From: Clostridia bacterium
GTDB lineage: Bacteria; Bacillota; Clostridia; Christensenellales; Aristaeellaceae
Length of the DNA stretch: 64,000 nt
Direction of reading: 5' to 3'
Assembly: GCA_017549335.1 (NCBI GenBank)
Contig: JAFYVB010000030.1
Span: 1 to 64,000 of the forward strand
Shown piece after piece: positions 1 through 64,000 of the stretch. Position numbers and translations under genes: made by a program. Position 1 is the first letter of the stretch. Each line of letters opens with the position of its first letter. The notes beneath the pieces are model-generated. The model was not told the origin of the DNA, made no database searches, and saw nothing but the letters and a program-made list of their open reading frames with translations.

Positions 1-1829
1 GGCGACCAGCCGGTGAAGGTATAGGTATACTGCGCATCGGCGGGCTTGACGGGGGTTGCGCCGTTATAAGCAGGCGTATCGCCGTAGGGAACGACAGGAT
101 CCACTTTCAGCACATCACCGTTGTAGTTCTTCCAAGTGATGGGATAAGTAAGCTTTTCAAAAATGCCGTTAACCACCACATCGGAGGTGCCGATGGTGAA
201 TTTGTTATCCGTGATGGTCACGCCGCCGGAAATAACCTCCCACCGCACGAACCTGTAACCCTCGCCGGGCGTGGCGGTCAGGGTCACCTCCGTGCCCTCC
301 TCACCCTTTGCCGGATTGGCAGAAACGCTGCCGCCTCCTTCGGTTTGGGCAGTTGCGGCATACTCCGGGATGTTGTAACGGGTGCGCACATAGGACGAAC
401 CGTTCAGCAACGGAATAAGATCGGTCTTGACAGAATAAGGAGTTCCGGCAAGATTTACTGCGCTGGATTCATTGGCTCCCTGTTTCACACCGATCACGTT
501 ATTGGTGGGTTCAACATAAATTTCAGCGCCTTCGCCGAAAGAACCATTATCCCCCGGGCCGATGCCCTGATAGTCGCCAATCGCCGTAACGTCGACGTCG
601 CCTTTCATAATGAGCTTGCCGGTGAAGTTGCCGCCGTAGCCGGCGCCGATGCCAGCATGGCCATTTGCGGTGACGGTGCTGTCCGTGATCGTGATGGTAC
701 CACTCATTTCGCCGTTGTCACCGCTGCCAATACCGGCGCCACCATTCTCGCCTTTTGCGATGACAGTGCTGTCAGTGATCGTGATGGTGCCGCTCATTTC
801 ACCGTACTGACCACTGCCAATACTGCCGGTGACGGTGCTGTCAGTGATCGTAATGGTTCCTTTCATTTCATAGTATACACCGCTGCCAATTCCTGCTCCA
901 TTATTATGTAAAGAGGCAGCAATGACCGTACCGCCGCTGATGATTATACGGCCCTTGTCGCTAATTGAACCGCCGCCAATGCCGGAACCGAGCTCTCCGC
1001 CCATGGCTGTAACCTTTCCGCCCGTGATCGAAACAGTGCCGCTGAAAACGCCGCCGCCAATACCATCGCCTGCATAGTCGCCTTTGGCGTTAACTTCACC
1101 GCCGCTGATTGTAACAGTACCGCTGAAAGTTCCCCAGTAGCTGCCGATACCTACACCTTGGCTGTCACCTGTAGCGGTAACACTGCCTCCGCTGATTGTA
1201 ACAGTGCCGTTGAATCCGCCTCTGTTTCCGCCAATACCTCCACCGCCCTCTCTGCCCTTTGCAGTGATTATACCACCGGTGATGATAACATTACCGTCAA
1301 AGCTGTTGCCACCGATGCCGTAACTTTCTGCGTATGTACCGCCATTCGCGGTGATGATACCGCCCATGATTGTAACGGTACCACTGAAAGCTTCCCAAGC
1401 ATTACCGCCGATACCGGCAGCCTGATCGGTACCGCTGGCATTGAGTTTACCGCAGGCTTTGGTACATTCATGTCCTTCGCCTGCACTTTCGCAGCGAATG
1501 ACAAGATCAAGACCATTATTGGCGATACTGGCACAGCCGTAGCCACCGGTCACGGTGTTCGTCGTGCCGTTTCTAAGTATGATGGTCAGTTTTGTTGCAG
1601 GTGATTTAACACTGATAGCCGGAGAATAGAGCCAATCAGTGGATCCCAATTCGTCGACAACTTCTTGTGCACCCACAATCGTCACACCATCCAAAATAAT
1701 GGTATGCTCACCGGGCTGGTTAATCACGATGGGATCGCAGACACCGCTGTATGTGGTTTCCGCCGCCAGTGCAGACGTTGCCATCAGGCAAAGGAGTAAT
1801 GCGAAGACGAGAATCAGGAGCTTTTTCAT
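1..1829 (-). CDS. Secreted repeat-rich surface protein with InlB-type repeats (partial, 3' end off window)
   Basis: The reading frame is open from the ATG at 1829 to the left edge (609 codons) with no stop. Residues 1-22 are a typical signal peptide (MKKLLILV start, hydrophobic core, cleavage after SALA). From about residue 125 to 420 there are many glycine-rich units of the form GIGGG-x-SGTVTISGG-x-VTA, which suggest a parallel beta-helix-like stalk. Residues of about 490-560 resemble a divergent InlB B-repeat (GYRFVRW core), and the last 45 or so resemble a Listeria-Bacteroides repeat (ITWKNYNGD...TYTFTGW). Such proteins are usually cell-surface adhesins. The C-terminal anchor is not visible. 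The ribosome site is weak (AGAGAGG). Repeat architecture is seen directly; the adhesin role is inferred. Confidence 0.88.
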   Translation of the reverse strand, partial: MKKLLILVFALLLCLMATSALAAETTYSGVCDPIVINQPGEHTIILDGVTIVGAQEVVDELGSTDWLYSPAISVKSPATKLTIILRNGTTNTVTGGYGCASIANNGLDLVIRCESAGEGHECTKACGKLNASGTDQAAGIGGNAWEAFSGTVTIMGGIITANGGTYAESYGIGGNSFDGNVIITGGIITAKGREGGGGIGGNRGGFNGTVTISGGSVTATGDSQGVGIGSYWGTFSGTVTISGGEVNAKGDYAGDGIGGGVFSGTVSITGGKVTAMGGELGSGIGGGSISDKGRIIISGGTVIAASLHNNGAGIGSGVYYEMKGTITITDSTVTGSIGSGQYGEMSGTITITDSTVIAKGENGGAGIGSGDNGEMSGTITITDSTVTANGHAGIGAGYGGNFTGKLIMKGDVDVTAIGDYQGIGPGDNGSFGEGAEIYVEPTNNVIGVKQGANESSAVNLAGTPYSVKTDLIPLLNGSSYVRTRYNIPEYAATAQTEGGGSVSANPAKGEEGTEVTLTATPGEGYRFVRWEVISGGVTITDNKFTIGTSDVVVNGIFEKLTYPITWKNYNGDVLKVDPVVPYGDTPAYNGATPVKPADAQYTYTFTGWS

Positions 1830-1906
1830 GGGGAGGCCTCTCTTCTTATGTAGTGGGATAATTTTTGGCAGGAATTTTATTGTTACATAGCTTTTATAGC
1901 AGCAAA

Positions 1907-1935
1907 ATGATACCATTTTTTTTTTTTTTTGTCAA
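1907..1935 (-). promoter_or_regulatory. Sigma-A promoter with poly-A spacer, candidate phase-variable promoter
   Basis: On the minus strand a perfect -35 TTGACA (1935-1930) is followed by a 17-nt spacer made of 14 A plus TGG, then -10 TATCAT (1912-1907), with an extended TGG -10. It lies 78 nt upstream of the surface protein start. Spacer length is set by the homopolymer. Confidence 0.8.
1916..1930. repeat. Homopolymer run of 15 T (15 A on minus strand)
   Basis: Fifteen consecutive T on the plus strand, far longer than any other mononucleotide run I noticed in this GC-rich window. It sits inside the spacer of the surface protein promoter, where a one-base slip would change the -35/-10 distance. 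Confidence 0.95.
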
Positions 1936-1952
1936 TATTCGGCAACAGAGGA

Positions 1953-1984
1953 GCAATAAAAGGGACGGCTAAATGCCGTCCCTT
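1953..1984 (-). terminator. Intrinsic terminator of the DUF1540 gene
   Basis: A perfect 10-bp stem (AAGGGACGGC, 1960-1969, with its complement 1975-1984), 5-nt loop, and a minus-strand TTTTATT tail. It separates the DUF1540 gene from the surface protein promoter. Confidence 0.85.
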
Positions 1985-2006
1985 CATTGTTGTCCCGTCG
2001 GGAGAG

Positions 2007-2180
2007 TTACTTGCAGGCGTAGCTGCTGCACATACTTTCGTCGGCGGCTTCGCCGGTGTAGGCCATGGGGGTGGGTTCCACGCGGATGCTGTCGAGGGCG
2101 CAGTGGTTGTCATCCTTATGATGCTTGCAGGAGGCAACGCTGCAATGGATGCACTGGTGACCGTTCTTGGGCTGACTCAT
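2007..2180 (-). CDS. Small DUF1540-like cysteine-rich protein
   Basis: A 57-residue protein starting MSQPKNGHQCIHCSV and ending SSYACK. The Cys pattern CIHC-x4-C-x7-C followed by a short I-x-V segment matches the DUF1540 family of tiny, probably metal-binding proteins common in Clostridia, whose role is not established. An AAGGAAGG ribosome site lies 8 nt before the ATG, and a strong terminator follows the stop. Another Cys pair (MCSSYAC) sits at the C terminus. Family assignment rests on the Cys pattern alone. Its 5' region is shared with the divergent queT gene. Confidence 0.8.
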   Translation of the reverse strand: MSQPKNGHQCIHCSVASCKHHKDDNHCALDSIRVEPTPMAYTGEAADESMCSSYACK

Positions 2181-2211
2181 AAAAATACCTTCCTTTCGGT
2201 GATGAATTGGA

Positions 2212-2240
2212 GCAATGCGCGGAATTTTCCGCGATATTGC
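2212..2240. promoter_or_regulatory. Imperfect palindrome between DUF1540 gene and queT
   Basis: GCAAT (2212-2216) and ATTGC (2236-2240) flank the inner inverted repeat CGCGGAA-TT-TTCCGCG (2218-2233). It lies in the divergent intergenic region just upstream of the queT promoter and has no T-tract, so an operator is more likely than a terminator. Confidence 0.4.
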
Positions 2241-2250
2241 CTCACAGTCA

Positions 2251-2279
2251 TTGTGCCCAAAGACGCGTTGTGTTATAAT
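2251..2279 (+). promoter_or_regulatory. Promoter of queT
   Basis: -35 TTGTGC (2251-2256), 17-nt spacer, -10 TATAAT (2274-2279) with extended TGT. It lies directly upstream of the preQ1 riboswitch. Confidence 0.8.
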
Positions 2280-2303
2280 TACAAATGTTGCCGCAAAGCG
2301 GCA

Positions 2304-2345
2304 GGTGAGTTCGTAACCATCCTCACCTTAAACAAAACTAAGGAG
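2304..2345 (+). promoter_or_regulatory. preQ1-I riboswitch (translational)
   Basis: P1 stem GGTGAG (2304-2309)/CTCACC (2322-2327) encloses a loop with TTCGTAACC, followed by the A-rich tail AAACAAAACTAAGGAG that forms the H-type pseudoknot in class I preQ1 aptamers. The tail contains the Shine-Dalgarno AAGGAG (2340-2345) of queT, so ligand binding should block translation. The downstream queuosine-precursor transporter supports the call. Confidence 0.88.
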
Positions 2346-2357
2346 TGAAACTTCAAA

Positions 2358-2837
2358 ATGAAAAAGAGAAACTCGCTGTACCTGACGCAAGCCGCCGTGA
2401 TTGCGGCGCTGTACGTGGCCCTGACCTACCTGAGCAGTATGCTGGGATTGTGGGAGATCCGGTTTTCCGAAGCCATCTGCATTCTGCCCTATTTTACGGC
2501 GGCGGCTGTTCCGGGACTGACGGTGGGCTGCGTGCTTGCCAATGTGCTGACGGGCTGCGCCCTGTGGGACGTGGTGTTCGGTTCGCTGGCAACCTTCATC
2601 GGCGCATACGTTGCCTATCTGCTGCGCAAGAAGAGCTGGGTGCTTGCGCCCTGGCCCAATATCGTGGCCAATACGCTGGTCATTCCGCTGATCCTCAGGT
2701 ACGTATACTTTGATACTTCCCGTACGCTGCCGGGCCTGTTTGCTTATATGGCGGTGAGCGAGGTAGTTTCCGCGGGTGTGCTGGGGTATATGCTGCTGCA
2801 TACCCTCAAAAAGCACGAGCGGATCTTCAAATTGTAA
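2358..2837 (+). CDS. queT: QueT family queuosine-precursor ECF transporter S component
   Basis: A 159-residue, largely hydrophobic protein with about five membrane segments and the family's conserved EIRFSEAI and NVLTGCALWDVVFGS-like segments. QueT is the substrate-binding component of an energy-coupling-factor transporter for queuosine precursors (preQ1/preQ0-like pyrrolopyrimidines). The preQ1-I riboswitch overlapping its ribosome site fits this exactly. The ATG at 2358 lies 12 nt after AAGGAG. The shared ECF energising module is not in this window. Confidence 0.93.
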   Translation: MKKRNSLYLTQAAVIAALYVALTYLSSMLGLWEIRFSEAICILPYFTAAAVPGLTVGCVLANVLTGCALWDVVFGSLATFIGAYVAYLLRKKSWVLAPWPNIVANTLVIPLILRYVYFDTSRTLPGLFAYMAVSEVVSAGVLGYMLLHTLKKHERIFKL

Positions 2838-2844
2838 ACTTCGT

Positions 2845-2873
2845 TTGAATCCGGGAACGGATTATGGTATAAT
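2845..2873 (+). promoter_or_regulatory. Promoter of zinc-ribbon membrane protein
   Basis: -35 TTGAAT (2845-2850), 17-nt spacer, -10 TATAAT (2868-2873) with extended TGG, immediately after the queT stop. Confidence 0.8.
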
Positions 2874-2904
2874 AGATCGTCTGCCAACGGGAGGAGGGAA
2901 GCGG

Positions 2905-3573
2905 ATGCACGGTTATTATTGCAAAAAATGTAAACGCGACAGCGCTTCGCCTGTCTGCCAGTATTGCGGCGTTCAGATTGCTTCGCTTCATCAGAACGAA
3001 CGCTTTTTCTGGAAGATGCTTCGCATCCCGCTGGGGGATACGGTGACGGTGATCGGCGCGCTCAGGATACTGCTGGCGCTGCTGATAATGCTGGTGCTTA
3101 CGCTGTTTGTGGGCGAATTGATATTCTCAAGCGACAAAAGCTCGGCGGTTTATCTGCTGACCATGGGCGGAATCCTCCCCTGGGCGCTGGTCTTTCTGGC
3201 CATCGGCGCAGCGGCGGTCTTCCTGATGCTGGGGCTTCAGGGCCGAGAGGAAATGCATTTTGTTGTCGATAACCGCGGCGCTCACGTGATGACGTGGATC
3301 GAGCCCTCCAGAATGAAATGCTTCGCCCGTTTCGTCCCCTACGAAGAGTTCAAAATCACCGCCGATCCCGAGGGCAATCCCCGTATGCTGATCGGCGAAA
3401 GCCACATCCTGTGGGATGACGTTTGCCGCTTTGAAGTGCGCGGACGTGCAGGCCGTATCGATCTGTACAGACCCAGCGGTTTCCGCTTTATGAGTCTGTA
3501 TCCCGAAAAACAGGAGATGGAAGCGCTGGTGCAGTACATCACGCCCCGTATGAAGCATTTGGTGAAGAAATAA
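2905..3573 (+). CDS. Zinc-ribbon membrane protein of unknown function
   Basis: 222 residues from the ATG at 2905, chosen because GGAGGAGGGAA precedes it and the promoter ends just upstream. Residues 1-22 form a two-CxxC zinc ribbon (YYCKKCKR...VCQYCGV). Two membrane segments follow (about residues 48-72 and 84-112), then a cytoplasmic domain of about 110 residues with a PH-like feel (short strands, no catalytic motif). The family is not recognised. The gene has its own promoter and a strong terminator, so it is a monocistronic unit. Confidence 0.75.
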   Translation: MHGYYCKKCKRDSASPVCQYCGVQIASLHQNERFFWKMLRIPLGDTVTVIGALRILLALLIMLVLTLFVGELIFSSDKSSAVYLLTMGGILPWALVFLAIGAAAVFLMLGLQGREEMHFVVDNRGAHVMTWIEPSRMKCFARFVPYEEFKITADPEGNPRMLIGESHILWDDVCRFEVRGRAGRIDLYRPSGFRFMSLYPEKQEMEALVQYITPRMKHLVKK

Positions 3574-3576
3574 AAC

Positions 3577-3607
3577 AATGCCTTTGGACTTTGCGTCCAA
3601 AGGCATT
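3577..3607. terminator. Bidirectional intrinsic terminator
   Basis: A 13-bp perfect stem (AATGCCTTTGGAC and complement) around a TTTGC loop, with T-rich tails on both strands. It ends both the upstream plus gene and the convergent galE. Confidence 0.9.
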
Positions 3608-3617
3608 TTGCTTTTGA

Positions 3618-4640
3618 TCAGTCTTCCTTGGGATAGCCGGTGGGATTTTGGGACTGCCAGTTCCATGCATCGCGGCACATATCATCCAGCGTGTGCACGG
3701 CCTTCCAGCCCAGAAGCTTATGGGCCTTGGAGGGATCGGCGTAGGAGATGGGCGAATCGCCTGCGCGGCGGGGGGCGTCACGGTGGGGGAGCGTCAGATG
3801 ATTGGCGCGCTCAAAGGCTTCGATCATCTGATATACGCTGTAGCCTTCGCCCGTGCCCAGATTGAAGGTGTCAATGCCGGTATGCGCAAGGGAATATTCA
3901 AGGGCTTTGAGATGTCCCGCCGCCAGATCCATGACGTGAATATAGTCGCGGATGCAGGTGCCGTCGGGGGTGTTGTAATCATTGCCGAAAACCTGCAGTT
4001 CCTTGCGGATGCCCGCCGCCGTCTGGCAGATGAAGGGCATCAGGTTGTTGGGGATGCCTGCAGGATCCTCGCCGATCATGCCGCTTTCGTGGGCGCCGGC
4101 GGGATTGAAATAGCGAAGCAGCACCACCGACCACTGAGGATCGGCCTTGACCAGATCGCGCAGGATCTGCTCGTTCATCCACTTGGTCCAGCCGTAGGGA
4201 TTGGTGCAGACGCCCAGAGGGAGATCCTCCCGCAGCGGCACGCAGTCATTGGCGCCGTAGACCGTGGCAGAGGAGGAGAACACCAGCTTTTTTACGTTAT
4301 GCCGGGACATCGCGTTGCAAAGCGCAATGGTGGAATCAAGGTTGTTGCGATAATAGCGCATGGGGATGCTTACGGATTCGCCCACCGACTTAAGACCGGC
4401 AAAATGCACGACGGCGTCGATCTGCTCGTTGGCGAAAACCTCGTCCAAAAATTCTTCATCGCAGCAATCGCCCATATAAAAGGTGATTTTTTTGCCCGTG
4501 ATCTTTTCCACGCGCTCCATGGACACGGGAGAGGAATTGCTCAAATTGTCGATGACAATGATTTCGTGGCCCGCTTCCAGCAGACAAACGCAGGTGTGAG
4601 AACCGATATAGCCGGCGCCGCCGGTGAGAAGATATCGCAT
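3618..4640 (-). CDS. galE: UDP-glucose 4-epimerase
   Basis: 340 residues, usual length for GalE. It interconverts UDP-glucose and UDP-galactose for galactose use and surface polysaccharides. The N terminus has the NAD-binding GGAGYIGSH motif (residues 7-15). SSSATVYG and the YxxxK pair in NPYGWTKWMNEQ give the extended short-chain dehydrogenase catalytic triad. The family usually reads YGxTKLM, and here a Trp replaces the Leu. The start is fixed by AGGAGG upstream. It stands alone, with a near-consensus promoter and a terminator shared with the convergent gene. Confidence 0.95.
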   Translation of the reverse strand: MRYLLTGGAGYIGSHTCVCLLEAGHEIIVIDNLSNSSPVSMERVEKITGKKITFYMGDCCDEEFLDEVFANEQIDAVVHFAGLKSVGESVSIPMRYYRNNLDSTIALCNAMSRHNVKKLVFSSSATVYGANDCVPLREDLPLGVCTNPYGWTKWMNEQILRDLVKADPQWSVVLLRYFNPAGAHESGMIGEDPAGIPNNLMPFICQTAAGIRKELQVFGNDYNTPDGTCIRDYIHVMDLAAGHLKALEYSLAHTGIDTFNLGTGEGYSVYQMIEAFERANHLTLPHRDAPRRAGDSPISYADPSKAHKLLGWKAVHTLDDMCRDAWNWQSQNPTGYPKED

Positions 4641-4684
4641 AAGGAATAGCCTCCTGATGATGGGGTTGAATTTATACCCGATCC

Positions 4685-4713
4685 AGTATATAATTCTTCC
4701 GAAAAAATGTCAA
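4685..4713 (-). promoter_or_regulatory. Promoter of galE
   Basis: Minus-strand -35 TTGACA (4713-4708), 17-nt spacer, -10 TATACT (4690-4685), followed by a leader of about 40 nt. Confidence 0.85.
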
Positions 4714-4812
4714 TTAAAACGATGGTTCAAGAGGAAATTATTACCAGAGTGCATGAAAAAGCGTCTTTGCACCGTTAAATAAAGGAAGAGCAAACGAAAG
4801 GAGTGAAAGCGC

Positions 4813-5391
4813 GTGAGCTTGTTTGGCAAAAAGAGCCGCAGCGAGCGGTTTGAAGAACTGGCGGCGCAGCATGAACGGGCGGTATATCTGACCTGCCTTC
4901 GCATGATGAGCAACCGCGAAGACGCGCTTGACTGTGCGCAGGAAGCCATGCTCAATGCATACCGCGCCTTTGACAGAGTGGAAGAGGAAGCCGCGTGCAA
5001 AGCGTGGTTTGTGAAAATTGCTCATAATGTGTGCGTTGACCAGCTGCGCAAACGCAGGAATATCGTTTCTCTGGATTCGCTCCGCGAAGACGGCTATGAT
5101 CCTGCGGATGAAAAGAGCCTTTCGCCCTATGCCCGCCTTGAAGAAAAGGAGCGTATGCAGCTTCTCAAGGAAGCGGTTGCCGATCTTTCCGACGAGCAGA
5201 GAAGCATGATTGTGCTGCGGGATTTCCGGAATATGTCCTACGAAGAGATCGGCGAAATGCTCAATGTACCCCTTGGAACGGTGAAAAGTCGCATCAAGCG
5301 CGCCCGTGAAAAAATAAAAAAGATTCTTTTGCAAAAAACGGAACTTTTTTCCGCAGATTCCGTTATAGAAAATGAGGGGAGGCAAAAATGA
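4813..5391 (+). CDS. ECF-type RNA polymerase sigma factor
   Basis: 192 residues with region 2 (DCAQEAMLNAYRAFDR, and W/V-containing AWFVKIAHN) and a region 4 helix-turn-helix (MSYEEIGEMLNVPLGTVKSRI) typical of extracytoplasmic-function sigma-70 factors. The start codon is GTG, chosen because AAAGGAG lies 8 nt upstream; no in-frame ATG precedes it. The stop overlaps the start of the membrane anti-sigma candidate by 4 nt (ATGA), the usual sigma/anti-sigma arrangement. The likely role is a response to envelope signals. No autoregulatory promoter could be assigned with confidence. Confidence 0.92.
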   Translation: MSLFGKKSRSERFEELAAQHERAVYLTCLRMMSNREDALDCAQEAMLNAYRAFDRVEEEAACKAWFVKIAHNVCVDQLRKRRNIVSLDSLREDGYDPADEKSLSPYARLEEKERMQLLKEAVADLSDEQRSMIVLRDFRNMSYEEIGEMLNVPLGTVKSRIKRAREKIKKILLQKTELFSADSVIENEGRQK

Positions 5392-6563
5392 TGGATTGCA
5401 AAACATTTGCTTCGCTTCTCGATGTTTCACAGGAGGCATTGCAGCCTGAGCAAAAACGCGGGATGGAAGAGCATGCCCGCGAATGCGAAGAGTGCGCTGC
5501 GCGTCTGACACTGCAGGCCGATTGCGCTGCCATGGATGCCCGGGAAGAATTGCCTGACGAATTTACGATGGGATGGCGAATGAAGATTCGCCGGGAGGAA
5601 GCGATGGAACAGAAACGTTTGAGAATGCAGGGCTTTAAAAAGATCCTTGCTACGGCGGCTGCGGTGGTGTTTGTCATCGGCGGCGCTGCCGTCAGCGGAA
5701 TGAACGGATGGGGACTGCCTGAAGCAGCCAAACCCAACACCGCGATCCGCTATACTTCCGATACCGCTGCCAGAAGTGCGCAGACCTACGGTTTCTCCGC
5801 CAATTCCGCAGCGGGGGCAGACGGTGCCGTGATGCTCAAGAGCGTGAGCACGTCCGATACTGTATCGGAAAATGCCGTGCAGACGCCCAAGATCATCCGC
5901 ACCATCGACTATACCATCAAGACCAAAGCCTTTGACGCCGATTACGAAAAGATTCTGGAAATGACTCGTCAGTTCGGCGGATATGTGGAGAGCCTGAATG
6001 CTTCGGGCGACGTGATGAACGGCGACCTCCGCTATGCCTATTTCACGCTGCGCATTCCCTCCGACAAGCTGGATGATTTCATCGGCAGCGCCAAAACGGT
6101 GGGAGCCGCCACGGCGTATTCCGAGTATACGCAGGACGTAAGCGATAATTATTACGACATTGAAACCCGTCTTGCTACGCAGGAAGCAAAAATGCAGCGT
6201 CTCAACGAACTGCTTCTGATGGCTACCGATATGGAGGATCTGATCGTCATCGAAAATGCCATCAGCGAAACGCAGTATCAGATCGACCGTTACATGGGCC
6301 AGCTGAAGGGCTATGACAGCCGCATCACCAATTCCTACGTCAACGTAACGCTGCGCGAACTGAGTGATGACGCCGTCCTGGAGCTTCCCGAAACCACTTT
6401 GGGACAGCGCATCGTCAATGCTGTAAAGACTTCCGTCAAGGGCATGGGTGAGTTTATCTCCGATGCCGCCGTATTTCTCATGGCGGCGCTGCCCTGGTGC
6501 GCAGCGCTTTGCGTGATCGTGATCGTCGTGAAGGTCATCCGCAGAAAGACGAAGAAAAAGTAA
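5388..6563 (+). CDS. Membrane anti-sigma factor with zinc-finger and DUF4349 domain
   Basis: 391 residues. The N terminus carries a zinc anti-sigma motif (Cys4 plus H29-x3-C33-x2-C36), the cytoplasmic part that would hold the ECF sigma factor encoded just upstream. A membrane segment follows (about residues 84-104). Residues of about 165-350 form an extracytoplasmic domain with the DUF4349 pattern (IDYTIKTKAFD, FGGYVESLN, YFTLRIPS and a long coiled coil around QEAKMQRLNELL), then a second membrane segment (about 365-385) and a basic tail. The two-membrane-span layout with a sensor domain outside is inferred from hydrophobicity. It is translationally coupled to the sigma gene by an ATGA overlap. 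Confidence 0.85.
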   Translation: MMDCKTFASLLDVSQEALQPEQKRGMEEHARECEECAARLTLQADCAAMDAREELPDEFTMGWRMKIRREEAMEQKRLRMQGFKKILATAAAVVFVIGGAAVSGMNGWGLPEAAKPNTAIRYTSDTAARSAQTYGFSANSAAGADGAVMLKSVSTSDTVSENAVQTPKIIRTIDYTIKTKAFDADYEKILEMTRQFGGYVESLNASGDVMNGDLRYAYFTLRIPSDKLDDFIGSAKTVGAATAYSEYTQDVSDNYYDIETRLATQEAKMQRLNELLLMATDMEDLIVIENAISETQYQIDRYMGQLKGYDSRITNSYVNVTLRELSDDAVLELPETTLGQRIVNAVKTSVKGMGEFISDAAVFLMAALPWCAALCVIVIVVKVIRRKTKKK

Positions 6564-6630
6564 TTCTACGTTCCGTAGGTGGTTATTTTCCTGCTTTTCC
6601 TTTATGATGGCTGTGCGGAGGTGAAAACGT

Positions 6631-7302
6631 ATGGATCAGTATGTGACCGGCGCAGTCATCCGGGAGCTGCGGGAGAAAAAGGGCTTGACGCAGGCCGAAT
6701 TTGCCGAAAAGCTGTTTGTATCCGACAAAGCCGTTTCCAAATGGGAATCGGGCAAAGGTTATCCCGATATCACGCTGCTGGAGCCCATTGCCAAGGCGCT
6801 TGACATTTCGGTTTCCGAGCTGCTTGCGGGCAGAACGGTGGAAAATGTGAACGTATCTGCCAGCATGCTCCGATCCAAATTCTATGTTTGTCCTGTTTGC
6901 GGAAATATTTTTCACAGCATGGGCGAAGCGGCGATCAGCTGCCACGGCATTTTGCTTACGCCCCAGCAGGCGGAGGAAACGGACGAGCAGCATATGATCT
7001 TCATCGAAGGCGTGGAGGATGAGTATTTTGTTCGTATCGAGCACGATATGACAAAACAGCATTACATTTCCTTCGTGGCGGCCATGACGCCCGACAGCCT
7101 GCAGCTGGTCAAACTGTACCCGGAAGGCAATGCCGAAGCCCGGCTCAAAATGCGGGCGGTGAAGCGGATCTTTTTCTACTGCAACCGGGACGGATTGTTC
7201 TCCATCACTGTGAACAAAGCCATTCACGGAAGACCCGGCGCCTATGACGATACCGCCGAAAGACGGGCACTGGAAGATAGGGCTAAAAAGATATTCGGAT
7301 AA
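6631..7302 (+). CDS. HTH (XRE) regulator fused to a desulfoferrodoxin/superoxide-reductase-like domain
   Basis: 223 residues. Residues 6-65 are an XRE/Cro helix-turn-helix (GLTQAEFAEKLFVSDKAVSKWE). Residues of about 84-105 resemble a desulforedoxin-type metal site (C87-PV-C90, then C104-H105 where the family normally has CC). The rest follows the superoxide reductase fold. Candidate iron ligands H121, H138, H144 and C184 are present, but the usual His after the Cys (CNxHG) is Asp187 (YCNRDG). This suggests a redox or superoxide-sensing regulator rather than a normal enzyme, which is inference. GGAGG precedes the ATG, and a bidirectional terminator follows. Confidence 0.82.
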   Translation: MDQYVTGAVIRELREKKGLTQAEFAEKLFVSDKAVSKWESGKGYPDITLLEPIAKALDISVSELLAGRTVENVNVSASMLRSKFYVCPVCGNIFHSMGEAAISCHGILLTPQQAEETDEQHMIFIEGVEDEYFVRIEHDMTKQHYISFVAAMTPDSLQLVKLYPEGNAEARLKMRAVKRIFFYCNRDGLFSITVNKAIHGRPGAYDDTAERRALEDRAKKIFG

Positions 7303-7308
7303 ACACAA

Positions 7309-7338
7309 AACACGCATCGTATGATGCGTGTTTTTTTC
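7309..7338. terminator. Bidirectional intrinsic terminator
   Basis: A 10-bp stem AACACGCATC (7309-7318) with its complement (7323-7332) and a seven-base T tail on plus; the minus strand also has a T-rich tail. It separates convergent genes. Confidence 0.88.
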
Positions 7339-7342
7339 TTGA

Positions 7343-8074
7343 TTAAAATTCGATATTCGGCTTGGTGCTGGGCAGCTTTCTGCCGTACTTTCCGTAGCGG
7401 ATCTCTTTGATATAGCTTTGCTGCATGGGCAGGTCGGGGGCGTTTTCGGCGTCGCGGACGGCCTGCTCGTTATCATAGGGCAAGGTTACAAAGGTAATAT
7501 CAAAGGGCGTAGGGGAAGGGCCGTCTTCGCCCTGCAGGATGGCATACTGCACGGCGGGAACGCCAAGCGCGTTGCCCACGCTGCCGACGTTGAAAAGCAG
7601 CCCGGGGAAACTGAGAGAGCGATAGCCGGGACGGTGCACGTCGGCATAGCCCACCACGTCAAAATCCGGCTCGAAAAGCCAGCGAAGATTGTCCGACGTA
7701 TCGCGGGTGGACTGCAGCTCCTTCATGATTGGTCTGCCGTGCAAAAGGCGGATGCGTTTGCCGGAGAGCGTAAAGTGATGCTCCAGCGGCAACTCACCCA
7801 GCTTTTGCATACGCTGATCGCCCAGTTGGTCATAATAAAACTGATCGTTCTTTGCAAAATGCCTGCGGGCGATGCCTTCGTCCCAGTTTCCGCGCAGAAC
7901 GACGCTGCAGTGGGCCATGACCCAGTCAAAGGTCTCGGCGGAATGGGGGCCTTTGCCCACCAGATCGCCCAGACACCAGATCTCATTAAGTCCGCGGCAG
8001 GCCAGATCCTTCTCCAGCGTCATGGTGGCGGGAAGGTTGCCGTGGAGATCTGCGATCAGCGCGATGCGGCGCAT
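7343..8074 (-). CDS. Metallophosphoesterase (YfcE/calcineurin-like)
   Basis: 243 residues from the ATG at 8074, which overlaps the TGA of the upstream gene (TGATG). A longer in-frame reading upstream would overlap that gene and is not favoured. Metal-site motifs are visible: DLHGN near the N terminus, GDLVGKGP, GNWDE and LLHGRP. The usual closing GHTH is replaced by a GYADVH segment, so one metal ligand may be missing or shifted. Family members hydrolyse phosphodiesters, but the substrate here is unknown. It is probably cotranscribed with the amidotransferase-like gene. Confidence 0.85.
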   Translation of the reverse strand: MRRIALIADLHGNLPATMTLEKDLACRGLNEIWCLGDLVGKGPHSAETFDWVMAHCSVVLRGNWDEGIARRHFAKNDQFYYDQLGDQRMQKLGELPLEHHFTLSGKRIRLLHGRPIMKELQSTRDTSDNLRWLFEPDFDVVGYADVHRPGYRSLSFPGLLFNVGSVGNALGVPAVQYAILQGEDGPSPTPFDITFVTLPYDNEQAVRDAENAPDLPMQQSYIKEIRYGKYGRKLPSTKPNIEF

Positions 8075-8775
8075 CAGCGGGAGGCCTCTTTGATAAGCCA
8101 GTTGAAGATACCGCGCTGGGGCAGGAAGCGGTCTTCCAGCGATTCGGGGTGCCACTGCACGCAGATCATGGGATAGCCGTTGGTGAATTCCATGGCCTCA
8201 ATGGTGCCGTCGGGAGCAAAAGCGGTGGCTTTCAGATCACGGCCCAGCGCCTTGACCGCCTGATGATGGCGGGAGTTCACGGGCACGGCGTCCAGTCCCA
8301 GCGCTTCGCGCAGAAGAGAACCTTCCTTGACCTCGACCGTATGCACGCAGTCGCGGGGCGTATCATAGCAGGGATGCTTCAGGTCGGGCTTATACTGCGT
8401 GGCAATATCCTGATAAAGGGAGCCGCCCATCAGACAGTTCATGATCTGCATGCCGCGGCAGATGCCCAGAATGGGCAATTTGCGTTCCATGGCGTAGCGG
8501 ATGTGCCACGCTTCCTGCAGATCGCGCAAAGGTGCGGTTTCGCCGCAGACGGGCAATTTTTCTTCATTGTACAGATGGGGCGAAACGTCGCTGCCGCCGG
8601 AGAGGAGCAGCGCATCGGCCTTCTGGATGATGCTGCGGGCTACGTCCTCGCTGTCGGTCAGGGGCATGAGGACGGGGGAGCCGCCGGCGCGGATGACGGC
8701 GTCCAGATAGTCATTGTTGATCATAATGCGGTTCTTTTCATCATCCCATGCGGGCGTAATGGCAATTACAGGCAT
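8074..8775 (-). CDS. Gamma-glutamyl-GABA hydrolase-like class I glutamine amidotransferase
   Basis: 233 residues, the usual length for the peptidase C26/PuuD-like family, which cleaves gamma-glutamyl amides such as gamma-glutamyl-GABA. The nucleophile motif GICRGMQIMN, the early LLLSGGSDVSP loop and the QWHPE catalytic His-Glu pair are all intact. GGAGG precedes the ATG and a strong promoter lies 31 nt upstream. It is translationally coupled to the phosphoesterase through a 1-nt overlap. The exact substrate cannot be read from the sequence. Confidence 0.9.
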   Translation of the reverse strand: MPVIAITPAWDDEKNRIMINNDYLDAVIRAGGSPVLMPLTDSEDVARSIIQKADALLLSGGSDVSPHLYNEEKLPVCGETAPLRDLQEAWHIRYAMERKLPILGICRGMQIMNCLMGGSLYQDIATQYKPDLKHPCYDTPRDCVHTVEVKEGSLLREALGLDAVPVNSRHHQAVKALGRDLKATAFAPDGTIEAMEFTNGYPMICVQWHPESLEDRFLPQRGIFNWLIKEASR

Positions 8776-8805
8776 AGTTACCTCCGAAGATATCTAAGTA
8801 TCGGT

Positions 8806-8834
8806 ATTATACCATCTTGCGGGAAAAATGCCAA
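8806..8834 (-). promoter_or_regulatory. Promoter of the amidotransferase-like/phosphoesterase pair
   Basis: Minus-strand -35 TTGGCA (8834-8829), 17-nt spacer, -10 TATAAT (8811-8806) with extended TGG. Confidence 0.85.
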
Positions 8835-8882
8835 TAGATTGGAAGAGAAAGAAAAAAATATCCGGCAAAAAGGCGCGAATCA

Positions 8883-8911
8883 TTGAAAAATAAAGAAAAT
8901 CATGGTAAAAT
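8883..8911 (+). promoter_or_regulatory. Promoter of argS operon
   Basis: -35 TTGAAA (8883-8888), 17-nt spacer, -10 TAAAAT (8906-8911) with extended TGG, divergent from the preceding promoter. Confidence 0.75.
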
Positions 8912-8946
8912 GACCTGCGCATTATATGCACATGGAGGAAAGAACG

Positions 8947-10653
8947 ATGGAAATTAAGCAACTGATTGCACAGGCTGTGGCTGAAACGGTTGATAAAGTG
9001 TATCCCGGCATCGATACCGGTCTTGATTATGAGGCGCTGCTGGAAGTGCCCCCGGACAGCAAAATGGGCGATTTCGCCTTCCCTTGCTTCCGTTTGTCCA
9101 AATCTCTGCGCATGGGCCCGCCCATGATCGCCGGCAAGCTGGCCGAAAATTTTGATAAGCCCGAGCTGTGCTCTGCGCAGGCTGTGGGCGGCTATCTTAA
9201 TTTTTTCCTGAACCGCGGCAACTTTGCCCGCGATATTCTGTCTGCCGTGATGGCTGCGCCCGAAAAGTGGGGCGGCGGCAAGGACGGCGAGGGCAAGACG
9301 GTTTGTCTTGACTATTCCAGCATCAACATCGCCAAGCGTTTCCATATCGGTCATCTGTCCACCACGATGATCGGTAATTCCCTGCGCCGCATTTACGATT
9401 TCCTGGGCTGGAAAACGGTGTCCATCAACCATCTGGGCGACTGGGGTACCCAGTTCGGCAAGATGATCTGCGCCTACAAAAAGTGGGGCGTGAAGGAAGA
9501 TGTGGAAAAGGGCGGCGTGGACGAAATGGTTCGTCTGTACGTCAAGTTCCACGATGAAGCCAAGCAGGATCCTACCCTTGACGACGAGGGCCGCGCCTGG
9601 TTCAAGAAGATCGAGGACGGCGATCCTGAGGCGCTGGAGGTATTCAACTGGTTCAAGGAAGTTACCCTGCGCGACGCCATGAAGGTGTATGAAACCCTGG
9701 GCGTTTCCTTTGACAGCTATGCCGGCGAAAGTTTCTATAACGATAAGATGGGCCGCGTCATCGACGAGCTGACCGAAAAGGGCATTCTGGTGGAGAGCGA
9801 CGGAGCCAAGGTGGTCAATCTTGAAGATTACAAGATGCCGCCCTGCATCATCGTCAAGTCTGACGGCGCTACCATTTACGCCACCCGCGATCTGGCGGCG
9901 ATGCTCTACCGCAAGGATACCTATAACTTTGACAAGTGCCTGTACGTGGTAGCCTACCAGCAGGACCTGCATTTCCGCCAGTGCTTCAAGACCATCGAAC
10001 TGATGGGTCATGAGTGGGCGAAGGATCTGGAGCATGTTGCCTTCGGTATGGTTTCCTACGAAGGCCAGACCCTCTCCACCCGTGAAGGCCGCGTGGTGTA
10101 TCTGGAGGATCTGCTGCAGCGCGCTCAGGAAAAGGCGCTGGATATCATTAACGAAAAATCTCCCAACCTTGAAAACAAGGAAGACGTGGCCCGTCAGGTG
10201 GGTATCGGCGCGGTGGTGTACTCCACGCTGCAGAACAACCGCATCAAGGATATCGACTTCTGGTGGGATCGCGCGCTGAACTTTGAGGGCGACACAGGCC
10301 CCTACGTGCAGTATACCTATACCCGCTGCTGCTCTGTCATGCGCAAGGCGGGGGATATGACCGCTGCGCCCGATTACAATGCGCTGTGCGACGATGAAGC
10401 GCAGCATATCCTGCGTCTGCTGGCCCGCTTCCCCGAGGACGTGCGCGCCGCCTGCAAGACCAACGAGCCCTTTATGATCACCCGCGCCGTGACGGAAATC
10501 GCCAAGGCGTACAACAAATTCTATTACGAGCACCGCATTCTGGACGGCGAAGCCGGCGAGCAGGCTGCCCGTGTTCAGCTGACGGAGGCTGTGCGCAACG
10601 TGATCAAGACCGGCCTGTTCCTCATCGGTATGGAAGCGCCCGAGCGTATGTAA
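8947..10653 (+). CDS. argS: Arginyl-tRNA synthetase
   Basis: 568 residues. A class I aminoacyl-tRNA synthetase that charges tRNA-Arg. The N-terminal additional domain is followed by the HIGH motif (FHIGHLST, about residue 138) preceded by DYSSINIAK. The C-terminal anticodon domain ends ...MEAPERM, as in this family. The ATG at 8947 is preferred over an in-frame ATG 21 nt upstream because GGAGGAAAG lies 4 nt before it and the upstream ATG would sit on that ribosome site. It begins a likely operon with dapF and dapL. Confidence 0.97.
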   Translation: MEIKQLIAQAVAETVDKVYPGIDTGLDYEALLEVPPDSKMGDFAFPCFRLSKSLRMGPPMIAGKLAENFDKPELCSAQAVGGYLNFFLNRGNFARDILSAVMAAPEKWGGGKDGEGKTVCLDYSSINIAKRFHIGHLSTTMIGNSLRRIYDFLGWKTVSINHLGDWGTQFGKMICAYKKWGVKEDVEKGGVDEMVRLYVKFHDEAKQDPTLDDEGRAWFKKIEDGDPEALEVFNWFKEVTLRDAMKVYETLGVSFDSYAGESFYNDKMGRVIDELTEKGILVESDGAKVVNLEDYKMPPCIIVKSDGATIYATRDLAAMLYRKDTYNFDKCLYVVAYQQDLHFRQCFKTIELMGHEWAKDLEHVAFGMVSYEGQTLSTREGRVVYLEDLLQRAQEKALDIINEKSPNLENKEDVARQVGIGAVVYSTLQNNRIKDIDFWWDRALNFEGDTGPYVQYTYTRCCSVMRKAGDMTAAPDYNALCDDEAQHILRLLARFPEDVRAACKTNEPFMITRAVTEIAKAYNKFYYEHRILDGEAGEQAARVQLTEAVRNVIKTGLFLIGMEAPERM

Positions 10654-10716
10654 CCGCCCGGCTTTGCGCAACATACAATGACACGAAGGCCTGAAAGCGA
10701 AGAAAAGAGGGATTTC

Positions 10717-11550
10717 ATGCGCTTTACGAAAATGCACGGCATCGGTAACGATTATCTGTTTATCAACTGCTTTGAGGAGTACGTGCCCGATCCGTCGCGT
10801 CTTGCGCTGCAGATGTGCCGGGAGCATACGGGAGTCGGTGCGGACGGCATTGTTTTGATCGAGCCGGGCGAAAGCTCTCCCTTTGCCATGCGCATTTTCA
10901 ACCGCGACGGCAGCGAAGCCGAGATGTGCGGCAATGCCGTGCGCTGCATCGGCAAATATGTTTACGAACGCGGTCTGACCGGCGAAACGGAATTTACGCT
11001 GGGCACAAAGAGCGGACTGCGCGAAGTGAAGCTGAATGTGATGGACGGCAAGGTTGTGGAAGTGACGGTAGACATGGGTACGCCCGTGCTGGAGCCTGAA
11101 AAGATCCCCGTTCATCTCTCGGGAGAAATGGTTTTGCGCCATCGCCTGCAGCTGATGGGGCAGATGTGGTTTATCACCTGCGTTTCCATGGGCAATCCCC
11201 ATTGCGTTACCTTTGTCCGGGATCCCGAAGTGCTGGATCTTCCGGCCATCGGCCCCATGTTTGAGCATCATCCCTTGTTCCCGCGCCGTGCCAATGTGGA
11301 ATTTGTCCGCGTGATCAGCCGTAATATACTGCAGATGCGCGTGTGGGAGCGGGGCAGCGGCGAAACGCTGGCCTGCGGCACCGGCGCGTGCGCTGCGCTG
11401 GTGGCTGCCGTTCTGTGCGGTCACAGCGATCGTACGGTGCAGATGAAGCTGGCGGGCGGCAACCTGACCATCAACTGGAATGCCGATGACAACCACGTGT
11501 ACCAGACCGGTCCTGCCGCTTTCGTCTTTGACGGCGAATGGAACGAATAA
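10717..11550 (+). CDS. dapF: Diaminopimelate epimerase
   Basis: 277 residues. It converts LL- to meso-diaminopimelate for peptidoglycan and lysine. Both catalytic cysteines are present, in EMCGNAVRC and LACGTGACAA, and the N terminus MRFTKMHGIGNDY is the family standard. The start at 10717 was chosen on that basis and on AAAGAGGG upstream, although the frame is open further back. It lies between argS and dapL, so the last two steps to meso-DAP are adjacent. Confidence 0.96.
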   Translation: MRFTKMHGIGNDYLFINCFEEYVPDPSRLALQMCREHTGVGADGIVLIEPGESSPFAMRIFNRDGSEAEMCGNAVRCIGKYVYERGLTGETEFTLGTKSGLREVKLNVMDGKVVEVTVDMGTPVLEPEKIPVHLSGEMVLRHRLQLMGQMWFITCVSMGNPHCVTFVRDPEVLDLPAIGPMFEHHPLFPRRANVEFVRVISRNILQMRVWERGSGETLACGTGACAALVAAVLCGHSDRTVQMKLAGGNLTINWNADDNHVYQTGPAAFVFDGEWNE

Positions 11551-11582
11551 TCTGTCTGAATCCGATGGGAGGAAAATGATTC

Positions 11583-12788
11583 ATGCCGGCGCTTAATCCA
11601 TATCTTGCGTCCATGCCCTCGGGATATCTGTTCCGGGAAGTGGCGCAGCGCATTGCCGCGTATGAACAAAAGAATAAAGATCAGCACGTGCTCAGCCTGG
11701 GGATCGGCGACGTTACCCGTCCGCTGCCCAAGGTCGCGGGACGGGCGATGGCGGATGCTGCCCTTGAAATGTGTACGCCCGAAGGGTTTCGCGGCTACAG
11801 CCCTGATTTCGGCTATCCTTTTTTGATCGATGCGATCATCAAAAACCTTTATGAAGTGCGGGGCGTGAAGCTGCGGCAGGAGGAAGTGTTTGTTTCCGAC
11901 GGCGCCAAGACCGATACCTCGGGCCTTCAGGAGCTGCTTTCCGGTGAAGCGCGCATTGCTGTCATGGATCCGGTGTATCCCGTTTACATCGATACCAATG
12001 CCATGGCTGGCCGTGCGGGCGAATACAGAAACGGCCTGTGGTCGCAGATTGAGTATCTGCCCTGTACGGCGGAAAACGGTTTTGCGCCGCTGATGCCCAA
12101 CCACTATGTGGATGCGCTGTATCTGTGCTTTCCCAATAATCCCACGGGCGCGGCGCTTTCCAGAAAGGAACTGCAAAGGTATGTGGACTGGGCGCTGCAG
12201 AACGGCTCGCTGATCATTTATGATGCTGCCTACAGCGCGTTCATTCATTCGCCGGACATTCCTCACAGCATTTACGAGTGTGAGGGCGCCAAGGCCTGCG
12301 CCATCGAGTGCGGTTCCTTTTCAAAATTGGCAGGCTTTACAGGCGTTCGCTGCGGATACACCGTCGTGCCCAAGGAACTGCTGGGCGGCACGCTCAACGA
12401 TATGTGGCGGCGGCGTCTCAGCGCCAAGCACAACGGCGTTTCCTATCCCGTGCAAAGGGCGGCAGAGGCAGTGCTGACGGCGGCGGGAAAAGCGGAATGC
12501 ATGGAAAATATCGCCTATTACATGAACAATGCCCGCATCATCCGCGAAGGACTGAAGGATGCCGGGCTTACCGTATACGGCGGCATGGATGCGCCTTATG
12601 TGTGGATGCGTACGCCCCGTAATATGAGCGGCTGGGATTTCTTTGACCTGCTGCTTGAACGCGCACAGGTGGCGGGAACCCCCGGCGAGGGCTTCGGCCC
12701 CAGCGGCGCAGGATATTTCCGCCTGACTGCCTTTGGCAGCCTGGAGAATACCTGCGAAGCCGTGCGCCGGATCAAAGCGCTGCTCTGA
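11583..12788 (+). CDS. dapL: LL-diaminopimelate aminotransferase
   Basis: 401 residues. A PLP enzyme that makes LL-diaminopimelate directly from tetrahydrodipicolinate, bypassing acylated intermediates. The PLP lysine lies in SFSKLAGFTGVRCGY, and FPNNPTG and SLGIGDVTRPL match the DapL subgroup rather than general aspartate aminotransferases. It follows dapF by 32 nt with a GGAGG-type site. Together with the DAP-type MurE further along, this shows meso-DAP peptidoglycan. Confidence 0.95.
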   Translation: MPALNPYLASMPSGYLFREVAQRIAAYEQKNKDQHVLSLGIGDVTRPLPKVAGRAMADAALEMCTPEGFRGYSPDFGYPFLIDAIIKNLYEVRGVKLRQEEVFVSDGAKTDTSGLQELLSGEARIAVMDPVYPVYIDTNAMAGRAGEYRNGLWSQIEYLPCTAENGFAPLMPNHYVDALYLCFPNNPTGAALSRKELQRYVDWALQNGSLIIYDAAYSAFIHSPDIPHSIYECEGAKACAIECGSFSKLAGFTGVRCGYTVVPKELLGGTLNDMWRRRLSAKHNGVSYPVQRAAEAVLTAAGKAECMENIAYYMNNARIIREGLKDAGLTVYGGMDAPYVWMRTPRNMSGWDFFDLLLERAQVAGTPGEGFGPSGAGYFRLTAFGSLENTCEAVRRIKALL

Positions 12789-12916
12789 TCGGACGAAAAT
12801 CATAAAAAATCACTGAAATAGAGGAAAAAGTTGCAATATCCTCTTCCTTTCCGTCCGTAACTGTGATAAAATGACAAAAGGTGTTTGCCTGTATTATGTT
12901 TTCTGGGAGGAAAAGC

Positions 12917-13981
12917 ATGGACCGTACCGAAAGACTGATCAAAAAGCTGCCGGAGCAAACGGCTGCGCTGATCCATAATCCCAGCAACATTTTCTATCTG
13001 AGCGGTTACACCGGAGAAGGGCTTTTGCTGGTGGCCCGCGGCCTGAAGGCTGTGATTACCGACTTCCGCTACGTGGAAGCGGCTGAAAAGCAGTGCCCCG
13101 GTTTTGAAGTCCATGCCATCAGTGCCGGCGTCAGTCATGTGAAGCTGGCGGGCAATCTGCTGGAAAAGCACGGCATCGGCAATCTCCTGTACGAAGACAA
13201 CGTCGTCACCGTTCGTGCGCTGCGCGACATGGAAAAGGCCATGCCCGAAAACATGACCTACGCGCCCTTGAATTATGCGGTGGAAGCGCTGCGTACCGTC
13301 AAGGATGCGGAAGAACTCAAAGCCATCCGGCACGCCTGCGATATCACCTGTCAGGCCTTTGAGTACATCTGCGGTTATATCAAAGAAGGCATGACCGAGC
13401 GTCAGGTGCAGCTGGCTCTGGATTACAAAATGCTGGAGCTGGGCGCCCAGGGAATGGCCTTTGATACCATCGTCGCCTCCGGCGAAAACGGCTCTCTGCC
13501 CCATGCCGTACCGGGGGACCGCGTTCTGCGCAAAGGCGATCTGATCACCATGGACTACGGCGCCAAGGTGGACGGCTACTGCTCGGACATGACGCGCACC
13601 GTGGCGCTGGGCGAACCCTCGGACAAGCTTCGGGAGATCTACAACATCGTTCTTCGTGCGCAGGAAACGGCGCAGGCAGCGCTGGCTCCCGGCAAGGTTT
13701 GCAGCGATATGGACAAGATCGCCCGGGATATCATTGCCGATGCGGGCTACGGAGAATGCTTCGGCCACAGCCTCGGTCACGGCGTGGGTATCGATATCCA
13801 TGAAGAACCGAGATTGTCTTCCCGCTCGACGGATGTTCTCGCCCCCGGCCACATCGTGACCGTGGAGCCCGGCATTTACGTTCCCGGTCTTGGCGGCGTC
13901 CGCATCGAAAACACCTGTGTCATCACCGAAACCGGTTATGAAGCACTGTGCAGTGCATCCAAGGAACTGCGCATTCTGTAA
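12917..13981 (+). CDS. M24B Xaa-Pro peptidase
   Basis: 354 residues from the ATG at 12917, preceded by GGGAGGAAAA; an earlier in-frame ATG is not favoured. It has a creatinase-type N-terminal domain and a C-terminal pita-bread metalloprotease domain. The dinuclear metal ligands are visible: two Asp in MDYGAKVDGYCSDMTRT, His in GHSLGHGVGIDIHE and Glu in VEPGIYV and GVRIEN. It removes N-terminal residues before proline in the cytoplasm. The adjacency to efp, 49 nt downstream, is common in Bacillota. A weak -10 (TGATAAAAT, 12864-12872) lies upstream, but no convincing -35. Confidence 0.93.
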   Translation: MDRTERLIKKLPEQTAALIHNPSNIFYLSGYTGEGLLLVARGLKAVITDFRYVEAAEKQCPGFEVHAISAGVSHVKLAGNLLEKHGIGNLLYEDNVVTVRALRDMEKAMPENMTYAPLNYAVEALRTVKDAEELKAIRHACDITCQAFEYICGYIKEGMTERQVQLALDYKMLELGAQGMAFDTIVASGENGSLPHAVPGDRVLRKGDLITMDYGAKVDGYCSDMTRTVALGEPSDKLREIYNIVLRAQETAQAALAPGKVCSDMDKIARDIIADAGYGECFGHSLGHGVGIDIHEEPRLSSRSTDVLAPGHIVTVEPGIYVPGLGGVRIENTCVITETGYEALCSASKELRIL

Positions 13982-14030
13982 TGTGCAGCCTTTTGCAACA
14001 TACAATACAAAACATTGGAGGAATTGAACA

Positions 14031-14588
14031 ATGATTACTGCTGGCGATTTCAAAAAAGGCATTACCGTTGAATGGGACGGCGGCGTGTGGACGATCGTTG
14101 ACTTCCAGCACGTTAAGCCCGGCAAGGGCGCGGCTTTCGTCCGTACCAAGATCAAGAATATCATGACCGGCGCTGTGGTTGAACGCTCCTTCAACCCCAC
14201 CGACAAGATGCCCAAGGCCATCATCGAGACCAAGGAAATGGAATACCTGTACAACGACGGCGAGCTGTACTACTTCATGGATCCCGAAACCTATGAGCAG
14301 ATGCCCCTGAACTACAGCCAGGTGGAAGAAGCCATTCAGTTCGTGAAGGAAAACACCAACGTGCAGATTCGCTTCTTCAAGGGCAGCGCTTTCTCCGTTG
14401 AAGCTCCCAACTTCGTTGAGCTGGAAGTCACCCAGACCGAGCCCGGCTTCAAGGGCGACACCGCCACCAACAACTTCAAGCCCGCTACTCTGGAAACCGG
14501 CTACGAACTGCAGGTTCCCCTGTTCATCAATATCGGCGACAAGATCAAGATCGATACCCGTTCGGGCGAATACCTCTCCCGCGCGTAA
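14031..14588 (+). CDS. efp: Translation elongation factor P
   Basis: 185 residues, standard length. EF-P relieves ribosome stalling at polyproline stretches. The KOW-like N-terminal domain carries the loop [10 protein letters not shown] with the tip lysine at position 32. The two OB domains follow, ending in the conserved [17 protein letters not shown] segment. TTGGAGG lies upstream of the ATG. I see no lysine-modification genes (epmA/B/C, ymfI) in the window. It sits between the Xaa-Pro peptidase and the CD1247-like protein. Confidence 0.97.
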
Positions 14589-14611
14589 TCTCTTGAATAA
14601 AAGGAGTTATT

Positions 14612-15049
14612 ATGAGCAATATCAATGATCGCGTAGCATACCTCAGAGGCCTTGCGGATGGCATGAAGCTGACCGACGAAACCAACGAAGGCAAGCTCCT
14701 GCTCAAAATGCTCGAAGTGCTCACCGACATGGCCGATGAGCTGACCGCTCTGCGCAACGATTACGAAGAGCTGGACGAATACGTTGAGTCCATCGACGAT
14801 GATCTGGCCGACATGGAAGAAACCCTCTTTGGCGACGAAGAGGATGACGAAGAAGGCTGCGGCGGCTGCTGCGGCTGCCATTGCGGCGATGACGACGATG
14901 ATGACGATCAGCTCGTTGAGTATGCCTGCCCTCACTGCGGCAACGAAGTGACCTTTGAGATCGACGGTTTCGATTTTGAAGAAGAAAATCTTTGCCCCGC
15001 CTGCGGCAAGCCCCTGTTCCCCGATGACGAGGAAGAGGACGAAGAGTAA
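14612..15049 (+). CDS. Acidic CD1247-like protein with internal Cys cluster and zinc ribbon
   Basis: 145 residues, strongly acidic. Residues 1-75 are helical (RVAYLRGLADGMKL...) and resemble the CD1247 N-terminal domain of Clostridia. A compact CGGCCGCHC cluster, flanked by DEEDDEE and seven Asp, follows at about residues 85-105. The C-terminal part has CPHC...CPAC, a four-Cys zinc ribbon. The function is unknown. It follows efp by 23 nt with an AAGGAG site and ends in a strong terminator, so it is likely cotranscribed with efp. Confidence 0.85.
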   Translation: MSNINDRVAYLRGLADGMKLTDETNEGKLLLKMLEVLTDMADELTALRNDYEELDEYVESIDDDLADMEETLFGDEEDDEEGCGGCCGCHCGDDDDDDDQLVEYACPHCGNEVTFEIDGFDFEEENLCPACGKPLFPDDEEEDEE

Positions 15050-15062
15050 TCAGACAAAAGAT

Positions 15063-15093
15063 AAGACCGCTCAGGTTTGAGCGGTCTTTCTTT
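15063..15093 (+). terminator. Intrinsic terminator after efp operon
   Basis: An 11-bp stem AAGACCGCTCA (15063-15073) with its complement (15078-15088), GGTT loop, and TCTTT tail. Confidence 0.88.
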
Positions 15094-15114
15094 ATCGGAA
15101 AGGAGCGGAAAACG

Positions 15115-15873
15115 ATGGCAGCGTATCTTCACGAATACGCCAAGCCCTTCTTTTTGGAAGGCGGCAGCCATGCGGTGCTGATGACCCACGGTTTTACGGG
15201 TTCGCCTTCGCATATGCGGCCCATCGCGGAAAAACTGCACTCCGCCGGGTTTACCGTACAGGGGCTGCTTTTGCCGGGACACGGCACAAAAAAGGAGGAT
15301 ATGCTCAAAAGCACGTGGGAGGATTGGCTCGCTGCAGAGCTGAATGCCGTGCATGAGCTGAAGCAGAAATACGATCATGTGTCGGTGTGCGGATTGTCCA
15401 TGGGCGGCGTGCTGACGCTCATTGCCGCTCAGCAAACGGATGTGACAGCCTGCGTTCCCATTGCAGCGCCTGTTAAGATCGCCAATCCCTTGATCGGTTT
15501 GGCCAAGTACGCCCGGTTCGTGATGCCTGAGATCAACTGGAAATCCAGAGATGAGCAAAGCCGGTCGATGCTGATGCCGGAGTATGATCACGGCTATTCG
15601 GGGTATCCCACGAAGCGGGCCAACGATCTGCACATTTTGATGAAGAAAGCATATAAGAATCTGTATGCCATTACCTGTCCGACGCTGATTGTGCAGTCCT
15701 ATGGCGATCGGACCGTCAAGAGTGTGAGCGCGGAAATGATTTATAACGGTATTTCCGCCCAAACAAAGGAGATCCTGTGGCTCAGGGATGTACCGCACGT
15801 GTGCACCATCACCCGTGAGTATCCCCATATTGCAGAGCGGATGATCAGGCATCTGCGCGCCGCTGAGAAATAA
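15115..15873 (+). CDS. Alpha/beta hydrolase (carboxylesterase/monoacylglycerol lipase type)
   Basis: 252 residues, close to Est30-type carboxylesterases. The oxyanion region HGFTGSP, the nucleophile elbow GLSMGG (Ser about residue 94), an Asp in SYGDRTV and a His in DVPHVCTI give a complete triad. No signal peptide, so probably cytoplasmic, acting on short esters or lysolipids. AAAGGAG precedes the ATG. No promoter was assigned; it may rely on read-through past the preceding terminator. Confidence 0.9.
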   Translation: MAAYLHEYAKPFFLEGGSHAVLMTHGFTGSPSHMRPIAEKLHSAGFTVQGLLLPGHGTKKEDMLKSTWEDWLAAELNAVHELKQKYDHVSVCGLSMGGVLTLIAAQQTDVTACVPIAAPVKIANPLIGLAKYARFVMPEINWKSRDEQSRSMLMPEYDHGYSGYPTKRANDLHILMKKAYKNLYAITCPTLIVQSYGDRTVKSVSAEMIYNGISAQTKEILWLRDVPHVCTITREYPHIAERMIRHLRAAEK

Positions 15874-15933
15874 GACACACCTTCTGCGCATACCGCATAG
15901 CATGAACCATCCTGATGGAAGGGGGGAATGACT

Positions 15934-16170
15934 ATGCGGTTTTTTGACGCCATGACGCCTGCCAAAAGCGCGGAGGAAAGCGCGCTTGTGCGGGCGAAAA
16001 TGCCGACGCTTGCAAAAGGAGCGGCCCTCAAAAGCGTGTGCCGAAAGGAAAAGCTTCCCGCAGCTGTTGAGATAAAAGAAAATCCCGCCGTCAGAGCGTA
16101 TGAGGAACCGGGGGATTCCCGTGCGCTGCGGCGGGCTGCTTTCAGACATTTTCTGAAAAAGCGTTTTTGA
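15934..16170 (+). CDS. Small basic protein, unknown
   Basis: 78 residues (MRFFDAMTPAKSAEES start, basic LKKRF end). The ATG at 15934 sits 7 nt after GGAAGGGGGG; an ATG 6 nt earlier would overlap the ribosome site. It has high Ala, Lys, Glu and Arg and one Cys, and no membrane segment. I do not recognise it, and it could be spurious. The good ribosome site and a position filling the gap between two genes are its main support. Confidence 0.4.
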   Translation: MRFFDAMTPAKSAEESALVRAKMPTLAKGAALKSVCRKEKLPAAVEIKENPAVRAYEEPGDSRALRRAAFRHFLKKRF

Positions 16171-16186
16171 TGCGATACCTGTTTGT

Positions 16187-16843
16187 TTATCGGGCGAACA
16201 GCTGAGTTACATACACAAAGCCGTTATCGTCATAGATCACGCCGATGCCGACGCGATCCCACTGACTGCCCAGAATGTTGGCGCGATGGCCGGTGCTGCT
16301 CATAAAGGCGGCCTGAGATTTGGTTACCGTCGCGTGATGAGCAATGTTTTCGCCTACGCCGTTGAAGGCATAGCCGAAATGCTTGAGCATGGCGGCTGCA
16401 TTGCCGTAAGTGGGGGACACGTGAGCGAAATAATGATTCTGCTTCATGTCCGCCGATTTGATGCGTGCAAGGCGGCAAAGCTCTTCATCCAGGGGCAAAG
16501 GGGCCAAACCGTTTGCAATTCTGTCTTCATTGAGCAAATTCCATGCTAAATACTCTTGCGTTGTGACAGAATCCGTAGTATAATCACCCGTGCTGTCCGA
16601 ATTGCCGGGATTGGCGGTGGGACGGACGGTGGGAACGGGGCTTACGACGGGAACAACCGTTGCTTCGGGGACAGGAGCGAACTCCGGTGCGTCCGAAGAG
16701 GGAAGGTCGTCGCATTCCGTTTCCTGGCGGTAAGGCCATCCCTGAAAAGAGAATTGCGATTCGGGGATATCCTGCGCCTGTGCGGCGGGGATCAGACAGG
16801 GAAGCACAAGCATGGTGCAAAGTGTTTTTTTGATCTGTTTCAT
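16187..16843 (-). CDS. Secreted CAP-domain (SCP/YkwD) protein
   Basis: 218 residues from the ATG at 16843, preceded by GGAGG. Residues 1-23 form a signal peptide (MKQIKKTLCTMLVLPCLIPAAQA). A Pro/Val/Thr-rich linker covers about residues 45-80. The C-terminal 120 residues are a CAP domain: NEDRIANGLAPL, MKQNHYFAHVSP, GENIAHH and GHRANILGSQWDRVGIGV, with the His/Glu pairs in place. Members of this family are extracellular and often bind lipids or act in spores and the envelope; the role here is not known. It has its own promoter. Confidence 0.92.
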   Translation of the reverse strand: MKQIKKTLCTMLVLPCLIPAAQAQDIPESQFSFQGWPYRQETECDDLPSSDAPEFAPVPEATVVPVVSPVPTVRPTANPGNSDSTGDYTTDSVTTQEYLAWNLLNEDRIANGLAPLPLDEELCRLARIKSADMKQNHYFAHVSPTYGNAAAMLKHFGYAFNGVGENIAHHATVTKSQAAFMSSTGHRANILGSQWDRVGIGVIYDDNGFVYVTQLFAR

Positions 16844-16886
16844 CGGTACCTCCGTACTTGAGTTGGTGCTGCGGTATCGCATAGAA

Positions 16887-16915
16887 ATCGTAAAGCCTGA
16901 AAGCCTGAAAGTCAA
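16887..16915 (-). promoter_or_regulatory. Promoter of the CAP-domain gene
   Basis: Minus-strand -35 TTGACT (16915-16910), 17-nt spacer carrying the direct repeat TTTCAGGC-TTTCAGGC, -10 TACGAT (16892-16887). Confidence 0.6.
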
Positions 16916-16974
16916 TTTGAATTACCAAGCGCTTTCCATGAAAAATCATGGAAGGATCAATGGAGGAATCTTTT

Positions 16975-17349
16975 ATGAAGCTGAGCAAGTGCCCGCGCTG
17001 CGAACTGAATTACATTCTCGATGGCGAGACCTACTGCAAGATCTGCCGCCTTGAAATGAAGGGCGAGCCCATCCGTGAAGAGATCGAAATGTGCACGGTA
17101 TGCGGCGAACATCCTGCCATGCCCGGCAAGGATATCTGCCTGTTCTGCCATAAGGAAATGAGCAACGAAGATCAGGATGACCGTGATAACGACGGTCTGC
17201 GCAATGCTTCCGAAGCCAGCATCGGCATCGATCCCATCAGCACCATGGACGAGATCATTCCCGATACCGACGATGACGGCGAGATGTCTCTTGAAGTGCT
17301 GGGCGAGGAAGAAGCTGAGGACGATCAGGACGAAGAGGACGATAACTGA
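16975..17349 (+). CDS. Zinc-ribbon protein with thrombospondin type 3-like calcium motif
   Basis: 124 residues from the ATG at 16975 after GGAGGAATCTTTT; the frame extends further upstream but without a good site. Residues 1-60 contain three CxxC pairs (CPRC, CKIC, CTVC) and FCHKE. Residues of about 65-100 read DRDNDGLRNASEASIG-IDP followed by DTDDDGE, which closely matches bacterial thrombospondin type 3/calcium-binding repeats. The tail is highly acidic. Such repeats are normally extracellular, yet no signal peptide is present. It lies 3 nt before the phosphoesterase gene, so a shared transcript is nearly certain. Confidence 0.8.
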   Translation: MKLSKCPRCELNYILDGETYCKICRLEMKGEPIREEIEMCTVCGEHPAMPGKDICLFCHKEMSNEDQDDRDNDGLRNASEASIGIDPISTMDEIIPDTDDDGEMSLEVLGEEEAEDDQDEEDDN

Positions 17350-17352
17350 TCC

Positions 17353-18039
17353 ATGAGGATTTTTGCCATAGGGGATCTGCATCTTCCCGGCGGGGATGAC
17401 AAGCCCATGGAGGTCTTTGGCGCTCATTGGGAGGGCCACTGGCAGAAAATCAGGGAAGACTGGCGTTCCTGCGTAACAGAGGACGACGTTGTACTGATCC
17501 CGGGGGATATCAGCTGGGCGATGCAGCTTGACCATGCCAGGGAGGATCTGGAGCAGATCGGTGAGATGCCGGGCAAAAAGATCATTCTGCGGGGCAACCA
17601 CGATTACTGGTGGGGGTCGCTGACCCGTGTGCGGGAGGCGCTGCCCGAGGGAATGTATGCCCTGCAGAACGATGCGGTGCGTCTGGGCGAATACGTTTTC
17701 TGCGGTTCCCGCGGCTGGACGGCGCCGGAGAGCGCCGACGGCGAGAATGCCCGTATCTATGCGCGGGAGCTTCTGCGTATGCGGATGTCTCTGGAGCGCG
17801 CGGCACAAATGGCACAGGGTGCGCCGCTGATTTTCCTTACGCATTTTCCGCCGCTGGGAGAGGGCGGGGTCGCAACGCCTGTATCCCATCTGATGGAAGA
17901 ATTCCATGTTTCCGACGTTGTGTACGGACATCTGCACGGCGCTTCTGTCCGAACGGCGTGCACCGGCCTTAACAATGGGGTGAATTACCACTTTGTGGCC
18001 TGCGACGGACTGGGCTTCAAAATGTATCGCGTGAAGTAA
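17353..18039 (+). CDS. Metallophosphoesterase
   Basis: 228 residues with a complete calcineurin-like metal site: GDLHLPGG, PGDISWA, RGNHDYWWG, LTHFPP and VYGHLHG. The family cleaves phosphomonoesters or diesters with two metal ions, and the substrate is unknown. The start at 17353 lies 3 nt past the stop of the zinc-ribbon gene, so translation is probably coupled. A strong terminator follows about 50 nt after the stop. Unlike the phosphoesterase at 7343-8074, all ligands are intact. Confidence 0.92.
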   Translation: MRIFAIGDLHLPGGDDKPMEVFGAHWEGHWQKIREDWRSCVTEDDVVLIPGDISWAMQLDHAREDLEQIGEMPGKKIILRGNHDYWWGSLTRVREALPEGMYALQNDAVRLGEYVFCGSRGWTAPESADGENARIYARELLRMRMSLERAAQMAQGAPLIFLTHFPPLGEGGVATPVSHLMEEFHVSDVVYGHLHGASVRTACTGLNNGVNYHFVACDGLGFKMYRVK

Positions 18040-18088
18040 AAGGGAGAGCGCACCCAAGAATATACATCCAAAACCCATGCGGGTACCG

Positions 18089-18118
18089 AAAAAGCAGCCT
18101 TCAGGCTGCTTTTTTGTT
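18089..18118 (+). terminator. Intrinsic terminator
   Basis: An 11-bp stem AAAAAGCAGCC (18089-18099) with its complement (18104-18114), TTCA loop and a T tail. It ends the zinc-ribbon/phosphoesterase transcript. Confidence 0.88.
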
Positions 18119-18401
18119 GTGGGAATGGCATTCTGGCCCAAGATGTGGTATCGATACTCAAATGATCCCGTTCCCGAAAGAAATTCCCTTTTATATGAAC
18201 GGCTCCCAAAGAAATATTAAATTTTTGTAACAATTTCAACGGCTGAAAATAACAATTAAAGAATATAATAAATATTAAATAATATAATAAACGGAAACAT
18301 CCATAAATGGAAGGGGAACAGATGTTTTCTTAATTTTGAACAGAATGCGAACATATATTCCGTAAAAAATCAAATATTTCAATAATATAACGATCTTGTG
18401 A

Positions 18402-18467
18402 TCCCAAAGGATTTTTTTGTAGTTGCGAATTCCCAATTTAGGGCGTATAATAGTCACACATTCCCAA
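18402..18467 (+). promoter_or_regulatory. Candidate MraZ operator: three TCCCAA boxes at about 30-bp intervals
   Basis: TCCCAA at 18402, 18431 and 18462 (TTGGGA on minus), spaced 29 and 31 bp, so on one helix face. The first is upstream of the -35, the second inside the promoter spacer and the third near the start of transcription. MraZ is known to bind TGGG-containing repeats at its own promoter, but the family spacing is usually about 10 bp, so this is inference. Confidence 0.4.
18423..18451 (+). promoter_or_regulatory. Promoter of the dcw cluster (mraZ)
   Basis: -35 TTGCGA (18423-18428), 17-nt spacer, -10 TATAAT (18446-18451). Confidence 0.8.
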
Positions 18468-18492
18468 ATAGTGGTGGATATAACCAGGAAGG

Positions 18493-19035
18493 ATGGTGGT
18501 ACAAGTGGCAGAGCAGCTCGAAAACATGCTCAATGAGAAGCAGACTGCGCTTCTTAACAAATACCGCCATCTGATCCAGCGGGGCTTCCGCGGCGCATAC
18601 GTTCACGGCATCGACGCCAAAGGACGTATGATCATTCCCGCTCCCTTCAGACAGTCGCTGGGGGAGAAGTTCTATATCTGCATGACGCCCGACCACAAAG
18701 CCATCGCCGTATATCCCAAGCACGAATGGGAACTGCGCTTGTGCACACTGCTTGAACTGGCCGAAAAGGATATGCGCATGGAGCGCGTAATCAACCAGTT
18801 CATGAAATATACATACGAAGACTGCGAATGCGATCCCCAAGGCCGCGTACTGCTGCCCCAGAAGCTCCGTAGCCGCTTCCTTCCGGAAGCCAAGGATGTG
18901 GAGATCAGCGGTGCCGGCACCCATATCCGCGTAATGCGCAATGAAGATGCGCAGGCTGAGGAAGAAGCCTTCAATCAGGAAATTCCCGATGTGCTGGCCT
19001 TTGAAGCCGAGATCGCCGGACGCAAGGGCGAGTAA
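18493..19035 (+). CDS. mraZ: Transcriptional regulator MraZ
   Basis: 180 residues. MraZ is an AbrB-fold DNA-binding ring protein that represses its own division/cell-wall operon. Both AbrB-like repeats are present: YVHGIDAKGRMIIPAPFR and CECDPQGRVLLPQKLR. The N terminus is about 30 residues longer than usual (MraZ normally begins near this HGIDAKGR block). The ATG at 18493 abuts AGGAAGG, so GTG codons at 18496 or 18505 are alternatives. It heads the dcw cluster, but rsmH, its usual neighbour, is absent. Confidence 0.94.
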   Translation: MVVQVAEQLENMLNEKQTALLNKYRHLIQRGFRGAYVHGIDAKGRMIIPAPFRQSLGEKFYICMTPDHKAIAVYPKHEWELRLCTLLELAEKDMRMERVINQFMKYTYEDCECDPQGRVLLPQKLRSRFLPEAKDVEISGAGTHIRVMRNEDAQAEEEAFNQEIPDVLAFEAEIAGRKGE

Positions 19036-19068
19036 TCATCAAACCGGATAAGAAAGAAGGATCCATAT

Positions 19069-19587
19069 ATGTCACTGGCCAGAAATCCGAATATGATGGC
19101 ATATTCCGTGGCAGGCCGTCAGGCACAGCCGCAGGAAAGACTATATGTGAAAGATAATGTATACGTGCCCAATGCCGAATTGAGCGACAGCTATGACGGG
19201 CGGCAGAGCTACGCTGCGCCCGAACATATCTATCGCCGCAAGCGCGCCTATGATGTTTCCCTGCATTCGGCAGTTTTGCTCATCGGCGTGACGCTGTTCA
19301 TCATGATGATGCTGGTCATCTCCACGCTGGTACAAAAACAGGCAGTTGTCAGCACATGCAATGACATCGTGCTGAATATGCATAAAACGCAGGCCGAGAT
19401 TGACAAGGTCATGGTGGACGTTGCCAAAGCCCGTGATTCCGCCACGATTTGCTACAAGGCTGCGCAGGAACTGGGCATGGTCGCCAGTCAAGGCGTCACG
19501 GCCATTGAAATCAACGCGCCCGATACAAGACCGTCTGACGGGTACTCCCTCCCCACAGGCGTGGTCATTGCCTCGATCACCCGCTGA
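19069..19587 (+). CDS. ftsL: FtsL-like division membrane protein
   Basis: 172 residues. An N-terminal cytoplasmic region of about 65 residues is followed by one membrane segment (residues of about 66-88, LHSAVLLIGVTLFIMMMLVI) and a short coiled-coil-like extracellular part (NMHKTQAEIDKVMVDVAKARD). This layout and the position between mraZ and the division PBP identify it as the FtsL-type scaffold of the divisome. FtsL proteins show little sequence conservation, so the call rests on topology and context. AAGAAGGATC precedes the ATG. Confidence 0.78.
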   Translation: MSLARNPNMMAYSVAGRQAQPQERLYVKDNVYVPNAELSDSYDGRQSYAAPEHIYRRKRAYDVSLHSAVLLIGVTLFIMMMLVISTLVQKQAVVSTCNDIVLNMHKTQAEIDKVMVDVAKARDSATICYKAAQELGMVASQGVTAIEINAPDTRPSDGYSLPTGVVIASITR

Positions 19588-19623
19588 TCAGGCGTAAGGC
19601 GCGTTTGCACAGGGGGAAAATGC

Positions 19624-21753
19624 ATGCGCGCGGAACTTCTGATACGCAAAAGAATTTGTAAGCTGATGATCGCTCTGGTCGTGCTTTTCGGCACGGTGCT
19701 GGTCCGTATCGTCAGCCTTACTGTTATACAGGGGGAAGAACTGACTGCCCGCGGCGTCAGACAATGGACAAGAGAAGGCAAGGTGGAGGCCAGACGCGGC
19801 GATATTGTGGATTGCAACGGCGAAACGCTGGCATTGAGCACAACGGCCTACATTGTATCGGCAGATCCCAAACGCGTATCGGATGAAGAAGCCTTCGCGG
19901 ACACGGTATCACAGCTGCTGAACATGGACCGTGCGGCGATCCTCAAGCGCCTTCAAAACAAGAATTACGCTTCCGTGCAGCTCAAGCGGCAGGCGCCGCG
20001 GGAAACGGTGGACCAGATCCGCGCTCTGTGCGCCCGGGATGAAAAAGCGGCTCAGCTTTTGCGGGGCATCAGTTATGCGGAAGACACCCGCCGCGTGTAC
20101 ATCAAGGGCCGTTTTCTTTCGCAGGTATTGGGACTTACCAATGTGGATTCCGTGGGACAGTCCGGTCTTGAAAGACAGTATGAAACGCTGCTTGCAGGGG
20201 CGGACGGAACGCTTCTCACCGAGGTTGACCGCAAAGCGAAAATGCTGCCCGATGGGAAAACCTCCTATGTTGCGCCCGTTCCGGGCAACACGCTCAGACT
20301 TACGGTGGACGCCGCCATTCAAAGCTTTGCCGATCGCGCCATGCGGGAATGCATTGCCGTCAACAATGCAAAGTCCGTGGCCTGCATCGTCATGGACGTA
20401 AACAGCGGCGGGATCCTTGCCATGAGCATGAAGCCGGATTACGATCCCAACGAGCCGCCGCGCAGCGATATCGAAACGCTCAACGAGCTGATGCGCATCA
20501 CGCTCATCAGCGACGCCTACGAGCCGGGCTCCACTTTCAAGGCGCTCACCTGCGCTGCGGCGCTGGATGCTAAGCTTGTTGCGGTGGGCGAGCATTTTCA
20601 TTGCTCGGGCAGCGTCAAGGTGGATGGCGATACCATTCGCTGCTGGAAAAACAGCCACGGCAGCCAAACGCTGGCCGAAGGGCTGCAAAACAGCTGCAAC
20701 CCGGTTTTTGTCAATCTTGCATTGCGGCTGGGTACGCAAAGAATGTATCAGTATATGCGCGCTTTCGGGCTGGGAGTCTCCACGGGCATTGATCTTCCCG
20801 GCGAAAATGCGGGCATTCTGATCAACAGCAGATACGTCAAGAATGTGGATCTTGCGCGTATCGGATTCGGACAAAGCGTCGCGGTCACGCCTATTCAGCT
20901 GATCACGGCGTTTTCGGCTGTCATTAACGGCGGAAAGCTGATGCAGCCGCATATTGTCGAAGCGGTGCTGGATGAAAAAGGGGAAACGGTGCAGCGCACG
21001 GCAGCGCAGGTGGTTTCAACGCCCATCAGCGCCGAAACCTCTCAGACCATGCGGACGCTGCTTGAAAAGGTGGTATCCGAAGGCGGCGGCAAGAATGCCT
21101 ACATCGAAGGATACCGCGTGGGCGGCAAAACGGGCACGGCCCAGGTGTACGTGGACGGAAAGGTATCCCGGGACGTGCACATCGGCTCCTTTATCGGATT
21201 TGCCCCTGCCGATCATCCGCGGTTTGCCGTGCTGGTGATCGTCAATGCCGCAGACGTTCCCGTCGATTACGGCGGAACGACGGCTGCGCCCTTTGCGCGG
21301 ATGGTGATCGAGGATACGCTTCAATATCTCGGTTACAAAAAAGAGGGAGAGGGCGAACAGAAAACGGTGTCCGTTCCCTCTCTTGCGGGAATGACCGTGC
21401 AGGAAGCGCAAAGACTTTTGCGCAGTCTGCAGCTGAATGCAGAAACGGACGGCGTGAGCGATACGGTCACTTCGCAGATGCCCGCAGCGGGCGCATCGCT
21501 GCATACGGGCGGGCAGGTGATGCTCTATACTGCGGAAATAAACGCCGCAACGCCCGAGACCATGGCCTGTGTGCCTGACGTGCTGGGCAGATCCGTAGTG
21601 GAAGCCAGCCGGATTCTTCGGGCAAGAGGCTTTGAACTGAAGCTTGAAGGCAGCGGCATTGCGGTGAAGCAAAGCCCCGCAGCCGGGGCTTACGCACCGG
21701 CAGGATCCTCCGTTACGGTAACTTTTTCCGTTCCCAAACAGGAAGGATTGTAA
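19624..21753 (+). CDS. ftsI: Class B penicillin-binding protein with PASTA domains (FtsI/SpoVD type)
   Basis: 709 residues: a membrane anchor (residues of about 12-35), a dimerisation domain with the RRGDIVDCNGETLA motif, then the transpeptidase with the active-site Ser in PGSTFKAL, an SxN triad in NSCNPVF and KTG in GGKTGTAQ. Two PASTA domains end the protein (VPSLAGMTVQEAQRLL and VPDVLGRSVVEASRIL). It crosslinks septal peptidoglycan. PASTA domains are shared by SpoVD and the Pbp2x/FtsI group, so vegetative and sporulation roles cannot be separated here. It is the only PBP in the cluster. Confidence 0.95.
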   Translation: MRAELLIRKRICKLMIALVVLFGTVLVRIVSLTVIQGEELTARGVRQWTREGKVEARRGDIVDCNGETLALSTTAYIVSADPKRVSDEEAFADTVSQLLNMDRAAILKRLQNKNYASVQLKRQAPRETVDQIRALCARDEKAAQLLRGISYAEDTRRVYIKGRFLSQVLGLTNVDSVGQSGLERQYETLLAGADGTLLTEVDRKAKMLPDGKTSYVAPVPGNTLRLTVDAAIQSFADRAMRECIAVNNAKSVACIVMDVNSGGILAMSMKPDYDPNEPPRSDIETLNELMRITLISDAYEPGSTFKALTCAAALDAKLVAVGEHFHCSGSVKVDGDTIRCWKNSHGSQTLAEGLQNSCNPVFVNLALRLGTQRMYQYMRAFGLGVSTGIDLPGENAGILINSRYVKNVDLARIGFGQSVAVTPIQLITAFSAVINGGKLMQPHIVEAVLDEKGETVQRTAAQVVSTPISAETSQTMRTLLEKVVSEGGGKNAYIEGYRVGGKTGTAQVYVDGKVSRDVHIGSFIGFAPADHPRFAVLVIVNAADVPVDYGGTTAAPFARMVIEDTLQYLGYKKEGEGEQKTVSVPSLAGMTVQEAQRLLRSLQLNAETDGVSDTVTSQMPAAGASLHTGGQVMLYTAEINAATPETMACVPDVLGRSVVEASRILRARGFELKLEGSGIAVKQSPAAGAYAPAGSSVTVTFSVPKQEGL

Positions 21754-21812
21754 TTACTGCCAATTTCGTATATAATAATTCAGTTGCGTTATGCAACAGG
21801 AGGAACACGGTT

Positions 21813-23267
21813 ATGAAACTGAGCCGGCTTATGCATGAAAATGCTGAATATATCGTGGAAGTGCGCGGAGATTGCGAAGTGCTGACGCCCTTTATGGACA
21901 GCCGTAAAAAGACGGAAAAGGGGCTGTTTTTCTGCATTTCCGGCGCGCGTTTTGACGCCCATGAATTTGCGGAGCAGGCGGTTAAAAACGGCGCCGCTGC
22001 CCTTGTTGTGGAGCGTTTTTTGCCCGTTGACGTGCCGCAGGTGCTGGTGAAATCCACCCGTGAAGCCTTCGGCCCCATGGCTGCTTCCCTGTGCGGTCAT
22101 CCCTCCCGCAGCATGAAGATGATCGGCATCACGGGCACCAAGGGCAAAACGACCACCAGTTACCTGCTCAAAGCCATTCTGGAAGCAGCCGGCATGAAGG
22201 TGGGGCTGATCGGCACCACCGGCAACATGATCGGCAGCACCTTCATTCATGGTACCATGACCACCCCCGAAGCCGACGAGCTTCAGCGTCTTTTGCTGCA
22301 TATGCAGCAGGAGGGCGTGAACGCGGTCGTGATGGAGGTTTCCGCCCATGCCACCGCCATGCATCGCATTGACGGCATCCGCTATGACGTTGGCTGCTAT
22401 ACCAATCTGTCCCAGGATCATCTGGATTATTTTGAAACGATGGATCGGTATTTTGAGGCAAAGAAGGTGTTCTTCACGCCCAAATATACCAAAGCTGCCG
22501 TGCTGAATGTGGATGACGAAACCACCGAGCGCATCATTGCGGACGCCGAAATTCCCTGCACCCGCTTTGGCATCTGCACCAATGCCGACGTTTTTGCCCG
22601 TGAGATTGAGATCAGCGAGGACGGCGTATCCTTTAGGATGCGCACGAAGGACAAGCAGGAACGGGATATCCGCCTGCAGCTGACGGGTATTTTCAACGTA
22701 TACAATGCGCTGACGGCGGCCTCGGCTGCGCTTGAAATCGGCGTATCGCCCGATGACGTGGTGCGCGGTCTCGAAGGCGTACGCGCTGTGCCCGGCCGTG
22801 CCGAAATGCTGGATACCGATACGCCCTACAAAGTGCTTCTGGATTACTCTCATTCACCTGATGCGCTGGAGAATATTCTCAAAGCTGCCCGCGACTTTAC
22901 CCGCGGCCGTGTGATTGCGCTGTTTGGCTGCGGCGGCAACCGCGATCAGATGAAGCGTCCGCTGATGGGCGAGATCGGCGGCAGACTGGCAGACTTCAGT
23001 ATTCTCACCAGCGATAATCCCCGCGATGAGGATCCCTACGATATCCTTGCCGCCATCGAGGAGGGCATCCGTCCCACCAAGGGCGCATATACCGTGATCG
23101 AAAACCGCAGGGAAGCCATCCGCTATGCCCTGGAGAATGCCAAAGAGGGCGACGTGGTCATCCTGGCCGGCAAGGGGCATGAAACCTATCAGGAAATTTG
23201 CGGTGTGAAAAAGCCGTTTGACGAAAAGCAGGTCGTAGCCGAGCTGCTCAAGGAAATCAAACATTGA
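21813..23267 (+). CDS. murE: UDP-MurNAc-L-Ala-D-Glu:meso-DAP ligase
   Basis: 484 residues. An ATP-dependent Mur ligase that adds the third stem amino acid in the cytoplasm. The ATP loop is GTKGKTTTSYLL, and substrate selection is shown by DNPRDEDP, the meso-diaminopimelate signature. The carbamylated-lysine region and the C-terminal domain (GKGHETYQ) are present. This agrees with dapF/dapL in the window. AGGAGG lies upstream of the ATG at 21813. Confidence 0.97.
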   Translation: MKLSRLMHENAEYIVEVRGDCEVLTPFMDSRKKTEKGLFFCISGARFDAHEFAEQAVKNGAAALVVERFLPVDVPQVLVKSTREAFGPMAASLCGHPSRSMKMIGITGTKGKTTTSYLLKAILEAAGMKVGLIGTTGNMIGSTFIHGTMTTPEADELQRLLLHMQQEGVNAVVMEVSAHATAMHRIDGIRYDVGCYTNLSQDHLDYFETMDRYFEAKKVFFTPKYTKAAVLNVDDETTERIIADAEIPCTRFGICTNADVFAREIEISEDGVSFRMRTKDKQERDIRLQLTGIFNVYNALTAASAALEIGVSPDDVVRGLEGVRAVPGRAEMLDTDTPYKVLLDYSHSPDALENILKAARDFTRGRVIALFGCGGNRDQMKRPLMGEIGGRLADFSILTSDNPRDEDPYDILAAIEEGIRPTKGAYTVIENRREAIRYALENAKEGDVVILAGKGHETYQEICGVKKPFDEKQVVAELLKEIKH

Positions 23268-23295
23268 AATTTACGGAAACAGAGGGGAAATACGT

Positions 23296-24330
23296 ATGCT
23301 GTATATGTTCGCTGCGGCGATTCTGGCGGCGCTGATGGTGCTGGTGCTCATGCCCGGCTGCATCAAGAAGCTCAGAAGCCTGAAATTCGGACAGACCATG
23401 TACGAACTGGGCCCGCAGAGCCATCTGCATAAGAAAGGCACGCCCAATATGGGCGGTCTTGTGACGGCGGGCGTTACGGTGGTCTGCAGCATTCTTTTCG
23501 CGCTGCTGATGCACGCGCACACGCCCATGGACGGCGGCGGCTTCTGGTCGCCTCAGAATGCGCTGTGGGGGCTTTTGTTTGTGTGTCTGGGCTCCATGGC
23601 CGTGGGCTTTGCCGACGACTTTATCAAGGACGTCAAAAAGAATCACGAAGGCCTTAAGCCCAAGCAGAAGATCGCGGGCCAGCTGATCGTGGGCATCCTC
23701 TTCTCTTTGTGGGCGTATAAATACGTTGGCAGCGAAGTGATCATTCCCTTTACCCACAGAACGTGGGATCTGGGTATTTTCTATCTGCCGCTTATCACGC
23801 TGACCGTGCTGTTCATGACCAACAGCGCCAACTTGCAGGACGGCCTTGACGGTCTGCTTGGCACCGTGACCACGGTGGGTATGGCGGGCTACGGCGTGAT
23901 CGCGTTGCTGTTTGCCCTTGCTGCGGGAACGGGCGCTATGAACAACTGCTATGTGGCGGGTATTCTGGCCTTTGCGCTGGCCGGCGCCAAGCTGGGTTAC
24001 CTGCGCTATAACCGCTATCCCGCGCAGATCTTCATGGGGGATACGGGCAGTATGTTCGTAGGCGGCGCCATGGTGGGCGTCGCGGTGGTGCTGCGCATTG
24101 AATTCCTGCTTTTGTTCATTTCCTTCACCTGCGTGATGAGCTCGGTTTCCGTGATCATGCAGCGTTATTATTACAAAGCCACCCATGGCAAGCGCATTTT
24201 CAAAATGTCTCCCATCCATCATCACTTTGAGCTTTGCGGCATGAAAGAAACGCAGATCGTACGGATGTACGGTATCGTTACCTTTGTTCTGTCTGCTGTG
24301 GCCGTGCTTTCCGTGATGAAGTGGTTCTAA
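23296..24330 (+). CDS. mraY: Phospho-MurNAc-pentapeptide translocase
   Basis: 344 residues, polytopic. It transfers phospho-MurNAc-pentapeptide to undecaprenyl phosphate, forming lipid I. Catalytic motifs are present: FADDFIKD, MTNSANLQDGLDGL, FMGDTGSMFVGG and the SPIHHHFEL motif near the C terminus. AGAGGGG precedes the ATG. The next enzyme, MurG, is not in this cluster although it usually is. Confidence 0.97.
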   Translation: MLYMFAAAILAALMVLVLMPGCIKKLRSLKFGQTMYELGPQSHLHKKGTPNMGGLVTAGVTVVCSILFALLMHAHTPMDGGGFWSPQNALWGLLFVCLGSMAVGFADDFIKDVKKNHEGLKPKQKIAGQLIVGILFSLWAYKYVGSEVIIPFTHRTWDLGIFYLPLITLTVLFMTNSANLQDGLDGLLGTVTTVGMAGYGVIALLFALAAGTGAMNNCYVAGILAFALAGAKLGYLRYNRYPAQIFMGDTGSMFVGGAMVGVAVVLRIEFLLLFISFTCVMSSVSVIMQRYYYKATHGKRIFKMSPIHHHFELCGMKETQIVRMYGIVTFVLSAVAVLSVMKWF

Positions 24331-24357
24331 AAAACGAAGCGTACAGGAGGTGCCCCG

Positions 24358-25773
24358 ATGTATCATCCTTCAGTACAAATGACGGGTGCGGCAGTGCCCG
24401 AAGTCAATAAAGAAAAATGGCAGGGCAAGCGCGTGATGGTGCTGGGCCTTGCAAGAAGCGGCATTGCCGTGGCGCAGCTTTTGTCCCGCTGCGGCGCAAA
24501 GGTGCTGCTTTGCGACAGCAAAACCCGCGAGCAGCTGGGGGATGCCGTAAAGCCTTTGGAAGCCCTTGACTGCGAATGGTTCGTGGGTCAGGGACCCGAA
24601 AATGCCATGGAAAATGCCGACGTGCTGCTGATCAGCCCCGGCGTGCCCATCGATGCGCCCGTTGTGAAAATGGCGCAGGAAAAGGGCATTCCCGTAACGG
24701 GCGAACTGGAAACAGCTGCGCTTTTGTGCGCGGGTCTGCGGGTGGCGCTCACCGGCACCAACGGCAAAACCACCACCGTTTCGCTGCTGGGCGAGATTTA
24801 TCGCGCGGCAGGGAAAATTGCTTATGTGGCGGGCAACATCGGCTATCCGCTGTCTGCGGCTGCCATGGAAAGCACCCGGGATGACGCCATCGTGGTGGAG
24901 GTATCCAGCTTCCAGATGGAAACGGCGGAGAATTTCCATCCCCGTGTCGCGGCGGTGCTCAATCTCACCCCTGATCATCTCAACCGTCATTACACCATGG
25001 AAAACTATATGGCCGTCAAACGCCGTATCTTTGACCGTCAGAATGAAAACGACGTGGCGGTGCTGAACTTTGACGATGCTTACTGCCGTCAGATGGCAGA
25101 GGGGCTGAAGGCGAAGGTTGCGTATTTTTCCCGCACTCAGGAGCTGCAGGAAGGCGCCTGCGTGATCGACGGTCAGATCGTGATCCGCTTCCGCGGCGAA
25201 GAAAAGATCGTCTGCGCGGCCAATGAAGTGTTCATTCCCGGCCCTCATAACCTTGAAAACGCACTGGCGGCTGCCATGATGGCCTATGCTTCGGGCGTTC
25301 CCGCTGCGGTGATCCGTCACGTGCTGCGTACCTTCAAGGGAGTGGAACACCGCATCGAGCCTGTCCGCGATCTGGACGGCGTAAGATGGTACAACGACAG
25401 CAAAGGCACCAATGTGGACAGCACCATCAAGGCTGTTGAAACGATGCAGGCACCCACGGTGCTGATCCTGGGCGGCTCTGACAAGAACGTGCCCTTTGAC
25501 GATCTGGCGCAGGTCATTATCAAAAGCGGCATGATCAAGGACGTGGTGCTTTGCGGCGCCACGGCTCCCAAAATCGAAAAGTCCCTGCTGGATGCGGGAT
25601 ATACCGCCATCCATCACGCGGAGAATTATGACGAGGCTGTAACGCTTTGCCGGAAGCTTGCCGTCAGCGGCGGAAACGTGCTTTTGTCTCCCGCCTGCGC
25701 GTCCTTTGATATGTTCAGCGATTACGAACAGCGCGGACGCATTTTCAAGGAGCTTGTGCTCAACCTCAAATAA
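24358..25773 (+). CDS. murD: UDP-MurNAc-L-alanine:D-glutamate ligase
   Basis: 471 residues. A Mur ligase adding D-Glu. The Rossmann-like N-terminal domain (VMVLGLARSG) is followed by the ATP loop LTGTNGKTTTVSLL, then EVSSFQME and NLTPDHLNRH, and the C-terminal domain has RWYNDSKGTN and LLSPACASFD. An N-terminal extension of about 20 residues precedes the usual start. GGAGGTG lies upstream of the ATG at 24358. Confidence 0.97.
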   Translation: MYHPSVQMTGAAVPEVNKEKWQGKRVMVLGLARSGIAVAQLLSRCGAKVLLCDSKTREQLGDAVKPLEALDCEWFVGQGPENAMENADVLLISPGVPIDAPVVKMAQEKGIPVTGELETAALLCAGLRVALTGTNGKTTTVSLLGEIYRAAGKIAYVAGNIGYPLSAAAMESTRDDAIVVEVSSFQMETAENFHPRVAAVLNLTPDHLNRHYTMENYMAVKRRIFDRQNENDVAVLNFDDAYCRQMAEGLKAKVAYFSRTQELQEGACVIDGQIVIRFRGEEKIVCAANEVFIPGPHNLENALAAAMMAYASGVPAAVIRHVLRTFKGVEHRIEPVRDLDGVRWYNDSKGTNVDSTIKAVETMQAPTVLILGGSDKNVPFDDLAQVIIKSGMIKDVVLCGATAPKIEKSLLDAGYTAIHHAENYDEAVTLCRKLAVSGGNVLLSPACASFDMFSDYEQRGRIFKELVLNLK

Positions 25774-25804
25774 ATATCTCTCCTCCCTCGGAAAGGATGC
25801 AGGC

Positions 25805-26935
25805 ATGACAAATACCGTCATCCTGCCAAAGAGAAAACGCAGGCCGGCGGATAAAACGCTGCCTGTGATCATGACGCTGCTGATGATGATGGGGCTGGTG
25901 ACGTTGTACAGCGCGACGTATTATACGGCGCAAAGCAACGGCGATGCCTTTTCGGAAGTGAAAAAGCAGCTGTTTGGCATGGCCATCGGCGCGGTGGCCA
26001 TGTTTTTTACATCCAGAATTCCTTATTGGTTCTGGGGAAGACACAAAGTAGCCGTGGGCGGGCTTGCGATCAGCGCTGTGCTGCTGATTCTGGTCATCAT
26101 CCCGGGCGTGGGTGTATATATCAACGGCTCGCGCCGTTGGTTGCGGCTGGGGCCGCTTTCCTTTCAGCCCGGAGAGCTTGCCAAATACTCGATTGTGCTG
26201 TTCGTATCGCTGGCTTTGGCGGCCAGAGGCAGACGGGTGAAAAAGTTCTTCTCCGGCATCATTCCCGTGCTGGTTCCTTCCGGCGTGATGTTTCTTCTCA
26301 TCCTTGAACAGCCCAATCTGTCCACTGCCGGTACCATCGTGATCGTCAGCGTCCTTCTTGTCATGCTTGCCGGTGCAAAATGGCGTCATATGCTGGTGCT
26401 GGGCACGGGCGGCTTTGCTGTGGGCGCGTACTATGCATGGAGCGCTCCCTACCGGCGGGAGCGGCTGCTTTCGTTTATGGATCCGTTTGCCAAAATGAGC
26501 GATGAGGGATATCAGCTGTCCCAATCCCTGATCGCTTTCGGATCGGGCGGCGTTTTCGGTATGGGGCTGGGGCAGGGACGGCAGAAATATGCCTATCTTC
26601 CCTATCCCGAAAGCGATTTCATCTTTGCCATTGTGGGAGAAGATCTGGGACTTTTCGGCTGTTTGGTTGTAATTTTGCTTTTTATTGCCTTTCTGTTTGC
26701 AGGAATGCGCATCGCGCTGCGCTGTCCCGATGCCTTCGGATGCCTGCTTGCGGCGGGGATCACAAGCATGATCTGCGTGCAGGCTTTCATCAATATGGGC
26801 GTTGTGGTGGGCATTCTGCCCACAACGGGTCTTCCGCTTCCTTTTTTCAGCGCGGGAGGCACCTCGGTTTCCATTACGATGGCCGCAGTGGGTGTTGTTC
26901 TTTCGGTGAGCCGTACCTGCGATCCTATGCCCTGA
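25805..26935 (+). CDS. ftsW: Peptidoglycan glycosyltransferase FtsW/SpoVE family
   Basis: 376 residues from the ATG at 25805; a much longer in-frame reading inside murD is rejected. It is a ten-span SEDS protein that polymerises lipid II at the septum with its cognate PBP. Conserved pieces are visible: SFQPGELAKYS, LEQPNLSTAG, GMGLGQGRQKYAYLPYPESDFIFAI and LPTTGLPLPFFSAGGTS. A basic cytoplasmic start (LPKRKRRPADK) precedes the first span. It lies 31 nt after murD, followed by murA rather than murG. Confidence 0.95.
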   Translation: MTNTVILPKRKRRPADKTLPVIMTLLMMMGLVTLYSATYYTAQSNGDAFSEVKKQLFGMAIGAVAMFFTSRIPYWFWGRHKVAVGGLAISAVLLILVIIPGVGVYINGSRRWLRLGPLSFQPGELAKYSIVLFVSLALAARGRRVKKFFSGIIPVLVPSGVMFLLILEQPNLSTAGTIVIVSVLLVMLAGAKWRHMLVLGTGGFAVGAYYAWSAPYRRERLLSFMDPFAKMSDEGYQLSQSLIAFGSGGVFGMGLGQGRQKYAYLPYPESDFIFAIVGEDLGLFGCLVVILLFIAFLFAGMRIALRCPDAFGCLLAAGITSMICVQAFINMGVVVGILPTTGLPLPFFSAGGTSVSITMAAVGVVLSVSRTCDPMP

Positions 26936-27000
26936 AAACTGTTTTTCACACCGTTTGCTGTGCTGCATAGCATGGAAGCATGGAAAACGGAGGTGAGCGC

Positions 27001-28269
27001 ATGGGAGGATTTTTGGTGCGCGGCGGAGAAAGAATATGGGGAGAAATTCGCGTTGACGCGGCCAAGAATGCAGTTTTACCCATTCTTGCGGCGGCGATCT
27101 TGCCAAACGGACAAACGCTTTTGCGCAACTGTCCCCACCTGAGCGACGTGGAGAGCATGCGGGGGATCCTTCATACCCTCGGATGCAAAACGGAGTGGAC
27201 GGATGAGGGCCTTGTGATCTATGGCGATATGCTCAGCAAGGGCGAAATGCCCGAGCATCTGTCCAAGCGCGTCCGCTCGTCGATTTTTCTGCTGGGCCCC
27301 ATTCTTGCGCGGATGCGCAAGGCCGCCATGGTGTATCCCGGCGGATGCGAGATCGGCTTGCGGCCCATCGACTTACATCTTTCCGGTCTTCGCAGGATGG
27401 GCGTTTCCATCCGTGAAGAGGGTGGCGTGCTTTACTGCGACGGCAGTAAAATGCACGCGGCTGACGTACATCTGGATTATCCTTCGGTGGGCGCCACCGA
27501 AAATGTGATGATGTCCGCCGTATTGCTTGACGGTACGACCACCATCACCAATGCGGCACGGGAGCCTGAAATTGAGGACCTGCAGCGTTACATCAATGCC
27601 ATGGGCGGCAATGTCTGCGGCGCGGGTACGGATACCGTAGTGGTGAAGGGCGTCAAAGCCCTTCACGGCGGGGAGTACGAACCCATGCCCGATCGCATCG
27701 TAACGGGTACATACCTGTGCGCTGCGGCCATCACGGGCGGCGCTGTCACGCTGCGTAATGCGCGGGCGGGGGATCTGCGGGCGGTGCTTGATAAACTCAT
27801 GGAAATGGGCTGTGCGCTTCGGGAGGAAGAAAACCTGATCGCACTGGCAGCGCCCTGCAGGCTGAAAGCTTTTCATCAGGTGCAGACCCAGCCCTATCCC
27901 GGCTTTCCCACCGATATGCAGTCCCAGATGCTGGCGCTTGCCTCCGTTGCCAAGGGCAGCAGCGTGATAATCGAAAATGTGTTTGAGAACCGCTTCGCCA
28001 TGGTGGGCGATCTGAGACGCATGGGCGCTGATATCCGGGTAGCGGGACGCGCGGCTTTTGTACAGGGAAAAGAATGCCTGTGCGGCGCGCAGGTTCAGTC
28101 CCACGATCTTCGGGCAGGCGCGGCGCTGGTGCTGGCGGCATTGAAGGCTGAGGGCGAAACGCTGGTGCGCGACGTGCATTTTATCGACCGCGGATATGAG
28201 AAAATGGAAGAAAGGCTGAGAATGCTGGGCGCGGATATTCGCAGGATCACTGCGGAGGAAAACGCCTGA
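27001..28269 (+). CDS. murA: UDP-GlcNAc 1-carboxyvinyltransferase
   Basis: 422 residues from the ATG at 27001, which follows GGAGGTGAGCGC; an ATG 21 nt upstream is less likely. It catalyses the first committed step of peptidoglycan synthesis. The Lys-Asn pair AAKNAVLPILAA is present, as is the catalytic Cys in PGGCEIGLRPIDLHL, so the enzyme should be of the fosfomycin-sensitive type. Clostridia often carry two paralogues; only this one is in the window. Confidence 0.96.
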   Translation: MGGFLVRGGERIWGEIRVDAAKNAVLPILAAAILPNGQTLLRNCPHLSDVESMRGILHTLGCKTEWTDEGLVIYGDMLSKGEMPEHLSKRVRSSIFLLGPILARMRKAAMVYPGGCEIGLRPIDLHLSGLRRMGVSIREEGGVLYCDGSKMHAADVHLDYPSVGATENVMMSAVLLDGTTTITNAAREPEIEDLQRYINAMGGNVCGAGTDTVVVKGVKALHGGEYEPMPDRIVTGTYLCAAAITGGAVTLRNARAGDLRAVLDKLMEMGCALREEENLIALAAPCRLKAFHQVQTQPYPGFPTDMQSQMLALASVAKGSSVIIENVFENRFAMVGDLRRMGADIRVAGRAAFVQGKECLCGAQVQSHDLRAGAALVLAALKAEGETLVRDVHFIDRGYEKMEERLRMLGADIRRITAEENA

Positions 28270-28283
28270 CAGGGGGATACAGA

Positions 28284-29075
28284 ATGGAAAAGGCACAAAC
28301 GCAGGAACTGAACGTGCAGGAATACTACGGCCCCTCGGGCGAAAACAGGCCAAGCCGCAGAGGGCTTGTGACTGTGATCGCCGTTATCATTATGCTGGCG
28401 GTGGCAGGCTTTGTGGTGCATAATCAGCTGTTTCGGATCCGCGAAGTAAAGATCGATTCGATCAGCAGCGTTCCCTACCACGAAGTGCTGGCTCTTGCCG
28501 GCATTGACAGCAGGACAAGCTCGCTGGCACTGAATGAAAAAAAGATCGCTGAAGGCATCAACAGCCATATGTATCTGGAATTTAAGGGTCTTGAAAAGGT
28601 ATCCCGCAATCAGATTATTCTCTATGTGAACGAAAGACAGATCACAGCCAATGTGCTGTATAACGGCCTTCAGTACCGCATCTGTGAAGACGGCATGGTG
28701 ATTGACTGCTCCGCCAGAATTGCTCTGGATAACGGCTGCATGACGGTGTCGGGGCTGAATATCCGCGATATCCGTATCGGCTCTGTTCTCACCTGCCATG
28801 CGCAGGAGCAGCTGGACGCCTATAAAGCGGTGACGGAAGAAGTGTATTTGCAGGGGATAGAGGATGAAATCGCCGAATTGAATTTCAGCTCTCTGGACAG
28901 CATATACCTTGTGACGGTGGACGGATACACTGTCAATATCGGTGCAAATGACGATTTGCAGGGAAAAATCGGCACCATGCGTGCTGTGGTTGAGGAACTG
29001 CGTTCCCGCGGTCTGAAAGGCGGTATCGTGGAGGCTACGGTCTCCGGAATTGCCACTTACCGCCCAGTTGAGTGA
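28284..29075 (+). CDS. ftsQ: FtsQ/DivIB division protein
   Basis: 263 residues: a cytoplasmic tail of about 30 residues, one membrane segment (about residues 31-50, VTVIAVIIMLAVAGFVVH), a POTRA domain (FRIREVKIDSI...EVLALAGI) and a beta domain ending near QGKIGTMRAVVEEL. It stabilises the divisome through FtsL and DivIC-type partners. Identification is from topology, the POTRA pattern and position between murA and ftsA. It starts 14 nt after murA. Confidence 0.9.
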   Translation: MEKAQTQELNVQEYYGPSGENRPSRRGLVTVIAVIIMLAVAGFVVHNQLFRIREVKIDSISSVPYHEVLALAGIDSRTSSLALNEKKIAEGINSHMYLEFKGLEKVSRNQIILYVNERQITANVLYNGLQYRICEDGMVIDCSARIALDNGCMTVSGLNIRDIRIGSVLTCHAQEQLDAYKAVTEEVYLQGIEDEIAELNFSSLDSIYLVTVDGYTVNIGANDDLQGKIGTMRAVVEELRSRGLKGGIVEATVSGIATYRPVE

Positions 29076-29136
29076 AAATTTACAACCAAAATTTTAAAAA
29101 AGTTGGAAAAAGTGGGTATATCACGTGTAAAAACAC

Positions 29137-29165
29137 TTGCCAATTTATCACAAAAAGGTTACAAT
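29137..29165 (+). promoter_or_regulatory. Internal promoter for ftsA-ftsZ
   Basis: -35 TTGCCA (29137-29142), 17-nt spacer, -10 TACAAT (29160-29165), in an AT-rich gap of about 180 nt between ftsQ and ftsA. Confidence 0.7.
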
Positions 29166-29258
29166 TAAGTATCCTAATGAGATTCTGCGCATTCGGCGTT
29201 TTGCCATGCGGTCAAGAGGCAGCATGCGCTGTACGACGGATAGGGGTTGAGTGGTTTA

Positions 29259-30434
29259 ATGAAGAACACGTTAACGGCAATTGACTTTGGCACAAGCAAG
29301 ATCGTAGCACTCGTCGCGGAGACCAGCGGCCGTCAGCGCTGCGATATTATCGGCGCCGGCACGGCGGAATACTCCGGCTTTGCCGATGGCCAGTGGAATG
29401 AGCCTGAACTTTTGAATGAGAAACTGTTTGAGGCCATCAAAAAGGCTGAAGAGCAGGCACACACGCACATCCGAGAGGTCAATGTGGGCGTCCCGGGTGA
29501 ATTTTCGCGTGTATACACGGTAGAAACCGCCGTGAAGCTTCAGGGTGCCGATCCGCACGTTTCGGTACGCGATATTGAAAATCTTTTCCGTCAGGCGACG
29601 GATGAGCTGGGCGCCGTCCGCGGCGTGATCATTCATCGCAGCCCCGCCTGGTTCATGGTGGATGACAGCAAAAAGACGCTGGAGCCCATGGGCATGCGCG
29701 GCGGCGAGCTGCGTGCCTGCGTCTCCTTTGTGGTGGCGGATCAGTTCTTCCTGGATGACGTGAGCGAGCGTTTCCGTGCGATGAACATCACCGTCAACAG
29801 CTTCTTCTCCACGCCGACCGGACAGGCCATGCTCTTTATCTCCGATGAGGAGCGCGACCGCACCGCCATTCTGATCGATATCGGTTATCTGAGCACCGAA
29901 GTCATGGCGGTGGAAGGCGATGCGCTGATCTTCCATAAGGTCATTCCCATGGGCGGCGCCAACATGGCGGTGGATCTGGCTTATGGCCTGAAGGTAAAGC
30001 TGCGCTCTGCCGAGGATATCAAGCGCAAGTACGTCTTTGGTGTTGCTGCGGGCGATGACACCTTCACCGGCGCTGACCGCGACGACGTTCCCAAGACTTT
30101 CACCCGCGAAGAGGTGGCCGAGGTTCTCGAGCCCCGCGTGGAAGAGATCAGCGAAGCCATTCACGATGCCATCAAGAGCAGCGGCGTGAGACTGAGCAAC
30201 TGGTCTGTGGCATATCTTACCGGCGGCGGTCTTGCCATCAACCGCGGCGGCCGTGATTTCCTCAGCGCCAAGCTGGACCGACCCGTGCGTGAGCTGCCCC
30301 GCAAGACGGGCCGTCTTTCCAGCCCCACCTATTCCAGTGCTCTGGGTCTGCTGGATCTGATCATCGATACGCAGATCACCACCAATCAGAACCGCGGTCT
30401 GCGCGCTTTCATCAACAATCTTCTCGGCGGCTGA
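29259..30434 (+). CDS. ftsA: FtsA actin-like division protein
   Basis: 391 residues from the ATG at 29259; a TTG at 29247 is an alternative. Actin-fold signatures are present: phosphate-1 loop [15 protein letters not shown], phosphate-2 [12 protein letters not shown] and the adenosine motif [13 protein letters not shown]. The C terminus [14 protein letters not shown] forms the amphipathic membrane-targeting helix that ties FtsZ filaments to the membrane. Slightly shorter than the usual 400-430. The ribosome site is poor. It lies 44 nt before ftsZ. Confidence 0.92.
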
Positions 30435-30478
30435 TAAGCAGCCGATTCTCACACTACGAATTTTTCAGGAGGAACATT

Positions 30479-31837
30479 ATGCCTGAACTGCAACTGGAAC
30501 AGCACAATTCCTTTGCTTCTATCAAAGTTGTCGGCTGCGGCGGCGGCGGTACCAATGCCGTGAACCGCATGGTTGAAGCCGGTCTGCGCGGCGTGGAGTT
30601 CATTGCCGTCAATACCGACCGTCAGGCGCTGAATCTGTCCAAGGCGGATCATAAGATCCAGATCGGTGAAAAACTGACCAAGGGTCTGGGTGCCGGCGCT
30701 GTGCCGGATATCGGCCGCCGCGCTGCGGATGAAAGCCGCGAAGAGATCGCCGAAGCCATCAAGGGCTCTGACCTTGTATTTGTTACCGCCGGTATGGGCG
30801 GCGGCACCGGCACGGGCGCTGCTCCCGTGGTTGCCGAGATCGCCCGTGAAATGGGTTGCCTGACCATCGCTGTTGTGACCAAGCCCTTCCTCTTTGAAGG
30901 CAAGCAGCGTATGAAGAATGCCGAACTGGGCATTGGCGAACTCAAGCAGAACGTGGATACGCTGGTCGTTATCCCCAATGACCGCCTGCTGCAGGTTGTC
31001 AGCAAGGGTACCACCATGCTGGAAGCCTTCCGCATTGCCGATGACGTGCTCCGTCAGGGCATTCAGGGCATTTCCGACCTGATCGCTGTGCCTGCCATCA
31101 TCAACCTTGACTTTGCCGACGTTCGTACCGTTATGGAATCCGGCGGCATGGCTCACATGGGTATCGGCGTGGGCTCCGGCGAAAACGGTCTGGTGGACGC
31201 TGCCAAGAACGCCATCGCCAGCCCGCTGCTGGAAACCAAGATCGACGGCGCCCGCGCTGTGCTGATCAACGTGTCCGGCGGCAAGGATCTCAATATTATG
31301 GACGTCAACGAAGCGGCCTCTCTCATCATGCAGGCTGCCGACAGCGAAGCCAACATCATCTTCGGTGCCAACATCGACGAAGCGCTTAACGATGAGGTTC
31401 GCATCACCGTTATTGCCACCGGCTTTGAAAAGACGCCCTTCCCCACCCGTGACGGCAAGAAGCGCAACGTCCGCGCTGCCGGTCCTTACGGCATGGCGAG
31501 CCCTGCGGTCAATCCCTATGATAACCGTCCCGTGCCCGAACTGCCCATGGAAGAAGCGGCTCCCGCGCCCATGAATGCTTTCGATCCCGATGCGTTCGCG
31601 CCCGGCGGTGCCCGTCCCGCTCCCCGTGCTGCGGCTCCCGCGCCCTTCACGCCCCCGGTCTTCAATGCGCAGACCTTCACCAACACCGCTGCCCAGCAGC
31701 CCGTGCCGCAGGTGCCCTATGTGCCTTATCAGGCTCCCGCTGCGCCTGCTGCCCCCGCTCAGCAGCCTGCTCAGGCCGCTCCTGCTGCGGAGAAGGATGA
31801 TCTGGATGTTCCCGCCTTCCTGCGCCGCAAGCGTTAA
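30479..31837 (+). CDS. ftsZ: Cell division GTPase FtsZ
   Basis: 452 residues. The tubulin-like GTPase of the Z ring. The GTP signature [10 protein letters not shown], the N-terminal [15 protein letters not shown] and the synergy-loop [11 protein letters not shown] are intact. Residues of about 330-435 form an Ala/Pro/Gln-rich linker, and the end [12 protein letters not shown] is the conserved C-terminal peptide that binds FtsA and SepF. AGGAGG precedes the ATG. A terminator follows the stop closely and ends the cluster. Confidence 0.98.
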
Positions 31838-31854
31838 TTAAAAACATAAAAATC

Positions 31855-31882
31855 ACCGCCGGTTTGATGCCGGCGGTTTTTT
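31855..31882 (+). terminator. Intrinsic terminator after ftsZ
   Basis: An 8-bp GC-rich stem ACCGCCGG (31855-31862) with its complement (31870-31877), 7-nt loop and six T. Confidence 0.9.
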
Positions 31883-31900
31883 CGCCTCAAGGAGGACGAT

Positions 31901-32233
31901 ATGCTGGGTGAAATCATCGACGTTGTGATCGACCGTCCGCTGGGAAGTGCGCATCCCAATGATCCGCATTGCATTTATCCCCTGAATTATGGCTTTGTGC
32001 CGGGCGTTTATGCGGGAGATGGGGAAGAACAGGACGTATACGTCATGGGCGTTACAGAGCCAATTTGCCGCTTTCACGGGCGTGTGATCGCTGTCATTCA
32101 CAGATTGAACGATCATGAGGATAAATGGGTAGCCGCGCCTGAGGGGGTGATCTTTTCCGAGGAAGAGATTCGCCGTGCAACTCATTTTATCGAGCAGTAT
32201 TTCGAAAGCGAGATTGAGGTGTTCCATGGCTGA
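31901..32233 (+). CDS. Short inorganic pyrophosphatase-like protein
   Basis: 110 residues with the core of family I inorganic pyrophosphatase: IDRPLGSAHPNDPHCIYPLNYGFVPG and GDGEEQDVYVMG, the latter matching the metal-binding GDGDPxDVLV motif with one Asp changed to Glu. It is shorter than the usual 160-180 residues, lacking part of the N- and C-terminal barrel, as in a compact clostridial group. It should hydrolyse pyrophosphate or a related compound. GGAGG precedes the ATG. Its stop overlaps the Nudix gene start by 8 nt. Confidence 0.82.
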   Translation: MLGEIIDVVIDRPLGSAHPNDPHCIYPLNYGFVPGVYAGDGEEQDVYVMGVTEPICRFHGRVIAVIHRLNDHEDKWVAAPEGVIFSEEEIRRATHFIEQYFESEIEVFHG

Positions 32234-33146
32234 AATAAAGATTTTACCTGCGCAAACGGTGGACGCATCGGAAATTCGCATCGTGGTGGTTGCGGCGCGC
32301 TATAAGGGAAAATGGCTTCTTTGCCGACATCGGAACAGGGATACATGGGAGCTTCCCGGCGGTCATGTGGAGACAGGGGAAACGCTTGAGGATACGGCAC
32401 GGCGTGAACTGTATGAAGAGACGGGTGTTTTGCAGGCGCAGCTGCATTTGGTCTGCCTGTATAAAATCACGCGCTACGGCGCTGTGTATTTTGCGGAAGT
32501 AGAAAAGACGGATGCGATCCCGACCGGTTTTGAAATGGCTGAAATGCAGCTCATGGATGCGCTGCCGGAGAATCTGACCTACCCCGATGCCCATCGGGAG
32601 ATGTTTCATCAGGTGCAGCGCTGGTTGAATTTGCAAAGCAAGGCGGACGAAGTGTGGGATGTGCTGGATGAAAACAGGCAGCCGACCGGGAAAAACCATC
32701 GCCGGGGCGATTCGCTGCCGACGGGCAATTATCATTTGGTGGTGGATATCTGGATCCGCAACAACGAAGGGAAATTCCTCATTACCAAGCGCAGCCCCAA
32801 CAAGGGCTATCCAAATCTGTGGGAAGCGACGGGTGGCTCGGCTTTGGCGGGGGATGACAGCCTGACGGCAGCCTTGCGGGAAGTGCAGGAGGAAACGGGC
32901 ATCGTTTTACCGCCCGAAAACGGCAGGCTGATTTATCAGTACACGCGAACGGATTCTCATAAGGACGTGTGGCTGTTTGACTATGATTTTGATTTGGAAA
33001 AGGTGGTTTTGCAGGAAGGCGAAACCTGCGATAAACGCAGCGCTTCCCGGGAAGAGATTGAAGAGCTGATGACGCAGGGCAAGTTCGTGCCGGTGCGGTA
33101 TTGGGATGATGTGAAGGAAATGTTAGGGAGGAAGCTTATAAGGTAA
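32226..33146 (+). CDS. Double Nudix-domain hydrolase
   Basis: 306 residues from the ATG at 32226, inside the last codons of the pyrophosphatase gene. The first Nudix domain (about residues 17-125) has a perfect box with GGHVETGE and RELYEETG. The second (about 140-300) starts DEVWDVLDENRQPTG as in IPP-isomerase/YfcD-like Nudix proteins and has GGSALAGD and REVQEETGI, with Asp at the first conserved Glu. Both keep the metal-binding REVxEE core. Substrates are unknown; such enzymes clean up nucleotide-linked pyrophosphates. Fusion of two Nudix types and coupling to a pyrophosphatase are unusual. Confidence 0.88.
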   Translation: MAEIKILPAQTVDASEIRIVVVAARYKGKWLLCRHRNRDTWELPGGHVETGETLEDTARRELYEETGVLQAQLHLVCLYKITRYGAVYFAEVEKTDAIPTGFEMAEMQLMDALPENLTYPDAHREMFHQVQRWLNLQSKADEVWDVLDENRQPTGKNHRRGDSLPTGNYHLVVDIWIRNNEGKFLITKRSPNKGYPNLWEATGGSALAGDDSLTAALREVQEETGIVLPPENGRLIYQYTRTDSHKDVWLFDYDFDLEKVVLQEGETCDKRSASREEIEELMTQGKFVPVRYWDDVKEMLGRKLIR

Positions 33147-33216
33147 AAGCCCCTCCCTAAAAACCACCCGAAAACCTACTTTGGCTGACTTGTTAAAGCT
33201 TGACGCTGGCTTAACG

Positions 33217-33278
33217 AAAAAGAACCGGAAACCAGAGGGGCAAGATTGCTTGCTCTTTCAGAGTTTCCGGTTCTTTTT
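33217..33278. terminator. Long hairpin, probable bidirectional terminator
   Basis: A perfect 15-bp inverted repeat (33217-33231 AAAAAGAACCGGAAA, 33264-33278) encloses 32 nt that form a second inner stem (GCAAG/CTTGC extended by G-U pairs). T-rich ends occur on both strands, between the convergent Nudix and alaS genes. Confidence 0.75.
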
Positions 33279-33376
33279 CATATAGATTGCCGCGACATAA
33301 ATCACGACAAGCAACAATCAAACGCAGGTTTTCTGTTTCACTTTTGGCTTAAAAGAGAAGCGTTCCCTTGTTTTTC

Positions 33377-35347
33377 TTAATCCGCTTTGCGGCCGATGGT
33401 GGCCTTGATGCGGCGAACGCCGGCGGAAGAAGCTTCTTCCTTCTTGATTTTGAAGGAGACCAGATCGCCGGTATTTTCGGCGTGGGGGCCGCCGCAGATT
33501 TCCTTGGAGTATTCGCCCATGGTGTATACGCGGACAACTTCGCCGTACTTGCTTTCAAACAGACCCATGGCGCCCTGAGCCTTGGCTTCGGCGACGGACA
33601 TTTCTTCCATGGTGACGGGCACCTTGGCGGCAATGGCTTCGTTTACCAGCTTTTCAACCTCGGCAAGCTCTTCCGCGGTAACCTTGCGGCCGAAGGTAAA
33701 GTCAAAGCGCAGACGCTCGGCGGTGATGTTGGAGCCCTTCTGGTGCACTTCGTCGCCCAGAACCTTGCGCAGGGCAGCCTGCAGCAGGTGGGTAGCGGTG
33801 TGCAGGCAGGTGGTCTGCTCGCTGTGATCGGCAAGACCGCCCTTGAAGATCTGCTCAGCGCCGCTGCGGGAAGTGGCCTGATGCTGCTCAAAGCGCTTGC
33901 CGAAGTCCTCTTCGTCCACGGTCAGGCCGTTTTCGGCAGCCAGTTCCTTGGTCAGCTCCAGCGGGAAGCCGAAGGTATCGTAAAGCTTGAAGGCGTTGCG
34001 GCCGTCGATGACGGACAGGCGGGTCTTGATGGCAGCGCACTCTTCCTTGACCTTGGCGATGTCGCCGGCCTTGACGGCTTCGATGGCGGGCACCATGTCG
34101 GGAGAGGGACGCAGGATCTTGCAGTTGACGGCATCCTGAGCGGCGGCAAGGGTATCATCGTTCAGAATACGGTCCATGGCGTCGCTGACGCGACGGATGT
34201 TGCTCAGAAGCTTTTCGAATTCCTTCTCGCCCTGCTTAAGGGTGCGGGCAAAGCGGCCTTCTTCCAGCGCCAGCTGTTCCAGAACGAAAGCGCCGTTCTG
34301 CTCCAGTTCGGGATACACTTCCTTGTACTGGTTGATGATCACCTTGGCAATCTCGCAGGTGAAGCCTTCGCCCAGACCGATGCCCATGCCGTAGCGCACG
34401 GCGCGGCGGATCAGGCGGCGCAGGATATAGCCCTGACCGACGTTGGAGGGGGAGATGCCGCGGGGATCGCCGATGATGAAGGTGGAGGTGCGCATATGGT
34501 CGGCGATGATGCGGAAGGCCTTGGTGACCTCGTCGCTTTCGCCGTACTTCTTGCCGGAAAGCTCTTCGATCTTGCCCAGAATGCCGGCGAACAGATCGGT
34601 TTCGTACACGCTCTTTTTGTTGTTCAGCACGCAGATGGTGCGCTCAAGGCCCATGCCGGTATCCACGTTTTTCTGGTCAAGGGGCAGGAAGGTGCCGTCC
34701 TTCTGCTTGTTGTACTGCATGAACACGTCGTTCCAGATTTCCAGATACGCGCCGCACTTGCAGGCAGGGGAGCAACCCGGGCCGCAGGGAGTTTTGGTGA
34801 TGATGAACATTTCGGTGTCGGGGCCGCAGGGACCGGTGACGCCGGCGGGACCCCACCAGTTGTGCTCCTTGGGCAGATAGAACAGATGATCGTCCTTCAC
34901 GCCGCAGGAACGCCAGATGTTGGCGGCTTCTTCATCGCGGGGACAGTCTTCGTCGCCCTCAAACACGGTGAAGGCCAGCTTTTCGGGATCGATGCCCAGC
35001 CACTTTTCGCCGGTGAGGAATTCCCAGCTCCAGGGGATCATGTCCTTCTTGAAATAATCGCCCAGGCTCCAGTTGCCCAGCATTTCAAAGAAGGTCAGAT
35101 GGCTCATGTCGCCGACGTCGTCAATATCGCCCGTGCGGATGCACTTCTGCACGTCGGTCAGGCGGGTGCCCTGAGGATGCTTCTGGCCCAGCAGATAGGG
35201 AACCAGGGGATGCATGCCTGCGGTGGTGAACAGAACGGTAGGATCGTTTTCGGGGATGACGGAAGCGGAGGGGATGACGCTGTGGCCCTTTTCCTTGAAG
35301 AACTCAAGGAAGAGCGCGCGCAGCTCGTTGGCGGACAGCTGTTTCAT
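33377..35347 (-). CDS. alaS: Alanyl-tRNA synthetase lacking the C-Ala domain
   Basis: 656 residues from the ATG at 35347 (MKQLSANELR, AAGGAG upstream); the usual length is about 870. The class II catalytic domain, tRNA-recognition domain and editing domain are present. Editing-site zinc ligands are seen as HTATH and CGGPHAENTGD. The protein stops right after the SAD segment (GVRRIKATIGRKAD), so the C-terminal dimerisation/tRNA-elbow domain (C-Ala) is missing, and downstream sequence shows no continuation in another frame. Charging and editing should still occur. A T-box leader controls it. Confidence 0.95.
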   Translation of the reverse strand: MKQLSANELRALFLEFFKEKGHSVIPSASVIPENDPTVLFTTAGMHPLVPYLLGQKHPQGTRLTDVQKCIRTGDIDDVGDMSHLTFFEMLGNWSLGDYFKKDMIPWSWEFLTGEKWLGIDPEKLAFTVFEGDEDCPRDEEAANIWRSCGVKDDHLFYLPKEHNWWGPAGVTGPCGPDTEMFIITKTPCGPGCSPACKCGAYLEIWNDVFMQYNKQKDGTFLPLDQKNVDTGMGLERTICVLNNKKSVYETDLFAGILGKIEELSGKKYGESDEVTKAFRIIADHMRTSTFIIGDPRGISPSNVGQGYILRRLIRRAVRYGMGIGLGEGFTCEIAKVIINQYKEVYPELEQNGAFVLEQLALEEGRFARTLKQGEKEFEKLLSNIRRVSDAMDRILNDDTLAAAQDAVNCKILRPSPDMVPAIEAVKAGDIAKVKEECAAIKTRLSVIDGRNAFKLYDTFGFPLELTKELAAENGLTVDEEDFGKRFEQHQATSRSGAEQIFKGGLADHSEQTTCLHTATHLLQAALRKVLGDEVHQKGSNITAERLRFDFTFGRKVTAEELAEVEKLVNEAIAAKVPVTMEEMSVAEAKAQGAMGLFESKYGEVVRVYTMGEYSKEICGGPHAENTGDLVSFKIKKEEASSAGVRRIKATIGRKAD

Positions 35348-35364
35348 GATGATATACTCCTTCC

Positions 35365-35603
35365 AAAAATAGAAATGTGTCTGTACGTTTCGAAGACGAA
35401 CAGACACTCATTCGCGGTACCACTTCGATTGACGCATTACGCGCCCACCTCATCGCCTGATAACGGTAGGTGACCGGCCGATCTTACTTTGGTTCCGATC
35501 GGCGACTCGGCAGGGGCTTCTCCGTGCTGCGCCGATCTTGCACTGTCATCGGCTCGCTGAGGGCGCACAGATACTTAACTGCGTCAAAGTCTTTGTATTA
35601 CAA
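35365..35603 (-). promoter_or_regulatory. T-box riboswitch leader of alaS
   Basis: The conserved T-box AAGTGGTACCGCG occupies 35425-35413. Its UGGU would pair with an ACCA tRNA end, as expected for tRNA-Ala. It is followed by a terminator stem GTGTCTGT (35407-35400) with ACAGACAC (35384-35377) and a T-rich tail, competing with the antiterminator. Upstream stem-loops fill about 170 nt. The specifier codon could not be fixed by eye. Confidence 0.9.
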
Positions 35604-35609
35604 ATTGAA

Positions 35610-35638
35610 ATTATAGTCATTTTTCCCCGAAATGTCAA
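35610..35638 (-). promoter_or_regulatory. Consensus promoter of alaS
   Basis: Minus-strand -35 TTGACA (35638-35633), 17-nt spacer, -10 TATAAT (35615-35610): a perfect match to the sigma-A consensus. Confidence 0.92.
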
Positions 35639-35724
35639 GTAAATAAGGAGAAGAAAGTGCGGGATAATATGCGAAAAACGTCGGTCATATACAACCTGAA
35701 CATAAACTGAGAATCTGTTGTCAC

Positions 35725-35753
35725 TTGCTTTTTCACTGTTTATATGTCATAAT
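35725..35753 (+). promoter_or_regulatory. Promoter of the MBOAT/AlgJ pair
   Basis: -35 TTGCTT (35725-35730), 17-nt spacer, -10 CATAAT (35748-35753) with extended TGT. Confidence 0.7.
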
Positions 35754-35787
35754 CAAACATATTTGGAAATGGATTATGGAGGGTATT

Positions 35788-37215
35788 ATGCTATTTACAA
35801 GCATGGAGTTTGTTTTTTGCTTTTTTCCTTTGGTTGTCTGTTTCTATTTTTTGCTGAGGGGCAGCGCAAGAAATGTATGGCTGCTCATGGTCAGTTTGCT
35901 GTTTTATGCATGGGGTGAGCCAAAATTTGTACTTGTCATGCTCCTATCGATTTTGACAAATTATCTGTTGGCACTGGGTATTCAGAGAACGAGAAATGCT
36001 TCTACTGTCAGTAAATGCATACTTGGACTGGGTGTGCTGATCAATCTCGGATTGTTGTTCGGATACAAATATCTGAATTTCTTTACGCAGACGCTGCATC
36101 TGTGGTTTCCGCAGACAAAATCAATGATTCCCGCAACCAATATCGTGTTGCCCATCGGTATTTCTTTTTTCACATTTCAGGCGCTCAGCTATGTAATCGA
36201 CGTATACAAAGGCGTGCCAGCACAGAAAAGCATTATCGATCTCGCATTGTATATATCCTTTTTCCCGCAGCTGATCGCAGGCCCAATTGTGCGCTATACC
36301 ACTATTGTGGATCAGCTGAAGGACAGAACCGTCAGCTGTGAAAAGTTTGCGCAAGGATTGCATCGCTTTTTTATAGGTTTTAATAAAAAAGTATTGATCG
36401 CCAATATTTTGGCAGAAGTGGCAGATACAGCCTTTGCCGCAGCTGCGCCCAGCACCGGTATGGCCTGGTTTGGCGTGATCTGCTATGCACTGCAGATTTA
36501 TTTCGATTTCAGCGGATACTCCGATATGGCTATCGGCCTTGGCAGAATATTCGGGTTTGAATTTATGGAAAACTTCGACTATCCGTATATATCGAAAACG
36601 ATTACGGAATTCTGGCGCAGATGGCATATATCTTTGGGATCATGGTTCCGTGATTATTTGTATTTCCCGCTTGGCGGCTCCCGTGTCAAAACAAAAGGCA
36701 GACTGCTATTTAACTTGCTGGTTGTGTGGCTGGCTACAGGTATCTGGCACGGAGCTAACTGGACGTTTATCGTATGGGGGCTGGGATACGGTTTACTGGT
36801 CATTGTTGAAAAGCTGTTTCAGTTGCCCAAACGGCTTTCGCAGCATAAGCATTTGTCAGCGGTCTATCAGGGGGGAACGCTGCTCGTTGTGCTGCTGAAC
36901 TGGGTATTCTTCCGCAGCGTCAACCTGACGAAGGCGTTTGATTATTTCCGGGTCATGCTGTGTTTGGACGGCAATCCGCTTATCGGTCCGGATCTGCTGC
37001 AGAATCTGCGCGATTATGCTGTAACGGCCGTAATGGGAATACTGCTTTCAACTCCTGTTGTTAAACAAATGAAGCTGAAATTACTTGAAAAGCATCCCGG
37101 CAGTGCCGCGGCCGTGCAGGCTGTTGGATTGATCGTTCAAGGCGTGCTTTTCGCAGTAAGTATCTCCTTCCTTGCCATGAGCGCTCACAACCCCTTTATT
37201 TACTTCAATTTCTGA
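35788..37215 (+). CDS. MBOAT family O-acyltransferase (AlgI/DltB-like)
   Basis: 475 residues from the ATG at 35788 after GGAGGG; upstream ATGs lie over or before the promoter. It is polytopic with about ten membrane segments. The MBOAT core is present: YFDFSGYSDMAIGLG, EFWRRWHISLGSWFRDYLYFPLGG and the catalytic His in GIWHGANWTF. AlgI-type proteins pass acetyl groups across the membrane to a partner that acetylates exopolysaccharide or wall polymers. The partner is the next gene, 17 nt downstream. Base composition is clearly richer in A/T than the neighbours. Confidence 0.93.
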   Translation: MLFTSMEFVFCFFPLVVCFYFLLRGSARNVWLLMVSLLFYAWGEPKFVLVMLLSILTNYLLALGIQRTRNASTVSKCILGLGVLINLGLLFGYKYLNFFTQTLHLWFPQTKSMIPATNIVLPIGISFFTFQALSYVIDVYKGVPAQKSIIDLALYISFFPQLIAGPIVRYTTIVDQLKDRTVSCEKFAQGLHRFFIGFNKKVLIANILAEVADTAFAAAAPSTGMAWFGVICYALQIYFDFSGYSDMAIGLGRIFGFEFMENFDYPYISKTITEFWRRWHISLGSWFRDYLYFPLGGSRVKTKGRLLFNLLVVWLATGIWHGANWTFIVWGLGYGLLVIVEKLFQLPKRLSQHKHLSAVYQGGTLLVVLLNWVFFRSVNLTKAFDYFRVMLCLDGNPLIGPDLLQNLRDYAVTAVMGILLSTPVVKQMKLKLLEKHPGSAAAVQAVGLIVQGVLFAVSISFLAMSAHNPFIYFNF

Positions 37216-37231
37216 GAAAAGAGGAATTGCT

Positions 37232-38803
37232 ATGCTGAAGAAACCTGCTGCCGTTTATATAGCAATATTCTTTTTTGCGGTCATTTGCTTGTACGGGGTC
37301 GCGAATTCTCATTTGATAAAAGAGCCTCTTAAACAGTTTGCAAAAGACAAGGATACAGACGCTTTTATTGCTGATGTGCAAAAAGCTTATGTATCCGATA
37401 AGTTGTTTTCCAAGGATTTTCTGATCTCGGTGAACGGTTTGTATGCGCGGCTGACCAATAGATGTGTTTATAATGATGTTTCATTGCTGAAGAATGGGTC
37501 ATTGATGATTGAAGTACCTCATTATCGGGATATGAAAGCGGAAGCGGATAAACTGTACGGAATAAAGCGGTATCTTGAAACGGAGAAAAACACTCAGTTT
37601 TTGTATGTTCAGTGCGGAACCAATATCGATTTGGAACAAACCGTACTTCGGGTCGATTCTTCCTTCAATGATTATGAAAAATGTGATCAGCTGCTGGAGA
37701 GGCTGCGTTTGCAAGGAGTAAACACAATTGATTTGCGCCAAAAGTTGAACGGTACGATAGCGGATACGGAAAAGTATTATTTCCGTACAGATCATCACTG
37801 GAATTATGCCGGTGCGCTGGTGGGGCTTCAGATGATAACTCAGGAAATGGATAAGCTTTTTCCGGAATATGAATTCGACCTTTCGCATACGGAATTTGAA
37901 AATTGGGAAAAGCATACTTTGAAAAACTTCTTACTGGGCAACGTTGGAAGACGCGTTGGGCCATGGTATGCAGGAGTGGAAGATTTTTTCTATTACACGC
38001 CAAAGTTTGATACGGATATGAGCTGCGTAATGTATAACGGGAGTACTGCATTACTTAATAAAGGAGATTTTGAGACAGTAAATATCCAAAAGAAAAAAAT
38101 CGCTCAAAGGGATTATTTGCGATCAGAACCGTACTTTGCGTATGTTGGCGCCAACTATCCTGTTGTCAAATATCGCAATATGAATGCTCCCAATGATTTG
38201 AAAATCTTAATGATCAGAGACAGCTTTTCCATACCGCTGCAAGTGTATATGGCTTCGCTGTTCACCGAAGTAGATGCTGTTGATCCGCGGCACTATAAAG
38301 GAGTTACGCTGACCGATTGCCTGCAGGCGGATTCCTACGATATTGTCCTGATGGTACTTGCACCCTTTGCGATTTTTAAATCGGATTTCTTCTCTTTTGT
38401 GGACGTGTCGAATACAGCCTATAACGTGACGGATACGGTTCGTATAGATTCGCTTGTTGTTAATGAGGACAAAAAAGCCGGGAACAGCAAAGCTTTGCCT
38501 GTTGAATTAAAACCGGGAAATATCTGCACCGTAAAGATCGACCGCGCAGAGCTTTCGTCGGGAAACACCCGAGGATTTATGTTGAACCTGCAAGATGTTT
38601 CGGCAAACAAGGTGCTGCAAAGCATGGTTTTCGATTTGGAATACGGAAACAGGACCGATGGGTTTACATGGGTTTTTGATATTCCCCAAACAGATCATGA
38701 TCTGAAATTGGTGCTTTATTCGGGAACAAACAGTAAAGCAGCTGATGCGGCGGTTGATTTTCAGGGGATTGAAATTGTTCAGCAAAACAAAGGAACAGAA
38801 TAA
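37232..38803 (+). CDS. AlgJ/AlgX-like SGNH-type O-acetyltransferase
   Basis: 523 residues with an N-terminal signal anchor (residues of about 5-25) and an extracytoplasmic domain. The DHHW-family motif is seen in FRTDHHWNYAGA and the nucleophile Ser in IRDSFSIP, as in AlgJ and AlgX, which transfer acetyl groups delivered by an AlgI-type MBOAT. Residues after about 410 form an extra beta-rich domain. The polymer acetylated is unknown; no polysaccharide synthesis cluster adjoins it. The codons are A/T-rich like the MBOAT gene. A strong terminator follows. Confidence 0.87.
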   Translation: MLKKPAAVYIAIFFFAVICLYGVANSHLIKEPLKQFAKDKDTDAFIADVQKAYVSDKLFSKDFLISVNGLYARLTNRCVYNDVSLLKNGSLMIEVPHYRDMKAEADKLYGIKRYLETEKNTQFLYVQCGTNIDLEQTVLRVDSSFNDYEKCDQLLERLRLQGVNTIDLRQKLNGTIADTEKYYFRTDHHWNYAGALVGLQMITQEMDKLFPEYEFDLSHTEFENWEKHTLKNFLLGNVGRRVGPWYAGVEDFFYYTPKFDTDMSCVMYNGSTALLNKGDFETVNIQKKKIAQRDYLRSEPYFAYVGANYPVVKYRNMNAPNDLKILMIRDSFSIPLQVYMASLFTEVDAVDPRHYKGVTLTDCLQADSYDIVLMVLAPFAIFKSDFFSFVDVSNTAYNVTDTVRIDSLVVNEDKKAGNSKALPVELKPGNICTVKIDRAELSSGNTRGFMLNLQDVSANKVLQSMVFDLEYGNRTDGFTWVFDIPQTDHDLKLVLYSGTNSKAADAAVDFQGIEIVQQNKGTE

Positions 38804-38807
38804 TAAA

Positions 38808-38841
38808 AAAGAATCCGAAGGAATGCTCCTTCGGATTCTTT
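38808..38841. terminator. Intrinsic terminator, bidirectional
   Basis: A perfect 15-bp stem (38808-38822 with 38827-38841), ATGC loop, A-rich on the 5' side and T-rich on the 3' side. It lies between convergent genes. Confidence 0.9.
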
Positions 38842-38849
38842 CGAATTAA

Positions 38850-39533
38850 TTATCTTCTGAACTGCTGTCTGCGCTTGAAGTGATGATACTCCCGTTTGCA
38901 CAGGTCAATGAGATCTTGCCCGAAAAACAGTGCCACGTTCACCAGCGATGCAATGGCGGCGCAGCGGCCGTTGACGCCGCCCCAGAGCAGGGCTGTAAGG
39001 AAATAGACAGCGTCGATCAGCGCCAGCCATTTGGCCTTGACGGGGATGATATAGAGCATGAAGGTCATATCGGGATAGAGGGCTGCAAAGGCGAAGAACA
39101 GCGAGAAATACAAATAGGTATTGGGAATGATGGCATACCCTGCGATGAAGTAGGCGACAAAGCCGCCGATGATATTGGCCAGTGCGCCGATCACGTAGTA
39201 GATCAGGAAACGCCTTACGCCCCAGCGGTTTTCAAGGGCTGTGCCGATGGAATAGTAAAAGAACAGGCTCAGCAGCGCCCAGATGGTGGAGGTGCCTGCG
39301 GGCGGAACGATCAGCCAGGTGACAAGCCGCCACACTTCGCCCCGCAGAACGCGGCCGATATTGAGCGTTAAATAGCCCGTGAGGTTGATGGGGTTAAAGG
39401 AATAGGCGCTGGACATGGCGGCGAAGAAATCCAGCACGAAAACGCCCAGCATGGCAAAAACAAGATAGCGCATGAAGGGGGGGATGGTGTAGCGGTAGAG
39501 CTTGCGCTCAAGACGGTTTAAAAGATTGCGCAT
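38850..39533 (-). CDS. Rhomboid-like membrane protein without catalytic residues
   Basis: 227 residues with about six membrane segments and the rhomboid scaffold: the L1-loop GEVWRLVTWLIVPP, then ALENRWGVRRFLIYYVIGA. The segment that should hold the catalytic GxSG reads IIPNTYLYFSLFFAF, and the last spans have no His in the expected place (AIASLVNVALFF). Both members of the Ser-His dyad are therefore absent, so it is likely a pseudoprotease. The function is unknown. AGGAGG-type site upstream; the promoter is divergent from glyS. Confidence 0.8.
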   Translation of the reverse strand: MRNLLNRLERKLYRYTIPPFMRYLVFAMLGVFVLDFFAAMSSAYSFNPINLTGYLTLNIGRVLRGEVWRLVTWLIVPPAGTSTIWALLSLFFYYSIGTALENRWGVRRFLIYYVIGALANIIGGFVAYFIAGYAIIPNTYLYFSLFFAFAALYPDMTFMLYIIPVKAKWLALIDAVYFLTALLWGGVNGRCAAIASLVNVALFFGQDLIDLCKREYHHFKRRQQFRR

Positions 39534-39602
39534 GGTTTCCTCCTGAAGCTGATAAAAACAGTGTATCCCAAAAGGGTAAAGAACATCGCATTGGATACCG
39601 AT

Positions 39603-39631
39603 ATTATACCATGTTACGCTGCTGAAATCAA
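39603..39631 (-). promoter_or_regulatory. Promoter of the rhomboid-like gene
   Basis: Minus-strand -35 TTGATT (39631-39626), 17-nt spacer, -10 TATAAT (39608-39603) with extended TGG. Confidence 0.75.
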
Positions 39632-39656
39632 CGAAAGGTCAAGCGCGGATAATTTC

Positions 39657-39684
39657 TTGACGAAACGCCAAAACATGGTATAAT
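39657..39684 (+). promoter_or_regulatory. Promoter of glyS
   Basis: -35 TTGACG (39657-39662), 16-nt spacer, -10 TATAAT (39679-39684) with extended TGG. The 13 bases AACATGGTATAAT are repeated in inverted form in the divergent promoter. Confidence 0.8.
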
Positions 39685-39719
39685 AACAGGGTATGCAAAC
39701 ATGAGAGGAGTGCTCTTTT

Positions 39720-41096
39720 ATGTCGAATGTAACCATGGACAAGCTCGTAGCCCTGTGCAAATCCCGCGGCTTTATCTATCCCGGTTCCGAAATCTACGGC
39801 GGTCTTGCCAATACCTGGGATTTCGGTCCTCTGGGCGTTGAGTTTAAGAATAATATCAAAAAGGCCTGGTGGCAGAAGTTCGTCCAGGAAAGCAAGTACA
39901 ACGTGGGTCTGGATGCCGGCATCCTGATGAACCGCGAAGTATGGGTGGCCTCCGGTCACGTGGGCGGCTTCAACGATCCCCTGATGGACTGCAAGGCCTG
40001 CAAGGCCCGCTTCCGCGCCGATAAGCTGATCGAAGACTTCACCGGCGGCGCCGAGACCGGCGACGGCTGGAAGAACGAAGAATTGGAAGCCTACATCGCC
40101 GAGCATGATATCAAGTGCCCCGTGTGCGGCCGCAAGGACTTCACCGGCATCCGTCAGTTCAACCTGATGTTCAAGACCCATCTGGGCGTGAACGAAGCTT
40201 CTGCCTCCGAGGTGCTGCTGCGCCCCGAGACCGCGCAGGGTATTTTCGTTAACTTCCAGAATGTGATGCGCGCCAGCCGCAAGAAGATCCCCGCCGGTAT
40301 CGCGCAGATCGGTAAGTCTTTCCGTAATGAGATCACCCCCGGTAACTTCATCTTCCGCGTGCTGGAATTTGAACAGATGGAGCTGGAATTCTTCTGCAAG
40401 CCCGGCACCGATCTGGAGTGGTTCGAATACTGGCGCTCCTTCTGCCGCGATTGGCTGCTCTCCCTTGGTATCAAGGAAGAAAGCCTGCGTCTGCGCGATC
40501 ATGAGCCCGAGAAGCTGGCCTTCTATTCCAAGGCTACCACGGACTTTGAGTATCTGTTCCCCTTCGGCTGGGGCGAACTGTGGGGCATTGCCGACCGTAC
40601 CGATTACGATCTGACCCAGCACAGCAAGCACTCCGGCAAGAACATGGAATACCTCGATCCCACCACGGGCGAAAAGTACGTTCCCTACTGCATCGAGCCT
40701 TCCGTTGGCGTGGAACGCTGCGTACTGGCCTTCCTGTGCAATGCCTACGAAGAGCAGCAGCTGGAGAATGACACCCGCGTGGTGCTGCATCTGCATCCCG
40801 CTCTGGCGCCCTTCAAGGCGGCCGTTCTGCCCCTGCAGAAGAACAAGCTGGGCGGCCTTGCCAGCGAGATCCACGAAAAGCTGGCCAAGTACTTCCCTGT
40901 GGATTACGACGAAACCGGCTCCATCGGCAAGCGCTATCGCCGTCAGGATGAGATCGGTACGCCCTTCTGCATCTGCGTGGACTTCGATACCGAAGAAACC
41001 GGCACCGTCACCGTCCGCGACCGTGACACCATGGAGCAGGAGCGCGTGAAGATCGAAGATCTGAAGAGCTACATCGAAGAAAAACTGTACTTCTAA
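39720..41096 (+). CDS. glyS: Glycyl-tRNA synthetase (single-chain, dimeric type)
   Basis: 458 residues. A class IIa synthetase of the alpha2 type, which charges tRNA-Gly, as opposed to the alpha2beta2 GlyQ/GlyS enzyme. The N terminus [23 protein letters not shown], motif 2 [16 protein letters not shown] and the C-terminal anticodon domain are typical. A four-Cys zinc site (CKAC...CPVC) is inserted in the catalytic part. AGGAGTG precedes the ATG. It has its own promoter and a terminator after the stop; no T-box was seen. Confidence 0.96.
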
Positions 41097-41110
41097 TCAA
41101 AAATCACACA

Positions 41111-41135
41111 GCGGGGTCATTCGGCCCCGCTTTTT
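41111..41135 (+). terminator. Intrinsic terminator after glyS
   Basis: GCGGGG (41111-41116) and CCCCGC (41125-41130) around an 8-nt loop, followed by five T. Confidence 0.82.
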
Positions 41136-41157
41136 GCAAAGCATTCGGAGGAAGAAA

Positions 41158-42150
41158 ATGGATAAAGCAATTCTCAAGCAGTGTTTTCACAATATGCTCT
41201 TTGTGGAAGAGCAGGAATACGGCCTTGTGCCCTTCCGCTATACGAAAAAGCAGTGCGAATTCTATGATACCATCACCTATGGCATCATCATGGGCGATAA
41301 AGCCCGCATGAGCGCCGGCATTACGCTGGAATTTGATACTGATGCCGATGCATTCACGCTGGTGTGGCAGATCGCCGGCGGCTATCCTGCCAATACCAAG
41401 GATCGCGGCAGCAGTCTGGACGTATTTGTGGACGGCACACTCATGCATCAGCATATGATCACCTGCGAGTGGCACGAAATGCAGGAGACCACCTTTGCCC
41501 TTCGCGAAGGGAAAAAGCGCGTGAAGATCATGCTGCCCAACACTTTCATTTTTGCGCTGACCGATATCCGCGTAAAGGAAGGCGCTGCCTTTGCGCCTGT
41601 TCCCAAGCGCGCAAAGAAGCTGCTGATGATGGGCGACAGCATTACCCAGGGCGTGGGCGCGCAGTTTGCCTCCACGGGTTATGCCATGCAGACGGGTCTT
41701 GGCCTTGACTGCGAATGCGTCAACCAGAGCATCGCTGCTGTGCGCTTTGAAAGCGAAGGCCTTGATAACGACGGCTTTACGCCCGATCTGATCACCGTGG
41801 CGCTGGGCACCAACGACTGGTCCGGCTGGAAGGATCGCGCCGAGTACGATGAGCGCGCCGGTCGCTTCATGGCGCGGATGAACGAATTGTATCCCAATGT
41901 GCCTGTGGTGTATCTCTCGCCCGTCAAGCGCTGCCGCGGCGAAGCTGACCGCGAGGAAATGTATAAGGAAGCCGAGCTGAAGGATGTATTGGCCCGCCTG
42001 TGCGCGCCCTATCCGCAGATGCAGGTGGCGGACGGCTGGAAGCTGATGCCCCATACCAGTTACTTCTTCGCAGACGGCCTGCATCCCAATGATCTGGGCA
42101 TGACGGTGTATGCGCACAGTGTGATCGATATCATCAAGGAAAGGCTGTAA
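41158..42150 (+). CDS. SGNH/GDSL-family hydrolase
   Basis: 330 residues from the ATG at 41158 after GGAGGAAGAAA. The N-terminal half (about residues 1-150) is a beta-sandwich-like domain. The C-terminal half is an SGNH hydrolase with blocks GDSITQG (Ser), GTNDWSG (Asn) and the DGLHPND Asp-His pair. There is no signal peptide. The family includes esterases and carbohydrate deacetylases; the substrate is unknown. It is followed immediately by the GNAT gene, probably on one transcript. Confidence 0.88.
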   Translation: MDKAILKQCFHNMLFVEEQEYGLVPFRYTKKQCEFYDTITYGIIMGDKARMSAGITLEFDTDADAFTLVWQIAGGYPANTKDRGSSLDVFVDGTLMHQHMITCEWHEMQETTFALREGKKRVKIMLPNTFIFALTDIRVKEGAAFAPVPKRAKKLLMMGDSITQGVGAQFASTGYAMQTGLGLDCECVNQSIAAVRFESEGLDNDGFTPDLITVALGTNDWSGWKDRAEYDERAGRFMARMNELYPNVPVVYLSPVKRCRGEADREEMYKEAELKDVLARLCAPYPQMQVADGWKLMPHTSYFFADGLHPNDLGMTVYAHSVIDIIKERL

Positions 42151-42152
42151 AA

Positions 42153-42632
42153 ATGACAGGAATCTATCATGTTAGAAGATTTCAGCTTGGTGATGCAGAC
42201 GAAGTGTCTGCGCTGATCACCAAGACGCTCAGAACAACCAACGTCAAGGACTATTCCGAAGAATACATCGAGAACGATGTAAAACAGTTTAGTCCGGAAG
42301 GGGTTATCAAACGAGCCGGATGGACGCATTTTTATGTTGTCTGTGATGGGGAGATGATCATTGGCTGCGGCGCAATTGGCCCGTATTGGGATAAGAAGGA
42401 TGAATGCAGCCTGTTTAATATCTTTGTGCTTCCGGAGTATCAGGGCAAGGGCGTCGGCCGCAAGATCATTGAAACACTGGAAAGCGATGAATACTTTTTA
42501 CGGGCAAAGCGTATTGAAATTCCTGCTTCCATCACTGCCTGTGCGTTTTACAGAAAAATGGGCTATACATACAAAAATGGCGTTGACGTCCCCGATGAAG
42601 AACAGCTATTCCGATTAGAAAAATTCAGGTAA
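42153..42632 (+). CDS. GNAT-family N-acetyltransferase
   Basis: 159 residues with the acetyl-CoA-binding signature LPEYQGKGVGRKIIETLE and the later ITACAFYRKMGY motif. The acceptor is unknown. The ATG at 42153 is 2 nt after the stop of the SGNH gene, with only a weak ribosome site (AAGGCTG), so coupling is likely. Base composition is more A/T-rich than the preceding gene. A terminator shared with the convergent phosphodiesterase follows. Confidence 0.9.
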   Translation: MTGIYHVRRFQLGDADEVSALITKTLRTTNVKDYSEEYIENDVKQFSPEGVIKRAGWTHFYVVCDGEMIIGCGAIGPYWDKKDECSLFNIFVLPEYQGKGVGRKIIETLESDEYFLRAKRIEIPASITACAFYRKMGYTYKNGVDVPDEEQLFRLEKFR

Positions 42633-42640
42633 ATGAAAAG

Positions 42641-42670
42641 AGCCAAGCTGCTTTTGCAGCTTGGCTTTAT
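42641..42670. terminator. Bidirectional intrinsic terminator
   Basis: An 11-bp stem AGCCAAGCTGC (42641-42651) with its complement (42656-42666), TTTT loop, between convergent genes. Confidence 0.82.
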
Positions 42671-42678
42671 CTTATGGA

Positions 42679-43974
42679 TTATTTCTTGTAAATTTCCTCG
42701 ATCACGCGGCCGTCGGTATCCTTCATTTCAAGGCCCAGGGCGCGGGCGATGGTGGGGGCTTCGTCCACGAGGCGAGCATTTTCTACCACGACGCCTTCTT
42801 CGATGTCGGGGCCGAAGGCGAAGAAGGTGGGCTGCACGCCCTTGGCGGGGTGATGACCGTGGGTGGCGCGGCCGGTCTTGTAATCGCTTACGTCATAGCT
42901 GCGCACCAGCGGACGGCGCCAGTCGTTGCCGAAGGTGGTGTAGCCGTCGGTCTCCAGTACAAAGCTGAAATCGCCTGCGAGATGCTCTTCTTCCTTGGCT
43001 TCTTCGGCGGTGTACACGCGGGAAATGCCGTATACGCCCTCGTCGCACAGCTTCTGCAGGAAGGCGTGGAGCTCTTTCTTGGTCTTTTCGTCGGTGGGAT
43101 CGGTGAGATAAACGTGGGTGGAAAGGGCGGCGGACTTGCAGAAGGCCTTCATGGAGACGATATCGCCGTTCTCATCGGTGGTGATGAAGCCGTTTTCTGC
43201 CAGCAGCACGTTGATATTCATTACACGCACGATGTTCATCTGACCGTGGTCGGAGATGATGAAGAAATCGGTGTCATCAAGGATGCCGGCGTCCTCGCAG
43301 GCGTTGACGATCTGACCGAACCACACGTCAATTTCATGCAGAGAATGGGTGACGGCGTCGGAGAATACGCCCGAGGAGTGGCGCGCTGCGTCGATGTTGG
43401 CGGGATGCACCATCAGCAGATTGGGCTTGTAGCGGCGGATCATGTCTGCGGCGCAGTGGGTGACGAAGATATCGCAGTAGGGATGCTTGCGGTGACGCTG
43501 CACAGGCAGATTGGGCTTGATGATATGCTCGATCACGTCCTCGCTGGAGCCGGTGGCGCGGAAGCATTCTTCGGTGGTCTCATCGGGGGTCTGGGGCCAG
43601 TATTCGTTCATCAGGTGATCGATGGAGGGATCGTTGCCGGTAACGGGCCAGAAAACGGCGGCGGTGGTGAGCCCGGCTTCGTGGGCATAGTCAAAAATGG
43701 TTTTGGCTTTTACGCTTTCGCGGAAATGAACCCACTTGCTCTTGGTTTCGCCGAGGATGGCCTGTTCGTTGTTGGTGATGCCGTGGCGGTCGGGATAAAC
43801 GCCCGTCATCATGGTGGTGTGGCAGGGATAGGTGATGGAGGGATAAATGGAGCGCACCTTGTTGATGCGTGCGCAGCGATTCCACACGCGCTTGAAATTG
43901 GGAAGGTTTTTGATGGTTTCGATATCTTCAAAAACCATAGCGTCCTGCGAAATAACGATAACGTGCTTGCTCAT
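42679..43974 (-). CDS. Type I phosphodiesterase/nucleotide pyrophosphatase (alkaline phosphatase superfamily)
   Basis: 431 residues. The metal site and nucleophile are visible: VISQDAM near the N terminus, the catalytic Thr region YPSITYPCHTTMMTG, VYPDRHGI, HPANIDAARH, ISDHGQ and ATHGHHP. Members cleave nucleotide or phosphonate diesters. No signal peptide is seen, so the enzyme is likely cytoplasmic. AAAGGAAAG precedes the ATG. The promoter has a palindrome between the -10 and the start codon that may be an operator. Confidence 0.9.
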   Translation of the reverse strand: MSKHVIVISQDAMVFEDIETIKNLPNFKRVWNRCARINKVRSIYPSITYPCHTTMMTGVYPDRHGITNNEQAILGETKSKWVHFRESVKAKTIFDYAHEAGLTTAAVFWPVTGNDPSIDHLMNEYWPQTPDETTEECFRATGSSEDVIEHIIKPNLPVQRHRKHPYCDIFVTHCAADMIRRYKPNLLMVHPANIDAARHSSGVFSDAVTHSLHEIDVWFGQIVNACEDAGILDDTDFFIISDHGQMNIVRVMNINVLLAENGFITTDENGDIVSMKAFCKSAALSTHVYLTDPTDEKTKKELHAFLQKLCDEGVYGISRVYTAEEAKEEEHLAGDFSFVLETDGYTTFGNDWRRPLVRSYDVSDYKTGRATHGHHPAKGVQPTFFAFGPDIEEGVVVENARLVDEAPTIARALGLEMKDTDGRVIEEIYKK

Positions 43975-43999
43975 GGCGACTTTCCTTTCAAAAGTGAAA

Positions 44000-44017
44000 T
44001 TATTGTAACAACAATAA
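44000..44017. promoter_or_regulatory. Palindrome in the phosphodiesterase leader
   Basis: TTATTGT-AACA-ACAATAA, a perfect 7-bp inverted repeat about 10 nt downstream of the -10 of the minus-strand promoter. A candidate repressor site; no partner regulator is known. Confidence 0.4.
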
Positions 44018-44027
44018 AGCCAAGGCT

Positions 44028-44056
44028 ATTATCGCACGATTGCGGTCAGAATGCAA
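44028..44056 (-). promoter_or_regulatory. Promoter of the phosphodiesterase gene
   Basis: Minus-strand -35 TTGCAT (44056-44051), 17-nt spacer, -10 GATAAT (44033-44028). Confidence 0.65.
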
Positions 44057-44093
44057 TAAAAAAACGGATGAGAAGAAAATTTCTCATCCGTTT
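44055..44093 (-). terminator. Intrinsic terminator of the CotH-family gene
   Basis: A 13-bp stem AAACGGATGAGAA (44062-44074) with its complement (44081-44093), and a minus-strand run of seven T. Confidence 0.9.
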
Positions 44094-44098
44094 CAGCT

Positions 44099-46096
44099 TT
44101 ACTTGGGAGGGTTTTTGCCGTTATAGATTTCAAGCAGTTCCAGCACTTCGCCAAAGTATGCCGCTTTATCGGTTTTGTTAACCTTGAGGTTGGTGCAGAT
44201 GTAATTGATCACCTTCTTGGGACGGATACGCGCATAATACATGGAGGCGTTGACGTTGGTTTCCCAATCCTTGAGGTTGATGTGGTTAAACTTTTTGACG
44301 TGGCGCTGAAGGATGGGCTCGAGGGCGTCGTGCCATTTGAGGTAGATCGGCTGAACGTCCTTGTAGTAGAGGAAGTTGCTTTCGATGATTTCAGCCACGC
44401 GGCGCATGAACATATCCTTATATTCCGGCACCTGCAAAAGCGCTGTGAGCGCCCAATGCGGGAATTTGGAGGCGCTGGCGGTTTTGCTGCTGCGAAGGAA
44501 GGTGCTGACGGGGGCTTCGTCATCGTTCATGCAGCCGGCTTCCACGTCGTGGAGCATGAACTTCCACTTTTCGCCGGGGAAACGGTAATAGCGTACGTTG
44601 CCCGAATCGTAATTGCCGATGACGGAGGAGAAGATCACGTAATTGAACATGCTGTCCACGTCCAGCCGATCAAGTACATACTGCAGCTTTTCCGGGTCGT
44701 TCAGGTTGTTCTTTTTGCAGTAGTTCATCAGCTCCACCCAATCGTCATTGCTGCCGCGGATGATGCTGGTCTCATTCATGCCTGTGCCTTCGATGATATC
44801 GCAGCCGGCGATCACTTTTTTATCGGTGATGCCTTCCCACTGGGCCAGAGAATCCTTGTTGGCTTTTTCACGCAGATTGTAATGCCCGTAATATTCGCCG
44901 TTGAGATACATAACCACGGGTCTGCCGGCCTGATAGTAAAGGCCCAGACCTTCGCTCACTTCCATCAGCACGCAGTCACGCAGGCGGCAGGAGCGGTAAT
45001 CCGAGTTGGTCATGCGCAGCTGCAGAGCGGAATAAGAGGTGTATTCGCGGTTGTCAAAGAAGTTGAAGTCAAAGGTATCGCTGCCGAAGGCGGAGCGGGC
45101 GTAGATGGAGAAGGATTTCTGCCTGAGCGAGCGGGAGGAATGGCCTGCGATTTTGCCGGTGCACATCTGCACGATCTGCCGGACGCCGTCCTGATCGAAA
45201 TACTCGATCTGGAAGGGGTATTCCCAATCCTTGTTGTAGTTGGCGGTCTTGCCCGAGCCCTTGACCATCATACCGGACTTGTTGCTGTAAAGCAGCGCGT
45301 CGTCGGTATAGAAGGAAATGACGGCAGCGGGTGCTTCCTCATTGATAAAGAAGGTGCTGCCTGCGGTGGGAGAGCCCACAAGGTTGCTTGCAAACGTGCG
45401 GGCGCGCACCACGGTGGTCTTGCTCACTTTAAAGGGGCCGGTATAGAGCTTGGATTCGCGGGAGGGGGTATTGCAATCGGTGGTGTAGCGGATCTCAACG
45501 CCTTCGGGAGCGGAGATCGTTACGGTGACGGAATCTTTGTAGAAACCGGCAGCGGTTTCGATCACGGGGATGGGCGCCTGACCGGTATAGCCCTGGGAAT
45601 CGTTCTTCTTGCCGGGGGTGGCGGTTTCAAGGAAGCGGTAATTCCCTTTTCCGTCCAGACCGTAGGAAACATTGCCGTACTGGGTGCCGAATTTGAGGGA
45701 GACCGTTTCTCCCTTGGGGTTGGTCAGGTACAGCTCTTCGCCGTCGGCAGAAAGCTTAAAGGGGGTGTACAGGGTATCTTTTTTGGGATCCTGCACGTTA
45801 TCGCCGGCGCAGTAGACGATGAGATAGCCGCCCTTTGCGATCTTTGCGGTATCGGGGAACGCCCACTTTTTCAGCTGGTAGGGGTCGTTGCTCAGGTGCC
45901 AGCCTTTCAGGGATACCTGCGCGGAAGCAGGATTGTAAATCTCCACCCAGTCGTAGGATTGACCGTCGGTGAAGGTGGCGTTGGAGGCCATCACTTCATT
46001 GATAACAAGGCCGTTTTCAGCCTGAGCGCAGGCAAAAAGAAGCACGCTCAGCAGCAGAATGCACATGGCCGTAAATAAGAAACGCTTGCGATCCAA
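44099..46096 (-). CDS. Secreted CotH-kinase family protein with lamin-tail domain
   Basis: 665 residues from a TTG at 46096. An ATG at 46135 is in frame, but it lies within the promoter -10 box, so cannot be the start; GAGGG sits 6 nt before the TTG. Residues 2-27 form a signal peptide. A lamin-tail domain follows (about 27-130, VINEVMASN...YDWVEIYNP), then a chitobiase/FN3-like domain (about 165-240, IRYTTDCNTPS), then the CotH kinase domain (about 270-600; KSFSIYARS, LREKANKDSL, MLHDVEAGC). CotH proteins phosphorylate spore-coat or secreted proteins; the target here is unknown. Confidence 0.9.
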   Translation of the reverse strand: MDRKRFLFTAMCILLLSVLLFACAQAENGLVINEVMASNATFTDGQSYDWVEIYNPASAQVSLKGWHLSNDPYQLKKWAFPDTAKIAKGGYLIVYCAGDNVQDPKKDTLYTPFKLSADGEELYLTNPKGETVSLKFGTQYGNVSYGLDGKGNYRFLETATPGKKNDSQGYTGQAPIPVIETAAGFYKDSVTVTISAPEGVEIRYTTDCNTPSRESKLYTGPFKVSKTTVVRARTFASNLVGSPTAGSTFFINEEAPAAVISFYTDDALLYSNKSGMMVKGSGKTANYNKDWEYPFQIEYFDQDGVRQIVQMCTGKIAGHSSRSLRQKSFSIYARSAFGSDTFDFNFFDNREYTSYSALQLRMTNSDYRSCRLRDCVLMEVSEGLGLYYQAGRPVVMYLNGEYYGHYNLREKANKDSLAQWEGITDKKVIAGCDIIEGTGMNETSIIRGSNDDWVELMNYCKKNNLNDPEKLQYVLDRLDVDSMFNYVIFSSVIGNYDSGNVRYYRFPGEKWKFMLHDVEAGCMNDDEAPVSTFLRSSKTASASKFPHWALTALLQVPEYKDMFMRRVAEIIESNFLYYKDVQPIYLKWHDALEPILQRHVKKFNHINLKDWETNVNASMYYARIRPKKVINYICTNLKVNKTDKAAYFGEVLELLEIYNGKNPPK

Positions 46097-46133
46097 GGCG
46101 AATCCCTCTTTTCTTTCGGTAAAGGTCAGTTTC

Positions 46134-46161
46134 ATTATAACATGAGGAGCATGAATGTCAA
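46134..46161 (-). promoter_or_regulatory. Consensus promoter of the CotH-family gene
   Basis: Minus-strand -35 TTGACA (46161-46156), 16-nt spacer, -10 TATAAT (46139-46134). The -10 overlaps the upstream in-frame ATG, which rules that ATG out as a start. Confidence 0.88.
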
Positions 46162-46189
46162 CGGACGGGGAAAAGCTGTTACAAATTGT

Positions 46190-48115
46190 TCACGCATGCA
46201 GCTGCATTTCAAGGTTTTCCCATTCTTCGTACAGGCTGTCGATCTTCTCCTGAAGCGCGGCTTTTTCGTTTTCGATCTCGCCCAGTTTTACATAATCACT
46301 GGCAAATTCCTCTGCCTGTGCTTCAAGATCGGCAACTTGCTGCTCCAGCTTCTGAATATCGCGCTCCAGCACGTTCATGCGGCGCTCCAGCTTGGCGTCG
46401 CGCTTGCCGGGGCGATCCTGGCTTTTTTGTGCCTTGAGAGCCTTTTCGGCTTCGCGCTCGGCAGCTCTCTTTTGTGCATTGACGGCAGCTTCGGCTTCCA
46501 TTTCGCGTTCGCGGATGAAGCGATATTTCTCATAGCCGCAGTCAAAATCACGCAATGCGCCGTCGTTGAGTTCCCAGATGCGGGTGGCAAAGCGCTTGAC
46601 GAAATAGCGGTCATGGGAAACGATCAGAAGCGTGCCTTCAAATTGCTCCACCGCCGATTCGATCCATTCGCGGGAATCCAGATCCAAATGGTTGGTGGGC
46701 TCGTCCAGAATCAGCATATTGACGGCGCTGTTCATCAGCATACAAAGCTTCAGCCTTGCTCTTTCACCGCCCGAAAGCTGGGAAACACGCTTGAACTGAT
46801 CTTCGCCGCGGAAGCGATATGCGCCCAGACGGTTGCGCGCCTGCTGAGGCTCAAGGCCAAGATCATACAAAAGCGTATCATAGAGCGTGCGCTCGGGATG
46901 CTCAAACTCGATCTGCTGAGGCAGGTAAGCGGCTTTGACAGAGGGACCGAACTGCACGATGCCATCATCTGCTTCGATTTCACCCAGCACTGCTTTCAGC
47001 AGCGTCGTTTTGCCCGTGCCGTTATTACCCACCAGCGCCACGCGCTCACCGCCGCCGCGGATGGTGGCGGTGGCTTCGCTGAACAGCGTACGGCTGCCGT
47101 AGGATTTTTTCAGATTCTTGATCCGCAGCGCATAGTCGGCGCGGAAGGGGACGGTGGAAAAGCCCAGATCCATCCGCTCTTCGCGGGTGGGCTTTTCGGT
47201 TTTCTGCAGCCATTCGATGCGGCGGCGCATGGAGATGACCCGCTTGTAGGTCTTGTCCATGCCGCTGTATGCCCAGGTTGCAAGCTGCTCGGCAGCCTTT
47301 TCAAGCTGGGCGATCTTGGCCTGCTCCTTTTCATACTGCTTCATCTGCAGCTTGTAGCGGGCTTCTTTTTCTTTCACGTAGAAGCTGTAATTGCCGCTGT
47401 AAAAATCAACGGTGCCGTGATCAAGCTCGATGATGCGGGTGACCGTGCGGTCAAGGAAATAGCGGTCATGGGATACGGTGAGCACCGTGCCCTTGTAATG
47501 ATCGATGTAGTCTTCCAGCCACTCGATGGACTGCATATCCAGATGGTTGGTAGGTTCGTCCAGCAGCAGAATATCGCTTTCCCGCAGGATCATCACAGCC
47601 AGACGGATGCGTGTCTGCTCGCCGCCGGAGAGCGAAGAAAAGGGCTGTGAGCGCATGGCGTGGGGGATGTGCAAACCGTTTGCCACCTTGCCAAGACGCA
47701 TTTCGCAATCGTAACCGCCCAGCATTTCAAACTGGATGCGCAGATGATCGTACCGGCGCAAAAGAGAATCGCTGTGCTCGCCGCGATCCATTTTCTGCTG
47801 GATCTCTTCCATTTCGGCGCTGATGATGCGGATGTCTTCAAAAGCCATGCGCAGCACGTCTTCCACCAGAGCGCCCTCGGGAACCTGCGCCAGCTGCGAA
47901 ATATAGCCGATGCGTCTGCCCTGAGGAATGATCACAGAGCCCTTGTCGGCGGAAAGCTCACCTGTCATAATGCGCAGCAGCGTCGTTTTTCCCGCGCCGT
48001 TGCCGCCAAGCAGGCCCACGCGCTCGCCGGCGTCTACCTGAAAGGAAACGTCGTCGAGAATGATGCGGTCCTGCTCAAAGGATTTTTCAATTCCGGATAC
48101 AATGATCTCGGCCAT
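46190..48115 (-). CDS. ABC-F family ATPase
   Basis: 641 residues from the ATG at 48115 (MAEIIVSGIEKSF). Two ATP-binding cassettes, each with a Walker A (GGNGAGKTT, GNNGTGKTT), signature (LSGGEQTRIRLA, LSGGERARLKLC) and Walker B (DEPTNHLD), joined by a charged linker of about 80 residues and followed by a C-terminal coiled coil. No membrane domain, so this is a soluble ABC-F protein that acts on the ribosome (translation factor or antibiotic protection). The subfamily is not resolved. The upstream region is divergent with the M55 peptidase. Confidence 0.93.
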   Translation of the reverse strand: MAEIIVSGIEKSFEQDRIILDDVSFQVDAGERVGLLGGNGAGKTTLLRIMTGELSADKGSVIIPQGRRIGYISQLAQVPEGALVEDVLRMAFEDIRIISAEMEEIQQKMDRGEHSDSLLRRYDHLRIQFEMLGGYDCEMRLGKVANGLHIPHAMRSQPFSSLSGGEQTRIRLAVMILRESDILLLDEPTNHLDMQSIEWLEDYIDHYKGTVLTVSHDRYFLDRTVTRIIELDHGTVDFYSGNYSFYVKEKEARYKLQMKQYEKEQAKIAQLEKAAEQLATWAYSGMDKTYKRVISMRRRIEWLQKTEKPTREERMDLGFSTVPFRADYALRIKNLKKSYGSRTLFSEATATIRGGGERVALVGNNGTGKTTLLKAVLGEIEADDGIVQFGPSVKAAYLPQQIEFEHPERTLYDTLLYDLGLEPQQARNRLGAYRFRGEDQFKRVSQLSGGERARLKLCMLMNSAVNMLILDEPTNHLDLDSREWIESAVEQFEGTLLIVSHDRYFVKRFATRIWELNDGALRDFDCGYEKYRFIREREMEAEAAVNAQKRAAEREAEKALKAQKSQDRPGKRDAKLERRMNVLERDIQKLEQQVADLEAQAEEFASDYVKLGEIENEKAALQEKIDSLYEEWENLEMQLHA

Positions 48116-48145
48116 ACAGTCCTCGCTTGAGATAGTAATCATCCT

Positions 48146-48174
48146 ATTATATCATGCTTCTGCGCTTGTAGCAA
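48146..48174 (-). promoter_or_regulatory. Promoter of the ABC-F gene
   Basis: Minus-strand -35 TTGCTA (48174-48169), 17-nt spacer, -10 TATAAT (48151-48146) with extended TGA. Its -35 overlaps that of the divergent promoter. Confidence 0.8.
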
Positions 48175-48195
48175 ATGCCTTGTGTGTGATATAAT
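48166..48195 (+). promoter_or_regulatory. Promoter of the M55 peptidase gene
   Basis: -35 TTGTAG (48166-48171), 18-nt spacer, -10 TATAAT (48190-48195) with extended TGA. Confidence 0.7.
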
Positions 48196-48234
48196 AAATA
48201 AAATGATATCAAGCGCTTGAAAGGGGCGAGAAAT

Positions 48235-49041
48235 ATGAAACTGTTTATTTCAGCCGATATCGAAGGCACCACGGGCATTGCCCATTGGAATGAAACGGAA
48301 AAGAACCATCCCGACTGGAAGTATTTTTCCGATCAGATGACCAAGGAAGTAAAGGCGGCCTGCGAGGGAGCCATGGCTGCGGGCTGTGAGGATATTTTGA
48401 TCAAGGACGCTCACGATTCCGCCCGCAATATCGATCCCCGTCAGCTGCCTGAATGCGTAAAGCTGCTGCGCGGCTGGACGGGCGCTCCCGAATCCATGGT
48501 GGCGGGGATCGATCAAGGCTTTGACGGCGTGGTATTTACCGGCTATCATTCCGCTGCCGGCTGGAATACCAACCCGCTTTCCCATACCATGAATACCAAA
48601 AACTGCTTTGTGACCATCAACGGCGAAAAGGCATCGGAGCTTTTGATCAATTCCCTGACGGCGGCTTATTACGGCGTCCCTGTGCTGTGCGTGACGGGCG
48701 ATAAGGGCCTGTGCGACTGGATGAAAAAGATCAATCCCCATGTGGAAACCGTGCCCGTCAACGAGGGCTGGGGCAACGGCGTCATCTCCATCCATCCCGA
48801 TCTGGCGATTCGCCGCATTCGTGAAGCCGTGCAGCGGGCTTGTGAAAAGAAGGACAAGAGCGACTGCCTTTTCCCGCTGCCCGGGCATTTTACTGTGGAG
48901 ATCTGCTACAAGCAGCATCAGAAGGCCAACGCTTCTTCGTATTATCCCGGCGTAACGCAGGTGAATGAAACCACCGTTCGCTTTGAGAGCGACGATTACG
49001 CCGAAGTTCTGCGGTATTTCAAGTTTATTCTCAGTGATTGA
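48235..49041 (+). CDS. M55 family D-aminopeptidase (DppA-like)
   Basis: 268 residues from the ATG at 48235 after AAAGGGGCG; a TTG 18 nt upstream is unlikely. The zinc-site motifs of the DppA decamer family are present: SADIEGTTG at the N terminus, KDAHDSARN and TGYHSAAG. These enzymes remove D-amino acids from peptides, for example during peptidoglycan recycling, in the cytoplasm. It is monocistronic, with its own promoter and a strong terminator. Confidence 0.92.
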   Translation: MKLFISADIEGTTGIAHWNETEKNHPDWKYFSDQMTKEVKAACEGAMAAGCEDILIKDAHDSARNIDPRQLPECVKLLRGWTGAPESMVAGIDQGFDGVVFTGYHSAAGWNTNPLSHTMNTKNCFVTINGEKASELLINSLTAAYYGVPVLCVTGDKGLCDWMKKINPHVETVPVNEGWGNGVISIHPDLAIRRIREAVQRACEKKDKSDCLFPLPGHFTVEICYKQHQKANASSYYPGVTQVNETTVRFESDDYAEVLRYFKFILSD

Positions 49042-49051
49042 CAATAAAAAC

Positions 49052-49086
49052 AAACGCAGCCAAGAAATTGGCTGCGTTTATTTTTT
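49052..49086 (+). terminator. Intrinsic terminator
   Basis: A 12-bp stem AAACGCAGCCAA (49052-49063) with its complement (49068-49079), GAAA loop and a T tail. The convergent DUF378 gene ends just beyond it. Confidence 0.9.
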
Positions 49087-49092
49087 GCGGGA

Positions 49093-49299
49093 TCATTCCT
49101 TGGCATATTCGCGCTCGCGGAAGAGGAGCGATATGCACCACAGACCGGCTGCGCCCACCAACGTATAGATGATGCGGCTGAGCATGGCGGTCTGCCCGCC
49201 GAAGATACTGGCGACCAGATCGAAGTTGAAGATACCGACCAGTCCCCAGTTGACGGCGCCGATGATCACCAAGAGCAAAGCAATTTTATCCATGATCAT
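49093..49299 (-). CDS. DUF378 membrane protein
   Basis: 68 residues from the ATG at 49299, with GGAGGTG upstream. Two membrane segments with the family pattern IGAVNWGLVGIFNFDLV and SRIIYTLVGAAGLW. DUF378 proteins are small inner-membrane proteins of unknown role. It lies just after the aminotransferase gene on the same strand and may be cotranscribed; a weak CATAAT -10 lies in the gap. Confidence 0.9.
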   Translation of the reverse strand: MIMDKIALLLVIIGAVNWGLVGIFNFDLVASIFGGQTAMLSRIIYTLVGAAGLWCISLLFREREYAKE

Positions 49300-49357
49300 A
49301 AAAACACCTCCTGTTTTCAAAGGCTATTATGGCGTGGAAGTGTTTTTTATATACGCA

Positions 49358-50551
49358 TTATTTGAGAAAACGGATAAATCTTCCGATGCGCCGCACGGCT
49401 TTGCAAATGGTTTCATCCGCTGCGGCATAGCTGATGCGGACAAAGCCCTCCAAGCCGAAAGCACAGCCCGGCGTCAGGGCAACATGGGAATGATTGAGCA
49501 GCGCTTCGCAGAACGAAACGTCGCTGTCGATGGACGTATCGCCCAGACGTTTCCCGAAAAACGGCCTGATATCAAGCAATACGTAAAAAGCGCCCTGCGG
49601 AATACAGGCAGGCTGCAGGTTTTCCCGGGATAAGCATTTGATCAAAAGCGACCGCCGATTAAGAAAGGCTTCGCGCATTTTTTCCACACATTCCTGCGAC
49701 CCGTCAAGGGCGGCAAGAGCGGCGTGCTGGGAAATGCTGCAGGCGTTGCCGGCGGTATGGCTTTGAATGGCGGACATGGCGGAAATGACGCTGCGGCTGC
49801 CGGCCGCGTAACCGATGCGCCAGCCTGTCATGGCGTAGGTCTTGCTTACGCCCGAAATAACAATGGTGCGGCTGCGGGCGTCCTCGCTCAAAGAAGCGGG
49901 GGACAGGTGGGCCGTTCCGTCATAAAGGAAGCTTTCGTATATTTCGTCGCTGATGACGAACAAATCATGCTTTCGGGCAAGCTCCATGACGTTTTCCAAA
50001 AGCTTTTTGTGCCATACGATGCCGGTGGGATTGCAAGGAGTATTGACAATGATGGCTTTTGTGCGCGGCGTGATGGCTTGGGCGAGGGCTTCTGCCTGCG
50101 GGAGAAAATCATCATCTGCAGGCACGATGACGGGAACGCCGTCTGCGATGCGGATCATTTCGGGATAGCTTACCCAGTAAGGTGAGGGCACAATGACTTC
50201 GTCCTGAGAATCGAGAACGGCTTTGAGCGCGGCGAGAAGAACCTGTTTTGCGCCGGAGCCCACAAGGATTTCCTCGGGCGCGTAATGCAGGCCTTTTTCT
50301 TTTTCCATGTAAGCGCACACGGCGCGGCGCAGAGAGAGAATGCCGCTGACCTCGGTGTAGCGTGTCTGTCCCGTTTGGATGGCGCGGATGGCGGCCTGGC
50401 AGACGTGCTTTGGCGTGTCAAAGTCCGGTTCACCGGCGCCAAGCGAGAGAACAGCAACGCCCTCGGCGCGCAGACGGTTAACGGCAGCATTTATTTTAAG
50501 CGTAGCGGACGGCTTTATTTCCAGCGCCGCTTTGGATAAAGACAGCGACAT
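49358..50551 (-). CDS. PLP-dependent aminotransferase (aspartate aminotransferase subgroup Ib)
   Basis: 397 residues from the ATG at 50551. The PLP lysine lies in SGVSKTYAMTGWRIGYAAG; SLGAGEPDFDTP, NTPCNPTG and ISDEIYE are typical of fold-type I subgroup gamma/Ib enzymes that transaminate aspartate or aromatic amino acids. Its ribosome site AAAGGAG is buried in a long stem that begins just after the dnaA stop, so translation may be regulated. It is the first gene after dnaA, where dnaN is normally found. Confidence 0.93.
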   Translation of the reverse strand: MSLSLSKAALEIKPSATLKINAAVNRLRAEGVAVLSLGAGEPDFDTPKHVCQAAIRAIQTGQTRYTEVSGILSLRRAVCAYMEKEKGLHYAPEEILVGSGAKQVLLAALKAVLDSQDEVIVPSPYWVSYPEMIRIADGVPVIVPADDDFLPQAEALAQAITPRTKAIIVNTPCNPTGIVWHKKLLENVMELARKHDLFVISDEIYESFLYDGTAHLSPASLSEDARSRTIVISGVSKTYAMTGWRIGYAAGSRSVISAMSAIQSHTAGNACSISQHAALAALDGSQECVEKMREAFLNRRSLLIKCLSRENLQPACIPQGAFYVLLDIRPFFGKRLGDTSIDSDVSFCEALLNHSHVALTPGCAFGLEGFVRISYAAADETICKAVRRIGRFIRFLK

Positions 50552-50556
50552 ATAAG

Positions 50557-50627
50557 ACGCTCCTTTCGAACGCGGAATTGATCGTGCATGATGCATTATC
50601 AATGTATGCTGCGTCCGAAAGGAGCGT
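50557..50627 (-). promoter_or_regulatory. Long RNA hairpin sequestering the aminotransferase ribosome site
   Basis: In the minus-strand transcript the 12-nt arms ACGCTCCTTTCG (50627-50616) and CGAAAGGAGCGT (50568-50557) pair perfectly, extended by one G-U and four more pairs (17 bp). An inner ATTGAT/ATCAAT stem lies in the loop. The 3' arm contains AAAGGAG, 6 nt before the ATG at 50551. No T-tract follows, so this is not a normal terminator. Confidence 0.75.
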
Positions 50628-50646
50628 GAGGTATGAAGGTCAGACC

Positions 50647-51963
50647 TTATTTGTTCTGCAGCTGACGGCGGATGTCATCCACCAGAGAGGCAAAGGCTTC
50701 GGAGGTGCGCACGTCCTCGGCTACTTTATCGCAGCCGTGCAGCACGGTGGTGTGATCACGGCCGCCCATGGATTCACCGATGCGGGACATGCTGGAGTCG
50801 GTCAGCTCTCTGCACAGGAACATGGCCACCTGACGGGGCGTGGCGATCTCGCGGGTGCGGCGGGGGCCTTTGAGGTCATCCACCGTTACGTTGTAATAGG
50901 TAGCGACCACACGCATCACGTCCTCGCAGGTGAGGTTGCGGGGCTCATGCTTGGCAAAGACTTCGCGCAGCGCTTCTTCCGCCAGCTCGCAGTCGATCTT
51001 GCGGCCGGTCAAAGAGGAATAGGCGCTCAGGCGAGTGAGACAGCCTTCCAGCTCACGGATGTTGCTTTCAACGTGCTGGGCGATCAGCGCCAGTACGTCA
51101 TCGCTGCAGTCCATCATTTCGATCTGTGCGCGCTTGCGCAGGATGGCGATGCGGGTCTCCAGGTCGGGACGCTGGATATCGGCGATCAGCCCCCATTCAA
51201 AGCGGGAGCGCAGACGCTCTTCCAGACGTGGGATCTCCCGGGGAGGACGGTCGGAGGAAATGATGATCTGCTTGCCTGCGGTGTGCAGCGCATTGAAGGT
51301 ATGGAAGAATTCCTCCTGCGTGCTGTTGGCACCGGCGATGAACTGGATATCGTCGATCAAAAGCACGTCAATGGAACGGTACTTGTCGCGGAAGGCAGCG
51401 TTCTGACCCGTCTGGATGGCGGAGATCAGTTCGTTCATGAAGGTCTCGCTGGTCACGTAGGTGACGCGGGCGTCGGGCTTTTCACTGATGATATAATGGC
51501 CGATGGCGTGCATCAGATGGGTTTTGCCAAGTCCTACGCCGCCGTAAATGAACAGCGGGTTGTAGGCGTCGGCAGGCGCTTCGGCAACCGCAAGACAGGC
51601 GGCGTGGGCAAAACGGTTGCTCTTGCCCACCACAAAGGAATCGAAGGTATATTTGGGGTTGAGGAAGGTGGCAAGACGCTTGACAGGCTTGGGGCCGGAA
51701 AGATAATCTTCCGCTTCCTGAGGCGTGAGGATCTTCACACGGATGGGATGTCCCGCGGCCTGAGTGAGCGCATTTTCAATGGTGACCGAATAGCGGGGCA
51801 CCACAAACTGATGGAAAAAGTCCGTTACGGCCTTTACCATAAACGTGTCGCCCGAAAGCTCGATCGGGTTGAGGGCGGAAACGATCCATGTATTGTAGTT
51901 GACCTCGCTCATTTCGCTGTGCAGCAGAGAGCAGGCCTTTTCCCAAAGCTGAATGCTGTCCAC
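50647..51963 (-). CDS. dnaA: Chromosomal replication initiator DnaA
   Basis: 438 residues from a GTG at 51963. An in-frame ATG 15 nt upstream has no ribosome site, whereas GGAGG lies 8 nt before the GTG, and the resulting start DSIQLWEKAC fits DnaA. Domain I is followed by AAA+ motifs: Walker A GGVGLGKTH, Walker B LLIDDIQFI and sensor sequence SSDRPPREI. Domain IV contains the DNA-binding signature (GGRDHTTVLHGC). It is transcribed away from the DnaA-box region. No dnaN, recF or gyrB follows. Confidence 0.97.
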   Translation of the reverse strand: MDSIQLWEKACSLLHSEMSEVNYNTWIVSALNPIELSGDTFMVKAVTDFFHQFVVPRYSVTIENALTQAAGHPIRVKILTPQEAEDYLSGPKPVKRLATFLNPKYTFDSFVVGKSNRFAHAACLAVAEAPADAYNPLFIYGGVGLGKTHLMHAIGHYIISEKPDARVTYVTSETFMNELISAIQTGQNAAFRDKYRSIDVLLIDDIQFIAGANSTQEEFFHTFNALHTAGKQIIISSDRPPREIPRLEERLRSRFEWGLIADIQRPDLETRIAILRKRAQIEMMDCSDDVLALIAQHVESNIRELEGCLTRLSAYSSLTGRKIDCELAEEALREVFAKHEPRNLTCEDVMRVVATYYNVTVDDLKGPRRTREIATPRQVAMFLCRELTDSSMSRIGESMGGRDHTTVLHGCDKVAEDVRTSEAFASLVDDIRRQLQNK

Positions 51964-52115
51964 GAAAAGGACCTCCATTGTACATCTGAATGTATAAAAT
52001 CTAACGGTTTTCCGCTAAAAAGGGCGAAAAAAACAAGCCTGATGGCTGTGCGGCAAGGAGACAGGGAAATGACTGCTGTGGATAATTTATCCACACCCCT
52101 CCTTTTTGCTTTCTT

Positions 52116-52144
52116 ATCATAGCAGATTCGCCGCAAAAAGGCAA
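52116..52144 (-). promoter_or_regulatory. dnaA promoter flanked by DnaA boxes
   Basis: Minus-strand -35 TTGCCT (52144-52139), 17-nt spacer, -10 TATGAT (52121-52116). One DnaA box is directly upstream of the -35 and the box pair lies about 15 nt past the start point, so DnaA should repress its own gene. Confidence 0.75.
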
Positions 52145-52268
52145 GAGTTATCCACAAAAGCGGTATGCGTATGACGATGGGAAGGATTTTCAATCTCTTG
52201 TGTAGGGAGGAGGCGGCTGACACAAGAAGAAAGGACGGAAATGAATAGAAGTGCATAAATATACAGAA

Positions 52269-52296
52269 TTGATGCATATTGTAACAAAAATATAAT
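52269..52296 (+). promoter_or_regulatory. Upstream promoter of the parAB operon (P1)
   Basis: -35 TTGATG (52269-52274), 16-nt spacer, -10 TATAAT (52291-52296), within the AT-rich stretch next to the DnaA boxes. Confidence 0.5.
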
Positions 52297-52332
52297 AAAA
52301 AATTTTCTGCGGCTTGGAAAAGGAGCAGATGA

Positions 52333-52361
52333 TGGACAAAACGGCTGTGGTGTGGTATCCT
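52333..52361 (+). promoter_or_regulatory. Downstream promoter of the parAB operon (P2)
   Basis: -35 TGGACA (52333-52338), 17-nt spacer, -10 TATCCT (52356-52361) with extended TGG, 33 nt before the start codon of the unknown gene. Confidence 0.55.
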
Positions 52362-52393
52362 ATAAAGAGGATGCAAAGGGGGGGTAAACCGGT

Positions 52394-52888
52394 ATGATTC
52401 AGGCGGAATATACGCAAAAGCTGCTGCGCCCGTGGCTGGGACAGGCGCTGCTTGACTGTACCGGTTTGTGCGATCAGGCTGCACAGATGCTGGAGGATTT
52501 TGACGTGATGCACGGGAATTATGCCGTGCTGGCCGATGAACTGAAGCGCCTGATCTATCGCACGGTGGCTCACGTTACCAAGGACAGCATGACCGTGCTG
52601 CGGGACGGCGGCAAGTGGGCGCGTATCCGGATGGAGGATTTCGCGGTGATGGCCGATGCGCTTTTGTATCTGCGCTTCCGTACGCTGGTACACAGCGCCT
52701 GGAACTGCAGCCGGATCCGCGAATATGCCCTTTCCAGCGACAGCCTTTCGGCCATCCGCGCACTGTATGTGGATTTTGCCGAGTTCCAGACCGAAGAAGA
52801 AAAAGCGATGCTTGCCTATACGGCGCGTACCTGCCATCCGGCCTACCGCTATCGCTCCTGGCTGAAGGATGAGGACGCCGTTCAGTAA
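52394..52888 (+). CDS. Unknown protein between oriC and parA
   Basis: 164 residues starting MIQAEYTQKLLRPWLGQALL. It is predicted mostly helical, with four Cys, no membrane segment, no signal peptide and no motif I recognise. AAAGGGGGG lies upstream of the ATG. It is followed by parA after 33 nt with a good ribosome site, so it heads the parA-parB transcript directly beside the DnaA boxes. The position suggests a link to replication or segregation, but that is context only. It could also be an unrelated lineage-specific gene. Confidence 0.75.
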   Translation: MIQAEYTQKLLRPWLGQALLDCTGLCDQAAQMLEDFDVMHGNYAVLADELKRLIYRTVAHVTKDSMTVLRDGGKWARIRMEDFAVMADALLYLRFRTLVHSAWNCSRIREYALSSDSLSAIRALYVDFAEFQTEEEKAMLAYTARTCHPAYRYRSWLKDEDAVQ

Positions 52889-52921
52889 TATTACGGAACA
52901 TACGAAACAGAGGATACGATC

Positions 52922-53698
52922 ATGGGAAAGATCATTGCAATTACCAATCAGAAGGGCGGCGTGGGCAAAACCACCACGGCGGTCAATCTGTGTGCCTGCC
53001 TTGCGGAACAGGGCAAAAAAACGCTGCTGATCGACGCTGACCCGCAGGGAAACGCCACCAGCGGCGCAGGCGCAGCAGCAGGAAGCAATACGCTGTATGA
53101 GGTGCTGCTGGGCATTGCCACGGCGGAAAAGTGCATTGTTTCCACCGATACCCCCGGCATGAGCGTGCTGCCCGGCGATATCCGTCTGGCGGCTGCCGAA
53201 GTGGAAATGGTTTCGCTTGAACGCAGAGAATACCGTCTGCGGGCGGCCCTTAAATCGGTGCGCGAACAGTATGATTATCTGATCATCGACTGTCCGCCGT
53301 CTTTGGGGCTGCTCACCGTCAATGCGCTGACCGCTGCCAACAGCGTGCTCATTCCCATCCAGTGCGAATATTATGCGCTGGAGGGCGTGCGCAGCCTGAT
53401 GGATACGGTGTCCCGTGTCAAGCGCGGACTGAATCCCTCGCTTGATACCGAAGGTGTGCTGCTTACCATGCTGGATGGCAGAACCAATCTGGGTCTGCAG
53501 GTGGTGGCGCAGGTGAAAAAGCATTTCAAGGGGCAGGTGTTTGCCACCACCGTTCCCCGTAACGTGCGTCTGGGCGAAGCTCCCAGCCATGCGCTGCCCA
53601 TTCATCGCTACGATCCGCGCTCCACAGGTGCGGAAGCCTACCGTTCTCTTGCCAGGGAAGTGCTGCGCCGCAACGGGGATAAAGGTACACTGAAATAA
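52922..53698 (+). CDS. parA: Chromosome partitioning ATPase ParA/Soj
   Basis: 258 residues. A deviant Walker ATPase (NQKGGVGKTTTAVNL, residues of about 8-22, and IDADPQGN) of the Soj/ParA type, which works with ParB on chromosome segregation and, in several Bacillota, regulates DnaA. YLIIDCPPSLGLLT completes the nucleotide site. It lies in the order unknown gene, parA, parB beside the DnaA-box region, the common location for chromosomal par genes. Confidence 0.96.
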   Translation: MGKIIAITNQKGGVGKTTTAVNLCACLAEQGKKTLLIDADPQGNATSGAGAAAGSNTLYEVLLGIATAEKCIVSTDTPGMSVLPGDIRLAAAEVEMVSLERREYRLRAALKSVREQYDYLIIDCPPSLGLLTVNALTAANSVLIPIQCEYYALEGVRSLMDTVSRVKRGLNPSLDTEGVLLTMLDGRTNLGLQVVAQVKKHFKGQVFATTVPRNVRLGEAPSHALPIHRYDPRSTGAEAYRSLAREVLRRNGDKGTLK

Positions 53699-53720
53699 TA
53701 CGCTGTAAGGAGAGAATCTC

Positions 53721-54566
53721 ATGGCAGTTAAAAAAGGGTTGGGCCGCGGCCTGGATATTCTTCTGCCCGAAACTGAGGAAGCTAAAAACGGCGCGATGGA
53801 GATCGCGCTTGGCGATATTGATCCCAATCCCGATCAGCCGCGCCGCGAGTTTGACCGTGATGCCTTGCAGCAGTTGGCTGAAAGCATTGCGCAGGCAGGC
53901 GTTTTGCAGCCGCTGCTGGTAGTAAAAGAGGGGATGCGCTATCGCATCGTTGCCGGCGAGCGCCGTTACCGTGCTGCGCGCATGGCGGGGCTGCATACCG
54001 TGCCTTGCCTTGTCAGGGATATGGATGATCAGGAGATCATGGAGGCTGCGCTGATCGAAAACCTGCAGCGTGAAGATCTCAATCCCATCGAAGAAGCCAT
54101 GGGCATTCGCGCGCTGATGGATAAGTGCGGCTATACCCAGGAAACGGCGGCCAAGCGCGTGGGCCGTTCCCGCCCGGCGGTGGCCAATCTTCTGCGACTG
54201 CTGACGCTCCCGAAAAAGGTGCGCGAGCTGGTGAAAGACGGCAAGCTGTCCGCCGGTCATGCCCGTGTGCTGGCGGGTATGAACGATGAAGAAACCCAGA
54301 TCCGTCTGGCGCTGCTTGCGGTGGAAAAGGATCTGAGCGTGCGCGAAATGGAAAAGCTGGCAGCCGCGAAAACGGCGCCCGTTACGCCCGCGGCGCCTGC
54401 GCCCCTGCCGCTGGAATTGGAAGATATGCGGGCCAGACTGCAGAATGTTCTTGGCGTTCGCGCCATGCTGCGGGGCAATCTCAAAAAAGGCAAGATCGTT
54501 TTGCAGTATTCCACGTCCGAAGAACTGGAAGCGATCTACGAAGCAATGGAAAGGCTTGAAAAATAA
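53721..54566 (+). CDS. parB: Chromosome partitioning protein ParB/Spo0J
   Basis: 281 residues. A CTPase-type ParB with an N-terminal segment GLGRGLDILLP, the IDPNPDQPRREF core, the CTP-binding motif VAGERRYRAARMAG and a helix-turn-helix (YTQETAAKRVGRSRPAVANLLR) that binds parS. The C-terminal dimer domain is short. AAGGAG precedes the ATG. Its last base overlaps the uppP start (TAATG). I saw no perfect parS 16-mer near these genes. Confidence 0.96.
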   Translation: MAVKKGLGRGLDILLPETEEAKNGAMEIALGDIDPNPDQPRREFDRDALQQLAESIAQAGVLQPLLVVKEGMRYRIVAGERRYRAARMAGLHTVPCLVRDMDDQEIMEAALIENLQREDLNPIEEAMGIRALMDKCGYTQETAAKRVGRSRPAVANLLRLLTLPKKVRELVKDGKLSAGHARVLAGMNDEETQIRLALLAVEKDLSVREMEKLAAAKTAPVTPAAPAPLPLELEDMRARLQNVLGVRAMLRGNLKKGKIVLQYSTSEELEAIYEAMERLEK

Positions 54567-55390
54567 TGATCGAGATTTTGAAAACGATCCTGATCGGTAT
54601 TGTTCAGGGCATTACCGAATGGCTGCCTGTGAGCTCCACGGGGCATATGATTTTGCTGGATGAACTGATCAAGCTGAACGTAAGCGATGCTTTTATGGAG
54701 CTTTTCCGCGTGGTCATTCAGCTGGGCTCCATCCTTGCTGTGCTGGTACTGTATTTCCGAAAGCTCAATCCCTTTGCACTTTCCAAAACAGCGCAGGAGA
54801 AAAAGGATACCTGGACCCTTTGGTTCAAGGTAGTCGCTGCGGTGCTTCCCTCCGCGGTGATCGGTCTTTTGCTGGATGACTGGTTCGATGCGCATTTTTA
54901 CAATTACATCACCGTTGCGCTGACGCTGGTGATCTACGGCGTGGTTTTCCTCTTCCTTGACCGCATCGGCAGCGGGAAGACAGACCGCGTGGACAAAACG
55001 CAGGATATCACTTTCCGCACTGCTTTCCTGATCGGTTGTTTCCAGGTGCTGGCCATTATCCCCGGCACTTCCCGCAGCGGCAGCACCATCATCGGCGCTA
55101 TGCTCTTTGGTCTGACCAGAGCGGCTGCGGCGGAGTTCTCCTTCTTCATGGCCATTCCCACCATGCTGGGCGCCAGCGGCCTGAAGGCGGTCAAATTCCT
55201 GATGGACGGCTATGCGATGACGGGCATGGAGCTTGCCGTGCTTCTTACCGGCTGCGCGGTGGCGTTTGTTGTATCGCTTGCGTCCATCCGTGCGCTGATG
55301 AACTACGTTCGCCGTCATTCCTTCAAAGCCTTCGGCGCCTACCGGATTGTGCTGGGCGTGATCGTGCTGATGTGGTATCTACTTCACTAA
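54566..55390 (+). CDS. uppP: Undecaprenyl-diphosphatase UppP/BacA
   Basis: 274 residues, polytopic. It dephosphorylates undecaprenyl pyrophosphate to recycle the peptidoglycan carrier lipid. Both catalytic regions are present: GIVQGITEWLPVSSTGHM (with the Glu) near the N terminus and PGTSRSGSTI around residue 168. Overexpression of this family gives bacitracin resistance elsewhere. It is translationally coupled to parB by a 1-nt overlap (TAATG), an unusual partner for a cell-wall gene. Confidence 0.96.
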   Translation: MIEILKTILIGIVQGITEWLPVSSTGHMILLDELIKLNVSDAFMELFRVVIQLGSILAVLVLYFRKLNPFALSKTAQEKKDTWTLWFKVVAAVLPSAVIGLLLDDWFDAHFYNYITVALTLVIYGVVFLFLDRIGSGKTDRVDKTQDITFRTAFLIGCFQVLAIIPGTSRSGSTIIGAMLFGLTRAAAAEFSFFMAIPTMLGASGLKAVKFLMDGYAMTGMELAVLLTGCAVAFVVSLASIRALMNYVRRHSFKAFGAYRIVLGVIVLMWYLLH

Positions 55391-55400
55391 ATAACTTTCG

Positions 55401-55425
55401 GCCATCCTGCGGGATGGTCGCTTTT
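55401..55425 (+). terminator. Probable intrinsic terminator after uppP
   Basis: GCCATCC (55401-55407) with GGATGGT (55412-55418), one G-U pair, TGCG loop, and a short T run. Moderate strength. Confidence 0.65.
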
Positions 55426-55438
55426 ATACGGAGAATCA

Positions 55439-56287
55439 ATGAAAACAGGGCTTGTACTGGAGGGCGGAGCGCTTCGCGGGCTGTTCACGGCGGGTATTCT
55501 GGACGTGATGATGGAAAACGGCGTCATGCTGGATGCCGTTGTCGGTGTGTCTGCGGGAGCGGTATTCGGCTGCAATTTCAAATCAAGGCAGATCGGGCGT
55601 ACCATCCGCTATAATCAAAAATATCGCCGCAACTGGCGGTTTGGGTCCTTCCGTTCGCTTTTAATGACGGGAGATTATTACGGGGCGGATTTCTGTTATC
55701 GCAGGATTCCCGAAGAACTGGACGTGTTTGATGCAAAGACCTTCCGGCAAACGGAAATGACCTTTGACATTGTTTGCACCGACGTTGAAACCGGCGAAGC
55801 GGTGTATCACAGATGCACCGACGCCATGGGGGAGGATCTGAAATGGATGCGGGCTTCGGCCTCCATGCCACTTGCATCAACACCGGTGGAGATCGGCGGC
55901 AGAAAGTATCTGGACGGCGGCATTGCCGATTCCATTCCTTTGCATTACATGGAGAAGCTGGGGTTTGCGCACTGCATCGTCATTCTTACCCAGCCCCTGG
56001 GTTTTGTAAAAACGCCCAATAAGCTTTTGCCGCTGATCAGAAAAGTGATGAAAAAGTATCCCAGGCTTATTGAAGCGCTGGAAATGCGGCATGAAAAATA
56101 CAATGCCGTGACAAAAGAGATGGAAGAAAAGGAAAAAAACGGGCAGATCCTTGTGATCCGTCCCAAGGAGCGGCTGCGGATCGGAGCCACCTGCCGTGAT
56201 CCAAAGGAGATGCAGCGGGTGTATGAGTTGGGCTGTGAAGCGGGAAAAGAGTACATGGAAAGAATCAAAGCATTTGTCGGGAACTGA
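55439..56287 (+). CDS. Patatin-like phospholipase
   Basis: 282 residues. The catalytic dyad motifs are complete: oxyanion GGALRG near the N terminus, nucleophile elbow GVSAGA (Ser about residue 41) and DGGIADS (Asp). The family includes acyl hydrolases of the RssA/YjjU group. There is no signal peptide, so it is presumably cytoplasmic or peripheral at the membrane. The ATG at 55439 follows ACGGAG. The stop codon lies inside the terminator stem. Confidence 0.92.
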   Translation: MKTGLVLEGGALRGLFTAGILDVMMENGVMLDAVVGVSAGAVFGCNFKSRQIGRTIRYNQKYRRNWRFGSFRSLLMTGDYYGADFCYRRIPEELDVFDAKTFRQTEMTFDIVCTDVETGEAVYHRCTDAMGEDLKWMRASASMPLASTPVEIGGRKYLDGGIADSIPLHYMEKLGFAHCIVILTQPLGFVKTPNKLLPLIRKVMKKYPRLIEALEMRHEKYNAVTKEMEEKEKNGQILVIRPKERLRIGATCRDPKEMQRVYELGCEAGKEYMERIKAFVGN

Positions 56288-56306
56288 TTTCAGTTCCCGT
56301 TTTTTG
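56278..56306 (+). terminator. Intrinsic terminator overlapping a stop codon
   Basis: Stem CGGGAACTGA (56278-56287, containing the TGA stop) with its complement (56290-56299), followed by T-rich bases. The bottom of the loop must open for a realistic hairpin. Confidence 0.85.
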
Positions 56307-56358
56307 TTGCGGAAAATATCACCGCATATCGGGCATACTGAAGAAGGGAGGGAATGCA

Positions 56359-57534
56359 ATGAAGGATTTGTATCGGGAAGCCCGGGAAATGTTCGAGGAA
56401 ATAAAAGCACATCGTCGATGCCTGCACGAAAAGGCGGAGGCGGGGTTTGATTTGAAGCAAACAAAGGCCTATGTGACAAAGGCGCTTGCCGATATGGGCG
56501 TCCAATGGCGGGCGTGCGGCGAGGGGATTGTATGCACGCTGGGCAGCGGGGACAGCGCCTTTCTGCTGCGGGCGGATATGGATGCGCTGCCTGTGAGGGA
56601 GGGAGAAACTTTTCCAAGCCGAAACGGCTGTATGCACGTTTGCGGGCATGATATGCATACCGCCATGCTGCTTGGCGCGGTAAGGCTGCTGAAAAGCCGC
56701 GAGAAGGAGCTTTCGGGCTGTGTCAAGTGTATGTTCCAGCCGGCTGAGGAGACGCTGGAGGGCGCAAGAAATATGATCGAAAACGGTGTGCTTCAAGAGC
56801 CCAAGGTTTGTGCCGGCGCCATGATCCATGTGATGACGGGCGTTTCGGTGGAAACAGGCAGGGTGATTGTCGCCGCGCCCGGCGTAAGCGCTCCTGCGGC
56901 GGCAATGTTTGAAATATGGGTTCAAGGAAAAGGCGGGCACGGTGCTTCGCCCGAGGGGTGCATCGATCCCATTTATGCTGCGGCGCAGATGATCCAGGCG
57001 TTTTCGGTGATCCAAACCAAAGAACTTTCCGCCCAAAGCGGCGCCATGCTGACAATCGGCGCTATGAGGGCGGGCGATGCGCCCAACGTTATCGCCGATC
57101 ATGCCGTTTTGCGGGGGAGCTTGCGCGCTTACAGTGAAAAAGAGCGGGATTATATGCTCAGCCGCGTGCGCGAGATCGCCGATCTGACGGCAAAAATGCA
57201 CGGAGCAACGGCGAAAGTAAAGGAAATGAGCAGCGTGCCCACGCTGATCAACGATGCGGCGATGGTTGATTTTGCCAGGCAAACCCTGAAAAAAGTTTTG
57301 GGAGAAAAGGGTGTGATGCCGGCCTCTGAAATGGGCGGTGCGCGGTCTTCGGGATCGGAGGATTTTGCGTATATCAGTCATGAAGTACCCACGGTTATGC
57401 TGGCACTGGCGGCAGGGCATCCCAGGGACGGGTATCTTCACGGGCTGCACCATCCGCAAACACGCTTTGATGAAAACGCTCTGCCCTTTGGCGCTGCTGC
57501 GCTGGCGGGGATGGCGCTGGCGTATTCTAAATGA
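56359..57534 (+). CDS. M20 family amidohydrolase
   Basis: 391 residues, typical of M20D aminoacylase/IAA-amide hydrolase proteins. Metal ligands and catalytic residues are visible: LRADMDALPV, CGHDMHTAMLLGA, FQPAEETLEGA, a dimerisation-domain GHGASPEG and SEDFAYIS near the C terminus. It cleaves N-acyl or amide bonds of amino acids, exact substrate unknown. AGGGAGGG precedes the ATG. The stop overlaps the next gene's start (ATGA). Confidence 0.93.
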   Translation: MKDLYREAREMFEEIKAHRRCLHEKAEAGFDLKQTKAYVTKALADMGVQWRACGEGIVCTLGSGDSAFLLRADMDALPVREGETFPSRNGCMHVCGHDMHTAMLLGAVRLLKSREKELSGCVKCMFQPAEETLEGARNMIENGVLQEPKVCAGAMIHVMTGVSVETGRVIVAAPGVSAPAAAMFEIWVQGKGGHGASPEGCIDPIYAAAQMIQAFSVIQTKELSAQSGAMLTIGAMRAGDAPNVIADHAVLRGSLRAYSEKERDYMLSRVREIADLTAKMHGATAKVKEMSSVPTLINDAAMVDFARQTLKKVLGEKGVMPASEMGGARSSGSEDFAYISHEVPTVMLALAAGHPRDGYLHGLHHPQTRFDENALPFGAAALAGMALAYSK

Positions 57535-58181
57535 GACGCTGGGGGAAAAGCACGGCAGATGAAGTGATCGGTTCGGTGCTGTTTTTTGCTTTGGTATCGG
57601 GGGCTGTGTTTTCGCTCTCCTGCGTGATCACTCCGGTCAGTGCACTGCGCTTCGGAAAGACGCAGAGCGATTTCCTGCTGATGACGGTGCAATCGGCCCT
57701 TGCTGTGGCGGGGATGCCGCTGATCGGCGTTGCGGACAGAAAACTGAGGCTTGATCTGTCGCCTCTGCTTTATGCCTTGATTTACGTCTTTCTATTCTGT
57801 GCCGTGTTTTTAGGGGAAATACTGTCCTTTTATTATCTGATCCCGCAGTGGGACACGGTATTGCATTTCTTTTCGGGCGTGATGCTTACCCTCTTGGGAT
57901 TTCACTTGACGCAAAAGCCGGGGCTGGGTATGCCTGATTATGCGGCGGCGCTTTTTGCTTTTTGTTTTTCGCTTTCCCTCGGTACGCTGTGGGAGGGATA
58001 TGAGTACGTCATGGACGGGCTGATGCACATGAATATGCAGAAGTTCCGGGATGATGCGCTGGGGCTGTTTGTGGGCCGCGGGGCTCTAAAAGATACCATG
58101 CAGGATCTTCTGGTGGATACGGCAGCGGCTTTTGTAACAGCCCTGTGCCGGATCTGTAAAAGAAGTAAGATTGACAGCTGA
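57531..58181 (+). CDS. DUF2238-like (YjdF-type) membrane protein
   Basis: 216 residues with about six membrane segments. Conserved positions resemble the DUF2238 family: QWDTVLHFFSGVML, TLWEGYEYVMD and VGRGALKDTMQDLLVDTAAA. No catalytic function is established for this family. It begins in the stop of the M20 gene (4-nt overlap), so the two are translated together. The promoter of the next gene overlaps its stop. Confidence 0.78.
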   Translation: MRRWGKSTADEVIGSVLFFALVSGAVFSLSCVITPVSALRFGKTQSDFLLMTVQSALAVAGMPLIGVADRKLRLDLSPLLYALIYVFLFCAVFLGEILSFYYLIPQWDTVLHFFSGVMLTLLGFHLTQKPGLGMPDYAAALFAFCFSLSLGTLWEGYEYVMDGLMHMNMQKFRDDALGLFVGRGALKDTMQDLLVDTAAAFVTALCRICKRSKIDS

Positions 58182-58199
58182 AGAACAAAAGAATATACT
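58171..58199 (+). promoter_or_regulatory. Promoter of the AI-2E-family gene
   Basis: -35 TTGACA (58171-58176), 17-nt spacer, -10 TATACT (58194-58199), overlapping the end of the upstream gene. Confidence 0.85.
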
Positions 58200-58236
58200 G
58201 TATACATCGTGAATAACTGTCTGCGGAGGGCAAGAG

Positions 58237-59358
58237 ATGAAACAGGAGATCAAAAAGCTGGTGCGTATCGGTTTGATGATCGTATCGGTTTGGCTGATCA
58301 TTCATTACTGGGAAAATGCGATTGCGCTGTTTGCCAAAATTTTCGGCGCGGCGTTTCCGTTGCTGCTGGGCGGGATGATCGCTTATGTGGTCAACTTGGT
58401 GATGGGTGCTTATGAACGGGTGCTGACGCCCAAAAAAGAGAAAAAACTGTGGCTGAGGCTGAAGCGCCCCGTATGCATGGCGTTGGCTTTCGGTAGTGTG
58501 ATCGTGGGGCTGTATCTGATCATCGGTATTACCCTTCCCGAACTGGCGCGGTGCATCGGTCTGCTGCTGGAAAAGCTTCCGCCTGCCATTGAAAAAGCAT
58601 GGGCATTTCTGGAAGATAAGCTGAACGTCAGCGAAACCTTCCCCGAACTGGCTCAAAAGCTGAACAGTGTAGACGTGCGCAGCATTGTCAATGAAGTATG
58701 GGGCGTTGTTTCCAAGGGCGTGGGCGGCGCAGTGGATATCGTTTTGACGGCAGCCACTTCGCTGTTTTCGGGCGTTGTCACGGCCTTTCTCAGTCTTGTT
58801 TTCAGCATTTATCTGCTGGCGGATAAAGAAAAACTGCTGGCACAGTTCAATCGCCTGATTGCTGTGTACATGAAAAAAGAACACGCCCGCAAACTGCGTT
58901 ACGTGCTTAAAATACTTAACGGTGCTTTTCATAACTACATTGTCGGCCAAAGCATTGAAGCGCTGATCCTCGGCTCGCTGTGTATGCTGGGTATGCTGAT
59001 TCTCGGTCTTCCCTATGCGCCCATGGTAGGCGCGCTGGTGGGCGTGACGGCGTTGATCCCCGTGGCGGGCGCGTATATCGGCGCGGCGTTCGGCGCGTTT
59101 ATGATCTTTACCGTCGCGCCTGTCAAGGCATTGGTCTTCCTGATTTATCTGATCATCCTGCAGCAGCTGGAGGGCAATCTGATCTTCCCGCGGGTGGTGG
59201 GTTCCTCTCTTGGCTTGCCCGGGCTTTGGGTGCTGGCTGCGGTCACGGTGTTCGGCGGACTGTTCGGTATCCCGGGGATGCTCATCGGCGTGCCGCTGTC
59301 GGCGACCGCCTATGCGCTGATCAAGGAAAATGTGAATCAAAGAGAAAAAGAAGCATAA
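58237..59358 (+). CDS. AI-2E family transporter (YtvI/PerM type)
   Basis: 373 residues with about eight membrane segments and a central soluble region with amphipathic helices (about residues 90-180). The C-terminal block PYAPMVGALVGVTALIPVAG and the LEGNLIFPRVVG segment are the family signatures. The name reflects one E. coli member; substrates of Bacillota members are uncertain. GGAGGG precedes the ATG and a strong promoter and terminator frame it. Confidence 0.9.
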   Translation: MKQEIKKLVRIGLMIVSVWLIIHYWENAIALFAKIFGAAFPLLLGGMIAYVVNLVMGAYERVLTPKKEKKLWLRLKRPVCMALAFGSVIVGLYLIIGITLPELARCIGLLLEKLPPAIEKAWAFLEDKLNVSETFPELAQKLNSVDVRSIVNEVWGVVSKGVGGAVDIVLTAATSLFSGVVTAFLSLVFSIYLLADKEKLLAQFNRLIAVYMKKEHARKLRYVLKILNGAFHNYIVGQSIEALILGSLCMLGMLILGLPYAPMVGALVGVTALIPVAGAYIGAAFGAFMIFTVAPVKALVFLIYLIILQQLEGNLIFPRVVGSSLGLPGLWVLAAVTVFGGLFGIPGMLIGVPLSATAYALIKENVNQREKEA

Positions 59359-59364
59359 AAGCAG

Positions 59365-59388
59365 AGCGCGCCGAAAGGCGCGCTTTTT
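59365..59388 (+). terminator. Intrinsic terminator
   Basis: An 8-bp stem AGCGCGCC (59365-59372) with its complement (59377-59384), GAAA tetraloop and five T. Confidence 0.92.
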
Positions 59389-59456
59389 CGTTGCAAATAA
59401 ATATCGGAATGAATGAGCATGATGGGACACATAATAGGGGTAAAAGGAGTGATAAG

Positions 59457-60715
59457 ATGAATCCCTTTATCCTGAAGCCTCAAAACAGTGAAAAGAATCT
59501 TTTGCTGCTGGAATGGCGCAAGCTTTGGCCTCGCCCGTATGATAAGCATACCGTGGATCCCTATACCCGCACACGGGTCATCCTGATGAACGGCACGGAG
59601 TTTGAAAACGTGTCGTTCAGCCATCAGATGAACAGGCAGCATGATAACAATGAACTGCGGCGGCAGCTGGCGCTTTTGCGCAGAAGCGAACAACAGCAGC
59701 AAAAGCTGATTTCCCATTTGAAGCCCCCGGAGGAAACGCTGCTGGAGCATACCATCGGCTATGAGCAGCTGGCGGTGGATCTGACGGCGCAGTTGGCCAA
59801 GCGCGTGAGCGATCCGGCCCTTAAAAATGCGCTGGATTTTGCGCTGCTGGAGGATTTTGATCATCTGTACCGTTATGCGGATCTGCTGGAAATGGAAAGC
59901 GGCGTAAAGGCGGAGAATCTGGTGGGCCGCTATACCGAGATCATGCCGGGCAGACCCACCATCGCCCATCACCGCCATCCCTTTGACAGCGTGCGCCATG
60001 CCATGAAGAATCCCGCGCCGCCTGCGTTTGATATGCTGGCGGCCAATATCATCACAGCCGCTGAGCAGCAGACCATGAATTATTACATGAATGTGGCGGC
60101 GGCCTATCCGGACGTGCGCGGAAAGAAGCTGTATCAGGAGATCGGCATGATCGAAGAGCAGCACGTGACCCATTACGGCAGCCTGCTCAATCCCTGCCTG
60201 ACGTGGCTTGAAAACCTGCTGGTGCATCAGTATACCGAGTGCTATCTCTATTACAGCTGTCATGCGTTGGAAACGGATGCTTCTATCCGCGACCTCTGGG
60301 GCTTTATGCTGGAACAGGAGATCGTTCATCTGCACATCGCCTGCGAGCTTCTGAAAAAATACGAGGGCAAGGAGTGGCAGCAGGTGATTCCCGGCGGCGA
60401 GTTCCCCGCGCCCCTGCGTCTTGAAAGCAATATTCCCTACGTCCGCGACGTGCTGGCGCACACCGTGCAGAACACCGCACTGCGGGAAAACTATGTCAAT
60501 GTATGCACGCTGCCTGAAAATGCGATTTCTTTATCTATCAGGATATTGTCAGCCCAAAGACCGAGGACGTGCTCAGTCATCGGGTGATCGAGGATTATAT
60601 CCGGCAAAAAGGCAGGGATTACCGCTTTGAAACGGCGGAGAATCCCATTGATCAGCTGCGCGACAGAACAAAGGATAATACGCAGGTCGGACGCTGCTGC
60701 TGTACAAACAAATAA
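59457..60715 (+). pseudogene. Ferritin-like diiron protein, frameshifted near the C terminus
   Basis: It reads from the ATG at 59457 (AAAGGAG upstream) to TGA at 60585-60587 in frame 0, giving 376 residues. Diiron-type helices are visible: LLEDFDHLYRYADLLEME, IGMIEEQHVTHYGSLL and LEQEIVHLHIACELL. After about 60521 (LPENA) the frame-0 tail becomes implausible, while the -1 frame continues DFFIYQDIVSPKTEDVLSHR to a TAA at 60715, just before the terminator. One base appears missing near GAAAATGCG (60516-60524). This may be a true lesion, a sequencing error, or, less likely, recoding. The upstream 375 residues are intact. Confidence 0.75.
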
Positions 60716-60718
60716 AGA

Positions 60719-60745
60719 AAAGCGCACCGCGGGGTGCGCTTTTTT
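60719..60745. terminator. Intrinsic terminator
   Basis: GCGCACC (60722-60728) with GGTGCGC (60733-60739), GCGG loop, A-rich and T-rich flanks on each side, so it works in both directions. Confidence 0.85.
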
Positions 60746-60962
60746 ATGGGAAAAGACGGAGGCTGAAACGGTGGACAAGCCTTTTGAGCATCCATGTGAG
60801 GAGGACGAAAACCGCTGTGATCAAGCTGTTGATGCGAAGCTCTGCCGCTTGTGCGGCGCATGGGCCGGGACAATTGAAAACGGTATGCAGCGCATAGCCT
60901 GTATAGCCGGCGCATAGGGAAAAGATCAGCCCGGAAAGAAAGCGAATGACTTTGCAAAACAT
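60744..60962 (-). CDS. Small two-span membrane protein (uncertain)
   Basis: 72 residues starting MFCKVIRFLSGLIFSLCAGY and ending in a basic stretch (LKRLVHRFSLRLFP). Two membrane segments are plausible (about residues 5-25 and 45-62), and AAGGCGG lies 6 nt before the ATG. The stop abuts the bidirectional terminator. A competing plus-strand reading exists (GTG at about 60771 after GGAGG, 48 residues with CRLCG). I favour the minus reading for its hydrophobic pattern, but neither is certain. Confidence 0.4.
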   Translation of the reverse strand: MFCKVIRFLSGLIFSLCAGYTGYALHTVFNCPGPCAAQAAELRINSLITAVFVLLTWMLKRLVHRFSLRLFP

Positions 60963-61060
60963 GAAAAACCGCCTTGTTTTTTAAAAAATGCGTTCATCGC
61001 ATTCATCACAATATGACGGTTCCCCGCCAACGGTTTATCCTTTCTTTTGGAAATTAAAAA

Positions 61061-61089
61061 TTGATTGTTCAGGCCAACCGTGATATAAT
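61061..61089 (+). promoter_or_regulatory. Promoter of the ABC exporter operon
   Basis: -35 TTGATT (61061-61066), 17-nt spacer, -10 TATAAT (61084-61089) with extended TGA. The rest of 60963-61131 is AT-rich and holds no gene I can support. Confidence 0.85.
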
Positions 61090-61131
61090 GTAAATTTGTA
61101 CGGAATGATTATCACGAAAGGAAGATGAAAC

Positions 61132-62913
61132 GTGATATTTGGCAAATATGTGAACGGATATTATAAAAAATACGCACTCAGGCTGCTCTTCGGCCTGGCG
61201 GCGCTGCTGATGGTGGACTATCTGCAGCTGATCGTTCCCAATCTATACCAGATGGTCATCAACGGCATCAATGACGGTCAGGTTATGAAAAACGGCCGGA
61301 TGTATGTGTTTGATATGGACTTTTTGCTGGACCATATTTGTATGCCCATGGTCGGTATCATCCTATGCATGGTGATCGGCCGTTTCCTGTGGCGCATCTG
61401 CTTTTTCGGCGCAGGCATCCGCGTGGAAAACGATATCCGCAACCGTATGTTCAGCCATTGCAAGGATCTTTCCCATCAATATTATCAGGTGAACAAGGTA
61501 GGCAACATGATGAGCCTGTTCACCAATGATCTGGAAACGGTGCAGGAATGCTTCTCCCACGGCCTTTTGATGCTGCTGGATGCGCTGTTCCTGGGCGTTT
61601 TGTCGGTAATGAAAATGTTCCGCATGGATCCGCTTTTGTGCGGGCTGTCGCTGATCCCCATGGCCTGTTTGCTGGCGGCGGCAACCATCATCGGCAAGTA
61701 TATGATGAAAAAATGGGACGTGCGTCAGGCGGCTTTTTCAAAGCTCAGCGACTTTTCCCAGGAAAGCTTTTCGGGCATTGCCGTGGTAAAAGCCTTTGTC
61801 AAGGAAGGCAAGGAACTGATGGCTTTCAAAAAGCTGAGCCACGAAAACGAAAAGGCCAATGTCGATTACACCCGTTCCTCCGTGCTGCTGCGAATCGTGG
61901 TAACGCTGTTTGTGGAATCGGTCATCTGCGTTATTCTCGGCTACGGCGGTTACCTTGTGCATAAGGGTGCGTTCAACGCCGGTCAGCTGATGGAATTCAT
62001 CGGCTATTTCACCTCCGTTGTATGGCCCATCATGGCGGTCTCGGAGCTGATCGATATGACCTCCCGCGGCAAGGCTTCCCTGAACCGCATCAGCGAGTTG
62101 CTGGACGCCAAGCAGGATGTAAAGGACAACGACGGCGTGCGTTCCCTTGAAAACATTCGCGGCGATATTTCTTTCCGTCATCTTTCTTTCCGCTATCCGG
62201 ACGGGGAGTTTGATGCTCTCCGTGATATTACCTTCGATATCAAGGCAGGGGAGAACGTGGGCCTTGTGGGCAAGACGGGCTCGGGCAAAACTACGTTGGT
62301 TGACCTGATCCTGCGTACGTACAATGTGCCTGACGGAACGGTATTCATTGACGGACACGACGTCAATACCGTTCCCATCCGCGACGTGCGCGCCGCCTGC
62401 GCCTATGTGCCGCAGGATAACTTCCTGTTCAGCGATACCATCGCCAACAATATCTCCTTCGGCGTGGACGAGTATGACAGCGAAGCGATTGTAAACGCCG
62501 CTGATCTGGCTGATGTGGACAGCAATATTCGTGAATTTACCGACGGCTATGGCACCTTCATGGGGGAACGCGGCGTCACCGTTTCGGGCGGACAGAAACA
62601 GCGCATTTCCATTGCCCGCGCGCTGATGAAAAACGCGCCTATTCTCATTCTGGATGACTCGGTATCGGCTGTTGATACCAAAACCGAAAAGCGCATCCTT
62701 GAAAACCTGCGCAAAACACGGCAGGGACGTACCACCATCCTGATTGCTCACCGCATTTCCACCATTGAAAAGATGGATAAGATCCTCTTTATCGATGACG
62801 GACGGCTGCTTGCTGTGGGTTCCCACGGTGAGCTGTATGCATCCTGCGAAGAATACCGTAAGATGGTTGATCTGCAGAAGCTGGAGGAAGAGGGGGTGCA
62901 GGAGAATGCGTAA
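61132..62913 (+). CDS. Type IV ABC exporter subunit with degenerate ATP site
   Basis: 593 residues from a GTG at 61132 after AAAGGAAG. Six membrane segments in the first 320 residues (with coupling helix SHQYYQVNKVGNMMSL) precede an ATPase domain with Walker A VGKTGSGKTTL, the Q-loop, signature VSGGQKQRISIARAL and Walker B ILILDDS. The catalytic Glu after Walker B is Asp, which marks the degenerate partner of heterodimeric exporters such as BmrCD or TM287/288. Its partner follows with an 8-nt overlap. Substrate unknown, probably a drug or lipid. Confidence 0.93.
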   Translation: MIFGKYVNGYYKKYALRLLFGLAALLMVDYLQLIVPNLYQMVINGINDGQVMKNGRMYVFDMDFLLDHICMPMVGIILCMVIGRFLWRICFFGAGIRVENDIRNRMFSHCKDLSHQYYQVNKVGNMMSLFTNDLETVQECFSHGLLMLLDALFLGVLSVMKMFRMDPLLCGLSLIPMACLLAAATIIGKYMMKKWDVRQAAFSKLSDFSQESFSGIAVVKAFVKEGKELMAFKKLSHENEKANVDYTRSSVLLRIVVTLFVESVICVILGYGGYLVHKGAFNAGQLMEFIGYFTSVVWPIMAVSELIDMTSRGKASLNRISELLDAKQDVKDNDGVRSLENIRGDISFRHLSFRYPDGEFDALRDITFDIKAGENVGLVGKTGSGKTTLVDLILRTYNVPDGTVFIDGHDVNTVPIRDVRAACAYVPQDNFLFSDTIANNISFGVDEYDSEAIVNAADLADVDSNIREFTDGYGTFMGERGVTVSGGQKQRISIARALMKNAPILILDDSVSAVDTKTEKRILENLRKTRQGRTTILIAHRISTIEKMDKILFIDDGRLLAVGSHGELYASCEEYRKMVDLQKLEEEGVQENA

Positions 62914-64000
62914 TTATCTGCCCGTTCTCATTGTCGGCGCCATCATCGGCACCTTTACCACCGTGTTTCTCATCGCCTATCTGAAGATTCGTAAACAAAA
63001 GGAAGCCATCGGTTTTGACCGCTATATGTCCGACGGCGAGATCATTCGCCGTCTGGTGCAGTATATCAAGCCCTATCGGAAGAATTTTGCGCTGGTACTT
63101 GGCATTATGCTTCTGTCCATTTCCTATGATCTGCTTTCGCCCATGATCGTGGGCCGGATCGAGGAAATGATCAAGAATGACTTTGCCATGAAGGATCTGC
63201 TGATGGGTGTACTGTTGTATGCCGGCGTACTGCTGGTATCGGTGACGGGTACCTATTTCCAGTCCATCATCCTGCAGAAAACGGGTCAGAAGATTCTGTC
63301 CTCCGTGCGTCAGGATGTGTTCAGCCACATTGAAAGTCTGTCCCATGAACAGCTTAATCAGATTCCTGTGGGCAAGCTGGTTACCCGCGTGACCAACGAT
63401 ACCAACTCCCTGTCCATGACCTTCACCAACGTCCTGGTGCAGATGGTCAAGAATACCTTTGTCATAGCGGGCGTGCTGGTGGCAATGCTGCTGCTCAATT
63501 ACCAGCTAACGCTGATGGTTTTGTGTTTTGTGCCCTTTGTGGTGCTGTTCACTTTCATTTTCCGAAAGTTTGCCCGCAAGGTGTACCGCCGCGTCAAGGA
63601 CTGCACCACGGATATCAATACCTACCTGTCCGAAAACCTTTCCGGCATCAAGATCACCCAGATCTTTAACCGTGAAGAGCGCAAAATGGAGGAATTCCGC
63701 GCAAAGAGCGAAGAACTCAAGCGTGCCAAGCAGAATCAGATCTTCGTTTTCGGCATTTTCCGCCCGATGATCTATATGCTTAATATTTCTTCCGTCATGT
63801 GTCTTTTGTACCTTGGCGGCAAGGGGTATATTGAAAATACCACCTTCATGGGTCAGGCATTGACCAGCGGTACGTTGGTATCTTTCTATATGTACATTTC
63901 CCGCTTCTACAATCCCATTCAGACGCTGGCGGAGCAGTTCAACGCTCTGCAGGCTGCTTTTGCCTCTGCCGAAAAGATTTTCACCATTCTGGATATGAAG
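62906..64000 (+). CDS. Type IV ABC exporter partner subunit (partial, 3' end off window)
   Basis: The frame is open from the ATG at 62906 to the right edge (365 codons). A cytoplasmic/membrane N-terminal extension of about 45 residues with an additional span (LPVLIVGAIIGTFTTVFLIAYL) precedes the six-span exporter domain. Coupling-helix sequence SHEQLNQIPVGKLVTRVTNDT is present. The ATPase domain lies beyond the window, so the catalytic site could not be checked. It overlaps the first subunit gene by 8 nt and has AGGAG upstream. With it, it should form a heterodimer. Confidence 0.9.
   Translation, partial: MRNYLPVLIVGAIIGTFTTVFLIAYLKIRKQKEAIGFDRYMSDGEIIRRLVQYIKPYRKNFALVLGIMLLSISYDLLSPMIVGRIEEMIKNDFAMKDLLMGVLLYAGVLLVSVTGTYFQSIILQKTGQKILSSVRQDVFSHIESLSHEQLNQIPVGKLVTRVTNDTNSLSMTFTNVLVQMVKNTFVIAGVLVAMLLLNYQLTLMVLCFVPFVVLFTFIFRKFARKVYRRVKDCTTDINTYLSENLSGIKITQIFNREERKMEEFRAKSEELKRAKQNQIFVFGIFRPMIYMLNISSVMCLLYLGGKGYIENTTFMGQALTSGTLVSFYMYISRFYNPIQTLAEQFNALQAAFASAEKIFTILDMK

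Follow-up and report, generated by a model that had tools for sequence, protein, structure and literature searches.

The question raised by this locus is whether a homopolymer lying between the two elements of a promoter could set, through its length, the expression of the surface protein encoded behind it. The locus stands at the start of the window, by which we mean the whole 64,000-nt stretch of DNA that was analysed. An earlier note had described TTGACA and TATCAT 17 nt apart with 14 A's from a 15-base run between them, and direct reading of the sequence confirmed this arrangement. On the minus strand, the promoter scan and the sequence itself place the -35 element TTGACA at 1930..1935 and the -10 element TATCAT at 1907..1912, separated by a 17-nt spacer (1913..1929) that consists of A14 followed by TGG, the TGn of an extended -10. 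The A15 homopolymer, read directly at 1916..1930 (minus strand, 15 T on the plus strand), has 14 of its bases inside the spacer and contributes its 15th as the final base of the -35 hexamer. TTGACA-A14TGG-TATCAT thus has a homopolymer between -35 and -10, as is characteristic of promoter-spacer contingency loci of the porA/vlp type. In the promoter scan, the promoter agrees with the consensus at 11 of 12 positions, in addition to the TGn preceding its -10. The same scan found 6 promoter-like sites per 5 kb versus 4.0 in shuffled sequences, so the hexamers alone prove little. A 77-nt leader extends between the -10 element and the ATG at 1829, and it contains a ribosome-binding-like AAGAGAGG (1837..1844, minus strand) in a leader common to the paralogues on contigs C1 and C32.

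The gene behind this promoter (1..1829, minus strand) is represented by its 5' part of 609 codons, since the contig start (window position 1 = C28:1) truncates it before its C-terminus. Translation and Pfam (PF18889, PF18998) revealed a signal peptide, Beta_helix_3 repeats and an InlB-type repeat in its product, in line with the earlier description of the driven gene as encoding a repeat-rich secreted protein. A surface or secreted product, a second property of contingency loci, is indicated by the signal peptide and the repeats and by the LPXTG-type anchor in the paralogue P0001. Upstream on the same strand lies a gene for a 57-aa DUF1540 protein (2007..2180), and a terminator-like hairpin (1960..1984, minus strand) is found between this gene and the promoter of the surface-protein gene. 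A QueT queuosine-precursor transporter gene (2358-2837, plus strand) also neighbours the surface locus. Farther along the window, a T-box leader (35389-35596, minus strand) is the sole Rfam match at gathering thresholds; together with the LPXTG-type anchor, it fits what we take to be a Gram-positive of Bacillota.

Two other functions could be imagined for this stretch, an invertible promoter, of the kind described for Clostridioides difficile in a 2025 review (PMC11868660), and a transcription terminator, as a T run can end one. The sequence contradicts the former, because the search from 1600 to 2400 found no long inverted repeats on either side of the promoter, only the hairpin at 1960-1984 and a 71% pair joining two start-codon regions. 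The terminator scan likewise found no stem before the T run on the plus strand. Either function is scarcely conceivable here.

The length of the tract sets it apart from the rest of its genome (G000; 2,093,158 bases in 41 contigs, 86% complete). A hand tally of A/T runs of at least 8 nt gave 27 of length 8, 3 of length 9, none of length 10 to 13 and one each of length 14 and 15, while extrapolation of the drop from 8 to 9 predicts about 6e-5 runs of at least 14 nt. The A15 spacer tract is therefore far beyond chance, and a tract far above the genomic background length is a third property of contingency loci. Moreover, both A/T runs longer than 9 nt (2/2) form the spacers of TTGACA...TATnAT promoters. 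We considered whether the ordinary A/T-richness of promoters could produce such spacers and rejected it, because only 2 of the 95 matches to TTGACA-N14-20-TATNAT in G000 (one pair of which has a common -35) have a homopolymer spacer, as judged by eye. G/C runs of at least 9 nt are themselves no rarity in terms of base composition, which predicts about 23 in G000 against the 4 found, and only their placement is telling. When the A/T runs of at least 14 nt (2) and the G/C runs of at least 9 nt (4) are counted together, with cut-offs that were chosen after the data had been seen, three of these six long homopolymers fall in the 150 nt before the genes of the paralogue family described below (binomial p = 7e-9).

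A protein search, combined with inspection of the ORFs around the matches, identified ten paralogous secreted proteins in G000, and all five of those given to Pfam (5/5) contain Beta_helix_3 repeats. The second poly-A promoter, on contig C1, has an A14 run (C1:17399-17412) in a 16-nt spacer, ending in TGA before a TATAAT. The gene behind it encodes a secreted protein of 609 aa that has an LPQTG anchor. This protein is 57% identical to the product of the window gene in alignment, and the two genes have the leader AAGAAGAGAGGCCTCCCCATG in common. The paralogue on C13 has the promoter TTGACA-AAATGTC-G10-TAAACT, in which the 17-nt spacer is occupied by poly-G. For the paralogues C32, C16a, C18a and C18b, TTGACA is followed by spacers of mixed sequence, and no clear TTGACA promoter was recognised upstream of C16b, C16c and C16d. 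A homopolymer spacer is thus present in 3/10 paralogues (2 poly-A, 1 poly-G) and absent in 7/10, and the tract lengths differ among the three (14 A, 15 A and 10 G). The C1 surface gene is followed directly by one for a second secreted protein, of 316 aa and with a VPQTG-type anchor tail (L003:5385-6335), for which Gram_pos_anchor scored just below its cut-off.

Outside G000, a search of the genus (10 other species) found no homologue of P0001 at E 1e-8, and orthologous tract lengths are thus not comparable. Homologues of P0002 were found at E 1e-20 in 7 other genomes of the family, five of them matching the InlB-type repeat and two the helix repeats. Their loci (L040-L046), each taken with about 1.5 kb in addition, contain no A/T run of at least 9 nt and no G/C run of at least 8 nt, with the proviso that the promoter may lie outside the stretch covered.

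On either side of the tract, the two poly-A promoters show about 79% identity when gapped columns are disregarded. They are homologous, and therefore one event may underlie both poly-A copies. Correspondingly, the tract might slip as a product of neutral expansion, with no selected switching and with one duplicated event behind both copies. The trees bear on this in part: the C1 and C28 genes are adjacent on the whole-length tree, whereas the tree of the first 125 residues does not join them, and support for the ten-paralogue tree is weak, with C32 as a long branch. Against neutral expansion, the A run is unbroken in both C1 and C28 even though about a fifth of the sites in their flanks differ, a second base (G) has been recruited in another paralogue, and secreted proteins are far more frequent behind the poly-G spacers of related genomes, presented below, than among neighbouring ORFs. 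We regard neutral expansion as quite improbable.

Related genomes were searched for both forms of the promoter. The poly-A pattern comprised TTGACA, at least 10 further A's and then TGNTATNAT within 6 nt, a strict definition that would miss looser poly-A promoters. G000 alone carried it among 308 genomes of the family and among 391 genomes sampled from the class, with both hits coming from G000, and the reversed control pattern gave 0 matches in both sets. No A/T run of at least 10 nt occurs in 8 of the 10 other genomes of the genus; the remaining two, G006 and G007, have 6 such tracts, none recognisable as a promoter spacer and one adjoining an N gap. The poly-G pattern, TTGACA N3-10 G8 N0-5 TANNNT, was found in 16/308 genomes of the family and 15/391 of the class, that is, in 30/697 together (two genomes belong to both sets, among them G000 with a match), and its reversed form gave 0.

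After alternative -10 readings of one tract had been merged, the poly-G matches represented 51 distinct promoters. The three -10 positions left free by the pattern agree with the consensus at 110/153, and TATAAT is present in 20/51. Spacer lengths are spread over 11-23 nt with no peak at 17 nt. Spacers of exactly 17 nt account for 4/42 of the poly-G promoters with 14-20 nt and for 67/95 of the ordinary-pattern matches in G000 (p = 1e-11), a comparison between sets from different species in which a single genome, G663, provides six of the ten 15-nt spacers. A signal-peptide-like start was recorded for 27 of the 44 genes downstream of poly-G promoters versus 1 of 40 upstream ORFs at the same loci (p = 3e-9), a control that favours the contrast to some extent, because some of the upstream ORFs are cut at the end of the locus. 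The 44 genes go back to 48 distinct promoters, the 51 less 2 loci and 1 near-identical tandem copy, among which 3 cases at contig ends and 1 case without an ORF are set aside. A smaller, earlier count had given 17/32 versus 2/44 genes of the window (p = 1.5e-6).

These counts come from one fixed rule for signal peptides, which by eye misses L051, L059, L076 and L077 and includes the membrane-anchored L081. The rule was failed by 17/44 genes below poly-G promoters, and judged by eye some genes in this position plainly do not encode surface proteins, including a LacI-like regulator (L054), a DUF177-like protein (L053) and a flavodiiron-like protein. Overall, the poly-G promoters (loci L051-L101) mostly precede genes for secreted proteins or lipoproteins. 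Sets of similar genes were seen by eye behind poly-G promoters in G663, G431, G673, G304 and G295; G663 has nine such promoters, and in G431 similar genes arranged in tandem stand behind the same G14 promoter. The free -10 positions, the spread of the spacers and the secreted products lead us to conclude that the poly-G cases are genuine promoters whose spacers drift in length.

An origin of these tracts in assembly or sequencing would be favoured by the fact that assemblies are least reliable in the length of homopolymers, by the occurrence of poly-G as a known artefact of short reads, and by the state of the G000 assembly (41 contigs, 86% complete). Both A tracts, however, lie within contigs and are flanked by intact promoter elements, and the 51 poly-G cases have a consensus-like -10 at the free positions and a reversed control of 0, which makes an artefact very improbable indeed.

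The tract could also serve a fixed structural purpose, being retained as a stiff A-tract spacer that makes a strong promoter and changes little in length. The window promoter is near consensus with its TGn, both poly-A spacers (16 and 17 nt) are near optimal, and PMC2268961 describes a precedent at the vpma promoter of Mycoplasma agalactiae, where a T tract immediately upstream of the -10 is invariant and no switching is seen. Such a tract without variation advises caution against taking every tract as a switch. The C13 paralogue, though, has G10 at the same place, which means that the geometry of an A tract is not what these promoters have in common. Moreover, the strict poly-A pattern occurs in no other of the 697 genomes, while poly-G spacers recur with smeared lengths. 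A fixed element is accordingly unlikely in our judgement.

Judged from the DNA, the locus is probably a slipped-strand phase-variable promoter that would work in the manner of porA and vlp, with slippage and its effect on transcription being the deduced parts. In the scheme that we propose, a cell-surface beta-helix protein would be expressed from a sigma-70-type promoter whose spacer, A15, is adjustable. Through slipped-strand mispairing at replication, A's would be gained or lost in vivo, the distance between -35 and -10 would leave or regain 16-18 nt, and transcription would fall or return with no regulator involved. With its 17 nt the window copy would be ON, and the 16 nt of C1 would place it close to that state. 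With the same design on paralogues (A14 in C1, G10 in C13), the surface proteins may switch independently and combinatorially, and the benefit may be escape from phage, immune recognition or competitors. The phase variation that the earlier note had suggested on the strength of one promoter is supported in part, by the repetition of the promoter design on paralogues and by the recurrence of poly-G spacers of drifting length in 30/697 genomes.

Several switches reported elsewhere resemble this arrangement in part. In Mycoplasma hyorhinis, a promoter-region A tract switches the vlp genes (PMC10502178), the cause being indels in the -35/-10 spacer (PMC2268961). Common to both is a family of surface proteins with homopolymeric A at the promoter. 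In contrast to M. hyorhinis, where all vlp genes have the tract (PMC10502178), here poly-A stands before 2/10 paralogues and poly-G before 1/10, so that a poly-A tract on every gene of the family, the vlp condition, is not seen. In addition, vlp products are lipoproteins of a wall-less cell, whereas this family is apparently wall-anchored, judging from the LPXTG-type tail of the C1 paralogue, and switching is reported in M. hyorhinis but deduced here. In Neisseria meningitidis, the porA promoter has a G tract between -10 and -35, and 11G, 10G and 9G give graded expression (PMC3639595). It shares with our locus a homopolymer in the spacer of a surface-protein promoter, in the poly-G form also seen in the C13 paralogue; the window gene differs in having poly-A and in its unrelated product and host, and is known from sequence.

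In nspA of the same species, how much of a surface protein is made depends on the length of an A tract in the promoter (PMC6389960). The window gene likewise has a promoter A tract before a surface-protein gene, but that of nspA comprises just 5 or 6 A's and need not be the spacer. In Bifidobacterium breve, slippage of a coding G tract controls sortase pili, which are LPXTG surface proteins (PMC9187656). Both cases concern homopolymers and LPXTG surface proteins of a gut Gram-positive; the tract in B. breve lies between two ORFs of one reading frame and acts on translation, whereas here it lies in a promoter spacer and would act on transcription. Tracts in coding genes are also discussed in PMC2831843.

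The earlier note knew of no described poly-A spacer in this group, and a statement of that kind can hold for this group only: since the vlp genes of Mycoplasma hyorhinis have a promoter A tract, any novelty of the poly-A spacer is limited to this group. Among the literature matches listed, which covered open-licence papers and thus make for a weak absence, there was no report of homopolymer promoter spacers in this class, and in the same open-licence literature none was found of A and G spacers within one gene family. The mechanism is already known, and the interesting part is the host group and the class-wide recurrence. We would give about even chances to the broader view that homopolymer-spacer promoters are a widespread, undescribed, class-wide switch, a contingency system in the style of Neisseria in which poly-G spacers, joined in this species by poly-A, make the expression of secreted, lipoprotein and wall-anchored surface proteins stochastic. 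Promoter switching through slippage is textbook knowledge for mucosal Gram-negatives and mycoplasmas; if our reading is true, it would reach the surface genes of an apparent Gram-positive anaerobe, and the surface heterogeneity of a community would be determined by spacer lengths, which could be counted at about 50 promoters in reads that already exist.

Other G/C tracts of G000 lie within or between coding sequences. A C10 tract (L032:3945-3954; G000:C25:25444-25453) falls within a xylose-isomerase-like TIM-barrel gene (AP_endonuc_2) whose frame, of 301 aa, is open. A C12 tract (L031:4198-4209; G000:C1:60197-60208) falls where a signal-peptide ORF (215 aa) meets an Amidase_3 ORF (214 aa) in another frame, a candidate phase-variable cell-wall amidase. 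Finally, a G10 tract (L033:4055-4064; G000:C41:210054-210063) lies at the break that divides an MmeI-type restriction-modification gene between two frames, the first ORF containing MmeI_N and MmeI_hel and the second the methyltransferase, target-recognition and C domains, which makes this gene a candidate phase-variable methyltransferase.
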